Source: Arenicola marina (taxonomy: Eukaryota; Annelida; Polychaeta; Arenicolidae). Taken from it: a stretch of DNA of 64,000 bases. Location: positions 28,271,639 to 28,335,638 of the forward strand of contig OZ025263.1 in NCBI GenBank assembly GCA_964019135.1, written 5' to 3'. This document shows positions 1 through 64,000 of this stretch, piece after piece. The notes beneath the pieces were generated by a model. The model saw nothing but the letters and a program-made list of their open reading frames with translations, ran no database searches and was not told the DNA's origin. Position 1 is the first letter of the stretch. Every line of letters begins with the position of its first letter. The translations under genes and the position numbers were made by a program.

Positions 1-159
1 CCTAAAAAATGTTTAGTTCAGTAATAGCTGATATAAGTGTTATTATACCTATTTTGACCGCAAGACGTTTTGACCACCAGTAGGGTTAGAAGGTAAAGTT
101 TGTATTGGGCATGGTGTAGAGGGTTTGGTGGTTGGTATTTAAACGGGTAGAGACATGCC

Positions 160-480
160 CAGATGAAGAAGGATTGAAATAGCTGGTCGTTATCCTTAAT
201 CAGCTGATATATGGCAACTGGGGCGTTACTGGGCAGCTATGTCAGCTACATTAACTCAACGATATCAGCTCCACCGGCCGGAATACAGGGTTGGGAATAC
301 TAGGATCTGATGAGCTAGCTACCTGCCTGGAGTAGCGACTCACCCACTACTAGCGAGACAGGGTCCCATTCCCCAGCTACATATGAGGCCTCCTTCCCCT
401 TGACACTTCCAGTTAAATCACCCAGCAGTCAAAATGAACCACTGTCAAAGTGAGCATACACATGTACACTGATGCAAATA
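160..480 (+). repeat. Dispersed repeat, copy A (partner at 57725)
   Basis: Shared blocks in the same order with 57725-58045: AAGAAGGATTGAAATAGCTG, GATATCAGCTCCACCGGCC, GGAATACAGGGTTGGGAAT, CTACCTGCCTGGAGTAGCG, and CCACTGTCAAAGTGAGC. No coding or tRNA-like part is recognised. Confidence 0.75.
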
Positions 481-1062
481 CTTGAGGCAGGAGTGCAATA
501 ATTGGAAAAGCCTGCAATTTAATTTGCATAAACAAAGGACGATTGATTTAATAAAGGCCCAGTTCGAGACAGGCCTGATTCCACTGGCAAGTGACATCAG
601 ACTTCTGACAAAAGGCTAAGACTAGTAGGCTAAGATCTTCCCGAATTATCGCTCATTTATTACCTTGTCGTCAGTTATCAATATACGTAGCATGGCGGGT
701 TCCATCGGTTTAGAGTATCCACAACATCTTTGCAAATATATATGGCGAGATGATACCGCTAAAGATGGCTCTATATTAATGACATGATAAAGAAATATTC
801 CCTACTTTTGGTTCTTAGCAGAGGAATATTTTCATTATCCAACTCTGTCACTGATGGACTGAGTATTTTGTTCTAGCTTCTTCCACCCAGTGGTCACATT
901 TTTCAGCCCGGTAGATCGTTCCCGCGGTCGGGGTGGGGGCACTATACATATAGTTAGGTATATACAGATGTGCCGCCCAAATGACGCCCCTTTTTTGCCT
1001 TTTTTCTCTCAATCCCCGAAGCAGAAATCTACAATTTCTGTCGATGTGCCCATCTGAGACTG
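480..1062. other. Gene-free stretch
   Basis: No ORF, splice-consistent exon, RNA gene or repeat family could be recognised. The same is true of 1348-2239, 3400-4057 and 4933-5489, apart from homopolymer runs. Confidence 0.6.
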
Positions 1063-1347
1063 CAGGGGCGGATCTAGGAATTTGCCAAGGGGGGGGTTGC
1101 TCTCTGAAAACTTCCGACCGGGGGTGTGCTCTCTGAAAACTTGCGACCGGGGGGGGGGGGGCTTGGGCTTGGAGAACCCGAGTTTAACAAAGATGTATGT
1201 TCAGTTTCCCAAGAGGGGGGGGGGGGGTTGCTCTTAAGACTTGGGACTTTACCATGTATGTTATCATGTTTCTTGTATGTTCTGGTTCCCAAGGGGGGGG
1301 TGGTGTTGCAAACCTCCTAACCCCCCCCCCCCTAGATCCGCCCCTTG
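1063..1347. mobile_element. MITE-like element with G-rich arms, CAGGGGCGGATCTAG terminus
   Basis: It begins CAGGGGCGGATCTAGG and ends CCTAGATCCGCCCCTTG, an inverted terminal repeat, and is flanked by ACTG on both sides (1059-1062 and 1348-1351). The interior is GGGG-rich with repeats of CTCTCTGAAAACTTCCGACC. CAGGGG-type ends recall hAT transposons; there is no transposase. Confidence 0.75.
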
Positions 1348-2239
1348 ACTGACGTTTCTTTTCTTCAAAATTGCAGTTCTTTAACTAGGCCTGGTCCAGT
1401 TAATTGACATCGAAACTGTTCAAATAATTAACCTCCAGACACTTTGTCATGTTCGAATGTCAGTGTCAAATTTAGATGTCTCTTTTAACCCCAAAGTTTT
1501 GTCAGTGAGTGTTTATTTTATATGCCTTTTTTAACCACAACTTTCTGTCAGTGTCTACTAAAATTTTTTTTATCTCCCAATGGCCACAAAATCGCGCACT
1601 TTTCTCTCGCTCTCCAAATGCTTTCTATGACATGGGGCGGCACACTCCAACACAGTACTAATGTAGTGCGCCACCCCCTCTCCCGGGGTCGTTCCACACG
1701 ATCGATCAAAAACACATTTTGCACCATAATTAGGCTGGGCCTCGGAAGGATTTTTCCATCATAAAGTGCATATGAATTGATAAATATAGGTCTAAAAAAT
1801 GCTTCTTTTTTTGGCTAGAATCGAAGTGACTTGCAATTTAATCAGTGTGATCGTAGAAAGAGCTCTGATAATAAACTGTATTTAACACATTTTATTTTGG
1901 CTCGTGTCCTTTCTTAAACTATGCAGTTTTCATAGAATGAACCATATCTATACGCTTTCGGGGGACTGTTCAATATTTGGTTTAACGTTTCAATTCAAAT
2001 TTGGCCTTAAACCTGGTACCTCTACAACAAAGTGCACTTATGCTCTCATGGAAACTGTTAATTAGCTTCTTTGAGAACCAAAACTCGAATGCTTTCGCAC
2101 TGCTACTTGATTCATCTATAAAGCTTTCGATAAACTAAATTATGTAAAATTATTTCAAATTCTTCCTAGACAGAGGTATATGAACCCCATGCACATGTAT
2201 ATTAGATGTCTGGCTTACATGTACACAAATCAGCATCTA

Positions 2240-2965
2240 AACGTATGCTGAAATCAGACTATGTCAACTTATTTTTCGCCGTTTACATTGACGAGCTACT
2301 GCTTCGGCGGAAGACCTCTGGCTATGGATGCGTCGTGGGCCATAAGTTTATGCGGGGCCTTTTGTTATGCAGATGACCTCAGTCTGGTGGCTCCTAATAT
2401 ATTTGCGTTAAGAAAACATGAGAGAGATATATGTGTCAAATTCGCTGAGGCGTTTGATTTGTGGTTTAATCCTGATGAGTGCCAATTATTAAGTTCGGCA
2501 ACCCAAACAATGGCCGGGAGGTACTGCCTTTTGTCTTTGACAGTATAGCTGTTAGTTATTCTCAAAATGGTTTGCCCCTCGGCCACATAATATAGGCCCT
2601 AGCTCTTAGTCACGCTAGAAGAGTTGATCAATTATGTACAGATTTTAACACTCGTGTGAATGCTGTCAATTTCGGTGCAGCTAGAATTATATTGTCGGTT
2701 GTCTTCTTTTATTTCCGGCTGCCTTGGGGAAACCAATGAAGTGGTGCGACTTTTGTCGAATTTAGCCATCCAGGGAAGTGATTCTAATATGTCCAAGTCT
2801 CTGAATCTCATAATGGAAAACCAAAGGGTAATTTATTCATCTTTTACGTGATACTTCGTTCATCAAAGAAGTTTTAAATGATTTACATAACCCCGCCTTT
2901 TTAAACAAGCAAGAACTGGGCGATATTCTTACCCACCTTTGCACAAAATGATATGTACTCATTGT
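2240..2965 (+). mobile_element. Decayed 3' part of a LINE (non-LTR retrotransposon) reverse transcriptase
   Basis: The plus strand reads VYIDELLL, then FCYADDLSLVAPNIFALRK with the YADD catalytic motif, then FAEAFDLWFNPDECQLL, then DQLCTDFNTRVNAVNFGAAR, and finally EVLNDLHNPAFLNKQELGD and THLCTK. This order (YxDD, the F(N)P..C segment, DF..RVN) is typical of non-LTR reverse transcriptases. The pieces fall in different frames and include stops, so it is a dead 5'-truncated copy. The clade cannot be fixed; CR1/L2-like or Rex-like are candidates. Confidence 0.8.
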
Positions 2966-3064
2966 ATCCTTTGGTACGAAATAAACAATAATTAATGATG
3001 CAGAGAAACCCTTAAATTTCTCCAAAAGGTCGATCGTTTAAATCGAGGCGGGTCGAATACGGTT

Positions 3065-3130
3065 GTGAGAACCCAAAACGGGCCAGGATCATGACTTTAA
3101 TTCACACTTATAACATAATGCACAGTAAGA
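3065..3130. repeat. Fragment related to the left end of the 28905 element
   Basis: AACCCAAAACGGGCCAGGATC followed by CACTTATAACATAATGCACA matches 28925-28985 closely, without the rest of the element. Confidence 0.65.
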
Positions 3131-3285
3131 CGCCGATTTTTGTCAAAGCACATGTTCAAATTGTGGTTTTACAGACTCAGAGATATAAAACATATGCATC
3201 ATAATTTTGAGATACTTTTAGTCTTGATTGTAAAATGTAAAAAATCTAAAATGGCGCATGTACATAGGGTGCTTTAAGGTATTTA

Positions 3286-3400
3286 ATTGTATTTTTCGCG
3301 CCCAGTTTGAGCAGTCCTCCTCTTGGAGATTCGATATTACCCGGCCTGTCTAGTTTTTGTGAGTTCGCGGTTCAGACGGGATCTCCCCCTCTCTGATGTA
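3286..3400 (+). repeat. Dispersed repeat fragment (partners at 8456 and 19770)
   Basis: TTTTTCGCGCCCAGTTTGAG followed by CAGTCCTCCTCTTGGAGATTCG and GAGTTCGCGGTTCAGACGGG matches the other two copies over about 110 bases. Confidence 0.7.
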
Positions 3401-4057
3401 TAGCATTTCATCACATTTCATTGCATTAATATATGGCAGTGATAGGGGTCTGGAAGTGGTAAATGGCGACACGCGATAATGCAGTTTTTTTGTTAAATCG
3501 GCTTATTATTATCTAAATTCGACAGAGACAGCATTTCAGAAGTTTCGTGAATATCCGACAGCGATACCGCGTTATTCGAAAAGTCGACAGTGGATTTTGA
3601 AACATGGACACTGGACCGGTTCCTTCCAGACCCTTGGTGATTATAATTAATAGCAACTTTATCAAGCCGATAAAAAATGTATGGATCATATCAACTTTAT
3701 TTCGCACGCATAGAATAAAAAAACAAAACCACGGGAATAAAAACAAAGAGCCAACATCATGAAAACGGTAAGCACATATAGACCCAACATCTTATAGTTG
3801 TGTAACAAAATTAAAATCACCGGTTACTGCCATTAAATATAATTCGTCCATTAACGGGCTACCATTCCATGGGTTGGAATTATAACCATTATAGTATTAT
3901 AACAAGAGATCAAGCATCGATTCATCAGACCAGAACCAGTACCTATGCATATATAGATGCAAATAAGTGTACAATTATACGTTCAATTGAACCATTAGAA
4001 AAATCTAATATATGCTGACAATCATCAGTCAAAGTAATAACGATTACAATAATCTGA

Positions 4058-4232
4058 CCCCGGATCCTGGAATTTAAAACAAAGGGGGGGGGGAGGGGGT
4101 TGCTTTGAAAAACTACATTTCTTCTCAAAAAGGGGGTGGGGTCCGGACCCCCTAGACCCCCCCCCCCCCCACACACACACACACACTGGGCGGACCCCTA
4201 GACCCCACCACCACCACATTGGGTCCGCCCTT
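4058..4232. mobile_element. G/C-rich MITE-like fragment
   Basis: The left part CGGATCCTGGAATTTAAAAC and the right end GGGTCCGCCCTTG resemble the ends of the CAGGGGCGGATC family. Between them are G runs, C runs and a CA microsatellite. Boundaries are uncertain. Confidence 0.45.
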
Positions 4233-4672
4233 GCTTCTGCATGTCTATGTAAATCATAGTAAAACAAACAACAGTCCCGATAAAAAAAAACGGTTATTGA
4301 CCACGATAGGGTATCGCATTAGCAGTTATATCCCTTTGTGTTTAAATTCAATAAACGCATTAGAATATATGCATAGGACTCTACCGACATTTAATTTACT
4401 CTCAAAATTTGTGCGATATTTTAGCGCATGTCAATATAAATGACGTTCGTTTTCTTATCAATACAGCAAACGAACTGAAACAGGGCAAACTTAACATTCG
4501 AGACATGGTTTGAATCACGTTGACGAAATAATGAGGCAAAAATGTCTTAGTTGATATTTAGTAATAATTATTGGGGTGTAAGCTTACCACGTCACGCGGT
4601 TATAATCTCAGTATGTACAAACATGGCTTCTCGTGCGAGACCGGTCTCGATAGCATAAATCAATGCCACCTA

Positions 4673-4932
4673 TCAGGGGCGTGGGCAGAAATTCTTGAAA
4701 CGGGGGGGCACAATAACCAGATAACTCGTTCCACCAAGAGACGTAGGTGACCGGGGCGCACAGAAAGGGCGGGGGGGGGGGGAGGTAAGGTATATGTAAT
4801 AGGGTTTGAAAGGGAAGTGGGGTTCACGGGGCACATAATTTGAAAAGGTGGGGGGGCATGCAGAGATGTATCTTAGGGTCTGAAAGGGGGGCACGTGGCC
4901 CCTGTGCACCCCCCCTCCTGGACACGCCCAGA
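4673..4932. mobile_element. G-rich MITE-like element with CAGGGGCGTGGGC end
   Basis: It starts CAGGGGCGTGGGCAG and ends CTCCTGGACACGCCCAG, an imperfect inverted repeat. The interior alternates GGGGGGCAC and AGGTGACC-like blocks. A related end, ATGGGCGTGTCCATGG, occurs alone at 16498 in intron 2. Confidence 0.55.
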
Positions 4933-5489
4933 TATATCATTTATATAGATCATAATATGTGTATCAGCCGTATTGCTATGTGGACAGTTTGGAAGCCCTA
5001 ACGGAGAAGACCTCGATCTACTTCAACTGTTCCAGGACCCATTTCTTCAAAGCCTGGGAAACAAATGGAACATGTATCAGAAAACCCGACAAACAGTGCA
5101 AAACATTATACAAGATACGATCTTAAAGGAGTTGTGGGAGACAGATAGCCCTGTAGTGTTATGGTTCCAGGTCTGCATAGATCAGCCGTGGAATATACCC
5201 CGCCGGCACCTTAATTAATCGTTGTCTCAACGAAATCAGTCGATTGACTGCCTTAAAGTGACATCGTTTATTGTGCCCTGCGGTCACGTTCATTGACATA
5301 CATATAGATGAGGCGAACGATTTCCAGAGCAATGGCATCGGTATATTCCCCATTTTAACGCTCAACCTCCCTATTCCGTCAGGTGTACCCACCCCCCCCC
5401 CCCCTCCCCTCCCCGCCCCGTTAGCAAATAATGACATGAGCCTCTTGCGGTATATATATGCCTTGGTGTATACAAATTTGTAAGGGGGG

Positions 5490-5775
5490 AGGGGCAAGCG
5501 GTATTTTCGTTTCTCGGGAATGGGCTTTTCATTTTATCGTGAACTGGGAATGTGGCAAATAATTCTCCGTGAAATGGGCATCGGGCATTCGATGACCGTC
5601 GAGATCAAGGATTTCCATTAGACATTTTATTATTAAATAACCGTGAATCGAGAAATCGCCAATTTATATCATGCAATCCGCCGTTTCTTTGTATGCGTGA
5701 AGTTCGTATTTTAATTAATCGTGACCCGGGATTAAAGAAATTTATTTTTCGTGATCTGGGAACACGACCCACCCC
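5490..5775 (+). repeat. Dispersed repeat with internal CGTGAACTGGGAAT periodicity, copy A
   Basis: It aligns along its length with 31630-31920: TATTTTCGTTTCTCGGGAAT, GGCAAATAATTCTCCGTGAA, GACCGTCGAGATCAAGGAT, ATTAAATAACCGTGAATCG and TTTTTCGTGATCTGGGAA. A 14-base motif related to CGTGAACTGGGAAT recurs roughly every 30 bases, so the element itself may be an old minisatellite. Confidence 0.8.
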
Positions 5776-5796
5776 CCCCCCCACCCCTTACCTCCT

Positions 5797-5893
5797 CCCA
5801 GCAAACACATAACGTTTTTATAACGTTTCTAAAAGGGTTATAACGTAAAAAGAACCTTTTATAAACGTTAAAAAAAGGTTATGTCTTTCCTGG
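5797..5893. mobile_element. 97-bp palindromic MITE
   Basis: It begins CCCAGCAAACACATAACG and ends GGTTATGTCTTTCCTGGG, an inverted terminal repeat of about 30 bases, with internal TATAACGTTT repeats. Too short to code; a foldback remnant. Confidence 0.65.
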
Positions 5894-5931
5894 GCCCCCC
5901 CCCCCCTCCCCTGTAGATGCAGGGTGATGCA

Positions 5932-8900
5932 CTACAGACCGACTGGCAAACCAACCTGCATTCCGTCATATGCCGGCTTGGCATAGGTTTGGACAAACTG
6001 CTCGTTGAGAGGCGTGTCGATGCCTAGTCTGATGCTGGCCTCAAGGGCGCCCTTGCCGTCAAAGTTCACGAAGCACAGCCTCGCGGTGAACTCGTCATCG
6101 GGCCGCAGGAAGGCCGGCCCACCCGCCATCAGCTGCAGCAAGGAATTCATACACATTGACCCAGAAGCCCAACAACGGTAGTACGTATAGGGGCGAATCT
6201 AGGTTATGGGTTTAGGCAACACCCCCCCCCCCCCTGACCCCCTCCCCCCCTCTTGGAAATTTCAAGCATACACTGTCAAAATCAGCTTTTTCGACGAAAT
6301 ACATTGCAATGGTGTGGATATACCCCCTCCCCCCCAAAAAAAATAAATAAAATAAAAATAAATAAATAAATGAAAGCTGAGGTGTAGATAGCCTACCCCC
6401 CCCCCCCCCACCAACCCCCCGATCGTAAAAAAATAGTTTTCACCCCCATCCTCCAACTTTTTCAAATTTCTAAATCCGCCCCTTTAGGCCACAGGGTTAG
6501 GTGGGCTATATATAGCCGATTCTATATGACTGTTTGGCGAGTAAAAATGAGTGCCCGTTCTATTGTCATAAAGCTTGGCCTAAGGGAACACTTTATTTGG
6601 CACTATATATAGACTAAATTCCATATTAGTGACGCATTTCCATTTGTTAGGGTTTCCATGGCTAAATTGGACGGATGTGCGTCATGTTCGTTGTAGTGAA
6701 GTTCGTACCAGCTAGTTCTCACAGCCACACAGACACCAGTACTAACAGCCACGCTAGCCTCAGCCAAGAGGGCCTCGCACATCTGGTCACAGATACCAGT
6801 ACTCACAGCCACGCTAGCCTCACACATCTGGTCACAGATACCAGTACTCACAGCCACGCTAGCCTCACACATCTGGTCACAGATACCAGTACTCACAGCC
6901 ACGCTATCCTCAACCATCTGGTCACAGATACCAGTACTCACAGCCACGCTATCCTCAACCATCTGGTCACAGATACCAGTACTCACAGCCACGCTAGCCT
7001 CACACATCTGGTCACCGATACCAGTACTCACAGCCACGCTAGCCTCAGCCAAGAGGGTCTCACGCATCTGGTCACAGATACCAGTACTCACGGCCACGCT
7101 AGCCTCACACATCTGGTCACAGACAATAGTACTCAGAGCCACGCTAGCCTCACACATCTGGTCACAGATAATAGTACTCACAGCCACGCTAGCCTCAGCC
7201 AAGAGGGCCTCACGCATCTGGTCACAGATATTAGTACTCGCAGCCACGCTTGTCTAGCCTCAGCCAAGAGGGCCTCACACATCTGGTCACAGATAATAGT
7301 ACTCACAGCCACGCTAGCCTCAGCCAAGAGGGCCTCACGCATCTGGTCACAGATAATAGTACTCGCAGCCACGCTTGCCTAGTCTCAGCCAAGAGGGCCT
7401 CACACATCTGGTCACAGATAATAGTACTCACAGCCACGCTAGCCTCAGTCAAGAGGGCCTCACGCATCTGGTCACAGATAATAGTACTCGCAGCCACGCT
7501 TGCCTAGTCTCAGCCAAGAGGGCCTCACACATCTGGTCACAGATAATAGTACTCACAGCCACGCTAGCCTCAGCCAAGAGGGCTTCACGCATCTGGTCAC
7601 AGATAATAGTACTCACAGCCACGCTAGCCTCAGCCAAGAAGGCCTAACGCATCTGGTCACAGATAGCACTACTCGCAGCCACGCTAGCCTCAACCAAGAG
7701 GGCCTCACGCATCTGGTCACAGATACCAGCACTCACGGCCACGCTAGCCTCACACATCTGGTCACAGATAATAGTACTCACAGCCACGCTAGCCTCAGCC
7801 AAGAGGGCCTCGCACATCTGGCTACAGGTGACGATGCCTCTACGTCGCAGCGGCTCGCGCAGTATTTCAAAGTTCGGGAAGATATAGTAACCACCCGAAG
7901 CTCGCAAAACTTCCGCTCCGATTCCATGTAGCTCTCTGGAACAAGATATACAGTGGCAGTTACATGTGACAATTGCGGTTATCCAATAAAGCGCCCATTC
8001 CAGTAAGACACATGTTTGTGTTTTTTTTACTTATCCAACAATCCTACGCCCAGAACAGTAACTGTAACAGTATTAAAGCAGTATTAAACTAACAGTTCAT
8101 GATATAATTTTGGCCAAAATACGTCATAAATCTCGTACCGGAAGCAGTAGTCGGCAACGGCAGCCATGATGCGTGTTGTGTGCGAAATGTAGCGTTCGCA
8201 GTCCTCTTCATCCTTCAGGGCCTAGAAATGACACACAGTGTACAACAGAACATCGCATTAATCGAATGCTTCACCACGTGCTCACAGTGCGAGTCAGTCC
8301 TCATGAAATGTTTTCACAGCACACTGGTGATCTTTGTCAAAGCATGCATACTGCTGACCTTACAGCAACACCCTCAGTAACCTTTGTCATAGCATACTGC
8401 TGACCTTACAGCAACACCCTCAGTAACCTTTGTCATAGCATACCGCTGACCTTAGAAGGGGTCGGCGGGGGCGGAGAGAACACCATTTCCAATCTCCTCG
8501 ATTGGCATTCAGGAATTCTGGGATATTCGCAATTAGCAAATGTTGGGGATCGTTATCCGTACAATTCCGGGTTCAACGCGAATACCCTTTCCCTACTTTA
8601 ATGGGGGTCTATTTCGCGCCTAGACTTGAACAGTCCTTATCTTGGAGATGCGATCTTACTTTTCCTAATTCTTGGGGATTCGCGATTCAGAGTGGGCATT
8701 ACCCCCCCCCCCCACCCGCCCCCCACGTTCCCTGACCTTGGCCACAACATGCTGCTGCTGAACTCAGGAACACCCCACTGACCTTGGCCACGGCATATTG
8801 TTGGGGTGCCGGGGCGCATGAATACGTATGGCTGGCCGCGCTCTTAACAGCATCCTTCAACGCCTTCAGTTCTGGAGGGTAGATCTGGTAGCCTAGCTGC

Positions 8901-11900
8901 AATTCAAATTTTATAATAATTAACTTAATATTATTAAAATGGCATTCGCTCGGGTATAACAGATAATGCTACGTTCGCAAATAGAAAGCCTGCATTTGTT
9001 TGTTTTGCAATATTTAAAATATATTAATACTTCAACTGGTTAAGACTACATCATATTTTCTGACAATATTTAGGAAAATTTTACCAAAAATACCTACCCT
9101 CCAGCCACCAGCACTGGCCCACTTGGACATGCCCGAGCTAAGGATGCAACCTTCTGGGTAGTGCTGCGAACCGCATGGTACAGGTGAACAAATAGTTGCA
9201 TAAGACGGCTGTCATCACATTTGCAATTCATTAAGAATCATGAAAGCGATGAAATGTTTTGTGTGTGGATGTTCCTTTCATCCGCCATGAACTATGGTAA
9301 TTTACCATTCATAACACCCAATTATTACATGCCAAGTGCGCATAAAACGCCTTACTCTAGGAATAAGTAATGTTATTCGGATTAATCATGCATGACGCAC
9401 AAGCAACGATTCGTTTTATTACAAAATTTGATGCAGATATCATGGCATCGACATACAGTAAGTGAATGACAATTAAGTTACCTCTAGAAACGTACGTTCT
9501 CTGAACATCGCGAGAGCAGTATGTATGAGACTTCAACACCGGTCCATGCATATTCAGTACATTTATCCAGTGAAATGTTAGTCTTTAATGTAATATTTCT
9601 CTTAATATGTATGCTATTTGGAATGAGTAATTGTTAATATCTTGAATGTCGTTTTCTGGAGGTATATGCACGATCTTTGTTCGCTAAGTCACATTTTTAC
9701 TAACCCTATAATTTTGCTCAACCGAGCCTAATGCTAATGCAGCTTCCACTCGGATGGGTAAAGCAAAACATTTATGCTGCATTATAATGTTTATGGGAGC
9801 CAGAAATCAGTGTATCGATAGTAAATGTCGCGTTGCATGCTGGGGCCTACTCACGCGTGACAGTGTGTCGTGGTTCTGGTCAAAGTGAAGCCGGGCGTAG
9901 ATCTCATCACAAAGAACCAGGATGTTGTGTTTACGACACACAGCGCTGAAACCCCAACACTGTATACATATAGACACGTATACATAGATGGCTTATTGAG
10001 TTATTACTGTACAAAGTTAAGAATAATAGCTATGGATTTCAACACATGAATGGCAAACAACCTAGAGTATCATAGAACTTATAATTGATACAACCAATGG
10101 ATGACACGAACTGTATCGGGATTGAAGAAGGACCTAAAGTGAATGAAAGGCGGAAAAAGTGGAAAAACAGAACGCGAGAAAGAATCCTAGCAATTCTCAG
10201 TTAGATTAGCGAACTTAAGGCCAATGAAGCTCACAAGTACGACATGCACCCTTCCGGACATCTAGCGCTATACCATACTATGGAGATTGCGCTCTTTTCT
10301 GTGCATTTTAAAGTAGTTTCTTTATATTAGTCCTATAGTCATTGGTCAAATGACAATGAAGTAGCTCAGAGGGTGTACCTGCTCGACACAAGTTATACAG
10401 ACGATCAAAGGATACAAGAAAATGAAAGAGAAGGAGACAGATTTAGGTAAACTACGCGGCTTCGGATAATCGTTGCGATTCTGCTAAAACATGCTAATCT
10501 ATATATATATATGATAAAATTAGTGTTGAGATTGACTATGAACCCCCCCCCCCTTTGCCCCTTCCTTAACTGGCTCACAAGAGAGGAGCGTGACATGACA
10601 AGACCTTAAGGCTTTGAGATGGTCAGCTTGGTAGCACGTCCCGGCTGAAAGAAAACAGGCCGTTACCATGGAAACGTCTACCAGTCACTGCCAGAAGGTA
10701 GACACAATATATCCTTTTAGGTACTTTGAAATAAACGAAAAATCTCATTGGTTAACTATAACCAACATATAATATAATGTTACTTCTGTAACATGAGATC
10801 AATTAGAAGTCAATATATTATTGTCCAGTGTGTTTTATGAATAATCGTCTTTTTTTTTGACAATCTTAGTCTTTGGTCTTTTATCTGCTTATATCGGTTA
10901 CTGGCAGTAGTGACCAGTGCTTGTGACTTTTATAAACATAATCACATCACAATATAAGACAATATGAGACATTAGGAAACAACAATAAATACATACTTGG
11001 GTTGTCTGGATTACACAGAATGAGGATTTTGTTTCCTTGAAGTCCGTTCTCTTCCACAGCCTGAAATTAAATATAATACTTATCACGAAAAACCTGTCAG
11101 TATAGGACATACTATATCATGACTTGTCCCTATTAAATAAACCAATATTAAGTTTTAAAAAGGTACATTTTCATCTCAGTTTGTCGCGGGTTTTGCCACA
11201 GCCTTATATATACATTTTACACAAAATAATGAGAAGAACTCAGGACTCTCTTTGATGACAGACAGATTGCATTGTACACATCGCCATTCAGTGGCTACAG
11301 CGGCAACACAAGGTCGCAATGGCTGACTGTTTAGTTAAACATGTAGGATTGGAAAACAGGCACATAGGCAGTGTGCCTGTTTTTCAATTGCCAATAAAAT
11401 ATGTTTAAACTAAACTTGTAGGAAACAACTTCCCGATCGGCAGGCAACCTGAAGGTTGTGACGTCAGAGCGCTAACCTTTTCAAGGTCATCGGGCGTGAC
11501 TCTCCAGTCGTTTTGGTAGCTACAGTCGACCACGTAAGGTGTTTTTCCCGCAAGGTGGATCTGCGGTTTGTACGTTGTCCATGATGGAGACAACACCATG
11601 ACATCTGTGGAGAGAAGCGGTATGCTTGGAGGCAGAGCCAGAATTGATTTTAGAATGTTCAAATTGCATACAAACAATATCAGTTTTCGCACTTTGAACT
11701 CGCAATTTATAATTCAGTAAACAACAGAAGTTCTTATTGTCATACACAATTGTGAACACAATGATTTTCTTCTAGACATCGTAGACATGGCCCTTTATTC
11801 GGGCGGATAAACGGCACCTCAGTGCCCGCCTGCCTGAAAACTTGACCGCCAAAATTGAAACTGCCCGCCCATCTGGCGGGCAGACTCGCACCTGGTGACA

Positions 11901-14900
11901 AATGTCGGCTCGTAATACTGTATATTATCAATTAAATTTTAACCGTATATGACGCCATATACGCAAATCGTACCTAAAAAAAACAAGAAATTGCTAACCT
12001 GACAGACCCATTCAATATCAAATATAACGCGGAAGGTCAGAATTGTATATATATTATAAATGAGCATATTCACGAAGGGATAATGGAAACATTTCTCTAA
12101 CATTTTAAAACATGGTTGACATTTTTAACATCCAAAGTGCGTCAGTTAACTTACGTAGCACCCATGACGTCGCTGCGACTTTGGCCGATTCGATTCTACT
12201 CAACTTCGCACTGCACAACGCACTTGAATAAAAGTTGCAGCTTTTCGCAAAGGCTCAATTTACTATTTCAGCAAAAAGTAAGCATGGGACGAGTGTGGTC
12301 GCATTAATTTGGCGGGAATGGCTTCAGGAGAAGCAAACACCACGAGTATGTATGAAGCCCGGGTAGCTCAGTCGGTGGGCCTGCCAACTTCTCATCGTCT
12401 TTTATTTATCTTTTGCTGATCGTTGCGATCTTTAATTAGACTGAAGAATGTGATTTTGCCCACGGTAATCACTTCTTTTCTCCGTAGTCATGATCAGGTC
12501 TTCTAAGACTAATCGGAATATTATTCTAAGACTAATCGGAATATTATTCTAAGACTAATCGGAATGTTATTCTAAGACTAATCGGAATATTATTCTAAGA
12601 CTAATCGGAATATTATTCTAAGACTAATCGGAATATTATTCTAAGACTAATCGGAATATTATTCTAAGAATAATCGGAATATTATTCTAAGACTAATCGG
12701 AATATTATTCTAAGACTAATCGGAATATTATTCTAAGACTAATCGGAATATTATTCTAAGACTAATCGGAATATTATTCTAAGACTAATCGGAATATTAT
12801 TCTAAGACTAATCGGAATATTATTCTAAGACTAATCGGAATATTATTCTAAGACTAATCGGAATATTATTCTAAGACTAATCGGAATGTTATTCTAAGAC
12901 TAATCGGAATATTATTCTAAGACTAATCGGAATGTTATTCTAAGACTAATCGGAATATTATTCTAAGACTAATCGGAATATTATTCTAAGAATAATCGGA
13001 ATATTATTCTAAGACTAATCGGAATATTATTCTAAGACTAATCGGAATATTATTCTAAGACTAATCGGAATGTTATTCTAAGACTAATCGGAATATTATT
13101 CTAAGACTAATCGGAATGTTATTCTAAGACTAATCGGAATATTATTCTAAGACTAATCGGAATATTATTCTAAGACTAATCGGAATATTATTCTAAGACT
13201 AATCGGAATATTATTCTAAGACTAATCGGAATGTTATTCTAAGACTAATCGGAATATTATTCTAAGACTAATCGGAATGTTATTCTAAGACTAATCGGAA
13301 TATTATTCTAAGACTAATCGGAATATTATTCTAAGACTAATCGGAATATTATTCTAAGACTAATCGGAATATTATTCTAAGACTAATCGGAATGTTATTC
13401 TAAGACTAATCGGAATATTATTCTAAGACTAATCGGAATGTTATTCTAAGACTAATCGGAATATTATTCTAAGACTAATCGGAATATTATTCTAAGACTA
13501 ATCGGAATGTTATTCTAAGACTAATCGGAATATTATTCTAAGACTAATCGGAATATTATTCTAAGACTAATCGGAATATTATTCTAAGACTAATCGGAAT
13601 ATTATTCTAAGACTAATCGGAATGTTATTCTAAGACTAATCGGAATATTATTCTAAGACTAATCGGAATGTTATTCTAAGACTAATCGGAATATTATTCT
13701 AAGACTAATCGGAATATTATTCTAAGACTAATCGGAATATTATTCTAAGACTAATCGGAATGTTATTCTAAGACTAATCGGAATGTTATTCTAAGACTAA
13801 TCGGAAAATCGTTCTAAGACTAATCGGAATGTTATTCTAAGACTAATCGGAATATTATTCTAAGACTAATCGGAATATTATTCTAAGACTAATCGGAATG
13901 TTATTCTAAGACTAATCGGAATATTATTCTAAGACTAATCGGAATGTTATTCTAAGACTAATCGGAATATTATTTTAAGACTAATCGGAATATTATTCTA
14001 AGACTAATCGGAATATTATTCTAAGACTAATCGGAATATTATTCTAAGACTAATCGGAATATTATTCTAAGACTAATCGGAATATTATTCTAAGACTAAT
14101 CGGAATATTATTCTAAGACTAATCGGAATATTATTCTAAGACTAATCGGAATATTATTCTAAGACTAATCGGAATATTATTCTAAGACTAATCGGAATGT
14201 TATTCTAAGACTAATCGGAATATTATTCTAAGACTAATCGGAATATTATTCTAAGACTAATCGGAATATTATTCTAAGACTAATCGGAATATTATTCTAA
14301 GACTAATCGGAATATTATTCTAAGAATAATCGGAATATTATTCTAAGACTAATCGGAATATTATTCTAAGACTAATCGGAATATTATTCTAAGACTAATC
14401 GGAATATTATTCTAAGACTAATCGGAATATTATTCTAAGACTAATCGGAATATTATTCTAAGACTAATCGGAATATTATTCTAAGACTAATCGGAATATT
14501 ATTCTAAGACTAATCGGAATATTATTCTAAGACTAATCGGAATATTATTCTAAGACTAATCGGAATGTTATTCTAAGACTAATCGGAATATTATTCTAAG
14601 ACTAATCGGAATGTTATTCTAAGACTAATCGGAATATTATTCTAAGACTAATCGGAATATTATTCTAAGAATAATCGGAATATTATTCTAAGACTAATCG
14701 GAATATTATTCTAAGACTAATCGGAATATTATTCTAAGACTAATCGGAATGTTATTCTAAGACTAATCGGAATATTATTCTAAGACTAATCGGAATGTTA
14801 TTCTAAGACTAATCGGAATATTATTCTAAGACTAATCGGAATATTATTCTAAGACTAATCGGAATATTATTCTAAGACTAATCGGAATATTATTCTAAGA

Positions 14901-17099
14901 CTAATCGGAATGTTATTCTAAGACTAATCGGAATATTATTCTAAGACTAATCGGAATGTTATTCTAAGACTAATCGGAATATTATTCTAAGACTAATCGG
15001 AATATTATTCTAAGACTAATCGGAATATTATTCTAAGACTAATCGGAATATTATTCTAAGACTAATCGGAATGTTATTCTAAGACTAATCGGAATATTAT
15101 TCTAAGACTAATCGGAATGTTATTCTAAGACTAATCGGAATATTATTCTAAGACTAATCGGAATATTATTCTAAGACTAATCGGAATGTTATTCTAAGAC
15201 TAATCGGAATATTATTCTAAGACTAATCGGAATATTATTCTAAGACTAATCGGAATATTATTCTAAGACTAATCGGAATATTATTCTAAGACTAATCGGA
15301 ATGTTATTCTAAGACTAATCGGAATATTATTCTAAGACTAATCGGAATGTTATTCTAAGACTAATCGGAATATTATTCTAAGACTAATCGGAATATTATT
15401 CTAAGACTAATCGGAATATTATTCTAAGACTAATCGGAATGTTATTCTAAGACTAATCGGAATGTTATTCTAAGACTAATCGGAAAATCGTTCTAAGACT
15501 AATCGGAATGTTATTCTAAGACTAATCGGAATATTATTCTAAGACTAATCGGAATATTATTCTAAGACTAATCGGAATGTTATTCTAAGACTAATCGGAA
15601 TATTATTCTAAGACTAATCGGAATGTTATTCTAAGACTAATCGGAATATTATTTTAAGACTAATCGGAATATTATTCTAAGACTAATCGGAATATTATTC
15701 TAAGACTAATCGGAATATTATTCTAAGACTAATCGGAATATTATTCTAAGAATAATCGGAATATTATTCTAAGACTAATCGGAATATTATTCTAAGACTA
15801 ATCGGAATATTATTCTAAGACTAATCGGAATATTATTCTAAGACTAATCGGAATATTATTCTAAGACTAATCGGAATATTATTCTAAGACTAATCGGAAT
15901 ATTATTCTAAGACTAATCGGAATATTATTCTAAGACTAATCGGAATGTTATTCTAAGACTAATCGGAATATTATTCTAAGACTAATCGGAATATTATTCT
16001 AAGACTAATCGGAATATTATTCTAAGACTAATCGGAATGTTATTCTAAGACTAATCGGAATATTATTCTAAGACTAATCGGAATGTTATTCTAAGACTAA
16101 TCGGAATATTATTCAGGCGGCCCCAGCAACTCACCACCTCCGACGGTCTAAACTGGAGTAACGTGCGAGCAAGATAAAATCCTTGTAGAGTAGAACATAG
16201 GCGTTACCTCCATTGAAAATGCTAAGCAAGAGGAAGATGAGCTCCTTGGTGCCTGGTGCCACAATGACCTGGTCAGGGTGGAGGCCGGTCAGTCTATCAT
16301 AGCGCTCGTGAAACCTGCAGAGGACCTCTCGCAACTCAAGGATGCCTGAAAATCAGTAGGATATATTTTCCTATAACATAGGGAACATCAATTCTTTCTC
16401 CTTCGAGGAAATCAAAGACGTAAAATCGATATGTTACATGGCATATATACGCTGTAATGCCTAGGGAACGAACGTTGTAAACTTTAAGTTACATACATGG
16501 GCGTGTCCATGGGAGGTGTACAGGGGGCACGAGCCTCCACCTTACAGATCCTAACGTAGGTTTAGGTTTTTCTATTAGGTTTCTGAATTTACAGAATGAA
16601 AAGTTTTCTAAAAATTGTGATATTAATATATCGCCTGGGCTTAGATTGGCGGGAATAGCGCGACAAGCAACTTTAATCTATAGTCATTATTTGGTTACTT
16701 CTCACCAGCCACTGGGAGGTACGCGTTCTCCCCCGCGTGCTCTCTCAGGGCCTTCACCATGCCCTCCAGCACTGGGAACGGGGCCTGGCCAAACCCGAAG
16801 TGGTAGATAGTCCGACCAGCCTTCTGCTGTTCTCGTATAATCTCGTTAAAGGCGAGATTAGAGGCCGGGCAATAGTCCACCAAGTCCGGTCGAACCAAAC
16901 CGGAAGTGTTGGATTTCTGCTGATTGGTCAGTTCTCGATTGTCCATCTTGGTAGTCATGGTAACGGCAGACGCTTTTGAGATCTTCATTGGCAAGTCGGC
17001 GTTGGTGGTGACTGTTGATGTTTCCGTCATGACGCCAAGCAGTCTGGAATGTTTCTTAATGAGCTGTACTGCTATTCGTCGCGTGTTGATACTCAGCAT
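5932..17099 (-). CDS. PLP-dependent class I/II aminotransferase, probably mitochondrial (11 exons, 490 aa)
   Basis: Exons in coding order: 17099-16706, 16345-16208, 11604-11477, 11060-10997, 10644-10605, 9945-9855, 9163-9098, 8896-8783, 8221-8139, 7935-7782, 6132-5932. They total 1473 bases, all flanked by AG/GT, with every phase joining. Fold-type I landmarks are in order: APGTKE (about 161-166), aromatic pair in PSWTTY (about 184-189), NPDNPTG (237-243, the Asn that contacts the PLP ring), DEIYA with Asp268 and Tyr271, SMSK with Schiff-base Lys299 followed by GGWRLG, and Arg442 in FTARLCF as the likely substrate-carboxylate Arg. The first 25 residues (MLSINTRRIAVQLIKKHSRL...) are basic and free of acidic residues, like a mitochondrial presequence. 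The first coding exon follows an acceptor at 17109, so a 5' UTR exon probably lies upstream. Class I aminotransferases move amino groups between amino and keto acids; the substrate here is unknown. A possible AATAAA at 5631-5626 lies in a dispersed repeat. No close named vertebrate gene is recognised. Confidence 0.93.
6188..6486. mobile_element. Related G/C-rich MITE-like element in aminotransferase intron 10
   Basis: The left end TAGGGGCGAATCTAGG and right end CTAAATCCGCCCCTTTA form an imperfect inverted repeat. The interior has C runs and an AAATAAATAAA microsatellite. It lies between the last exon (6132) and the minisatellite. Confidence 0.6.
6730..7830 (-). repeat. 45/60-bp minisatellite derived from aminotransferase exon 10 end plus its splice donor
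   Basis: About 20 tandem units fill intron 10, starting inside exon 10 itself. On the minus strand each unit reads as the exon end (QMCEALLAEASVA codons), then GTGAGT, then a short stretch ending CCAG. Full units are 60 bases; many lack 15 bases (the ALLAE part) and are 45. A larger 125-base period (7240-7620) is superimposed. By eye about 14 of 20 units keep GTGAGT (ACTCAC on +), one has GTTAGT and five are changed, mostly to GCGAGT. The proximal unit supplies the real donor at 7781-7776. Read-through from exon 10 stays open for about three units, to a stop near 7646. Confidence 0.92.
8325..8790 (-). repeat. 46-bp tandem array derived from aminotransferase exon 8 end plus donor, split by an insertion
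   Basis: At the exon 8 donor (8782-8777), CTGACCTTGGCCAC recurs 46 bases away (8732 and 8778 on +). A second block at 8345-8455 has the same 46-base period (CTGCTGACC at about 8349, 8395 and 8441) and aligns to the first at about three quarters of positions. Each unit carries a copy of the exon end (CAATATGCCGTGGCCAAG-like) followed by GT. The two blocks are separated by a dispersed C-rich repeat (8456-8727), so the array seems older than that insertion. Confidence 0.7.
8456..8727 (+). repeat. Dispersed repeat inserted into the 46-bp array of aminotransferase intron 8
   Basis: It includes TTCCGGGTTCAACGCGAATA, ATTTCGCGCCTAGACTTGAA, CAGTCCTTATCTTGGAGATG and GGGGATTCGCGATTCAGAG, collinear with 19770-19990 and, for its second half, 3286-3400. 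It splits an older tandem array. Confidence 0.7.
11797..11900 (+). repeat. Dispersed 100-bp repeat (partner at 49736)
   Basis: GGGCGGATAAACGGCACCTC, AGTGCCCGCCTGCCTGAAAA and GCCCGCCCATCTGGCGGGCA match the copy at 49736 in order. It lies in aminotransferase intron 2. Confidence 0.75.
12356..12400 (+). repeat. tRNA 5'-half-like fragment
   Basis: GCCCGGGTAGCTCAGTCGGT matches the 5' end and A box of many tRNAs, but no anticodon arm or B box follows. It lies about 100 bases before the 23-bp satellite. Confidence 0.45.
12501..16114. repeat. 23-bp satellite array (about 157 copies) in aminotransferase intron 2
   Basis: The unit begins CTAAGACTAATCGGAATATT and is 23 bases; it runs without interruption for 3.6 kb. 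Variants are few: ATATT or ATGTT, and rare GAATAATCGG, AAAATCGTT and TATTTTAAG forms. The rare AAAATCGTT and TATTTTAAG units each occur twice, both pairs 1679 bases apart (13802/15481 and 13971/15650), which is 73 units, so a large internal block was duplicated. The array lies between exons 2 and 3 of the aminotransferase and ends 94 bases from exon 2. It has no spacers. Confidence 0.97.
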
Positions 17100-17109
17100 G
17101 CGTATCTGA

Positions 17110-19769
17110 GAGAGAAATTAAAGTGGTAACGTTAGTTCAATATTGAGCAGACACTGAGCATGCATCCAGCTTCTCAAATTGGTTATGAAGACACCAAACA
17201 TCGATATTATATATGTGTTACAGTGATACATGTGGTATAAGTCAATATGCCGTAACCAATAACCGATGATGTTAACGTGAACACAGAAACAGGTCCACAA
17301 GGCAAAGAAGCCGCAGTTTCATTGCTACCTGTTCATGTTTCTCCGCAGCTTATGGTGTTGCTACCTATACGGAGTAGTACTAGAGCTCCACATCGGCCCT
17401 CCTTAGACCTCCTTATACAAACCGCCCCCGGGACCCCGGGATGTCGTATCCCGTGTATAGCGGGTGTCGACGTCCTACGGGATATAGCGGGTGTCCAGCA
17501 GAATAATAGCATCTGACACACTTCACCGCTACGTGGCGCTCCGTACTCTCCTCTAGCGAGGGGCAGTTGCGGCGAAATGGCGGGAGGATACGTATTAAAG
17601 AACCTACTGGGGTCTGGAAGGGGTATATGGCATATTTGGAAAATTGACGTTCGACATTGACCCCCAAATTCCGACACTGAGAATTTTGAAAAATCGAAAC
17701 TGGACACTGGAACACCCCCACCGTGACCCCACCTTTATATATAGCCTGCAATATGGACCTTATTCTTCTGCACACCACGTATAATGCTTTATCCGCGTAC
17801 CAAAGCTGAGCACGAGTCCCGACAGCGCTCAGATCCAATGGGCGCATTTCATTGGTAGCCCGGTCTATCCCTGAGGTAACCCGAATACGCACATTACGCA
17901 TTGGTGAACCACCCAACACTGGTTTTGCACGAGTTTGGTGCGCGCGCATGCAATCGGCATGCCGAATATATCCCGCTTGAAACCATCTGGGACATTCGGG
18001 AGAAGATGGCGGCTGTGATTAAAATGTGATAGACTAGGTTGGTTCCAGTTCCAGTGCCCGGATGTGCATGGTGTGCGCATTTCATTAGAATAGGCATATC
18101 CCTATCGGCACACCCGGAAGTGTCATGTTGGGTACCGGGCGGGATACCGATCCTGGCCCAAAGAAATCGTGGGCACACAGTGCTACCAGACGCCCTCAAA
18201 GCTGCAAAGACCAGATCAGCCACCATTACCACAACAGACGTCGTACGGCAATCATTGCATTGCACATCCACACAGTCGCCCTGATCTCAGCTGCAGCCAT
18301 GTAGTACATACAACTAACCGTGAAGCGACTAGTCTGCAAGATGTGTCATTGTGTTTCATGCCTGTGTGCGAAGATATCCTGTTGGTGACGACATATTACA
18401 CGCCGAAGCGGTGACTATGGCGTCTGACAAGCTGGTGCTGGTGGAGGTGTCTGTGTGTATTGATCAGTTCCCCGCTTCCACGGTGGACCCATGCAGGGCC
18501 ATCTGCCACCAAGAGGCAGGCGGCAGCGGACAGGACGAGGCAGCCAATGGGTTGGCCCAGGCCGTGGATGAAAAATTAATGAGTATTGCTGGATCCATGA
18601 CCAATATGGGCCATTGGCATCACATACACGGGAGGGGGGGGCGGGGTCTCTGGTCGGATATGAACGCACATTTCAGAGCCCCCCCCCCCCCGATCGCAAG
18701 TTTTAAAATATCCGCTCCATACGGGTATCTTTTTCATCATAAATGTCCGCTCTATCGGGGTATATTTTTCATCACAAATGATCCGCTCTCACATCCGTCA
18801 AGGCATCCGCGGAACCCTCCCACCAGATTTGTATAATAGTGCACCCACCCCCCCCCCCCCCCGGGTGTCTAGACAAAAAAGGAAAAATAGCGATTAAATC
18901 ATTGAAGAGTTATCTTCCTAAGTCATACTTACGCCATTTCCTAGGGAAAGAGAATACGTACACATTACATTACAAAATTTAGCTGCCTGTTGAATAATTG
19001 GTAACTATTAAAACTTAGAGCAGTCAACTACACCGAGCTTGTTTCCAACCATTGAAGCTGCTCAGACAGCTTTCGTAACGTATAACGACTTAAAAAAAAC
19101 TTACTGTGGACTTATTGTATGATATTGAAAATACTCAGAAATATGCATTATCAACTTTGTCATTTGTCATTTTAGCACGTTACGTGGGCACAATACGGCA
19201 GCATTCTCCAACGTTGTATGATCTAGTTCACAAAAAGCTACACTTTCCCACGCCATACCGGCAAACAAGAGCCCTTACAACATGCCTGTCTTAAGTGCTA
19301 AGCACATACTTGTAATTAGGCAATGAGGACCTAAATTTTCATCCAAAAGATCGATAAACTTAGAGGTTAACTTTGACGAGTCGCTCAGATGACGCTGGCA
19401 GTGTCGATTGAAGCCACATGACGACGGTCTTTTAAGCGTGTTAAGCGTGTATTACGACAAATCTTGTTTTATACAGGCAAACCCTTCAGGTTCAGGGTCA
19501 AGAAATTTGTGCATATTATCGTGACGTCACCACATATGATGAGGCAGTCAAACTTAATGCTAACGGATGGGTTGAAACGCGGAAATCTGAAGGAACCAGC
19601 AGAAGATTGCCAACATCGCAATGTATACTTTTTTACAACCAAGTTACGCCATCACCTTTAATGCTTTCAAAGTTAGCCCTTGTGTACTGAATGTATTCCT
19701 TCGTCCTATATTTGACACAATGGCCACCGCCAACATTTTTAAGTTTTTAGAAAGGGTCAATAGAGAGGT
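17110..19769. other. Gene-free region upstream of the aminotransferase
   Basis: It should contain the aminotransferase promoter and probably a 5' UTR exon, given the acceptor at 17109, but neither can be placed. Open frames around 17333-18836 show no domain and no codon-conservation pattern I recognise. The repeat at 18655-18800 lies within it. Confidence 0.5.
18655..18800 (-). repeat. Dispersed repeat with GAGCGGACATTT blocks (partner at 55510)
   Basis: On the minus strand it reads GATGAAAAATATACCCCGAT, AGAGCGGACATTTATGATG and GAGCGGATATTTTAAAACTT, followed by a G run, matching 55540-55660 on the plus strand. The blocks repeat internally with a period of about 36. Confidence 0.75.
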
Positions 19770-19990
19770 CAATAACTGGGACATCAGTACAATTCCTGGT
19801 TCAACGAGAAGACCTTTTGCCTGTTTACCGCGATCCTTTATAGCAGTCTGTGATTTCCTCGATATTCGCACCTTTAAGGTTGTTTTTTCCCCGCTCAGAC
19901 TTGAGCAGTACTCTTCTTGAAGATTCGATACTACTCTCCCTAGTCCTCGGGGATTTGCGATTGATCGGGGTTATCACCCTCCCCTCTTTT
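19770..19990 (+). repeat. Dispersed repeat (partners at 3286 and 8456)
   Basis: ACAATTCCTGGTTCAACGAG, CGCTCAGACTTGAGCAGTAC, TTCTTGAAGATTCGATACTA and GGGGATTTGCGATTGATCGG correspond in order to the 8456 copy. Confidence 0.7.
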
Positions 19991-21228
19991 CCTTTCCTGT
20001 AATAGCATCATTAAATTATCTACTTGCAGCCGGTGACGTACATATTACAGCTTCTCATCCACATCGACTTCCCCATGGTATCTAGTATATGTTGTTTTGT
20101 GTTTTAAGGACATATCTCTCTTTTGGGTGTACGTAGCAGATCAGAAAAAGGAGTTATCTGCAATGGTCTGGCAAAAATAATGCTTGGACATTAGCCCCAT
20201 CCAGCTCTTATATAACCTATATAGCTCTTCATATAAAAAGCGGGTATCAATATAGCCTGCTATTCCTAATATTGATTAGCAGACCGAGCTGCAGATTAAC
20301 AGGTCGTCGGTTTCATCCAACCCCCTTTCCTAGTCCAGGGAGGTTTCTTGGGCCATTTTATCCCTCACTGATGTCCGGTCCAGTCCAGGGTTGCTTAATT
20401 TTCCTAAATGTACATGTATATATAATTGACCCGGGCTAAGACCATATGTTTGTCGTCACCCAGGTTACCTAACTAACAGGGATTGGTTCATTTATTATTA
20501 TAAAACGAAAGAGGTGAAAACATGCCATTAAATGTGTTGGCAATATCAAGACGTTTGCATGGTTACCTGGTATAAATACAAGACAACATGAGTTCGTTAC
20601 TTTTGTGACATAACGGGTTCGTTACTATTGTGACATAACGGGTTCGTTACCATGGTGACATAATGGAAGATAAGACGACCGGTCAACTTCGTTTCACAAT
20701 TCGACTAAAGCAATTACTCAAGTAACAAACAAAACTGTTTGGTTCTGCACAGGTGGCGCAGCGCGACAAAATAATTCTCAGCATGGAAAACTAGCAAGTC
20801 TGCGGTATGTGTTTTTTTTTTACAATAACGTTAGAAGGCTCATCATTGATTAATTCACAAAAACGGCCGAAAACACAATAAAAAGCACTTCATTTTCTAC
20901 AAGGGCGCAAAGGTAAGCGTGGCCATACGTCATGCTTGTCACTGTTATTCCGTGTTGTAGTGAGGGCACCCCAGTTTTTGACACGCAGATGTTTTTTGTG
21001 AAAGGAACGGCGCGGCCCCTGCAGTTTTTTTACTCTTTCATTCTACTGAGTACTTCTTCTATACCAATGTGTGCGCTGAATTAACCCCGGGGTCAAGCCG
21101 TCTACGGGGTAATGTGCTATACCGTGAGTGCCTTCAACAGTAGGTTCTCTCAACGTGGGCCCACGGTGCTCTATGAGGCACGCGCTACCTAGTTAACTTG
21201 ACTATAGAGTGTCTTCATTTACATCGAT
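19991..21228. other. Gene-free stretch
   Basis: Nothing recognised except the three 25-bp repeats at 20593. No conserved coding exon is visible. Confidence 0.55.
20593..20667. repeat. Three copies of a 25-bp unit
   Basis: TTCGTTAC recurs at 20593, 20618 and 20643, each followed by TTTGTGACATAA-like sequence. A small tandem repeat in otherwise unremarkable intergenic DNA. Confidence 0.8.
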
Positions 21229-21711
21229 CTTCTGGCAGAGGGCGTTCCGCTTACGCCATAGTCCCTCTGCCCCACGTCAAAGTTAACCATCAGAATTATA
21301 TTTCATACGCGAAAATGGAAAATAAATATAATCGAAGATATATATTCGCAGATAGCATCAAATCCATCTATGTTTAGCATTTACTGCGCTACTGGTACCG
21401 TACCAGTAAAATGATTCATTCGATTTTGATTCATTAGGGGCCACATTACGTTCGAACTATGATTTCGATCTATGAGTTCGATCGAGGTCAAAGGCCTGAA
21501 ACGCTTCGAAATTTACCCTGTGTTATTTTGAAATATGTCATATTACGACAACGGAATGTCTATATTTTTCAAATTCTGCATCGCAAATAGAAAATAAAAC
21601 CTGAACAACTCTCTAGTACCATTTGTGACCCCAGTACCGTTGAGGTCAACCGTGAGGTTACGTGGGGCAGAGAGGTGATGTGAAAAGCTCCCTCTGCTGG
21701 CAGAGTGCATT
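21229..21711. repeat. Dispersed element with GGCAGAGGGCGTTCCGCTT end, copy A
   Basis: It begins CTGGCAGAGGGCGTTCCGCT and ends near CTCCCTCTGCTGGCAGAG, an imperfect inverted repeat; internally it shares CCATCAGAATTATATTTCAT, ACGCGAAAAT, CTGAAACGCTTCGAAATTTA and TGTGACCCCAGTACCGTTGA with the copy at 32449. The start also holds a short hairpin (GGCAGAGGG / CCCTCTGCC). Confidence 0.75.
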
Positions 21712-21810
21712 GACATGTATACACGTCATCAGCTCGTTACGCCATGAATCAAGATAACAACGTTACTTCTTCCCGGGGTGGAATTGGAATCTTGCCAAAG
21801 CGATGTTTTT

Positions 21811-24800
21811 ATATCTAGATACATAGTACAGTAATATGCATCTAGATATAACGTCAGTACAGTAATATGCATCTAGATGTAACGTCAGTACAGTAATATG
21901 CATCTAGATGTAACGTCAGTACAGTCATATGCATCTAGATGTAACGTCAGTACAGTAATATGCATCTAGATGTAACGTCAGTACAGTAATATGCATCTAG
22001 ATGTAACGTCAGTACAGTAATATGCATCTAGATGTAACGTCAGTACAGTAATATGCATCTAGATGTAACGTCAGTACAGTAATATATGCATCTAGATGTA
22101 GCGTCAGTACAGTAATATGCATCTAGATGTAACGTCAGTACAGTAATATGCATCTAGATGTAACGTCAGTACAGTAATATGCATCTAGATGTAACGTCAC
22201 TACAGTAATATGTATCTAGATGTAACGTCACTACAGTAATATGCATCTAGATGTAACGTCAGTACAGTAATATGCATCTAGATGTAACGTCAGTACAGTA
22301 ATATGCATCTAGATGTAACGTCAGTACAGTAATATGCATCTAGATGTAACGTCAGTACAGTAATATGCATCTAGATGTAACGTCAGCACAGTAATATGCA
22401 TCTAGATGTAACGTCACTACAGTAATATGCATCTAGATGTAACGTCACTACAGTAATAGGCATCTAGATGTAACGTCAGTACAGTAATATGCATCTAGAT
22501 GTAACGTCACTACAGTAATATGCATCTAGATGTAACGTCAGTACAGTAATATGCATCTAGATGTAACGTCAGTACAGTAATATGCATCTAGATGTAACTT
22601 CAGTACAGTAATATGCATCTAGATGTAACGTCAGTACAGTAATATGCATCTAGATGTAACGTCAGTACAGTAATATATGCATCTAGATGCAACGTCAGTA
22701 CAGTAATATGCATCTAGATGTAACGTCAGTACAGTAATATGCATCTAGATGTAACGTCAGTACAGTAATATGCATCTAGATGTAACGTCAGTACAGTAAT
22801 ATGCATCTAGATGTAACGTCAGTACAGTAATATGCATCTAGATGTAACGTCAGTATAGTAATATGCATCTAGATGTGACGTCAGTACAGTAATATGCATC
22901 TAGATGTAACGTCACTACAGTAATATGCATCTAGATGTGACGTCAGTACAGTAATATGCATCTAGATGTAACGTCACTACAGTAATATGCATCTAGATGT
23001 AACGTCAGTACAGTAATATGCATCTAGATGTAACGTCAGTACAGTAATATGGATCTAGATGTCACGTCAGTACAGTAATATGCATCCTGATGTAACATCA
23101 GTACAGTAATACACATCTAGATGTAACGTCAGTACAGTAATACGCATCTAGATGTAACGTCAGTACAGTAATATATGCATCTAGATGTGACGTCAGTACA
23201 GTAATATGGATCTAGATGTAACGTCAGTACAGTAATATGCATCTAGATGTAACGTCAGTACAGTAATATGCATCCAGATGTAACGTCAGTACAGTAATAT
23301 GCATCTAGATGTAACATCAGTACAGTAATATGCATCTAGATGTAACGTCAGTACAGTAATATGCATCTAGATGTAACGTCACTACGGTAATATGCATCTA
23401 GATGTAACGTCAGAACAGTAATATGCATCTAGATGTAACGTCAGTACAGTAATATGGATCTAGATGTGACGTCAGTACAGTAATATGGATCTAGATGTAA
23501 CGTCAGTACAGTAATATGCATCTAGATGTAACGTCAGTACAGTAATATGCATCTAGATGTAACGTCAGTACAGTAATATGCATCTAGATGTAACGTCAGT
23601 ACAGTAATATGCATCTAAATGTAACGTCAGTACAGTAATATGGATCTAGATGTAACGTCAGTACAGTAATATGCATCTAGATGTAACGTCAGTACAGTAA
23701 TATGCATCTAGATGTAACGTCAGTACAGTAATATGGATCTAGATGTAACGTCAGTACAGTAATATGCATCTAGATGTAACGTCAGTACAGTAATATGCAT
23801 CTAGATGTAACGTCAGTACAGTAATATGCATCTAGATGTAACGTCAGTACAGTAATATGCATCTAGATGTAACGTCACTACAGTAAGATGCATCTAGATG
23901 TAACGTCAGTACAGTAATATATGCATCTAGATGTAACGTCAGTATAGTAATATGCATCTAGATGTAACGTCAGTACAGTAATATGCATCTAGATGTAACG
24001 TCGGTACAGTAATATGCATCTAGATGTAACGTCAGTACAGTAATATGCATCTAGATGTAACGTCAGTACAGTAACAGGCATCTAGATGTAACGTCAGTAC
24101 AGTAATATGCATCTAGATGTAACGTCAGTACAGTAATATGCATCAAGATGTAACGTCAGTACAGTAATATGCACCTAGATGTAACGTCAGTACAGTAATA
24201 TGGATCTAGATGTAACGTCAGTACAGTAATATGCATCTACTAGATGTAACGTCAGTACAGTAATATGCATCTAGATGTAACGTCAGTACAGTAATATGCA
24301 TCTACTAGATGCAACGTCAGTACAGTAATATGCATCTAGATGTAACGTCAGTACAGTAATATGCATCTAGATGTAACGTCAGTACAGTAATATGCATCTA
24401 GATGTAACGTCAGTACAGTAATATGCATCTAGATGTAACGTCAGTACAGTAATATGGATCTAGATGTAACGTCAGTACAGTAATATGCATCTAGATGTAA
24501 CGTCAGTACAGTAATATGCATCTAGATGTAACGTCAGTACAGTAATATGCATCTAGATGTAACGTCAGTACAGTAATATGCATCTAGATGTAACGTCAGT
24601 ACAGTAATATGCATCTAGATGTGACGTCAGTACAGTAATATGCATCTAGATGTAACGTCAGTACAGTAATATGGATCTAGATGTAACGTCAGTACAGTAA
24701 TATGCATCTAGATGTAACGTCAGTACAGTAATATGCATCTAGATGTAACGTCAGTACAGTAATATGCATCTAGATGTAACGTCAGTACAGTAATATGCAT

Positions 24801-26944
24801 CTAGATGTAACGTCAGTACAGTAATATGCATCTAGATGTAACGTCAGTACAGTAATATGCATCTAGATGTAACGTCAGTACAGTAATATGCATCTAGATG
24901 TAACGTCAGTACAGTAATATGCATCTAGATGTAACGTCAGTACAGTAATATGCATCTAGATGTAACGTCAGTACAGTAATATGCATCTAGATGTAACGTC
25001 AGTACAGTAATATGCATCTAGATGTAACGTCAGTACAGTAATATGAATCTAGATGTAACGTCAGTACAGTAATATGCATCTAGATGTAACGTCAGTACAG
25101 TAATATGCATCTAGATGTAACGTCAGTACAGTAATATGCATCTAGATGTAACGTCAGTACAGTAATATGCATCTAGATGTAACGTCAGTACAGTAATATG
25201 CATCTAGATGTAACGTCAGTACAGTAATATGCATCTAGATGTAACGTCAGTACAGTAATATGCATCTAGATGTAACGTCAGTACAGTAATATGCATCTAG
25301 ATGTAACGTCAGTACAGTAATATGCATCTAGATGTAACGTCAGTACAGTAATATGCATCTAGATGTGACGTCAGTACAGTAATATGCATCTAGATGTAAC
25401 GTCAGTACAGTAATATGCATCTAGATGTAATGTCAGTACAGTAATATGCATCTAGATGTAACGTCAGTACAGTAAAATGCATCAAGATGTAACGTCAGTA
25501 CAGTAATATGCATCTAGATGTAACGTCAGTACAGTAATATGGATCTAGATGTAACGTCAGTACAGTAATATGCATCTAGATGTAACGTCAGTACAGTAAT
25601 ACGCATCTAGATGTAACGTCAGTACAGTAATATGCATCTACTAGATGTAACGTCAGTACAGTAATATGCATCTAGATGTAACGTCAGTACAGTAATATGC
25701 ATCTACTAGATGCAACGTCAGTACAGTAATATGCATCTAGATGTAACGTCAGTACAGTAATATGCATCTATATGTAACGTCAGTACAGTAATATGCATCT
25801 AGATGTAACGTCAGTACAGTAATATGCATCTAGATGTAACGTCAGTACAGTAATATGGATCTAGATGTAACGTCAGTACAGTAATATGGATCTAGATGTA
25901 ACGTCAGTACAGTAATATGCATCTAGATGTAACGTCAGTACAGTAATATGCATCTAGATGCAACGTCAGTACAGTAATATGCATCTAGATGCAACGTCAG
26001 TACAGTAATATGCATCTAGATGTAACGTCAGTACAGTAATATGCATCTAGATGTAATGTCAGTACAGTAATATGTATCTAGATGTAACGTCAGTACAGTA
26101 ATATGCATCTAGATGTAACGTCACTACAGTAATATGCATCTAGATGTAACGTCACTACAGTAATATGCATCTAGATGTAACGTCACTACAGTAATATGCA
26201 TCTAGATGTAACGTCAGTACAGTAATATGCATCTAGATGTAACGTCAGTACAGTAATATGCATCTAGATGTAACGTCAGTACAGTAATATGCATCTAGAT
26301 GTAACGTCAGTACAGTAATATGCATCTAGATGTAACGTCAGTACAGTAATATGCATCTAGATGTAACGTCAGTACAGTAATATGCATCTAGATGTAACGT
26401 CAGTACAGTAATATGCATCTAGATGTAACGTCAATACAGTAATATGCATCTAGATGTAACGTCACTACAGTAATATGCATCTAGATGTGACGTCAGTACA
26501 GTAATATGAATCTAGATGTAACGTCAGTACAGTAATATGCATCTAGATGTAACGTCAGTACAGTAATATGCATCTAGATGTAACGTCAGTACAGTAATAT
26601 GCATCTAGATGTAACGTCAGTACAGTAATATGCATCTAGATGTAACGTCAGTACAGTAATATGCATCTAGATGTAACGTCAGTACAGTAATATGCATCTA
26701 GATGTAACGTCAGTACAGTAATATGGATCTAGATGTAACGTCAGTACAGTAATATGCATCTAGATGTAACGTCAGTACAGTAATATGCATCTATATGTAA
26801 CGTCAGTACAGTAATATGCATCTATATGTAACGTCAGTACAGTAATATGCATCTAGATGTAGAGTCACTACAGTAATATGCATCTAGATGTAACGTTAGT
26901 ACAGTAATATGCATCTAGATGTAACGTCAGTACAGTAATATGCA
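21811..26944. repeat. 31-bp satellite array (about 165 copies) upstream of the aminotransferase gene
   Basis: The unit contains CAGTACAGTAATATGCATCT, then AGATGTAACGT, for 31 bases. Occasional units gain or lose TA or ACT (for example ATATATGCAT, ATCTACTAGAT). Many positions show point variants spread through the array. Most units hold TAACGTCA; a minority hold TGACGTCA, the palindromic CRE core. The array ends abruptly against a truncated G/C-rich MITE-like fragment at 26945. Confidence 0.97.
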
Positions 26945-27090
26945 GTGGACCCCTGCCCCTTGGTCGTTAATTGATCCCCTCCCCACCTCGTAATTTTTCA
27001 GATAACAGTAAGTCCCCCACCCACCCACTCCCCTCTCTGGTCGCAAGTTTTCAGTGACCCTTTTAAATTCCTAGGTCCGCCCATGAAAGG
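26945..27090 (-). mobile_element. Truncated CAGGGGCGGATC-family fragment at the edge of the 31-bp array
   Basis: On the minus strand it reads GGGCGGACCTAGGAATTT and then CTGAAAACTTGCGACC, the interior motif of the 1063 and 28602 copies. The other end is cut off by the 31-bp satellite. Confidence 0.6.
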
Positions 27091-28600
27091 TAAGTAACGT
27101 TACTAGTTCAAAAGATCAGCACAATGAATTAAAGTTTCATCTGCATACACTGGAAGATACCAAGCATGAGTTGTCACTGGCGTGGGCTATGTACGTGTAG
27201 GCCCGCTCATATTTAGTGGCAAGAATTTAGTAACTTCCAATATTATGAACACCAGTAACAGTTAATACGCCCGAGGTTAAGACCATTAACACGCTCAGGT
27301 CAGATACATATATTAGGCCTGTTGCAATTTTGCCATAATCTTGATATATCCATCGATGACGGCGCCTAGCTGGCTCCTTGTCGATCATTACTAATGATCT
27401 AGCTAATGATTCATTAGTCCGTATACGTAGGCCTACCTTTCATTGGTAAATCCACCTAAATTAACATCGGAAACTCGCCAGGAGTTTGAGTTGGTGAGAT
27501 GAACAACTGCGCCTGCTCCGAGGTGGTTGCGTTAGTCACTATGCCTTTCTATAGGTGCAGCCATCCAGTCAGGCACAAGTGGAGAGGTTCTCATTGAATT
27601 GAAGTCCCTAACTGGAGTGCCAAGACCGAAAAACGCCAACCTCCCCTCGAGCCGCGTGTTAGCTCACGTGGCCCACACGACCTGAACAATGAACACAGGG
27701 TGTTCACAAAGTTTGTTCACCTGAAAAAACAAATGATGTAACACCTAATTTTGGCCTCATCGTCTGTCTTCGTATGCTTACTGTGTACAAATCCCAAACA
27801 AACAAAATAAATATTATTAACATGAACTGGTCTAACCAAACTGGCACCTTTACCACGTACTTAGGTATCACCCAACACCTACCAATCAAAACACGTGTTA
27901 TAAAATCACGCGTCTTTCACATACATATTTCGTCGTGCCACGTTTTTTTGCCACGGGTTACGTGGACTCTGACTCGAACCTAGTGCCTGGATTTTATCTG
28001 GCGCGGTTTGCTGGGCATACAATGGATAACACTACACTTTATCCTGGACTCTAGTCCAGCGGCTTCTGTCTGAGGGGTAGCGAGGAGAGTGTGTGGGTAG
28101 TGGAGGAGTGTCGGGGTAGGGGGGGGGGGGGGAGTGTGGGGGAGTGGGGGTATTAGAGGAGTGTGGGGGTAAACGGTTACGTGTCAAAGGCGGCGACGGA
28201 CGCCTAAACCAGTTATATAAATGGCGTTGTTATGTATATTTATTCTATTGTATTGTAGAATACTTTTGCTATTTTATAGATAGGTTGATTGAGATTGAAG
28301 TAAATTCATATTCTGGGTTTGTACCTTGGCAACTGCGTCCGGGACAGTCCTGTTTCATTTTCTCGAGAAGCTTCGTGGCCCAATTCGACGTTAATGCGCA
28401 CACGGCCTGACACAGCAGTATATGTCATTTATCATTGCACGTCGAATAAAAGGCGCTAAACACGTGTGGTGCAGTCGGAAATGGGATAGGCCTACTCTTC
28501 GTACGTGCTCTAACAACATACTCAAGAAATATAAATGGTTTGACTTACGTAAAAGAAAAATTGCAGAATATTGAACTAAGCTACCCTTATTTTAGATGAC
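27091..28600. other. Gene-free stretch
   Basis: No recognisable exon or repeat family apart from G-rich simple sequence near 28080-28160. Confidence 0.55.
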
Positions 28601-28601
28601 C

Positions 28602-28785
28602 CAGGGGCGGATCTAGGAATTTGCCAAGGGCGGGGGGGGGGGGGGGGGCTTGCTCTCTGAAACTTCCGCCCGAGGAGTGTGTGCTCTGAAAAACTTGCGA
28701 CCGGGGGGGGGGGGGCTTAGAGAACCCGACTTTGGGATTTTATGGGTTGCAACCCCCCTAACCCCCCCCCCTAGATCCGCCACTG
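28602..28785. mobile_element. Second copy of the CAGGGGCGGATCTAG MITE-like element
   Basis: It begins CAGGGGCGGATCTAGGAAT and ends CTAGATCCGCCACTG, flanked by TGACC on both sides (28597-28601 and 28786-28790). It shares the interior CTCTGAAACTTCCGCCCG and long G and C runs with the copy at 1063. Confidence 0.78.
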
Positions 28786-28904
28786 TGACCCCCGCCCCCC
28801 CCCCCTTTATTAGATGCGTGAGAGATGATCCAGACGTAGGCCTAAGGCTTGTATTTTTGGTAAGCGATAATAGAAGGGTATAAACAGTTCTGGGTCACGA
28901 CGTA

Positions 28905-29400
28905 TGTGAGAGCCCAAAACGTCCGACTGCCCAAAACGGGCCAGGATCAGGATTTTGACACTTACAACATAATGCACAGTTAGCCACAACTCGAGCATCC
29001 ACGCATAAATATATCACAAGAACCATGACCAGAGCTTGTCCATGTCCTTAAGGTGGTCCCGACCTCGCATAATTATTGTTTTAATTGATAGATCTACAAC
29101 CGGAGGGTGTGACAAGTTCAAAAGAGGGCAAAGAGGCCAATTAAGGCTGTAAAATACCGCTAACGCTTATTTTTGCCGTGCCTTGTTATGCACCGCCCCA
29201 CACTTAACCCCCCCCCCCTCCCACCCCTTCGAGCTTCTCCTCGAGTGTTATTCGTACATTGCCATCTCATTCTAAGAGATACAAAACGAGCGTGGTTTTA
29301 TATCGCCAGATTGTGAATGATTGAAACGTCAAATGTAACTGTTCGTTGGTTCTTAGATATGTAGGACGTTTTGGGTAGTCGGACGTTTTGGGCTCACACA
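28905..29400. mobile_element. About 495-bp inverted-repeat element with CCCAAAACGTCCGAC ends
   Basis: The left end reads TGTGAGAGCCCAAAACGTCC, then GACTGCCCAAAACG; the right end is its inverse (GTCGGACGTTTTGGGCTCAC, preceded by ACGTTTTGGGTA). Inverted match is about 32 bases. A related fragment (GAGAACCCAAAACGGGCCAG, then CATAATGCACAGTA) lies at 3065-3130. Confidence 0.7.
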
Positions 29401-29931
29401 GATGTGCGCTGACAGCCCCGCCCTAACCTCTTCCTGCGTTACTGTATATCTGCATCTTACAGCAGTACATAGATCTGCTAAGTTTACATTTTCAAAATAT
29501 GGACTGTTAGTATGAGATCTATGCAAAATTTCACCAAAAACTTAGTTCGCGTAGGAGCTGACCAGCGCTAGCGCAGGTCATTTCACAAGACGTACAGACG
29601 AACACGCGTTCTGACCTGGTTTTCCCGCCAATTTTTAATTGTATCTCCAAGGGATTCCCTCGTGCTATTTCCGGCCTCTGTCTTGCGAGCGGTATGCTGA
29701 TTTTAGCCTTGGGCTTCCCACATTCCTCTAGCTGTCAGCAGTAGCTGCCAACATCCTGAACAGAGGCGGGTATATATCCGATTGAAGTGGATCAGTACAA
29801 TTGTCGGCTCGGAACTCACATACTGGGCAAATAGAATATACACGTATTTGTATGCAAACCTTCACGTGATTCAGATTTGGTCTCTTCCACAGCCCCTCGC
29901 TGCGTGGCCCGCTCACTCAGCTTGTATACAC

Positions 29932-30495
29932 GCTCCCCGCGCGGTGGCGCTACGCAAGCTCCGCTTTTACCGCTGCTGTCGACCGGGGGCAAATTCCAAG
30001 ATTCTTAAAAAATTGTCAAATCAGCTGTAATTCTTGGAAAATTATAATTTTCAAAAATAAAACATGAAAAAATAACGAGCTCTATGTGTTTAATACAGCA
30101 AAAACCGTCCTGTACCCTTTCGAAAAAGTTATAATTGTGACTGAACTCTTTCTTTTCATTGCCTGAAACCGTGTGTTATCAGGCTTAGGCTGGGTCCCCG
30201 GCTCTCATTTGTAAAACTGCGCTACGCATTTTGCCTCGAGCTCCCCGCACGGTGGCGCTACGCAAGCTCCGATTTTACCGCTGCTGTCGGCCGGGAGCAA
30301 ATGTCAAGATTCTTGAAAAACGCTCAAATCAGCTGTAATATGGAGCCCCAGCGGAGTGAGGCAGAGAGTGAATTTGCCTATCAATTTTCGCAGCGCCACC
30401 CTAGCGAGCGAGTGTGAAAATGCATTGAGGAAGTAGGCGACAACAGAGATATAATGGAGCCCTAGCGGAGTGAGTCGAAGGCAGAGAGTGAACCC
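29932..30495. repeat. Direct repeats: a 100-bp pair 308 bp apart, plus a 113-bp tandem pair
   Basis: The segment beginning CTCCCCGCGCGGTGGCGCTA (29933) recurs at 30241 (CTCCCCGCACGGTGGCGCTA) and stays similar for about 100 bases through CAAATCAGCTGTAAT. Directly after, ATGGAGCCCCAGCGGAGTGA (30340) recurs as ATGGAGCCCTAGCGGAGTGA at 30453. These look like the parts of one compound repeat; no protein can be read through them. Confidence 0.75.
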
Positions 30496-30585
30496 GGAGG
30501 TGAGGATGTGGAAGAGCCTACTTCAGGCTCAGCAACACGCAGCCAGGAGAGGGAGCTCGTTCCTCGCATCACAGAGGGACTATAG

Positions 30586-30620
30586 CTGAAGCGGAACGCC
30601 CTCTGCCATGAGATCGAGGC
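30586..30620 (-). repeat. Isolated end of the GGCAGAGGGCGTTCCGCTT element
   Basis: On the minus strand it reads GGCAGAGGGCGTTCCGCTTC, the same 19-base end as 21234 and 32459, but nothing of the body follows. Confidence 0.55.
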
Positions 30621-30842
30621 AGATAGCGCCTTTCTAGATGACCAGGAACCAGGCTTCCCATGAGGTCATAGGGAAAACTTGGGTTTCTGAACTGTAAGTT
30701 TGGGTGATAAATGTGTGAGTTATGCTCGGAGATTATGCATGGATACCCACCTACGTCTCAGGCTTTGACACGCATGTTTTACATTATTGTGCCCCCCTTT
30801 CAAGACTTCATGCACACGCCCCTGTGATATGGATCCTTCTGG

Positions 30843-31385
30843 TTAAGGTCGAGAGCGGGTGGGGGGTAAAAAAAAATTCGTCCACAGATTTTTTTTTATT
30901 TTTTCTCTAGATAACTATCATGTATGGATCTACCTGAAAATGTAATAAAAAATACATGTCACTTCACTAAAAAAAAAGTTTGGGGCATTTTTGTCAAATT
31001 GGCTTTAACATGGCGGTCAATGGGAAAATCCTATAAATGTGTTTTTTTCTCAATGTTGTGAAATCCCCTATAAAAACTGGTCGACAGACTTCCCCAAAAA
31101 ACTGCCTGTTGAAGCCTAGCGTCATGGTGAATACAAAAAAACGATATGGTACTGAACTAACTAACCAAAATAGGCTATAAAATAGGCCAAAAATGACGAA
31201 TTGTCACAATTGTGCCTTTCGGCGCATATATGCAATCGCTAAATATCGTGGTATTTGCTTGTAATACATCAAATACATGCAAATTTGGTGGAGGAATATT
31301 ATTTGATGTGACATAGATTGATATTGGTTGCCATTTAACCCTAAAAAAAAAAAATCCGCCAGGCGCCACCCGCTCTCGCCCTTAA
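30843..31385. mobile_element. 543-bp MITE with TTAA target sites (piggyBac-like)
   Basis: TTAA occurs at both ends (30843-30846 and 31382-31385), next to inverted repeats GGTCGAGAGCGGGTGG and CCACCCGCTCTCGCCC. TTAA duplication is typical of piggyBac transposons. The interior is A/T-rich with no long ORF, so it is non-autonomous. Confidence 0.75.
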
Positions 31386-31629
31386 ATGAAAAAAATAGCC
31401 TATGTATTCTGGTTGCCGCGTATACGGTGTGGATGTTTGACATGCATAAGCACCGGGGGCTAGAGGCCAGCCTATGGTGCGAATAAGGCTTTTGTATGTT
31501 ATGGATTCATTGACAGATTAATACTACAATATTTCAATATCATCGTAGAATTACGAAAGCAACATCAGTCCATGAATGACATACACTCTTGTGAAAAAAA
31601 AACACGACGTATATTGTCGCAAAGGGTAT

Positions 31630-31920
31630 TCCGAGCCGTTCCTCGGGGAGTGGGGTTTTCGTTTCTCCGTGAACTGGGAATGAGGCAAATAATTCTTCGT
31701 GAACTGGGAATGGGGTATTAGCCGACCGTCGTGATCAAGGATGTTGGTTAATCGTGAACTTGGAATTTTAATATTAAATAACCGAGAATCGGGAAATCGC
31801 CAATATATATCATGTATCCACTCTTAGTATGTATACCGGGAGTTATCATTTTTAATACATCGTGACCTGGGAATAACAAAATATATTCTTCGTGATCTGG
31901 GAAGACCCGCCCCCCCCCGT
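31630..31920 (+). repeat. Dispersed repeat with internal CGTGAACTGGGAAT periodicity, copy B
   Basis: Same order of blocks as 5490-5775; ends with TTCGTGATCTGGGAAGACCC and a C run as copy A does. Confidence 0.8.
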
Positions 31921-32448
31921 GATGCAGATTAGTGGTTGCACTGATCGTTCTTCTCATTTATCGATATTGTTTCCTGGCCCGGTCTCATTAACAGTTTGCA
32001 TAAACTATTATACAAAGCTGGTGGTGGTGTTGGTGGGGTAGGGGGAGTGCGGGCGGGTCACGTCCCGGAAGGGGGGAGGGGCACTATTATACAAATCTGT
32101 TATGGGGGTAACGCGGGTGCCACGAAAAAATACCCCTTCCGAGTAGATTTTTTTCGGTGAAACGCCCCTTCCGAGCGCATTTTGGCGGTGAAATAGGGGG
32201 GGGGGGGCATTACCGCGGACCCCCCCCCCCCAAACGCAGCAATGTATTAAGTAATGCAGGAGAGCGAACAGTTCTTGTGAAATAGGTACACCTACAAAAT
32301 GGACATTTTTCATAAAAGATCTTCAAAAGGTACCCATTCAGAACAAAACTTCATCAAGTTAAACCTTAGACCTGATATTTCACTTGTAAATCAACTCTTT
32401 CCGCGGAACCCTCCCGAACCCAGGGGGTGGGGGGGGGGCAACCATACC

Positions 32449-32765
32449 CGATCTCCCGGCAGAGGGCGTTCCGCTTCGGCTGTATTCCCTCTGCCCCATG
32501 TCCAATTTAACCATCAGAATTATACTTCATACGCGAAAATTTAAAAAGAAACTAACCGAAATAAAAAAAAAGAATTCATTAGTGTTGGATTAATTAGAGG
32601 CATTGTGTCTGTCGAACTGTGTGTTCGAGTGTCGATCCAGGTCAAAAGTGTGAAGCGCTTTAAACTTTACCCTGCGTTATTTTGAAACATTTGTTCGCGT
32701 AACTCTTCCATGGTCATCGTACTTGTGACCCCAGCACCGTTGAGGTTCTACTTTTCACTTGTACC
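32449..32765. repeat. Dispersed element with GGCAGAGGGCGTTCCGCTT end, copy B
   Basis: Collinear with 21229-21711 through CCATCAGAATTATACTTCAT, GTGAAGCGCTTTAAACTTTA and TGTGACCCCAGCACCGTTGA, but shorter at its right end. Confidence 0.75.
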
Positions 32766-33936
32766 TACCTTAGTGCTTAGTGTCGGAGTATGGATCCGTC
32801 TGCTGTTACACCAGAATTCGTTCTGGTCTGCATGTCGATGTCATGTCTGGAGTCATTTTACGTTAATCGCGAGTATGAAACTGACAAACATAACTGATGG
32901 TAGCTACACGTACGTGAGAAGTACTCATCTGTGAAACTGACAAGAAAGTGACTTGGCGCTTTGTTTGTCGGACAAAACGCACATGGAAGAATTTTTTTCG
33001 CCACATGACTGGATAAAAGCCACAGTGACGTCAATGAATGATTGACAGCCTGGATCGGTCTGTTCGACCGTTCAAATGGACGACCCATTTGGGGCAACAC
33101 AACAAGACACAACACAACTGTATCGCTCGGTAAATTAAAATGTCTCTTTATGAATCATATGCAAATGAGATACAAAAGTATGATTGATATGACCATCGCT
33201 CACTGACAGATCCAACCCATTAAAATGCACACAGTTTGAATAAATTATGCAAACTACATTTCCATGCATATTCATACAGTATATACACAGAGCAAACAAA
33301 ACTGTTAAACTGACGCCATAAACAATTACCAGAAAATATAAATGTACGTTATACCCACAGAATAAATATATAAGTAGTATTAAAGTGCAGCTGTAGATAT
33401 AAAAAAAAAGGGACAGAAACCTTGCAACTGATTGACCGGCGTTCCAAATAAAATAAATCGACAGAACTGGGAAAATGTTAACCCGAAAAAAAAATCCGTA
33501 CACAGTTTTGAAGATAAAGAGTCAACAATGAAGCGCAATAAATGGCATATATAGTTATTGAAAGCATGATATCTGCAGAGTGCTACAACCAATCTTACCA
33601 TGCCTGCTATTCATACATGCCACGACCACTGCAACCAGCTCATCTAGACAATAGCCTACCGTACACAATGCTCAAATGTATTATTTATCACCTACATATA
33701 GTATCAACAAGTTTGTACAAGAGATTTCTACTTGTATAACAGCTGGTATCCGCATTGCGATCAAAACAGCCTCTAATATTCGGAAACTCTAAAATGGCTT
33801 CTCTGTGGCGGGGGAGGGGGATGGAGAGGGGTGGGGGGTACTCTCACAATCATGCAATTTGCCGCCAGTATGTTGTCAACACTTGTATTTATCGTCAGGG
33901 TCTTAATGTAATTGCCATAGACTGTTATGCATTACC

Positions 33937-34368
33937 CAGGCTGTCCAGCACACCCTCATGAAAAAGTAGGACAAAAGTAGGAATGGAAATACAGAAAAAG
34001 TAGGACAAAAGTAGGAAAATAGAAGCAAAAAGTATGACTCAAATAGCATATGTAGCAACATTATTCCGGATAGACAAATGACAAAAAGTTATATTACTGA
34101 GAAAATGCTTTTTTAGAACATTTCTTATATACTGCTCAGCCGTACCTGTATTTTCATTATTAGAACTTGACAGACACTAGTGTTGATTTAAAAATATATC
34201 AGGACGCAAAAACAAAATACCTGACTTTTGCAATAATAGAAGCGATACGCACACTTTTACAGCAATTCACGACATTTTGAAATTGCGCCTGGTGAAGCAA
34301 AAAGTAGGTATTATGAAGAAAAAGTAGGAAAAAAAGGAGACAAAAAAGTAGGATCACTGGACAGCCTG
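33937..34368. mobile_element. 432-bp MITE with CAGGCTGTCCAG ends
   Basis: Inverted ends CAGGCTGTCCAG and CTGGACAGCCTG are flanked by ATTACC on both sides (33931-33936 and 34369-34374). Near each end are direct repeats of AAAAAGTAGGA. CAGG-type ends suggest a hAT-like origin. It has no coding capacity. Confidence 0.8.
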
Positions 34369-35554
34369 ATTACCTCATCGTGGATGGACATTGGTGCAGA
34401 TCAGAAGCAAAGCTTTGGAAAGAAGGGTTTTAGCTCAAGGCCAGAAGACATACGCCGCATGAAATAAGGTTAATACCTCCCACCCCCCCCCCCCCCACCC
34501 ACTCCGTCCTTGTCCAGGAATTCTCTGATAGCTTCTGCCGCACTTCGTACTGTCAAATGCATCTTCCTCAAGTTAACACCCGGTATAAATACGACGCGTT
34601 AACCGGCTCCAAATGTCTTGACGGAACCTGTCAACAAATTAACCTTTACCAGGGAACAGGGACCTATCGTTATTCTTGTGCATAGTTGTCCGCATAGAGA
34701 ATCAGACTTGATGCAGAGAACATACCAAACAGGTCTCATGTGTCTTGATTGAAAACAGCCTTTTCCCCTGGCCCTAGTTCTAGGACTAGCAAACAACGGA
34801 CAACGTAGACCCGGCCGTAACAGTCAGCACAGAACGCCACTATTATACAGCGTACTGGACTTTTCTTCCAAGAGAATCCGTGAGAATCTAGCCTGAACAA
34901 CTGTAAACTGTTAACGCCCAGACGATGCGATCAAGCATATGAAGACCAAAATATATGTTATGATTATGATGCGGAAAACAACACCGTACAAATGAAAAAA
35001 TCCGAGACCCATGCAAACATCGGTGTTTTCTTCAAACCTTAAAAGAACCGCTTCTTATAACAGAGTCTTGAGACTGTTATCCGAGGTCAATCAATGCTCG
35101 ACAAAATAAATTTCCCAATGACCGGTAGTCCGACTGTTAACAGACCGCTTCAGAGCTTCTCATATTGTACTGGGAATGTGTTAATGAATCAGCGAGAAAG
35201 ACCACTTGGAGACGATTAACTTGATATTGTCGATATCCACCGCTCCGTTACAATACTTCATATATATATATATAACTTCTCTAACACCACTCTAATTACG
35301 CGATGTGCCAAATGATATCTTGATCACCGATTATCTTGATACTTTCGCGACAATGACCTCAAGTAATGACAAGTCCATATAAAGTGTCCGTGCTGCTTAG
35401 ATGAGGCATTTTTTTCCGTTCTGTGGATACTGCTAACTACTTCCGGTTCTGTTCCACCTATGTGTACAAGCTTCATTCAACATCGTGCAGGAGCCAAAAT
35501 GATGCAGTATATATTACAGACAAATAAGTAATAAAGTATCACATATACATTTAA

Positions 35555-35625
35555 ATTGCATAAATATATATATATATATCTGTATAAATATATGAACATA
35601 TAATATATAGATATATGTTCCTGCA
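35555..35625. repeat. AT-rich microsatellite and short palindromes
   Basis: TATATATATATATC and neighbouring ATATA stretches; no other signal. A similar tract lies at 36425-36475. Confidence 0.7.
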
Positions 35626-36774
35626 GGCACCACCACTCACGCTGCTCACAAACAAACATGAAGTGAACTCGGACCGGCCATTGGCCCTTGATTAAATCCC
35701 TGTCCTACACGAGTGCACATACATTAAGATCCCAGTTTAATATTATTCTCACGTAACACTTCAGTCTCTTTTGTTGGCTCTGGATTCACGATTTTTTATA
35801 AACGCTCACGTCACTTGTATGTATGTATGTACATTAATATGAACTTCCAGCTTCCAACATGCAATCTTCTCAAGTTTCTGTAGATAAGTCGCGAAAGGAG
35901 TAAACGCACACCGAACTAAATACATGACGGTCAGTCATCCACCCAGGAACAACATTCAGCATTCGATGACATTATAATAATCATTCCAAGTCGGTAAGAC
36001 TTGATGACGTCGTAGCGGCAGATAGGAACCAATATGAGTGCTGTCGTACGTTGCACGAACAAAAAGAAACCCCATTATCATATCTACAGCCTCTGTACAA
36101 GACTTCAAAAGGAGGTCGGTCTCACTCTCTCCCAAAACAGCCAGCGAATCACGACGGTTATTCAGAACAAAGCATCGACACGCATCGAGAAAGGATACTT
36201 ACGATTGAAATTTACATGTAATTGTTCTTCAATATCAGATTTATTACAAAATCAAGGCTTCCCGCAACGCCATCGGCTTCCTTAAATGACACGTGATTAA
36301 CAGCCTTAAGAACTCCTCAGCTAACTTATGAAAAAAAAACGGTTTAAAAACACCCAGCATTCATGTATTGATATCCACATTTTATAACTCTCAACATATA
36401 TACTTCCCGGAGACAGTGTTGACATATATATATATACATATATATTATAATATATATATATAAATATATATATTCACGACCGGAGAGTTTCCGATTTTCA
36501 TGGACATTTTTATCAGGATACTTTCGCGATAATATTCCTTGCAAGGCAAACACGTACATATCGGTGACTCGCGACAAGGGACCTGCGTATGTTATACGAT
36601 GTAGGATGTGGCAGTTATTATACACCAGAATACAGCCGTGAATGTCAGTCCAACAGGCAGGGTTGGTCTGATACCACATCCCTTGCTTCCACGAAGTTTC
36701 GCGTGAAGACAATTATATGAAAAGGTTTTCTCAAAATCTTTGGATATACACCTCTATGCGTCCATAAGCCTTGG

Positions 36775-37005
36775 CCCACAACATAACAAGAGCCCCGTGG
36801 CCTATTTCACGTAATAATTTAGCCGACTATAGGGGCTTAGACGGGTAAAATCGCCCATCATTTACATGGTAACTTCAGTCGACTGAGCCCCGTAGCCGGC
36901 TAAACTGCGTTCGTGAAATCCGCCACTGAAACATGCCTCTCTGGGCACGCGCGGTAAACCGAAGCGACATAGGTTTGCCAAGCCTGCCCAGAGAAGCATA
37001 TTTCA
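36775..37005. repeat. Adjacent imperfect inverted repeats
   Basis: ATTTAGCCGACTATAGGGGCT (about 36818) is matched inverted by AGCCCCGTAGCCGGCTAAA (about 36885), with TTTCACG also matched outside. Next to it ATGCCTCTCTGGGCA (36932) and TGCCCAGAGAAGCAT (36986) form a second hairpin. Probably MITE remnants. Confidence 0.55.
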
Positions 37006-39694
37006 GGGTTGGACAAGCTAGAACATGGTAGGTCATTCACTAAGAAAAACTAATGCTCATGCAGTGTTAAGTGTTATTCAATGGGAAAATCAACAGGAAA
37101 ATTACCCAGCTAATCAACATGTGAATTTTTGTTCCGCTGCAGGTTGGGCCAATGGCGGCTATCCTCAAGAGCACAAGTTGAGGGAACACAAACGTGTGGG
37201 AAGCACTATATCCCGAGTCGTAACGAACACAAACATTGATTGAAAGCACAGATTCCTTTGCAATAGACCCTCAAGAAATCGACAAACATTCGACAAACTG
37301 GTGATGATAGACAATGGCCGCTTTCTGACGGACTGGATTCAGGTTAGACACAGGCATGCCGTCGGACAACTAACAGTCACCAATGATGACCAGTCATGAC
37401 GACCCAGTTATTTCGAGAAACAACACAAATAAATCCTCTCTGATCGACAGTGTACCAACCGATTTTGTAGAAACAACATTCGTTAATGCAATAATTATAT
37501 GCTTCTGTAATCAGCCTCCTTCGAAAGACATAAAGTCGTTCTAATGATAAAGGTAATGTACGGGTGCAGGTCAGAAAAACACTAGCATCTCTAGCAGCAA
37601 GAAAGGGGAGTATTGTACCATTGCCAACGAATTCCATTTATGACGATAAAAGAGAGGCTTCGCTTGTGGTATAGTCAACAAACCCATTCAACAAACCACT
37701 TTTTAAAAAAAATGGCAAATTGTCGCAAATGTACAGTTCGGCTTCCTTTGTTTCGATGATCGTCACGATCAGGAACATTCATATCTGCAACCACGTCTGT
37801 GGGCTTCAGGTTTGACGCAATGCCAGATCGGTTGTAATAAGCTGATTTTGGAGCCTAGAGCAAAATGAAAAGTACCATTCCAGCATGTTATCACCTCAAC
37901 TTGCTTCATTACTATTCCCCTTTAACCATGTGATCAACCCATATTTATCATCTCATATATATAATATTATATTGCTTCCCTACTATTCCCTACCACACAA
38001 ACTCGCTTTAAGTGCCCTAATTATTGTATGACAAGCTGAGCGTGAAATGAAAGACGAAGGGCTTGCAAAGTGGACTATTTGGCATGAACCTTTGGCTGCA
38101 GGAGCGGCATAATATTGGGGTCTCCTATCAGATCGATTGATGCTTAAATAAACTTTTACTATTAACTATCTAGGAATTAAATTTCTAATAAAGTTGCACT
38201 TCGTGACTCATTCAATTCATATGAACTGCGAATTTTGTTCTTATGCATTACGACAGATGTGGCATTACGTCAAACCTGGGGCGCACGCCCGCATCACAAT
38301 AACCAATCAACCACTCAACTTACACTCACAACGTACAGTACTGTATAGCATAAGGTTATGTTCTGGCCTCACAGATCAACTTATGACCAGACATCTGCTC
38401 CGGCCCATCGAGCATGGATACCAACAATTGCACAATGATGAGTACAAGATTAATAAGCGACAAAAAAAGGCGTTCCATTAAAGGTGTCGAACAAGAATAA
38501 TCAGTGAATAAATAGAATATGACGCACTACCTACCCACCACAGTATGGACTCTCATCGGTATAGGTCACCCAGTGAGCCGACCACACACCGCCAGCATAA
38601 CACCCTCAAACTCAGACCACCTCCATGGGACCATCAATAAATAAATATGCATCTTTGTCCTCTCGCAAGACGCGCCCTACACCTACGTCTATTTGAATAA
38701 AAACGTCAATTTTAGATCGATTACTGTGTACTGATAACACCGAGCGTCAAGCTGTTGGTCCAAATTACATAGGCACCCCGGCTAGCTGTGTATTATTACC
38801 TGACATATGGAAGATGTCAAAGACTAAATCACATTGAAGCCACGACGACGCGTGCGAAGTCCAGACTTGCACCAGGACAAGCTGAGTATAACCTTTTATC
38901 AACTAAACAAAATCGTAAATATCTCAGACATATCTGGCGGAAACCCATTGCTCTCTAAAACAAATTAGTATTTAGCGTTTTAAATATTATTGTTTTGGAT
39001 GAAAGCTATTTCTCGACGTTAGCGTACAACCGTCTTTCTGAAATACATTATAGCTTCGCCCCCATACACAATTTTACACCCGAATTTACTGAATCACTGT
39101 TGTCTATATAATATATATATTAACATATACTGACGACGGTTTGCATGCGCGGCCTGGTGGGAAAGATTGAGCCATATGCACCAAGTCAGTGACCTTCACC
39201 TTGGTATCGTTTTCAAGGTCACATGGGATAATCACAGAAATTCCCAAACGACACAAATTACCATGCGGTCTGCATTCGTACAAAATATCACGAAACCGGC
39301 CTTTTTTCGATCGATACCCTATCCAACGCAGATCCAAGCATTCCTTGAAGAACAGATATACTGCGAAGCCCATAAGAAAACAAGTTATTGGTCAATGCGA
39401 TGCTGATTTATACTCCTAAATTCCATGGTAAACATGGTCCATCAGAACTTTCATAAGAGGCGGAATTGAAGGATTCGGTGATTATAAAAGCCCAGCAAAA
39501 TAATAACCAGAAGAGAGAGTAATAATGTCTGAGCTGACCCGCAGTTCAGCGTTCGCGTATACATCCACTGGCTAAACATCCCCCTTATCCTCTCGAAATG
39601 TAAAAAAAAAATGAAAATCACGCACGTGTTACTGGAGTACATTACTAAAAGAAAAGTCAATTTAAATTGGTCCTCGCCAGTTGTGACGTCACGG

Positions 39695-42600
39695 CTATAG
39701 TATCACACAACATCTGCAGTATCGTTGTCGTCCTCCCCCGACAGAGGGCGGTGGGGTCACGGGGGCAAAGTACGCGTGTACTTTAATATTAGGCAAATGG
39801 TTCTGAAAATGAAATTCAACCATTAGTAAAGATGATCTTTCAACAAGGAGAAGAGGGTCGTTCTTCCACATCAGGGCGCACCATTGTTTCAGCGTAGCTC
39901 ACGTATAACTCACGCCTATCATTTACTACAGTACTCCTTTTCGTGGGCTCTTGCCCGGACGATCGCTGACGCAGAGTATGATCATAATGGAAACTTACAA
40001 AATGCAGGTAACATAAGGCATATGTGAATCAATGCGGCATATTTACATATGTGGCGCAATACTAACTTGGACCTCCGTAGTGTTCGATATCACAGTTTCT
40101 TATAAATTATATACGATATTTATAGAGTTAAGTACCACACATTTTCCACATACACTAACAATGCCACATTGCGTGTTCCCGTAATACGATTAAGCTTAAT
40201 GAATTATTTCTGCACGTTTAACGTAAACGATACTAAATGGACCATTCTGCCCGGCGATCTGAGACAGCTAGCTGGAGACTGAGACACCGGCGATCTGAGA
40301 CAGCTAGCTATAGACTGAGACACCGGCGATCTGAGACAGCTAGCTGGAGACTGAGACGCCGGCGATCTGAGACAGCTAGCTGGAGACTGAGACACCGGCG
40401 ATCTGAGACAGCTAGCTGGAGACTGAGACACCGGCGATCTGAGACAGCTAGCTGGAGACTGAGACACCGGCGATCTGAGACAGCTAGCTATAGACTGAGA
40501 CACCGGCGATCTGAGACAGCTAGCTGGAGACTGAGACACCGGCGATCTGAGACAGCTAGCTGGAGACTGAGACACCGGCGATCTGAGACAGCTAGCTATA
40601 GACTGAGACACCGGCGATCTGAGACAGCTAGCTGGAGACTGAGACACCGGCGATCTGAGACAGCTAGCTGGAGACTGAGACAGCGGCGATCTGAGACAGC
40701 TAGCTGGAGACTGAGACACCGGCGATCTGAGACAGCTAGCTGGAGACTGAGACACCGGCGATCTGAGACAGCTAGCTATAGACTGAGACACCGGCGATCT
40801 GAGACAGCTAGCTGGAGACTGAGACACCGGCGATCTGAGACAGCTAGCTGGAGACTGAGACACCGGCGATCTGAGACAGCTAGCTGGAGACTAAGACGCC
40901 GGCGTTCATGGAGTTTTTGTAATGATCGAGCGACCTTCACCTTGAGTCTACGAATTCCGGCCCGAGTGATTAGCTGACAGTCGTAGAGTTCGATGCGTTC
41001 CAGGCTCTGACAACCCTGCAATATAGGGAGAGAAGTAGGTACCAAGTACCTCAGAAACCGTCACAAGTCAGCGGGTCAAACAGACGCAGAACAGCGCCAT
41101 TAAGTATTGCTATGACGAGAGTATTTAAGATCGTATATCATGTCAAGGTTTCAGGTAGTTTATAAATAATGTTAGATTAACAACACCGAAGACACACAAT
41201 TTGATATACGGTAATGTTCAACATTCAGTTTTAACTTTCTGACTCATATAATTCCTCTTACAAAAGTAATCATGACAAACACAAAATTCAATAGAACATG
41301 ACAAATAACGCCATCTTGGTGAAAACAGTTGAATATTCATAGTATGGCATATATGTAGTTGCGCAAGTTAACTGGGTTCTCTTAGACGGCAACATATTTG
41401 ATACCACCACCATTCCTTCCAATGCAAGGGCAAGTTTTGTCCTCCAGTCACCGTGGTTGTGGTTTAATACCAGTGTCAAAACATGTATCGTGTGGTCTAT
41501 GCAAGCCACATGTAACTCCACAGTGAGAACGCACGGTTCTGATGATAAGTCGGATGATTGTTTCAACACAAACATTGGTAAATTTCACCCTGAGAGGCAA
41601 CAAATCGTCGGTATCAAGAAGTGAGCGGGAGGGAAATTAAGTTAAATTAAATCTTAGTCCCTTAAGTTGAACGTGTCTGTAGCAGAAATTAATCAATTAA
41701 AAATTGTGCCGCCATTCTTGATTAATAGACATGGGTAATAGTCGTAAGTCGGTCAACAGCACTTTGAAGGCAATCCATATATCGCCATACACGGTGTATT
41801 GTAGTACAGCTTGTCGGATCCAAGTTACATTTATAGTCACGTTCATTCCTCGCAAAACCCATTAACACAAGACATCACACATCTGATTCCACTTCTGAAG
41901 CGTTCCTGTTCCTGATAACTATAGTATTACTATGAAAACTATAGCAATACTACAGTATTCGTAGCGAGACTATAGGTTTATTTCATACTATAGAAGCGTT
42001 GCTCCCGAAGGAGCAACCTAAGCTACGCATGCCAATGAAGGTAGTCATAGATACCTGTACCTGTAAGTGCTCCAGGGACGCATCGGTGATCAGGGGGCAG
42101 TTGTCGAGCTCCAGCACCGTGAGGGACTCTGTAGCACACGTGCTGCCCCCTAGGTGTCGGATTCCCTCGTCCGTGATGAGTTCACAATGGGATAAGCTCT
42201 GCAAGGCACACATAAAACATACAGCGGGGTATCATTTCAGCATCTGTTATGAATCGACTTGGAATCGCATCTTTTATATGATGTCTGTGTGGTCGCAGGA
42301 TAAAGATCTCATGTCCTTCTTCGCAAAGAGTAGGGGGTTACCCCCGGGGACATGGCTCCACTCTCCCTTCCTTCTCCCATGACGCGATATGACCAAAGGG
42401 GGTTAAAGCGTCCTGAATACACAACCATCTTGTATATGCCATTTTAAGGACTGATCCCAAGATTACGAGCAATGACAATAAGCGTCATACAATGATTACT
42501 AGTGTGAATTGCAATTGGCTTCCAGACCGTAATGTTTCCCATATATCCATAATAAATTCAGTCCAATACAGGTTTCATCTTTTATGAGATTTCAGTGCAA

Positions 42601-45600
42601 GGACCTAGAGGTGTTCCGTGAATAATGTGCCAAAAGCGCTGTAACAGTAGATATATAACAACATACCGGTATATAGCAATCTATATCATAGGAATTTAAG
42701 AAAAACAAATTAATGCCTTTAAATCAAACTGTAACATGCAAGAGGACATTAATTTCCGTCTATGGATAATGATATCTTATAGAGAGTACTGAATTGAATT
42801 TAATTCATCACCCTTCTTTCTGTTCGTGGGCATTAAACCATTATAATGCAGCCTCAAATTCAAATTGCGAAACCTCAACGTCAGCGACCAGTATTTATTA
42901 AAGAGGTTTACAAGACGTACACACAAATGTTCACCTCTAAACGACCTCTAAAGCGACAAGTATCATGCACGTTAGCGCTGATTATATTGGGTAACACTGA
43001 GAATACTTACAAGTTGTGCAATTTTGTGGCAGTGCATGGCTAAGTGTCCTAACGTAGCATCGGTTATCTGCAACATCAAAAAACAAAAGATATGAAACAA
43101 AAATCCGGGGCATCGAACTTTCACACAATATAACTGACAATTTTTACCGCGGTTGATCACATCAGCAAAATCAAACTTACTATCTGCAGTGTTGAGTCAT
43201 AAGCTTCATATATTCCAGAAAAGCGTATATCCTATATACACATCCATTTAGAATAATTACCCGGAATGTAAGGCACAGTAGGTTGGTTTGAGCCATACTG
43301 AACAATGATCAATCGGTTTAGCAATTTCTAGACGCATTCTACATTGTTTCTGTAGGGGCCGCCCGATAGCTCAGTGGGTTAGAGCGCTCGCATTGACCGT
43401 TCTGACCACCTGCGAGGATCTATTTACTCCACCCCTTCAAGGCTACCGTACATACCAAGACACAGTCCTATATATATCTATACTCCACCCCTTCAAGGCT
43501 ACCGTACATACCAAGACACACTCCTCAAGGTCCATACGCTCCAACTGATGGCAGTTCTGAGAAAAGGGAAAAGAAAGAGTAAAAATACATGTACAATACA
43601 TAAGAAGATGCAATCAGATATAGGAGTGAATGGAGAGGACTTGGTTCATACACCAGGTACAGGGATGGGTCATACATGTACAATCTAAGAACATGTACAG
43701 ATATATCCGAAGTTATAGCAGTAATTGGAGAAAACATGGTTCATACACCAGGTACAGGGATGGGTCATACATGTACAATCTAAGAACATGTACAGATATA
43801 TCCGAAGTTATAGCAGTAATTGGAGAAAACATGGTTCATACACCAGGTACAGGGATGGGTCATACATGTACAATCTAAGAACATGTACAGATATATCCGA
43901 AGTTATAGCAGTAATTGGAGAAAACATGGTTCATACACCAGGTACAGGGATGGGTCATACATGTACAATCTAAGAACATGTACAGATATATCCGAAGTTA
44001 TAGCAGTAATTGGAGAAAACATGGTTCATACACCAGGTACAGGGATGGGTCATACATGTACACCAAATAACATGTACAGATATATCCGAGGTTATAGGAG
44101 TGAGTGGAGAGGACTTGGTTCACATACCTGGTAAAGGGACGGGTGATTTTGTGGTTGCAATAACTTTGTAAAATCGTATTGATTTATTGAATGGTTTAAG
44201 GGTAAGAACAAAAATGCCATTCTCGCGGTACTTCTCTCTTTCCGAGACTGAGGGCCTGTATCCTGACAAACACATAAAGAAATTACCATTATTCTAAAAG
44301 TATACAGTCCAATAAAAAAGTATAACTAAACATTGCTTTGACAAAACAATGTCATCGAAACTGTGATGAGCGTCTCCACTAACCCGAGCAAGCGCTTGGA
44401 AACCACTGTCCGTCAGTTGTGAACAACCGGCCACTTCTAGAGTTCTGCAGAAAAATAAAGTGTATACAATCTTAAATTTATTAGGCAATAAAAGGTGACC
44501 CATTAAGAGTGAAGCAGCACAGAAATCATTGAAAGATACGTTCCCTTCAGGCAGAACCTTTTACTCAAAACTAATGTCACGAATCATGTCGGAAAAGGCC
44601 AGACGAACTAATTCCTAATCTTAATTACAGATATATATATATCGCAAAACAAATACTATTAAAGTTACTAATGGTGGTGTCCCGGATAGACACGTTTGCC
44701 ATGTCACAGTCGAAACGGCGATGTTTATTAGGTTTCTGAATTTATAGAATGAAACAAAGGAGCTGGGCATATTTTTGGCGCGAAAAGCTAGATTAGCAGC
44801 AAAATATCAATATGGAGATATCTGTCACGTAACCATCCAAGAGACCGATAAATGAACTAACACTTGCATACAGTTTGCCACATACATACGCAACCCTTAC
44901 CTCAGGTCAATACAGCCTTGACCAAGTGCGACTAGTGAGGCGTCTGTTAGGTGTGAACAGTTCGTTACGCAGAGTAACTGTAGCCCATGGCAACATTCAC
45001 TGACTTTGATTACTGTTTCATCTGTAATACTCTGTAAAAAATAACAATTGACATCGTTTTCAAATATACTCGTTCAATATCTTCATCATCAATAACCTAC
45101 TTGGATGTAGATCACTCACTGCTCATTAAATTTTCGTCGAACTAACCAAAGTGACTAAGGATATTTTTGTAAATTTTAAGTTACCAAGCCGCCAACAATG
45201 GATGATGCACGGTTTAGTGAATATCATTTATTATTGCTATGCCCACTGTACAATAGTTTTAGATCAGTTCATATAAACAATTAAAAAGCAGAACTGGGTA
45301 GGAAACAATATAGCCATTAAAGTTATCTTAAAAGCTCACAAAATGTACATTGTTTAGCAACTTTCATTAATTTAGCAAGGAAACGCTACGAAGAACAATT
45401 GTGACAAGATTTTACTTCATGTATGTGTTTGTTGCGTCACCATTATGGCATTTATGACGGATGCTGTCACCTAACCATCCAAGAGACCGATAAATGTACT
45501 AACACTTGCATACAGTTCGTATGTGAATTCACGCTTAACGTACCGTACAACGGTGCATATTTAGCGTCCTCAGTTGGGGACAGTGACTGGCTAGTTGTTG

Positions 45601-48600
45601 GAATGCCTGGTCTGTCAGCTGCAACAGTGGAAATCTCGAAATCATGCACCTCGTCGCCACAATTGTCTAGCCTTCAGCGTGTCTTCATAGTGCCAGGCAA
45701 TAAAATCATCATTTGTCAAATACTTGTGTTAATTAATTAATTATGTTAATTAATTACCAGTAATTAATTAAGTAGGTCGTAGTATATATCGGTAAGGCAG
45801 TTCCTTGTATTCAATCGAAGTTTCATTAAATTGGCCAGGTAAGAATCCTTCTCACAATAAATCATTCGTTACGGGTAATTATTGCATAGCAGAAATCTAA
45901 ATATTCAGAAATATTTTTAAATGTCAAGACAATTTAATTTGACTTCCTGTTTATGTTGGGAAGTTCCGACCCGTGGAGATTTGTATGGTGCGCTAATAGC
46001 ATTTAGACACACAAGAGCTATACATGTATCATGTTGGTTGGTGGTATAGTCAGGACGCTTTAACCACTTTCGGTCATATCTCGTCTATGGAAAAAGGAAG
46101 GAAGCGTGGGGCCATGTCCCAGGGGGCAATCCCCTACTCTTTGCGAAGGAAGACATGGGATCTTTATCCTGCGACCACGCAGACATGGCCACAGCGGGGC
46201 TCGAACCACCGATCCACGTGCCGTTAGGCTCTCAGGTGGCCAGAGCACTCAAGGTGAGCGCTCTAGCCCCCTGAACTATCGAGGTGGCCCCTGTACCAAG
46301 TTGGTAGCTGAACTCACCTGCTGGCAGCCTTTACATATAAAGGTCTTGATTTTGCGGCAGCCTTTCGCCAGCCCTGAGACTCCATCGTCTGTGATCTGCG
46401 AACACCAGGAGATGTTCAGTTGCTCTAGGAAATGGCACCCTTCACTGTCAGGAGACCAAAGCAATCAACAGTTTCAAAAATGATGTATATTCACGGCGCT
46501 TTAACCAATTTTGGTCATATCGCGTCAATGGGAGAAGGAAGAGACAATGGAGCCATGTACCCGGGGGTAACCCCCTACTCTTTGCAAAGTCTTTATCCTG
46601 GGATCTTTATCCTGCGACCACACAGATATGGCCACAGCGGGGCCCCAACCACCGATCCACAAGCCGTTAGACCCTCAGGTGGCCAGAACGCTGAATGCCA
46701 GCGCTCTAACCCACTGAGCTATCGAGGCGGCCCCCCAGTTTCAAAAACATTCCAGAGTTTAATCTCAATTGAGTATTAAATGTTCATTTTAATGCATTTA
46801 AATAGACACAAATTCTCGAAGATCACATAATTCAAGAATTGATAAAACGTGGAAAAGCTTCATATAAAACGATGTAAGCAGGGTAACAGATGTGGAACAT
46901 TCCGAAACTACAAAGTATTTACAATTTTTATGATACGTAAAAATATACAATATAAATATATAAAGACTTAACAATGAAAATGTTGGCCCAATGAAAAAAA
47001 AAAGGTTAGGGTGGAACAATGTATGACCAGCTGTTTAATATACAGTGTACTAACCTCAATGCACGAAGTGAAGTATTCGTGACGGAACTACATGACTCCA
47101 GGTCTAAGTGCATCAACTTCGCACACGAACGACCTAACGCGAGGCAGGTTCTGAAAAAGAGGACAATAAGCGAAGGTCAAGGACACCAACCACAATGTCA
47201 GACAAGAAATTACGAAATTTTCCTATCCTGGTCTGGAAAGACGACCTACCACAATGGAGGTTCGGCCGAGTATGCGGGCGAGGGGTCATGCAAGAACGTG
47301 AAAGATCAAACAGATAAAAAAACAGGTAAAAAAAGATACAATAAATTAGTGTATGCGTTAAATACATTTACAAATCAAAAGAATTTTCACAATTACTCTT
47401 TTTACGTTTTGTATCCCATGAGAAACATACTTGAATATACTCACACATCAGTTATCTTCTTGCAGTTATTCAGATTTAATACTTCTATATTATTACACTG
47501 TTGTGCAAATGTTCTGGAAAATATAAAAAGAGAGACACATATTACATAAATTCAGGTGCATATTAGCATTTGCAGCATACCAGTAATTGTTAATATTACA
47601 TGCAGACAAGCAATACAGCGAGCGTACAAAAATAGCACCGGTGTATAAGTCGCACCCCTCGGCCGTGAGAAAAAAAGGTGCGACTTATACACCGGAAGTT
47701 ACAGTACATGAAGGACCTACTTATCATAGAAAGTATAAGTATATATACCGGTAAATTATACTAATTTATACTACCTGTGTGTACTTTTCACTATAATTTT
47801 TTGGCCTTATTAAACTGTGGCCACAAAAAGTGATGCTGCAGATCCTAAAGACAAAAAAATACTCACCTCAAGGCTCCATCTGTAATACTCTGGCATCCTT
47901 TCAGACTTAAAGACTTTAAGAAGCCTCGACAACGTCTGGCAATATTTTCAACCACTGGCCCCTATGATTGAGAACACATATAAATGAACATTTCTTTCTC
48001 ATATATATCATTACAATTAATGCATCCAGCTTAAGTTATTATTATTATATGTAACCTTATAATATTTATTATTACAGTTTAATCATGTTTTAATATTTTT
48101 TTATATGCAAGGTTTTGATCTTTATATTGCACTACAATCTTGCACATCTAGATATGAAAAGATAAAAGTCAGAATGACATAATTGAGTTTACAATACGAT
48201 AAGCCCAAATCCATGCTGTGTCAGTGGGTATCGGTGCTGCATTATGTTTCAGGCATAAAAAGACCTTGTCTTTTTATTTATTTCAGGCCTTGCTCTCTAA
48301 ACTAAAACCTTAACTGAATGCAGAGCTGGTGAATCATTGTACCAGTACATTCTTTGAAACACAATCAAGTATACACTTCCATTTTTTCTTTCGTAGTGGT
48401 TACAAGGATGATGAACACTTATTGAATAAGTTATTGTTACCTCAATATCTCTTTGGAATTCAAACAAATCAACTCTCTGCCAGTTGCTCCCATCAAGAGC
48501 GAGGTCATTCCAGTACTTCGACACCTGTGCACATCGGCACAGGGTCACCACATCAAGATATGAGAAGATTCTGTCAGAGCAAATACAAACAAATCCCTCT

Positions 48601-51600
48601 AAAACATCTACCTATTGGCACTGTATATATATAAGCTGAAAAAGCAAAACATTTATAGCAGTGAGTGACTATAATAACCAGTGTGCATAAATCAGGCATA
48701 TACTATTGATATCTACATGAACTTATCAATTATTTGCAGTTATATTTTCATTTAACCTGTAAATGTAAGCACTGTTTTCCCACGGCTTTGAGGGACCTCC
48801 CTAGTTCAGTAGGTTGCAGTTCAATGCCATGCCACTTCGGCAAGCTAACCACATGTCATTGTCTCATGAGGCTTCTTGGGGCCAATTTTGCCTTCATGGG
48901 CATAAACACAGCCTAAAGGACCAAACTTCAATTTACAACAGTGTTCTTACTTCAAATAATATGTAGCATATCCCAAATTACCTTAACAATAACTCTTTTG
49001 GTAACTTCTTATTCAGTAGAGATTCATTGTCGTCTGATGCAGAAAGGAATAGCGTCTGAAATGAAGAAAATAGGTCAAACAAGAGTTATGAACAGAAGTA
49101 GTGATTTAGACCAACACAGAACTATTCTAAGATCAAAATGAAAGTAATATATAATATATTACATCATATCAATAATTAATCATATGGCATCATATCAGTA
49201 ATTAATCATATGGCATCATATCAGTAATTAATACTGCTAACATAATACCCTACACTATATGCATGCAGGATTTGCCTTCTTCAACCCACATTAAACTGAT
49301 CTAGATTAGTGGGTTATAAACCTGCAATAAAGACTTTACACATATTGCTAAATTTATAATCATTCTCTGTATATTATAATATGTAGCATACAATCAGTTA
49401 TCTATTCTTGACAGATTTCAATCTAAATCCAGTATTTTTTAGCTACATGCCACTGTTATAATAGACATTCAGGAAGCACCCTGGACAGGCCCCCATCCCC
49501 AATTTCCCTGCAAATAAGTCCATATTATACTGTTGGATATATAGTAGCTAGGGCTTAAAGCTGCTTCTACAGCAATATTTCACATGAGAATCATTTTGCA
49601 CTAAAGACCAGGGTCTTAGCCAGATTTTTTTTTTTTCAAAAGAAAGTAGAAGAAAGTGCTTATATGAAACTGAGAGCGTCTCTTCTGACCTGAGCAGGGG
49701 CTCTGAAGATTGGTGACCGGGGGGGGAGGGCATTTTCGGGGCGGGTAAACAGCGCCTGAGTGCCTGCCAAACTAAAAATCTGCCCGCTAAAATTAAAACT
49801 GCCTGCCCATCCGGCGGGCAAGCAGGTCTCTGGCTAATACCCTGCTAAAGACACTAATCATGCTAATGCACTTTTAGAGACATATTTCTGTTAGATTGAT
49901 ATGTATATAGCTACACCGAATTGTGGCATTTTTGGGTACTATATCATGTATTATCATTAACCTATAGCATGGTTGTTTTTTTTAAATTTAAAGTAAAAAC
50001 TGAACATATCAAACAATGCATTCAGTTCATTGAAACAAATAATATGAATTTCATTATTCAAAGAAAAATGCTACATTTCAAAGCAACGGTGTAGCAACAG
50101 TAATATAACCAAGATTGTGTCACCTGTAGGGTGAGATGATGTAAAATGTAAAATCCAGATTATGTCTTAACAGTTGACCTGACTGTGACTTTGACCTGTG
50201 ACCTACAGACCCCGATAACAAAATTGCTTGGATATCGATAAGTAAATTTATACGACAAAATGTTGCATTTTGTGGCTTACACAGAATGCACAAACACACC
50301 CTGATATCCAGATTTGACCATTCAAATTCGTATTTAGCCTCTTAGATCCAGATTTAATACCTCAGATCTGGCAGCTCCATAACTGTCATTATAGTAAGCA
50401 TGCTCTCAATTGTTAGCCCCATCCCAAGAGTAAAAGTCACTCTTCAGTTTCGCCCCCAGGTTCAACGATCTCACTCGGTAGACATCTGAAACCAAACTGC
50501 CCGTTTATTCAGTTTTGGTCTACATTTCTAGTTTCTACATCCCAAAAAAATGTTGCATTTGTGGCTTACACAGAATGCACAAACACACCCTGATATCCAG
50601 ATTTGACCATTCAAATTCGTATTTAGCCTCTTAGATCCAGATTTAATACCTCAGATCTGGCAGCTCCATAACTGTCATTATAGTAAGCATGCTCTCAATT
50701 GTTAGCCCCATCCCAAGAGTAAAAGTCACTCTTCAGTTTCGCCCCCAGGTTCAACGATCTCACTCGGTAGACATCTGAAACCAAACTGCCCGTTTATTCA
50801 GTTTTGGTCTACATTTCTAGTTTCTACATCCCTACCATGCACATTAGTTTCATAGCAAACAACTCAAATCATCCCACCACCCCAGCTTGACCCCCCCCAC
50901 ACCTTCCCCACATACAACAGTGGCCTTGCACCGCGGCAGTCGGTACCACACGCGTTTGCCCAACGCCTCGCTGTTTGTTTTCATATGCAGATTAGGGAGT
51001 CGCCGCGCTTTGTCATGATATAAAGCATGGGGTGGTTTGGGGGACCTGACAGCTCACCAGGCGATATAGGTGGACCAGTTGTTCTTAATGGTTAATAGAT
51101 CTTGTAGCGTCCCATGTTAAAGTTTAGCATTTTTCTACAGAAAAAACTACTTAGCCGATTTGCACAATTCCAAGATGTTATACAAGTTACCTGCGGGCCC
51201 AATACGTGACATAATGTACAGCATCATTAAATAAAAATGTGAACATTATAGCGACTTTCCCGATTTTTGGTCCCATCTACCAATGGTTAAGGAATGAACA
51301 AAAAATCCTGTGACCTTGACCTTAGACGCACATACCCTGCTAACAAACTAGCGTTAGTTACAGAATTAAATGTTACATTTTGTTACCTACAGAGCGGGCA
51401 CACACACAAATGAACATAGTGATAGATGCCGAAAAATAATGAGCAGCTAGCCATGCTGTACTCTTTACTGGTAAAATAATATGAGGAATTATAAATATAG
51501 CTCTGTGGATTATTAGATTAGATTATTTGCTTTATATATGAAACTTTGTCTACCATTGGTACAGAAAATCATACAAAGCATTTTTAACTAGATAAAATAA

Positions 51601-52672
51601 TTTATAATTCAGAAGTAAATAATTATATATTACTGATGATTTAGTCAGTTTAAAATAATCTGTATGAATATCCAACCTTATTGATTTATTAGTAATCATA
51701 CACTTAGATATACATTATCTGATCACGCAGAAAGATATACCTGTATATTACCTATACATCTTTTTTTACATGATTCATTAAATTATAAATATAATAATAA
51801 TTAACTAATACAATGTATAAGCACTTATCCAATTTCTATATCACAGACCTTGGTATAAGAACAAGGAGGGCACCCCTTCCCCAAATCATTATGACTGAGT
51901 AGTCTCTTCATGTTATGTTATCAGTTTTAGGTACAGTAATAATTAAATAATTTAAATAACTGATCTTAACTTATATATAATTTAAACATTATAAAAATTA
52001 TTTAAAAGTTAAAATAATGTAATCTTTTATAGTTGGAATATGAGAAATTTTATTAAGCATAATGAAATCTTAGCTAGATCTAGTCTAGATCTATAAACAT
52101 AGATTTAATAATAACTTGAACATGTTGATACTTCTTCAAAGTAATTATTAATTAATATAATCTAAGGTCTACCTTTTTCTTAATAACATAATAAGCTTAC
52201 ATTATATTTATATTGCAATACATACCTAAATTACAATGTCGACTTAAAGAAAGGTTTTCTCAAGTGGAAATGTTCTGCATGAGCAGCTAGCTTTAATAAC
52301 AATAAAGACAAAATATATCTAATAAGTTAGTTGCTGTTTGGCAGATATTTCTCCCCCCCCCCCCCCCCTCCCCCCGCAAATTTAAGTCTTGTAGTCTTTA
52401 TTCTAAACAGAATCCTTAGCTTTGATATAAACTTCAAGCAGGAGGGTTCCTCAAACGGATCTCGTGTTAAACAAAGGAGGTTCAACAAAGACCTGGAGCG
52501 ACTGGAATCATGTTGACAGACTGACCGTCGCTGGCTGTCAAACAAAAGAATTGAAGTCCACTCGACTCCCATTTCGAAGGAGTTTTACGGCCGCGATCTA
52601 ACTTACCTCCACTCTTCGAGGAGCATGGTTGTTGTGGTGATTATAGTGATTATAATGGTTGTGGTGATTCAT
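39695..52672 (-). CDS. FBXL20: F-box and leucine-rich repeat protein, FBXL2/FBXL20 type (15 exons, 448 aa)
   Basis: Exons in coding order: 52672-52607, 49055-48982, 48570-48441, 47961-47867, 47513-47445, 47150-47055, 46444-46318, 45618-45544, 45031-44901, 44444-44384, 43556-43512, 43067-43011, 42198-42061, 41015-40941, 39802-39695. They total 1347 bases with consistent phases. The F-box (about 39-80) reads KKLPKELLLRIFSYLDVV and then LCRCAQVSKYW, near-identical to vertebrate FBXL2/FBXL20. Cys-type LRRs follow (for example LEQLNISWCSQITDDGV, LSHCELITDEGIRHLG, IELYDCQLITRAGIRRL). The C-terminus ends CRCCVIL, a CaaX box (CVIL) that in FBXL2 is geranylgeranylated. The family recruits substrates to SCF ubiquitin ligases; the prenylated tail targets membranes. 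The window has one such gene, probably predating the vertebrate FBXL2/FBXL20 split. Oddity: exon 1 encodes a His/Asn/Tyr-rich leader absent from vertebrate relatives, so an alternative first exon is possible. A short upstream ATG at 52685 is out of frame. Confidence 0.95.
40245..40905. repeat. 36-bp minisatellite (about 18 copies) in the last FBXL intron
   Basis: The unit starts GATCTGAGACAGCTAGCTGG and is 36 bases. A recurring variant has CTATAGACTG in place of CTGGAGACTG. Because 36 is a multiple of three, several frames are open on both strands, giving artificial RSETASWRLRH-type and SQSPASCLRSPV-type ORFs. It begins about 36 bases beyond the donor of exon 14 (41015-40941). Confidence 0.95.
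42283..42421 (+). mobile_element. 3' part of the same SINE family
   Basis: It starts at TGTGTGGTCGCAGGATAAAG and continues through CAAAGAGTAGGGGGTTACCC to GGGGTTAAAGCGTCCTGAAT, matching the body and tail of the copies at 46045 and 46481 in the opposite orientation. The tRNA-like head is missing. Confidence 0.8.
43355..43420 (+). mobile_element. 5' tRNA-like head of the same SINE family
   Basis: GGGGCCGCCCGATAGCTCAG followed by TGGGTTAGAGCGCTC matches the head, including the A box, of the copies at 46045 and 46481. The B box and body are absent; the donor duplication of FBXL exon 11 follows directly. Confidence 0.7.
43425..43525 (-). repeat. Tandem duplication across the donor of FBXL exon 11
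   Basis: Two copies of a 45-base block start at 43425 and 43481 (period 56). The copy at 43481-43525 includes the last 14 bases of exon 11 (43556-43512) and its donor (TCTTG|gtatgtacgg). The other copy repeats exon end and donor almost exactly, giving a decoy GTATGT 56 bases into the intron. Confidence 0.85.
43613..44130. repeat. 95-bp minisatellite (about 5 copies) in the FBXL intron between exons 10 and 11
   Basis: Copies start near 43630, 43725, 43820, 43915 and 44010, with a degenerate partial copy near 44100. The unit contains GGTTCATACACCAGGTACAG and a second part with ATGTACAGATATATCC. Internal copies are nearly identical; the outer ones differ more (TGGAGAGGACTTGG instead of TGGAGAAAACATGG), as expected from unequal exchange. 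Confidence 0.95.
44823..45517 (-). repeat. Pair of near-identical 52-bp intronic blocks just after FBXL exons 8 and 9
   Basis: Blocks 44823-44875 and 45465-45517 differ at about three positions (both contain CCATCCAAGAGACCGATAAA). On the gene strand each begins 26-27 bases after a donor: exon 9 (ends 44901) and exon 8 (ends 45544). Exons 8 and 9 both encode leucine-rich repeats but are not similar at the DNA level, so the intronic blocks are far younger than the exons. Confidence 0.85.
46045..46291 (-). mobile_element. tRNA-derived SINE, copy 1
   Basis: On the minus strand the head reads GGGGCCACCTCGATAGTTCA (A-box-like TAGTTCAGGGG) and about 75 bases later GGTTCGAGCCC, a B box. The body has GGTCGCAGGATAAAGATCCC and CAAAGAGTAGGGG, ending GGTTAAAGCGTCCTGA. 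It lies 26 bases beyond the donor of FBXL exon 7, in the gene's orientation. Confidence 0.85.
46481..46735 (-). mobile_element. tRNA-derived SINE, copy 2, with 12-bp target duplication
   Basis: Same family as the 46045 copy: head GGGGGGCCGCCTCGATAGCT, A box TAGCTCAGTGG, B-box region GGTTGGGGCCC, tail GGTTAAAGCGCCGTGAATAT. CAGTTTCAAAAA flanks it (46469-46480 and 46736-46747), as expected from LINE-driven insertion. It sits about 37 bases upstream of the FBXL exon 7 acceptor. Confidence 0.88.
47638..47695. mobile_element. 58-bp perfect-stem hairpin
   Basis: Two perfect 19-base arms (CCGGTGTATAAGTCGCACC, 47638-47656, and its inverse, 47677-47695) surround a 20-base loop. It resembles the ends of a common animal MITE type with GTGCGACTTATA motifs. 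It lies in the FBXL intron between exons 4 and 5. Confidence 0.75.
49736..49850 (+). repeat. Dispersed 100-bp repeat (partner at 11797)
   Basis: GGGCGGGTAAACAGCGCCTG, AGTGCCTGCCAAACTAAAAA and GCCTGCCCATCCGGCGGGCA match the copy at 11797. It lies in FBXL intron 1. Confidence 0.75.
50252..50832. repeat. Nearly identical 289-bp tandem duplication in FBXL intron 1
   Basis: The segment 50258-50541 recurs at 50552-50832, with almost no differences apart from the junction (TGTTGCATTTTGTGG against TGTTGCATTTGTGG). It is either a very recent duplication or an assembly artefact. It carries no coding exon. Confidence 0.92.
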
Positions 52673-52793
52673 CGTTCGTCCTCATGAAACATTTGGAATC
52701 TAAGATTTTCTCACGGCTTCTTACTGAGAATTCGAGTCAAAATAAAAACAAGTAGATATCTTTAGTGAACATTCCGTTTGCAAGAGGCTCTGT

Positions 52794-52799
52794 GATTGG
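52794..52799 (-). promoter_or_regulatory. CCAAT box upstream of the FBXL gene
   Basis: CCAATC on the minus strand, about 120 bases upstream of the ATG at 52672. Position and orientation suit a promoter element, but the motif is short and no TATA box or initiator is evident. Confidence 0.3.
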
Positions 52800-54109
52800 T
52801 CGACAGGTGCCCGAAATTTTCCGAGCAGAGACAGGAAGTTGATACGAATGATTGAACATTTTTCATTCGCATTCTTATTTCTGCAGTACATGCCCAAATA
52901 ATGTCCATATTTGACCCAAACAATCCCTAATATTGTCAGAATAAGATGTCTTGTTGTGTAGTCAATGCTAAATCTTATTTATTGGATGTGTTGTCGTTTT
53001 GGACATCAACCAATCATGCCAGAGAATACAGCGCTGGTTCGGGCCCCTTCTTTATTTTGATCTGACGTCATAGTCAGGGCTCCAGCACTGACTGAAAATC
53101 GCATCAACCAAATTCGCCACAGCTTACTGAAAGATGATAAATTATGGAAACACGACATAAGTTTATATAGCGAAATAAGAAGCGGGCATTTTTTTTTCGA
53201 TACATGACATAACATAAGTCTGATAAGAGTAAAAAAAAAAGATAAGTATTGGATCGAAAAAAGCTGACGTTTCCAAGCAGTGTACGGTTGCTTTATGACC
53301 ATATTTGCTGTCATTTTTTTAAAAACTGTTTTTCGTTTTCCTGTCGAATCGTAGGCTTACTGTGTACATACAACCATTTATACGGATTTGCTGAATATAC
53401 GGTCATATAATATATAGATACTCTTCATGCAGTGTTCTGTCCTTAATTTCGGTATAATTAAATCCGATGATAAATATAAATATAAATATTGTACTGCTTG
53501 CCAATAGTCAATAAATATTTTTACACAAAAAGTATGAACATGATCAAATGATGTATTTACTGCCCTGGTTCTATAAATGTAGGCCTAAAAATTATTGCAT
53601 AGTTGTTTTTTCTCTTCTCTTTTTTTTGCCGTTCACATTCTGCCCACCCGTGTAAAGCTTATAAACTGGGCGAGCCGGGATGCGTCGCATCGGAAACTCA
53701 CTATATATTCTAGTATGTACTATAGTGCTTGCAAGATCCTAATTAACTGATTTACTTTTATGCACAACGAAACGTTTGTGGATTGAACATCGAGACAATG
53801 TTAGATAGCGAGTGGCACACATATATGCGACAACTAAAAGCTGTTATTTAACATATATACCACCAGGGGCCGCCTCTGTGTCCCTGATGAACAAGGAAAA
53901 GAGTTGCAAAACGCTAACCGATATGGTGGCGCTATACCCGCTTTTCCCGCGAAAACCCCATTTTTTCGGTCGATAAACACGGTTTCTTTACTTTAGACTC
54001 AGGCTTTTATTGCACAAACGGCTCGCCATGCGGGCATGCATGCTTTGAATGGCCCCTTTTGTTGAGGTAAATGTTAAACTGCAAAAAAGAAACCTCCGAA
54101 AACGGACAA
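52800..54109. other. Gene-free stretch upstream of the FBXL gene
   Basis: No exon or repeat recognised. It separates FBXL (minus) from the PH gene (plus), which diverge over about 5.8 kb. Confidence 0.5.
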
Positions 54110-54215
54110 ATGCTCCTAGACTCGGATCCGGATTTGAACCGGGCCATGCAGGAACCTATATGTGACCTGCTGTTTAGAACGCTATGTACATGAACCACTT
54201 ATACAACCACCTCCA
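54110..54215 (-). mobile_element. tRNA-like SINE or tRNA pseudogene
   Basis: On the minus strand AAGTGGTTCATGTACATAGC resembles an A-box arm, and GGTTCAAATCC is a good B box with a short CCGG stem on each side. The acceptor stem does not close, so it is not a functional tRNA. Confidence 0.5.
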
Positions 54216-54483
54216 ACCGGCGGCTGCGTGCATAACTGCAAAGCGGGTCACTGGTAAGAAAGATTTGAATGAAGACGTAAAAAACGGGGAGCTTATTTCG
54301 ATCTCCACAATTGGCATTGGACATTGTTGGAATTTCACGATCTGTTCATACGCAATTAATCCCTCGGCCGCCAAATTTAGTCATAATTATAAATTTATAA
54401 TTATGGATATTCATCAATCTCTCAATCTAATTTTTTGGGTTTCGTGCGGATTCAGAGGGGTCTTGTAGGGAAGCTTCCTGGAG

Positions 54484-55520
54484 ACATAGGTATAACAGTT
54501 TTTAAGAAGGTTTTTTTTTGCCCGACTTATTATCTAGGGGGGTCGACTTTATTATCTAGAGCACCTTACTTATTATCTAGCGGGGGGGGGGGGGGGGGGT
54601 AGACTTCTTATCTAGCAGGCCGGGGCCCTACTGTGACTTATTATTTTCAATCTAGGGATCCTACTTATTTTCTTGGGGGATCCGTTGGAGGGGGGAGGGG
54701 GGGGGGGAGCTTATACGATTAGTCAGTCCGCCGTTACCTTAGCCACTACAAAATGCGAAGAACGGGTTACTTCGCCCTCACGATCTCTTTTCGCGTTCTC
54801 GCGATCTCCTTTCGCGTTTTCTTTTTGCGTTCTTGCGATCTCTCCCTCGCATTCTCAAATTGATTCTCTTAGTTAATACGTCGATCCTCCCAGTTAATAT
54901 GTCGATCCTCCTATAGTTAATAAGCCGATTAATTCCCCTAGATAGTAATTCGATATCCCCCTATAGATAATAATTCGATATATCCCCTGGAAATAATAAT
55001 TCGAATTCCCCTAGTTAATAATTAAGTCGATCCTGCTTGATAATATTCATATATTCGATTCCCCTAGATAATAAGTAGATTCACCTAGATATAATGAGTC
55101 TATATATATTCACCTAGATATAATTAGTCTATATATATTCACCTAGATATAATGAGTCTTATATATATATCCTCCTTGATAATATGTCAATTCCCCTAGA
55201 TAATAAGTCTATATATATATCCTCCTTGATGATGTTATAATATGTCAATTCCCGTAGATAATGAGTAAACCCCCCCCCACCCCCCACCCCCCCCCACCGA
55301 ACGGATCCTCCTAGATTATAAGTAGGGCACCCAAGATAATAAGTGGCTACAGGTCCTTAGATAATAATTAAGTCTACCCCCCTGGATAATAAATAAGGTG
55401 CTCTAGGTAATAAGCCGACTCCCTAGATAATATGTATAGGGCCCTCTAGACAATAAGCCAGGGAGACTTTCCAAAAAAAGAAACACCTTCTTAAAAAGTG
55501 TTATACCTATATATACCTAT
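54484..55520. mobile_element. 1-kb inverted-repeat element filled with degenerate TTATTATCTAG repeats
   Basis: The left end (ATAGGTATAACAGTTTTTAA, then GAAGGTTTTTTTTTG) is matched inverted at the right end (CACCTTCTTAAAAAGTGTTA, then TACCTATATATACC). Between them short blocks containing CTTATTATCTAG run on one strand in the left third and as CTAGATAATAAG in the other two thirds. Two G/C homopolymer runs (54581-54598, 55269-55300) interrupt it. No protein is encoded. Confidence 0.75.
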
Positions 55521-55660
55521 TGATGCCTGAGGGAGCGGACATTTGTGATGAAAAATATACCCCTGTAGAGCGGATATTTTTGATGAAAGAGATACCCCTA
55601 TCAAGCGGATATTTAAAAACTTACGAACCCGGGGTGGTGGGGGGGGGGGGGGGGTCTGAA
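55510..55660 (+). repeat. Dispersed repeat with GAGCGGACATTT blocks (partner at 18655)
   Basis: GAGCGGACATTTGTGATGAA, AAATATACCCCTGTAGAGCG and AAGCGGATATTTAAAAACTT lead into a G run, as in the inverted copy at 18655. Confidence 0.75.
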
Positions 55661-56231
55661 GATGTTGCCGCGGAAGATACCGCCTTTTCGAATCCCGCCG
55701 GGTCGGGTAAGGAACTTTCGGCGTCCATTCGGGCCTGGGACCAGAAATACTACAAGAGCGCCACCTTTATGTTGAAGCATTAACTAAATAGCGACGCGTT
55801 GCGGTTGAGAATGAAATAACGACCTTCACCTTACAGTCGACAACAAATACTCAGCCGTCAGGCCGTGCGAAACGTGAGAACTCTTATTTCCTTACATATT
55901 CAGCCGATTTAGCTTTTTCTTGGTCATAGAAACGATATATTTAATACCACAAAAAATATTTGTATATCGTAAGGAACAGACTGTCTCTCAAACGGCAAAG
56001 TAAGCAGCTTAGTCACGCTCAGCACACATCAACGTGAAAATCATCTGACTGACACTGCGTCTGTGACACTGACAGTGACAGTGACAGTGTCAGTGACATC
56101 ATGTCGACTGTCAACACTGAAGTGATGATTCATGTTACATGTGACATGTGGGGTTTACGCCCATTTTGACTGTCAGTGCGGTTGGGGTGTACAGTTTTTG
56201 TTGGGTTGGGGGTTTGGCAGTCAATGTTTGA

Positions 56232-57062
56232 AGTAGCCCCGAGGGACCCAGGAGTCACAGGCTCCTCCCTAGGGTCCCGAAGCAGCGCATTGACGCTGCC
56301 GCCAAAATCAAACAGATTATTAAAAATAAATAAATTTAAATTACTTTCTGGGAGTATCATGCGTATATCTTAATATTTCCTTATTCTATATAACTTAATC
56401 TATTACTTAACCTTTTAGTTGACGTCTTTACTCATATTATAAAGGTATCCGAAGTGATTTAATCCGCTGCTTCAACTTTCACGCTGTGCGCAACGATAAA
56501 CAAATATGGTGGTTAGCTCATATGCGAATGTACTTGAAGTGACGCCATCTGGCGGTGAAAGTTAGCACCATATATTACGCATACGCGCCTTGGTACTCAA
56601 TCCCTTGGAATGCTCATTCGATACGGCATGGTGAGCAAACATAAACACGCTTGAAAATAACACCAAAAATACCGATTGTTTTACAACATAAGAAAGGAAT
56701 GAGCACCGAAACGTGTATGCGTAATATAGTGCTAACGTTCACCGCCAGATGGCGCCACTTCAAGTACATTCGCACATGAGCTAACCGCCATATTTGTTTA
56801 TCATTGCGCACAACGTGAAAGTTGAAGCAGCGGACTAAATCGCCTCGGATACTTTTATAATATGAGTAAAGACGTTAACTAAAAGGTTAAGTAATAGATT
56901 AAGTTGCATAGAATAAGAAAATATTAAGATATACGCATGATACTCCCAGAAAGTAATTTAAATTTATTTATTTTTAATAATGTGTTTGATTTTGGCGGCA
57001 GCGTCAATGAGCTGCTTCGGGACCCTAGGGAGGAGCCTGTGACTCCTGGGTCCCTCAGGGCT
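56232..57062. mobile_element. Foldback element: two 350-bp inverted arms around a 120-bp loop
   Basis: Left arm about 56236-56588 and right arm about 56711-57062 are inverted copies at roughly 90% identity by eye (for example AGCCCCGAGGGACCCAGGAG against CTCCTGGGTCCCTCAGGGCT, and CGCCATCTGGCGGTGAA against TTCACCGCCAGATGGCG). ATGTTTGA sits on both sides (56224-56231 and 57063-57070), an 8-bp target duplication. An RNA across it would form a very long hairpin. No transposase is seen. Confidence 0.88.
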
Positions 57063-57724
57063 ATGTTTGAGGGAGAAGATGCGTGCCCAGGTGTAGCCCC
57101 ATGTGACGTTGTTGGGAAACAACGCCACATGTCCAGTCCATCAAATCCTGTATGGCATTTTACAAACACGCGTGGCGAGAAGCGGTGCTGATGGCGAGAA
57201 CTTTTTGGGGTTTGGCAATAGTTTCTAAAAGTATATATCTCATAAGTTATCTTGTTATTTTGGTTAAAGTCTCCGTGATTGTGACGATATCGTCTGTTGA
57301 CTTTTTGAAGCAGCAGACAATTCAGTTATGTCCGCCACCTTACACACCTAGTGGAGAAACTGCGTATGCGTGCATGTCATTAAAACTACACCATTCGCTT
57401 GGTGGCACTTCATACACCTAGCCATTGACACGCAGTAAGCGAAATGCCACCTGGCGAAAGCCACTGGTGAAGAATGATCAAATATGAAATGGTGCAATAA
57501 ATAACAAGAAAGTCTCATTTTAACCGACTTGATAGTAATGCGATAATTTATTAGTTTATATGCATGTGGGTTTTGTAGTAAATATGAAGTTTAGGTATCA
57601 GAGTACAAAATGACAAGGGTTTGATGGATCGTGCGGTTAAAAACACTTAGTCGCCTACAAAAACAAATCTTACGCCTTCATTTTCTATATGAGGACATGG
57701 AACTGTTGTGCGGAGTAATATAGC

Positions 57725-58045
57725 TCAGGTGAAGAGGGATTGAGATAATTGGTTGTTATCAGGTTATCATTAATCTGCTGAATTCTGGCAGCTCAGGTGA
57801 GCAACAAGAGATCATATTCACTGCATGGGTTGGGCTGTCAGCCACATCAGATCAGCGACTTCAGCTCCAGTGACAGGAATACAGGTTTGGGCATCCCAGG
57901 GTCAGATGAGATGGCTGCCTACCTGGAGTAGCAAGCCACATAGAAGGTCAACACCCCTCCATACCTCTATAGTCAAATCATCCAGCGATCCGATCAAAAT
58001 CGATCACAGTCAAAGTGGGCCTACACCTCATATAGCCCAGATTCT
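57725..58045 (+). repeat. Dispersed repeat, copy B (partner at 160)
   Basis: Collinear with 160-480: AAGAGGGATTGAGATAATTG, CGACTTCAGCTCCAGTGAC, GGAATACAGGTTTGGGCAT, CTACCTGGAGTAGCAAG and CACAGTCAAAGTGGGC. It lies upstream of the PH gene. Confidence 0.75.
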
Positions 58046-58498
58046 AGCTTTGGTACATGTCTCTTTGATCATGCCCGTAAACGAAGCAAAGGAGAGAGCC
58101 ATGCCATTTACCAGACCTAAAATTAAAAATTGCAGACTGGTAGCTTAACTTAACAGAATAAAGTTCAGCTTCACAACAAATATTTAGTCCCATAAACTTT
58201 TAACTCACTTGTAACTATACCTTGCTTGATGATATCACAACAGAGCAGTCAGTTTCCAACATGAAAGTAGACCAGTTATGATTTTTTCTTTAAATGTAGC
58301 ATTAATATCTATGTGATTGAGCATTCAGCGCGAATGGTCATATGCCTTTTTAATTTATCTATGCTGTTCACTAACCCATTGTTATGTTTATGGCTCATCT
58401 TATTTTAATCTTAGTTTAGTTTTGGATTCGAGATTGTATCTATGCTATTATATAATAAATCCTTGTGACTTTTTTTGTTTCTTTTTCCATTTTCTTAG

Positions 58499-61400
58499 AT
58501 GAGTGGCCCAACACTAAAAGCAGGATATTTGGAAAAGTACAGCAGTAAGTATTTATATTATGAATAGGTTTAAAAAAAAATTATATCACAATATTTTCAT
58601 CTACAATATTATATGTAAGATTTATTTAGTACTAACACTATATAATTAATTGTGATGCAGCAGAAAAGTAACTTATGTATGTAATTTATTAAATAATATG
58701 TGGTCCTCTTTTATAATGGAGTTGCCTTTAGAATAAGCTGTCCCTCTGTTAGCCTGCACTGTAAATAACAGCATTATATTGACTTTTATACATAACCGAA
58801 TAATTAAAGATGAAAGCTATCTTGGTGCATTATATAAATAAGATAAATATATATTGTAACAGGTATCTTTATTATATAACCCACTATAATGTTAACATAT
58901 TAACACTACAAGTTTTCACTCTGAGCATATTTAATGCCATATAATTTTGTTTTTGTAGCAATATGCATTCTTACCATGTAGTACTGAATCCATGTATAGT
59001 TATGGATACAATTTATTTTTGCAATGGTATATATCTGTTAATGCATGCTGCAAGACATATGTTATATATTCAATACTTTAAATAAGAGATCCATATTGTT
59101 TATAATACAACATTGATTCTATGTCTGCAGAGGGAACATTTAATGAAAAATGGAAGCGTGTGTGGGTGGTTCTCTACCCGGACAGTACCTTGTTTTTCTT
59201 CAAAAAACAAGGTGACACTACATCAAAATGTAACTTAAGGCTGAAGGTAAGATGATTTTCATATCCAGATACATGTCAAACTGGCTCCTAAGGCTTTAAA
59301 AGATATTTCTGGGACCAAAGCTCTATCTGTTACTGTTCTGCACTTGGCCATCTTATTGCAGTACAGAGGTTTATTGTGTAAAATCCTCATATAATAATAC
59401 ATGTATGATGACTCTGTTGCCCTTGATGCCCCTTTTTAATGGCATCACTTGATTTGAAGACTGTTTTGATGAGTTTACCAAAGCTTTAACCATTAGTTCA
59501 ACCATAATTTCCTGTACCTTAGCCTCCCCAGGGTACACGCTCTGGTTTCTGTGATTCATGAGATGAATGTGCACCATGTAAAAGTCGATGAAGTTCTTTT
59601 GGGCATCAAGGACCAGACATGTGTGTTAGAACAACTGTCAATGCTTCAAGTCGCTCATGGTGTGGCGCAACGGATGTACCGTATTTCTGGCAATATAAGT
59701 CGCGGCTCCGTTTCTCGCGAGATAAAGGGTATTCAGCATGTTTGCGTGTCTTCTCCGCAGGATATTTGTAAGTACTTGCGGGTGGGATCCTACTGCCGGG
59801 AGATCCCCTACAGCCCAGAGGTGCCTTCCAGTAGGAAGCTGGATAACATGATTGCATTTCCGGATGAGCCAAAGAAGAAAGCCAAGTGGAACTTTTTGAT
59901 GTGTGAAACAGATGAAGAATTAAGGTTAGTTTGAAAGCTGCCCTGCCTCACGATGATCGATTTGATGGAACTAGATAACTATCTAACGTTCTTTTATATA
60001 GCTGGTCTACCTTAATTGTAACTAAAAAGCATATTTCAATAAGTTAGTGGTCAGTTTTATATTGCAGCCAGCATAAAAGTCTATCCTTTGGGAAAACCTC
60101 GTTTGTATGAAATTTGATGGATACATGTATGATGAGTTTAGGTCACTTTCTTTAATTCATTACTGTCAAACAGTGCATTTTGCTGTATTTATTAATCGAG
60201 AAAGCTTAGTTTTAAATACCAACATCGATGCCAACATTCATGGTTTTATATTCTGACAACTCATTCACTTTATCGTTTTACCGTTCTTCACTTTCATGAT
60301 TTTAAAACAATCTGCTCATATTACTTGATGTTCTCAGGTTTTTATTATTCTATTGACCATTTCAACATTGACTGCCTTCACGGCGTTATTCATATTTACT
60401 TTACCATTTTTGCAATTGTTTTACCTACAAGCTCACATGCATTGATACTTTCAGGGTTTTAGTACCGACTCTTGAGTTATTTACATTGAACCGCACCAGC
60501 ATGGCACGATATAGCCTTACAGGCTGAAATGCCGTTAAAACCCAATCAAATCAAATCAATCTTTAATTGTTTCTGTTTGTCATTCCAGCGCTTGGATGAC
60601 TGCGATCACGAGTACGGTAAGCATTTCTTTATTAACCAGCGATTGTTTGACGAGTGTCTCATTTCGTCGCCTGCCCATGACTACCAATGTATACACAACG
60701 GTAGCCTAGCTAAACTGCTACTTCCTTCATTTTTTAGTATTAACAGGAAAGATACGATATTTCCTCACGTACGAATAACACGGCAGACTATTCATACGGC
60801 ACTCAGCTAATTAAGACGAGTAATTCATCACGTACGAATAACACGGCAGACTATTCATAGGGACATCTGGACATCATGTGGCCAGTGCCGTACGCATAGC
60901 CACTCCGATTAACAAAAGCTACTATAATCCAGGAGAAATATTTACTGACTGATATGTCGGTCACATTTTAAAGTAAGACAATACTCTAACGAGATGTATC
61001 TTTAGTGTGCACTGTAGACTTAATGCTAAAAAACCTAAATACATCATTTCCACAGCCCAAATCTGAAACTTTCCCCGGGGGAAAAATTGCTGTAAAATCT
61101 TTCAGTGTTTAGACGAATTGTTCGTATATATTTCAGTTTCCTCCGCTGGAGGCGCCACCAGGCGGCGTCCCTGGCGCCGGTGCTCCCGCTCCCACTCCAG
61201 CCTATCCCAGCGCGCAGCCTTCAGCGCCCTCTGTCGGCGCCCCGTACGGCATGGCGCCCCAGCCGGGCGCAGCTCCCCTTATACAGCCGATGCCAGCGTC
61301 CCAAGTACAGAGCGGCCCTCCACGACCAGCAGGTGGCGGGGGGATAGGCTTTGAAGGCTTAGCTGGTGAGGGTTTTCCCCTTAATGTCTCGTACTCGGTG

Positions 61401-63517
61401 GTTAACGGTCGAAATGGTGTAATAATTCGCCGCCCTGTTAATAGTGAGGTTTCCTCGGAACTCTAAAGAGATCTAGAGAGTTCAGCGTTAGGCAAGATGC
61501 TTACCGCGAATTGCCTTTACGCGGCGACTTCCATTGATATTTGTCGAATCAAAATACAAGACAGCATTATGGGAAGTTAATATTATATTATATGTAAATT
61601 TATGTAAATTTATAACAAGCTGTATACATATGGGAAAAACAAGACATTTGGGCGTTGGACAAAAGCACTTATCCATAATCCATCTCTCCTTGCGACCTAA
61701 ACTATTGGTCGTTTTTTAGATAACCATAGCTAACCGTCAAATCTATCCATATTCGGATAGTTTTAGTTAAAACTACTCTCGGTCTTTATTGTATTGGTAA
61801 AATCATAATTTGATGTCAATGTATTTTGTTTCAGGGGCAGGGGCAGCCCCACCCGCATACACTCCCTACCCACAACCTGCCGCCGGTACGGGCTACCCCC
61901 CACCCGCACAGCAACCCGCGTACCCACAATCCCCGCAGCAATATGCCCAGCAACCCTACCCGCAACAGCCGTATCCACAGCAACCGTATCCACAACAACC
62001 GTACCAGCAGCCCCCGCCCGCCGGGTACGGGGCGCAGCCGCCTAGACCTGGCTACCAGCAACCTGGCTACCAACAGCCTGGCTACCAGCAGCCTGGCTAC
62101 CAGCAACCTGGCTACCAGCAACCCAGATACCAACAACCCGGCTACCAGCAACAGGGAGCGGCCGCGTACCCCCAACAGCCTCATGGCCAAGGTAACAGCC
62201 TGTGCTTCTTGTATAATAATTATCATTTAACGTATTTAAAATTAAAGCTATGTGGCAATATTGTTGGTTGCGGGACGCCTCAATGTGAATTCTGGGCGGA
62301 AATGCATGTCGTTGTGGGCTTGAAACAAATGTTTGTCAGTGTTATGATTGGCTGTTGTGAGTAACACGAATCACACGCTAGGGGATTGCTTTGTGATTAG
62401 TCGCTAAAAGGTCACCATCACTGTTGTATAATTATTAAGAGAGATGAGCATTCACATGTTTTGTACGTTTTTGCAAACCTCTATAAAGAAATAAACACAA
62501 CAACAACAAAAGTTACCGATCGAAGTCGAAAAGAGGTAAGCATCTACACTGGTAGTCTCAAAATGTTAGCATGTACACGGATAGTACTAACAAAAAACAT
62601 ACAAATAAATATGGACGGACATATTTATTTGTGTGCAGCTCAATACGGCCACCCTCAGGGCCAGACCCACTACCAACAACCAGGTTACCAGCAGCAACAA
62701 CCCACCACCACCGTCATCATCAAGCAGAAGAAAAACAAGGGCGCCGGGAAGATGGCGGCAGGTACTTGTCACGTGATGATAACGTCACTTTAGATTTGGG
62801 TTTCAATTTTTATTCTAGGTATTTATAGTGATAAATTTAATGGTATGCTCTATGCTGCAGTTAGATCAGTCTTCGTTAAAATTGAGGACACGTTTAAATG
62901 CATGTTATGTATCATAAGTATCCCCCCCAAAAAATGATAAAATTGTAAATTATAAATTATGAAAATATTAAATTATACCTTATAACATTTTGTTGACAAA
63001 TCCCGGTAAATAAAAAGCTTACTGTTTGCACTTGTATGAATGCAAAGGACATATTTCTCGATCTCCCTTGGCTGTAGTCCATAGTCAGATGCGGGATAAC
63101 CACATCCCGCACTCTGCGACCGGCTACTTCTAAACAAATGTATTTCTAACCATTGATCCTGGGTTTATGTGAAGCAACGCTTGCATTATATTTGCTACCT
63201 TACATGTCTTTGATAAACTCCTCTCGCAGGCCAATGAACATCTGCCACACGGCTATGTCGACAAAACTCCTCACGGTATGAAACAAATATGATATTTATT
63301 TTGACGCCCTCTGGATGTTTCAGGTTTGGTGGGCGGTGCAGTGGCGGGATACGCAGCAGGGCGGCTGATGGGGGGTCACTGTGGCTACGGTTATGGCGGC
63401 TACGGAGGCTACGGAGGCTGCGGCCCGGGCTTCGGCTACGGCCCCGGGTGGGGGTGGGGAGGCTCCTGGAGCTCGGGCAGCTGGGGGTCGTTCGGCAGCT
63501 TCGGGAGCTTCGACTGA
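58499..63517 (+). CDS. PH-domain protein with GYQQP repeats and glycine-zipper, Gly/Tyr-rich tail (8 exons, 418 aa)
   Basis: Exons: 58499-58544, 59131-59246, 59761-59924, 60589-60616, 61137-61365, 61835-62191, 62639-62761, 63324-63517. They total 1257 bases with all phases matching. Residues about 6-116 form a PH domain: KAGYLEKYS opening strand, [19 protein letters not shown], then a C-terminal helix with the hallmark Trp ([12 protein letters not shown], Trp111). Such domains bind phosphoinositides or proteins at membranes. Residues 119-195 are Pro/Ala/Gly-rich. Residues 196-313 carry YPQQP and then about eight GYQQP-like repeats. A basic patch ([10 protein letters not shown]) precedes [15 protein letters not shown], a GxxxGxxxGxxxG zipper suited to membrane insertion or oligomerisation. 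The end is GYGGYGG/GWGWGG-rich and stops at 63515-63517. The ATG directly follows an acceptor (TTTTCTTAG), so the 5' UTR is probably spliced. I do not recognise this architecture as a named gene; the function is not known. Confidence 0.92.
59674..59730. repeat. Fragment with TATAAGTCGC MITE-end motif next to PH-gene exon 3
   Basis: ACCGTATTTCTGGCAATATA followed by AGTCGCGGCTCC resembles the end of elements that carry CCGG, TATAAGTCGCAC and TACGGTA motifs, as at 47638. It ends about 30 bases before the acceptor of exon 3 (59761). Confidence 0.4.
60485..60562 (+). mobile_element. SINE or LINE 3'-tail fragment with AATCAA repeats
   Basis: GGCTGAAATGCCGTTAAAAC followed by CAATCAAATCAAATCAATC is typical of a retroposon 3' end with a simple-repeat tail. 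It ends 27 bases before PH-gene exon 4 (60589). Confidence 0.55.
60765..60859. repeat. Direct duplication of about 32 bp in PH-gene intron 4
   Basis: Copies at 60765-60796 and 60828-60859 share TCACGTACGAATAACACGG and the following bases exactly; the period is 63. Confidence 0.85.
61332..61365 (+). promoter_or_regulatory. Two competing in-frame splice donors at the end of PH-gene exon 5
   Basis: The exon can end at 61332 (GCAG|gtggcg) or 61365 (GCTG|gtgagg). Both leave one base in the codon and both join the next exon at 61835 in frame. The difference is 33 bases, 11 residues ([11 protein letters not shown] region). The downstream site matches the donor consensus better and was used for the CDS. 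Confidence 0.55.
61950..62160 (+). repeat. Coding microsatellite encoding YPQQP and GYQQP repeats
   Basis: Within PH-gene exon 6, a 15-base unit (GGCTACCAGCAACCT) is repeated about eight times from 62050, after several copies of a CCGTATCCACAACAA-like unit. Synonymous changes between copies suggest selection for the peptide, although slippage is also likely. Similar Tyr/Gln/Pro/Gly repeats are common in low-complexity, self-associating regions. Confidence 0.8.
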
Positions 63518-64000
63518 TGCTGATTCAGGGATTATCTGTTCTATTTGTGTAATATTGGTGTGAAGTATTTTTAAAATATCGAGACATATTTTTTTTCTCA
63601 CTAAATCACCGTGTTAACTGTTTAATATGCTGGGCAATGTACGTTAACACTGTAATTTGTAAAAGCAAAGTGTATCGATATTATGTACAGCGTTACTAGC
63701 TTTAGGTGAATGACCTCTGGTTTGTTGGTTATGTATATGTTGGGGGACCTGTTGAAAGCCAAGTCGTATGTTCCAGTGTACCCTCCCCCACGCACCATTC
63801 ATTCATCATAGTTGCTTCTATACTCATTGCATGCAGCAGCTGATCATTTTGTTTCATATATCTAGCTTGGTTATATATTGGCCTCTGTTGTTCCTAAGCA
63901 GCAGTGGTACTGAAGTTTACAATGTTATCTACATAGCAGCTTGTTTGAGTTTATTATTTTTGACATTTTGTATTCACGCATTTTTTTATGTTTTGTTGAG
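63518..64000 (+). other. PH-gene 3' UTR and downstream sequence
   Basis: No coding exon follows the stop at 63517. A canonical AATAAA is not visible before the window ends, so the transcript end is undefined. Confidence 0.5.

Follow-up and report, generated by a model that had tools for sequence, protein, structure and literature searches.

The window analysed here (64,000 nt of the Arenicola marina genome) carries on its minus strand a gene for a class I/II aminotransferase, the 12 exons of which join into a single open frame of 494 residues and a stop codon. Exon edges were set by eye at AG/GT signals and by frame, and the resulting predicted protein matches the Pfam family Aminotran_1_2 with an E-value of 5.6e-53. 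In a collection consisting of bacteria and archaea only, relatives are encoded in 10 bacterial loci, and the nearest of them, from a Neomarinimicrobiota MAG, is 41% identical over residues 69-491. To find a paralogue that shares intron 10, searches were made by family, where nine of the 42 aminotransferase-family candidates were scored, and by sequence, where just this gene's own two exons came back. Intron 2 holds 3.6 kb of 23-nt repeats (window 12501-16114, the first repeat 94 nt past the donor), the unit of which contains no donor; this is an ordinary intronic minisatellite beside the boundary-spanning arrays (mirages) treated below. Elsewhere in the window, a 36-nt array at 40251-40904 can be read without a stop in one frame per strand, over 228 and 246 codons.

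Intron 10 measures 1649 nt, following an intron 9 of 203 nt, and it begins with copies of its own start. The end of exon 10 with its donor is followed by 19 further copies, and the repeated block, CAGATG..GTGGCT,GTGAGT..GAC, occurs 20 times from 7820 onward. The unit consists of exon end plus donor, with the true end of the exon as copy 1, such that the tandem unit lies across the exon-intron boundary, as the term mirage implies. When the donor context (20 nt on each side) was compared with the downstream intron, it scored 82, whereas the highest of 100 Markov shuffles reached 25. The array, which a preliminary description of this DNA had placed here as an amplified exon end and donor, is therefore real, running on the minus strand from 7820 to about 6717, and the description's estimates of about 20 copies and about 14 perfect donors agree with the 20 units counted and with GTGAGT in 14 of them; the remaining donors are GCGAGT (four units), CTGAGT (one) and GTTAGT (one).

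The complete units 1 to 19 measure 60, 45, 60, 60, 60, 65, 60, 65, 60, 65, 60, 45, 45, 60, 45, 45, 45, 45 and 45 nt, that is, eight of 60 nt (the exon copy included), eight of 45 nt, which lack 15 nt, and three of 65 nt, which carry 5 additional nt and a GC donor. These last three (units 6, 8 and 10 of the 19) contradict the proposal that units are 45 or 60 bases and always a multiple of three, and since the units are copies of one another, the 16 of 19 that are multiples of three do not constitute independent evidence. Similarly, the putative micro-exons from CCAG to the donor, given as 36-51 bases, actually contain 36 nt in the 60-nt units, 21 nt in the 45-nt units and 41 nt in the 65-nt units. 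The inner units have variants in common and a 60+65 pattern, which amounts to a higher-order pattern of 125 nt with shared and private unit variants in order, while CAGATGTGCGAG is found only in units 1 and 20.

Table 1. Positions of the features discussed (window coordinates, unless a contig, C, or locus, L, is named)
Feature	Position	Strand	Remark
Aminotransferase class I/II gene	5018..17105	minus	12 coding exons, 494 aa
Aminotransferase exons 1-6	17105-16706, 16345-16208, 11604-11477, 11060-10997, 10644-10605, 9945-9855	minus	
Aminotransferase exons 7-12	9163-9098, 8896-8783, 8221-8139, 7935-7782, 6132-5956, 5053-5018	minus	
Exon 10	7782..7935	minus	ends ..SQMCEALLAEASVA; unit 1 takes its exonic part from the final 39 nt
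Donor 1, predicted authentic GTGAGT of intron 10	7776..7781	minus	all 9 bacterial homologues aligned lack an insertion at its junction
Mirage array, 20 units	6717..7820	minus	unit 20 runs into single-copy intron
In-frame TAG in unit 4	7644..7646	minus	terminates every predicted product from donor position 4 onward
Unit 6, 65 nt	7471..7535	minus	5-nt insertion, GCGAGT
Units 8 and 10, 65 nt	7410-7346 and 7285-7221	minus	GCGAGT
Vestigial copy GTGGCTGTGAGA (GTGGCT,GTGAGA)	6717..6728	minus	distal edge, followed by single-copy intron
Older, degenerate exon 8 donor repeat in intron 8	8340..8785	minus	
AASS intron array	L065:1982-6501 and L071:1-1143, C1		138 copies of exon end and GTGAG
ALDH1L donor arrays	L066:1766-8309 and 9040-9703, C1		two of three introns seen
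C10 stretch, read as one intron	C10:25797649-25806897 (L020:4650-9001, L021:1-4897)	minus	both ends amplified

Each donor position was joined in silico to exons 11 and 12 in order to predict the corresponding product. Donor 1 gives 494 residues. Donor 2 (GCC,GTGAGT; +45 nt) would add 15 residues and yield 509 with a normal C-terminus, as would donor 3 (+105 nt, +35 residues, 529 in total), whereas the other 17 of the 19 downstream positions lead to a product of 469 residues that is ended by the TAG of unit 4, before Arg442. The suggestion that the second or third donor would add 15-20 residues per unit in frame agrees with the predicted product of donor 2, which has GT; donor 3 is GCGAGT and would add 35 residues. 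With that TAG and two full-length products from 19 donors, the predicted products form no ladder of fourteen in-frame isoforms, and the array could yield at most one full-length variant through a GT donor and one through a GC donor. Several splice donors are reportedly supplied by a minisatellite in human IFI6; an IFI6-like ladder, in which successive donors keep the frame open, is not what is found here, owing to the TAG and to the three 65-nt units.

Comparison with the homologues points to the donor that is probably used. Proteins from nine of the 10 bacterial loci were aligned (L032, which matched just residues 60-122, was excluded), and at the junction after residue 424 nothing is inserted in any of the nine. 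The residues there are mainly VA,LLPG or VA,LLPA, with VV, IA, VLP and FLP in single sequences; five positions past the junction the bacterial proteins are short of one residue, which was counted against the mirage reading. Arg442 is Arg in all nine and stands 18 residues beyond the junction, exactly where the preliminary description had located the insert relative to it. Donor 1 therefore makes the conserved protein, and because the exon end aligns with coding sequence of the homologues, the direction of copying was from exon to array and not the reverse.

Donor strength is unable to explain such a choice, since the nine letters from -3 to +6 are identical to those of donor 1 in 11 of the 13 GTGAGT decoys. 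Position may. Exon definition has been reported to pair those splice sites that lie nearest to each other across the exon, with a stronger preference for the upstream donor in a category labelled SL (PMC9225289), which we take to mean a short upstream and a long downstream intron, as with the introns 9 and 10 of this gene. Under intron definition, that study has the downstream donor, nearest to the 3′ site, as the favoured one; here this would give truncated products, so that the choice of donor 1 is a real prediction rather than a formality.

The reading that we prefer, with a probability of roughly 0.8, is that the intron 10 array is a donor-side mirage, a minisatellite across an exon-intron boundary, which is tolerated because donor 1 is still used. 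A short stretch straddling the junction of exon 10 with intron 10 would have been duplicated in tandem, and the array would have grown by unequal exchange or slippage. The spliceosome would still take donor 1, nearest to the exon's own acceptor as exon definition has it, which would leave the 19 copies as ordinary intron; the array would be nearly neutral and functionless, perhaps with mis-splicing at a low rate and mostly truncated products, and a like process would have acted on other genes of the genome. Between the two possibilities raised in the preliminary description, a ladder of isoforms next to the active site and a splicing hazard that is tolerated, the second fits best, on the presumption that donor 1 is chosen; the first finds no support in two full-length products from 19 downstream donors, the TAG in unit 4 and nine of nine homologues that lack an insertion.

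Some traces of the founding event may be preserved. The spacer ACTATTATCTGTGACCAG (the ATTATC form) is identical at 11 of 18 positions to the exon codons upstream of the CAGATG of unit 1, all seven differences being transitions, and the form ACTGGTATCTGTGACCAG (GGTATC) is likewise identical at 11 of 18, with six transitions and one transversion. Elsewhere on the strand, matches of at least 11 of 18 are reached by 85 of 62,811 18-mers for the first form and by 72 of 62,811 for the second. These figures support, if less strongly, the view that the spacer was itself copied from the exon codons ahead of it and has since decayed, in which case the founding unit would probably have been about 54 nt of exon plus GTGAGT. 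The vestigial copy at the far edge is a candidate for the ancestral intron start, since this is where duplication would leave it.

Intron 10 is not alone in the gene. Exon 8 closes with GTGGCCAAG,GTCAG, where AAGGT at 8785 marks its actual end; a second copy stands 46 nt further down, at 8739, and after an interruption AAGGT reappears every 23 nt at 8453, 8430, 8407, 8384 and 8361. The donor copy scores 28, with a maximum of 27 in 100 shuffles, and the stretch 8460-8340 scores 23 against the exon-8 boundary, with a maximum of 16 in 500 shuffles; the period of 46/23 nt is frame-shifting. When both ends of all 11 introns were examined (22 tests), the donor repeats of introns 8 and 10 scored higher than any of 100 shuffles, borderline donor scores, uncorrected for the 22 tests, were obtained for introns 11 (3 of 100 shuffles) and 9 (4 of 100), and among acceptor repeats the best score was equalled in 12 of 100 shuffles.

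The search was extended to the genome (867 Mb in 762 contigs), with unit counts that include the exon copy and permit 35% mismatch. Its mitochondrial contig, C762 (15,942 nt), carries on one strand cox1, cox2, cox3, nad6, cob, atp6, nad5, nad4L, nad4, tRNA-Val, nad1, nad3 and nad2, genes that were read from frames except for cox1 (family search) and tRNA-Val (ARAGORN); cox1 contains five AGA codons and no AGG. The gene order is presumably the annelid one, and we take the AGA sites of cox1 to be conserved Ser.

Among the matches listed for three successive copies of AGGTRAGT, four arrays lie in the first 1.76 Mb of C1, and three of them were traced back to an exon. In the gene for AASS, an exon ending ..AQEPNMALLDAILEK,GTGAG is followed by 138 units of 41 nt (36 of exon and 5 of intron), after which the coding sequence resumes with NIRLIDYEKM... 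When joined at the first donor, 110 of 110 residues align ungapped to the best PDB chain, 8e8t (alpha-aminoadipic semialdehyde synthase, E 2.6e-47), and reading through the array meets a stop 21 nt beyond donor 1. ALDH1L has two arrays: the first (a) follows ..RYFAGWCDKIQ,GTAAGT with 157 units of 39 nt (168.5 according to TRF) and precedes GKTIPINHARP.., and the second (b), two exons further on, follows ..NTVVLKPAQ with 21 units of 28 nt (24 by TRF). Joined at the first donors, again 110 of 110 residues align ungapped to the best PDB chain, here 7yjj (cytosolic 10-formyltetrahydrofolate dehydrogenase, E 9.6e-61); past donor 1, translation into the 39-nt array would run for 576 nt before a stop. 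Donor arrays thus recur in two other genes, with three arrays between them.

Recurrence in two more genes is likely. A lustrin-like exon ending ..CCPLAPST has 14 units of 34 nt, its family match being under the Pfam cut-off (24.9 of 27 bits, E 2.5e-5). In the C10 stretch, the donor side comprises 147 units of 49 nt (..CTCCTCTATCACACAG,GTCAGT), adjoined by about 34 units of 61 nt on the acceptor side that include the start of the next exon; this gene has no Pfam match at E up to 1 and nothing in the PDB better than E 0.14, so that its exon boundaries are putative, read from the open frame and the splice letters. A kinship of the C10 array with the aminotransferase array as one shared repeat family was considered and rejected, the similarity being 68-70% and to the opposite strand. 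Two further repeats were noted. A 42-nt array with CAGATAAGT/CAGGTAAGT in its unit fills all 9 kb read at C1:1090500-1099500 (L067:1-9001); as its edges lie outside the region, this array (C1:1094677) was excluded from the exon-anchored list. At C1:18776685-18776821, among the matches listed, a CTGTGAGT repeat has a unit of about 64 nt that resembles coding sequence ending at a donor.

These arrays bear on the alternatives. If several array donors or micro-exons were used in frame, the loop before Arg442 would be longer by 7, 12, 15 or 35 residues, and there would indeed be a ladder of isoforms. Donors 2 and 3, the latter with GC, retain the full C-terminus, CCAG precedes each downstream unit such that 36- or 21-nt micro-exons would be in frame, and more than one splice donor within a human minisatellite has been published (Turri 1995, going by its title). 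Nevertheless, 17 of 19 downstream positions give the product that lacks Arg442, and none of the nine homologues has an insertion. From a donor to the CCAG that follows it there are 24 nt, less than an intron needs, and micro-exons would therefore have to skip units. Beyond this array, the periods seen are 41, 39, 28, 34, 49, 61 and 46 nt (the last in intron 8), of which only 39 is a multiple of three, the other six shifting the frame, and in the five other arrays the donor letters show no consistent conservation and no consistent loss. We regard such a ladder as unlikely.

A slightly less probable alternative still is that the decoys are functional, the donor copies recruiting U1 snRNP, raising intron splicing or blocking premature polyadenylation, and that they are kept by selection. 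GT is intact in nearly all units of the five other arrays (155 of 157 and 20 of 21 in ALDH1L, 135 of 138 in AASS, 147 of 147 in C10 and 14 of 14 in the lustrin-like gene), but three of these were found via perfect donors, which biases them toward intact ones, and the aminotransferase array has lost GTGAGT in six of 20 units. More specifically, the eight donor letters were compared with every 8-nt window of the unit, a low rank meaning conservation. By frequency, they rank 21 of 39 and 19 of 28 in ALDH1L arrays a and b, 17 of 41 in AASS, 2 of 49 in C10 and 2 of 34 in the lustrin-like gene; by variant types, the ranks in the same order are 12, 27, 32, 6 and 3, and by singletons 26, 26, 35, 17 and 5. 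In C10 and the lustrin-like gene the donor letters are less variable than most windows, which was counted against a neutral mirage, but the five arrays taken together do not show donor windows varying consistently less than the rest of the unit, and their ranks give no consistent sign of decoys being kept or purged.

It is very unlikely that intron 10 itself is new, gained by tandem duplication of coding sequence (a Rogers-type gain), with the array as a remnant of the duplicated exon. In its favour, the unit possibly comprises about 54 nt of exon with GTGAGT, and amphioxus globins have been proposed to have gained introns from mirages (PMC3087553). However, the model has both intron ends inside the duplicated unit, and for intron 10 they are not: 584 nt of other intron separate the array from the acceptor at 6133, and the start of exon 11 lies outside the repeat, its acceptor context scoring 14, a value reached by all 100 shuffles, the mean of which is 18.3. 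An assembly artefact is scarcely credible, for although tandem arrays are often misassembled and one assembly was examined, the units differ by shared and private variants in order and show the 125-nt pattern, and the sole full-length match in the genome (in a search that skips very common words) is this locus.

The tolerated mirage preferred here raises the question of how common such arrays are. Triple AGGTRAGT, with copies 33-63 nt apart, has 20,564 matches against 6,399 for the reversed motif (3.2-fold), while the single motif has 85,319 against 59,587 (1.4-fold). For triple AGGTAYGT at the same spacing the counts are 11,639 and 8,836 (1.3-fold), and for triple CTGTGAGT, the aminotransferase type, at 38-68 nt they are 8,288 and 5,058 (1.6-fold). 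Permuted controls are mixed: GGATRTGA (6,118; its reverse 7,972) is about as low as the reversed donor motif, whereas GATGRTGA (25,853; its reverse 27,404) exceeds the donor motif in both directions. The GATGRTGA matches listed fall in GATGATGA-rich repeats and the permutation was badly chosen, yet this control counts against a simple argument from counts. As matches are dominated by large arrays, the enrichment is shown only loosely. Clusters among the matches listed number four in 1.76 Mb for AGGTRAGT, six in 9.2 Mb for AGGTAYGT, eight in 22.7 Mb for CTGTGAGT, four in 15.3 Mb for GGATRTGA and one in 0.21 Mb for GATGRTGA, rates that are rough, the single-motif matches listed missing minus-strand rows present in the triple search. 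The counts do no more than suggest that such arrays favour splice boundaries. A broader possibility, to which we would give somewhat less than even odds, is that in this annelid lineage splice boundaries are favoured birthplaces of minisatellites, that hundreds of genes have exon-anchored donor arrays and some acceptor arrays, that introns grow thereby, and that the spliceosome, since it pairs its sites across the exon, can disregard up to about 150 near-identical decoy donors in a single intron.

Boundary-spanning minisatellites appear in the literature for amphioxus and human genes. Amphioxus mirages are described (PMC3087553, PMC3902484) as minisatellite-like tandem duplications across exon-intron boundaries, on the 5′ or 3′ side, that do not interfere with regular splicing; the genes are Adh, the globins BflGb6 and BflGb9, and, from PMC3902484, TnC and PGBD5. 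The boundary-spanning unit is common to both systems, and in amphioxus many copies keep AG/GT signals and units measure 10-160 bp. The present host is an annelid, and other genes here reach 138-157 copies, compared with 6 and 3 in the two BflGb6 haplotypes described there; our array is known from the DNA of one assembly. In human duplicated genes, internal tandem repeats also occur at exon-intron boundaries, and 27 intron modifications were kept after inspection (PMC2812944); there, altered splicing has transcript support, while the annelid array is read from genomic sequence. The minisatellite of Turri 1995 resembles ours in supplying several donors to one transcript region, but its title has the extra donors in the transcript, whereas here the frame closes in unit 4 and three units shift it. 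In C. elegans, other intronic minisatellites have been linked to alternative splicing (PMC4039745). No annelid report of boundary-spanning minisatellites was among the literature matches listed, subscription journals being mostly outside their scope, and the literature search returned no paper combining minisatellite, splice sites and polychaete. The kind of array is thus already known, and the phylum seems to be new.

That mirages occur in an annelid, in several genes, a single intron holding about 150 near-identical donors, speaks against their being an oddity of lancelets. Gene predictors might extend exons into such arrays, which would be a warning for annotation. These arrays are natural constructs for an old question, that of the choice among many equal 5′ splice sites, and if splice boundaries are indeed the birthplaces of minisatellites in this lineage, the genome would be a ready natural test of a first-donor rule.
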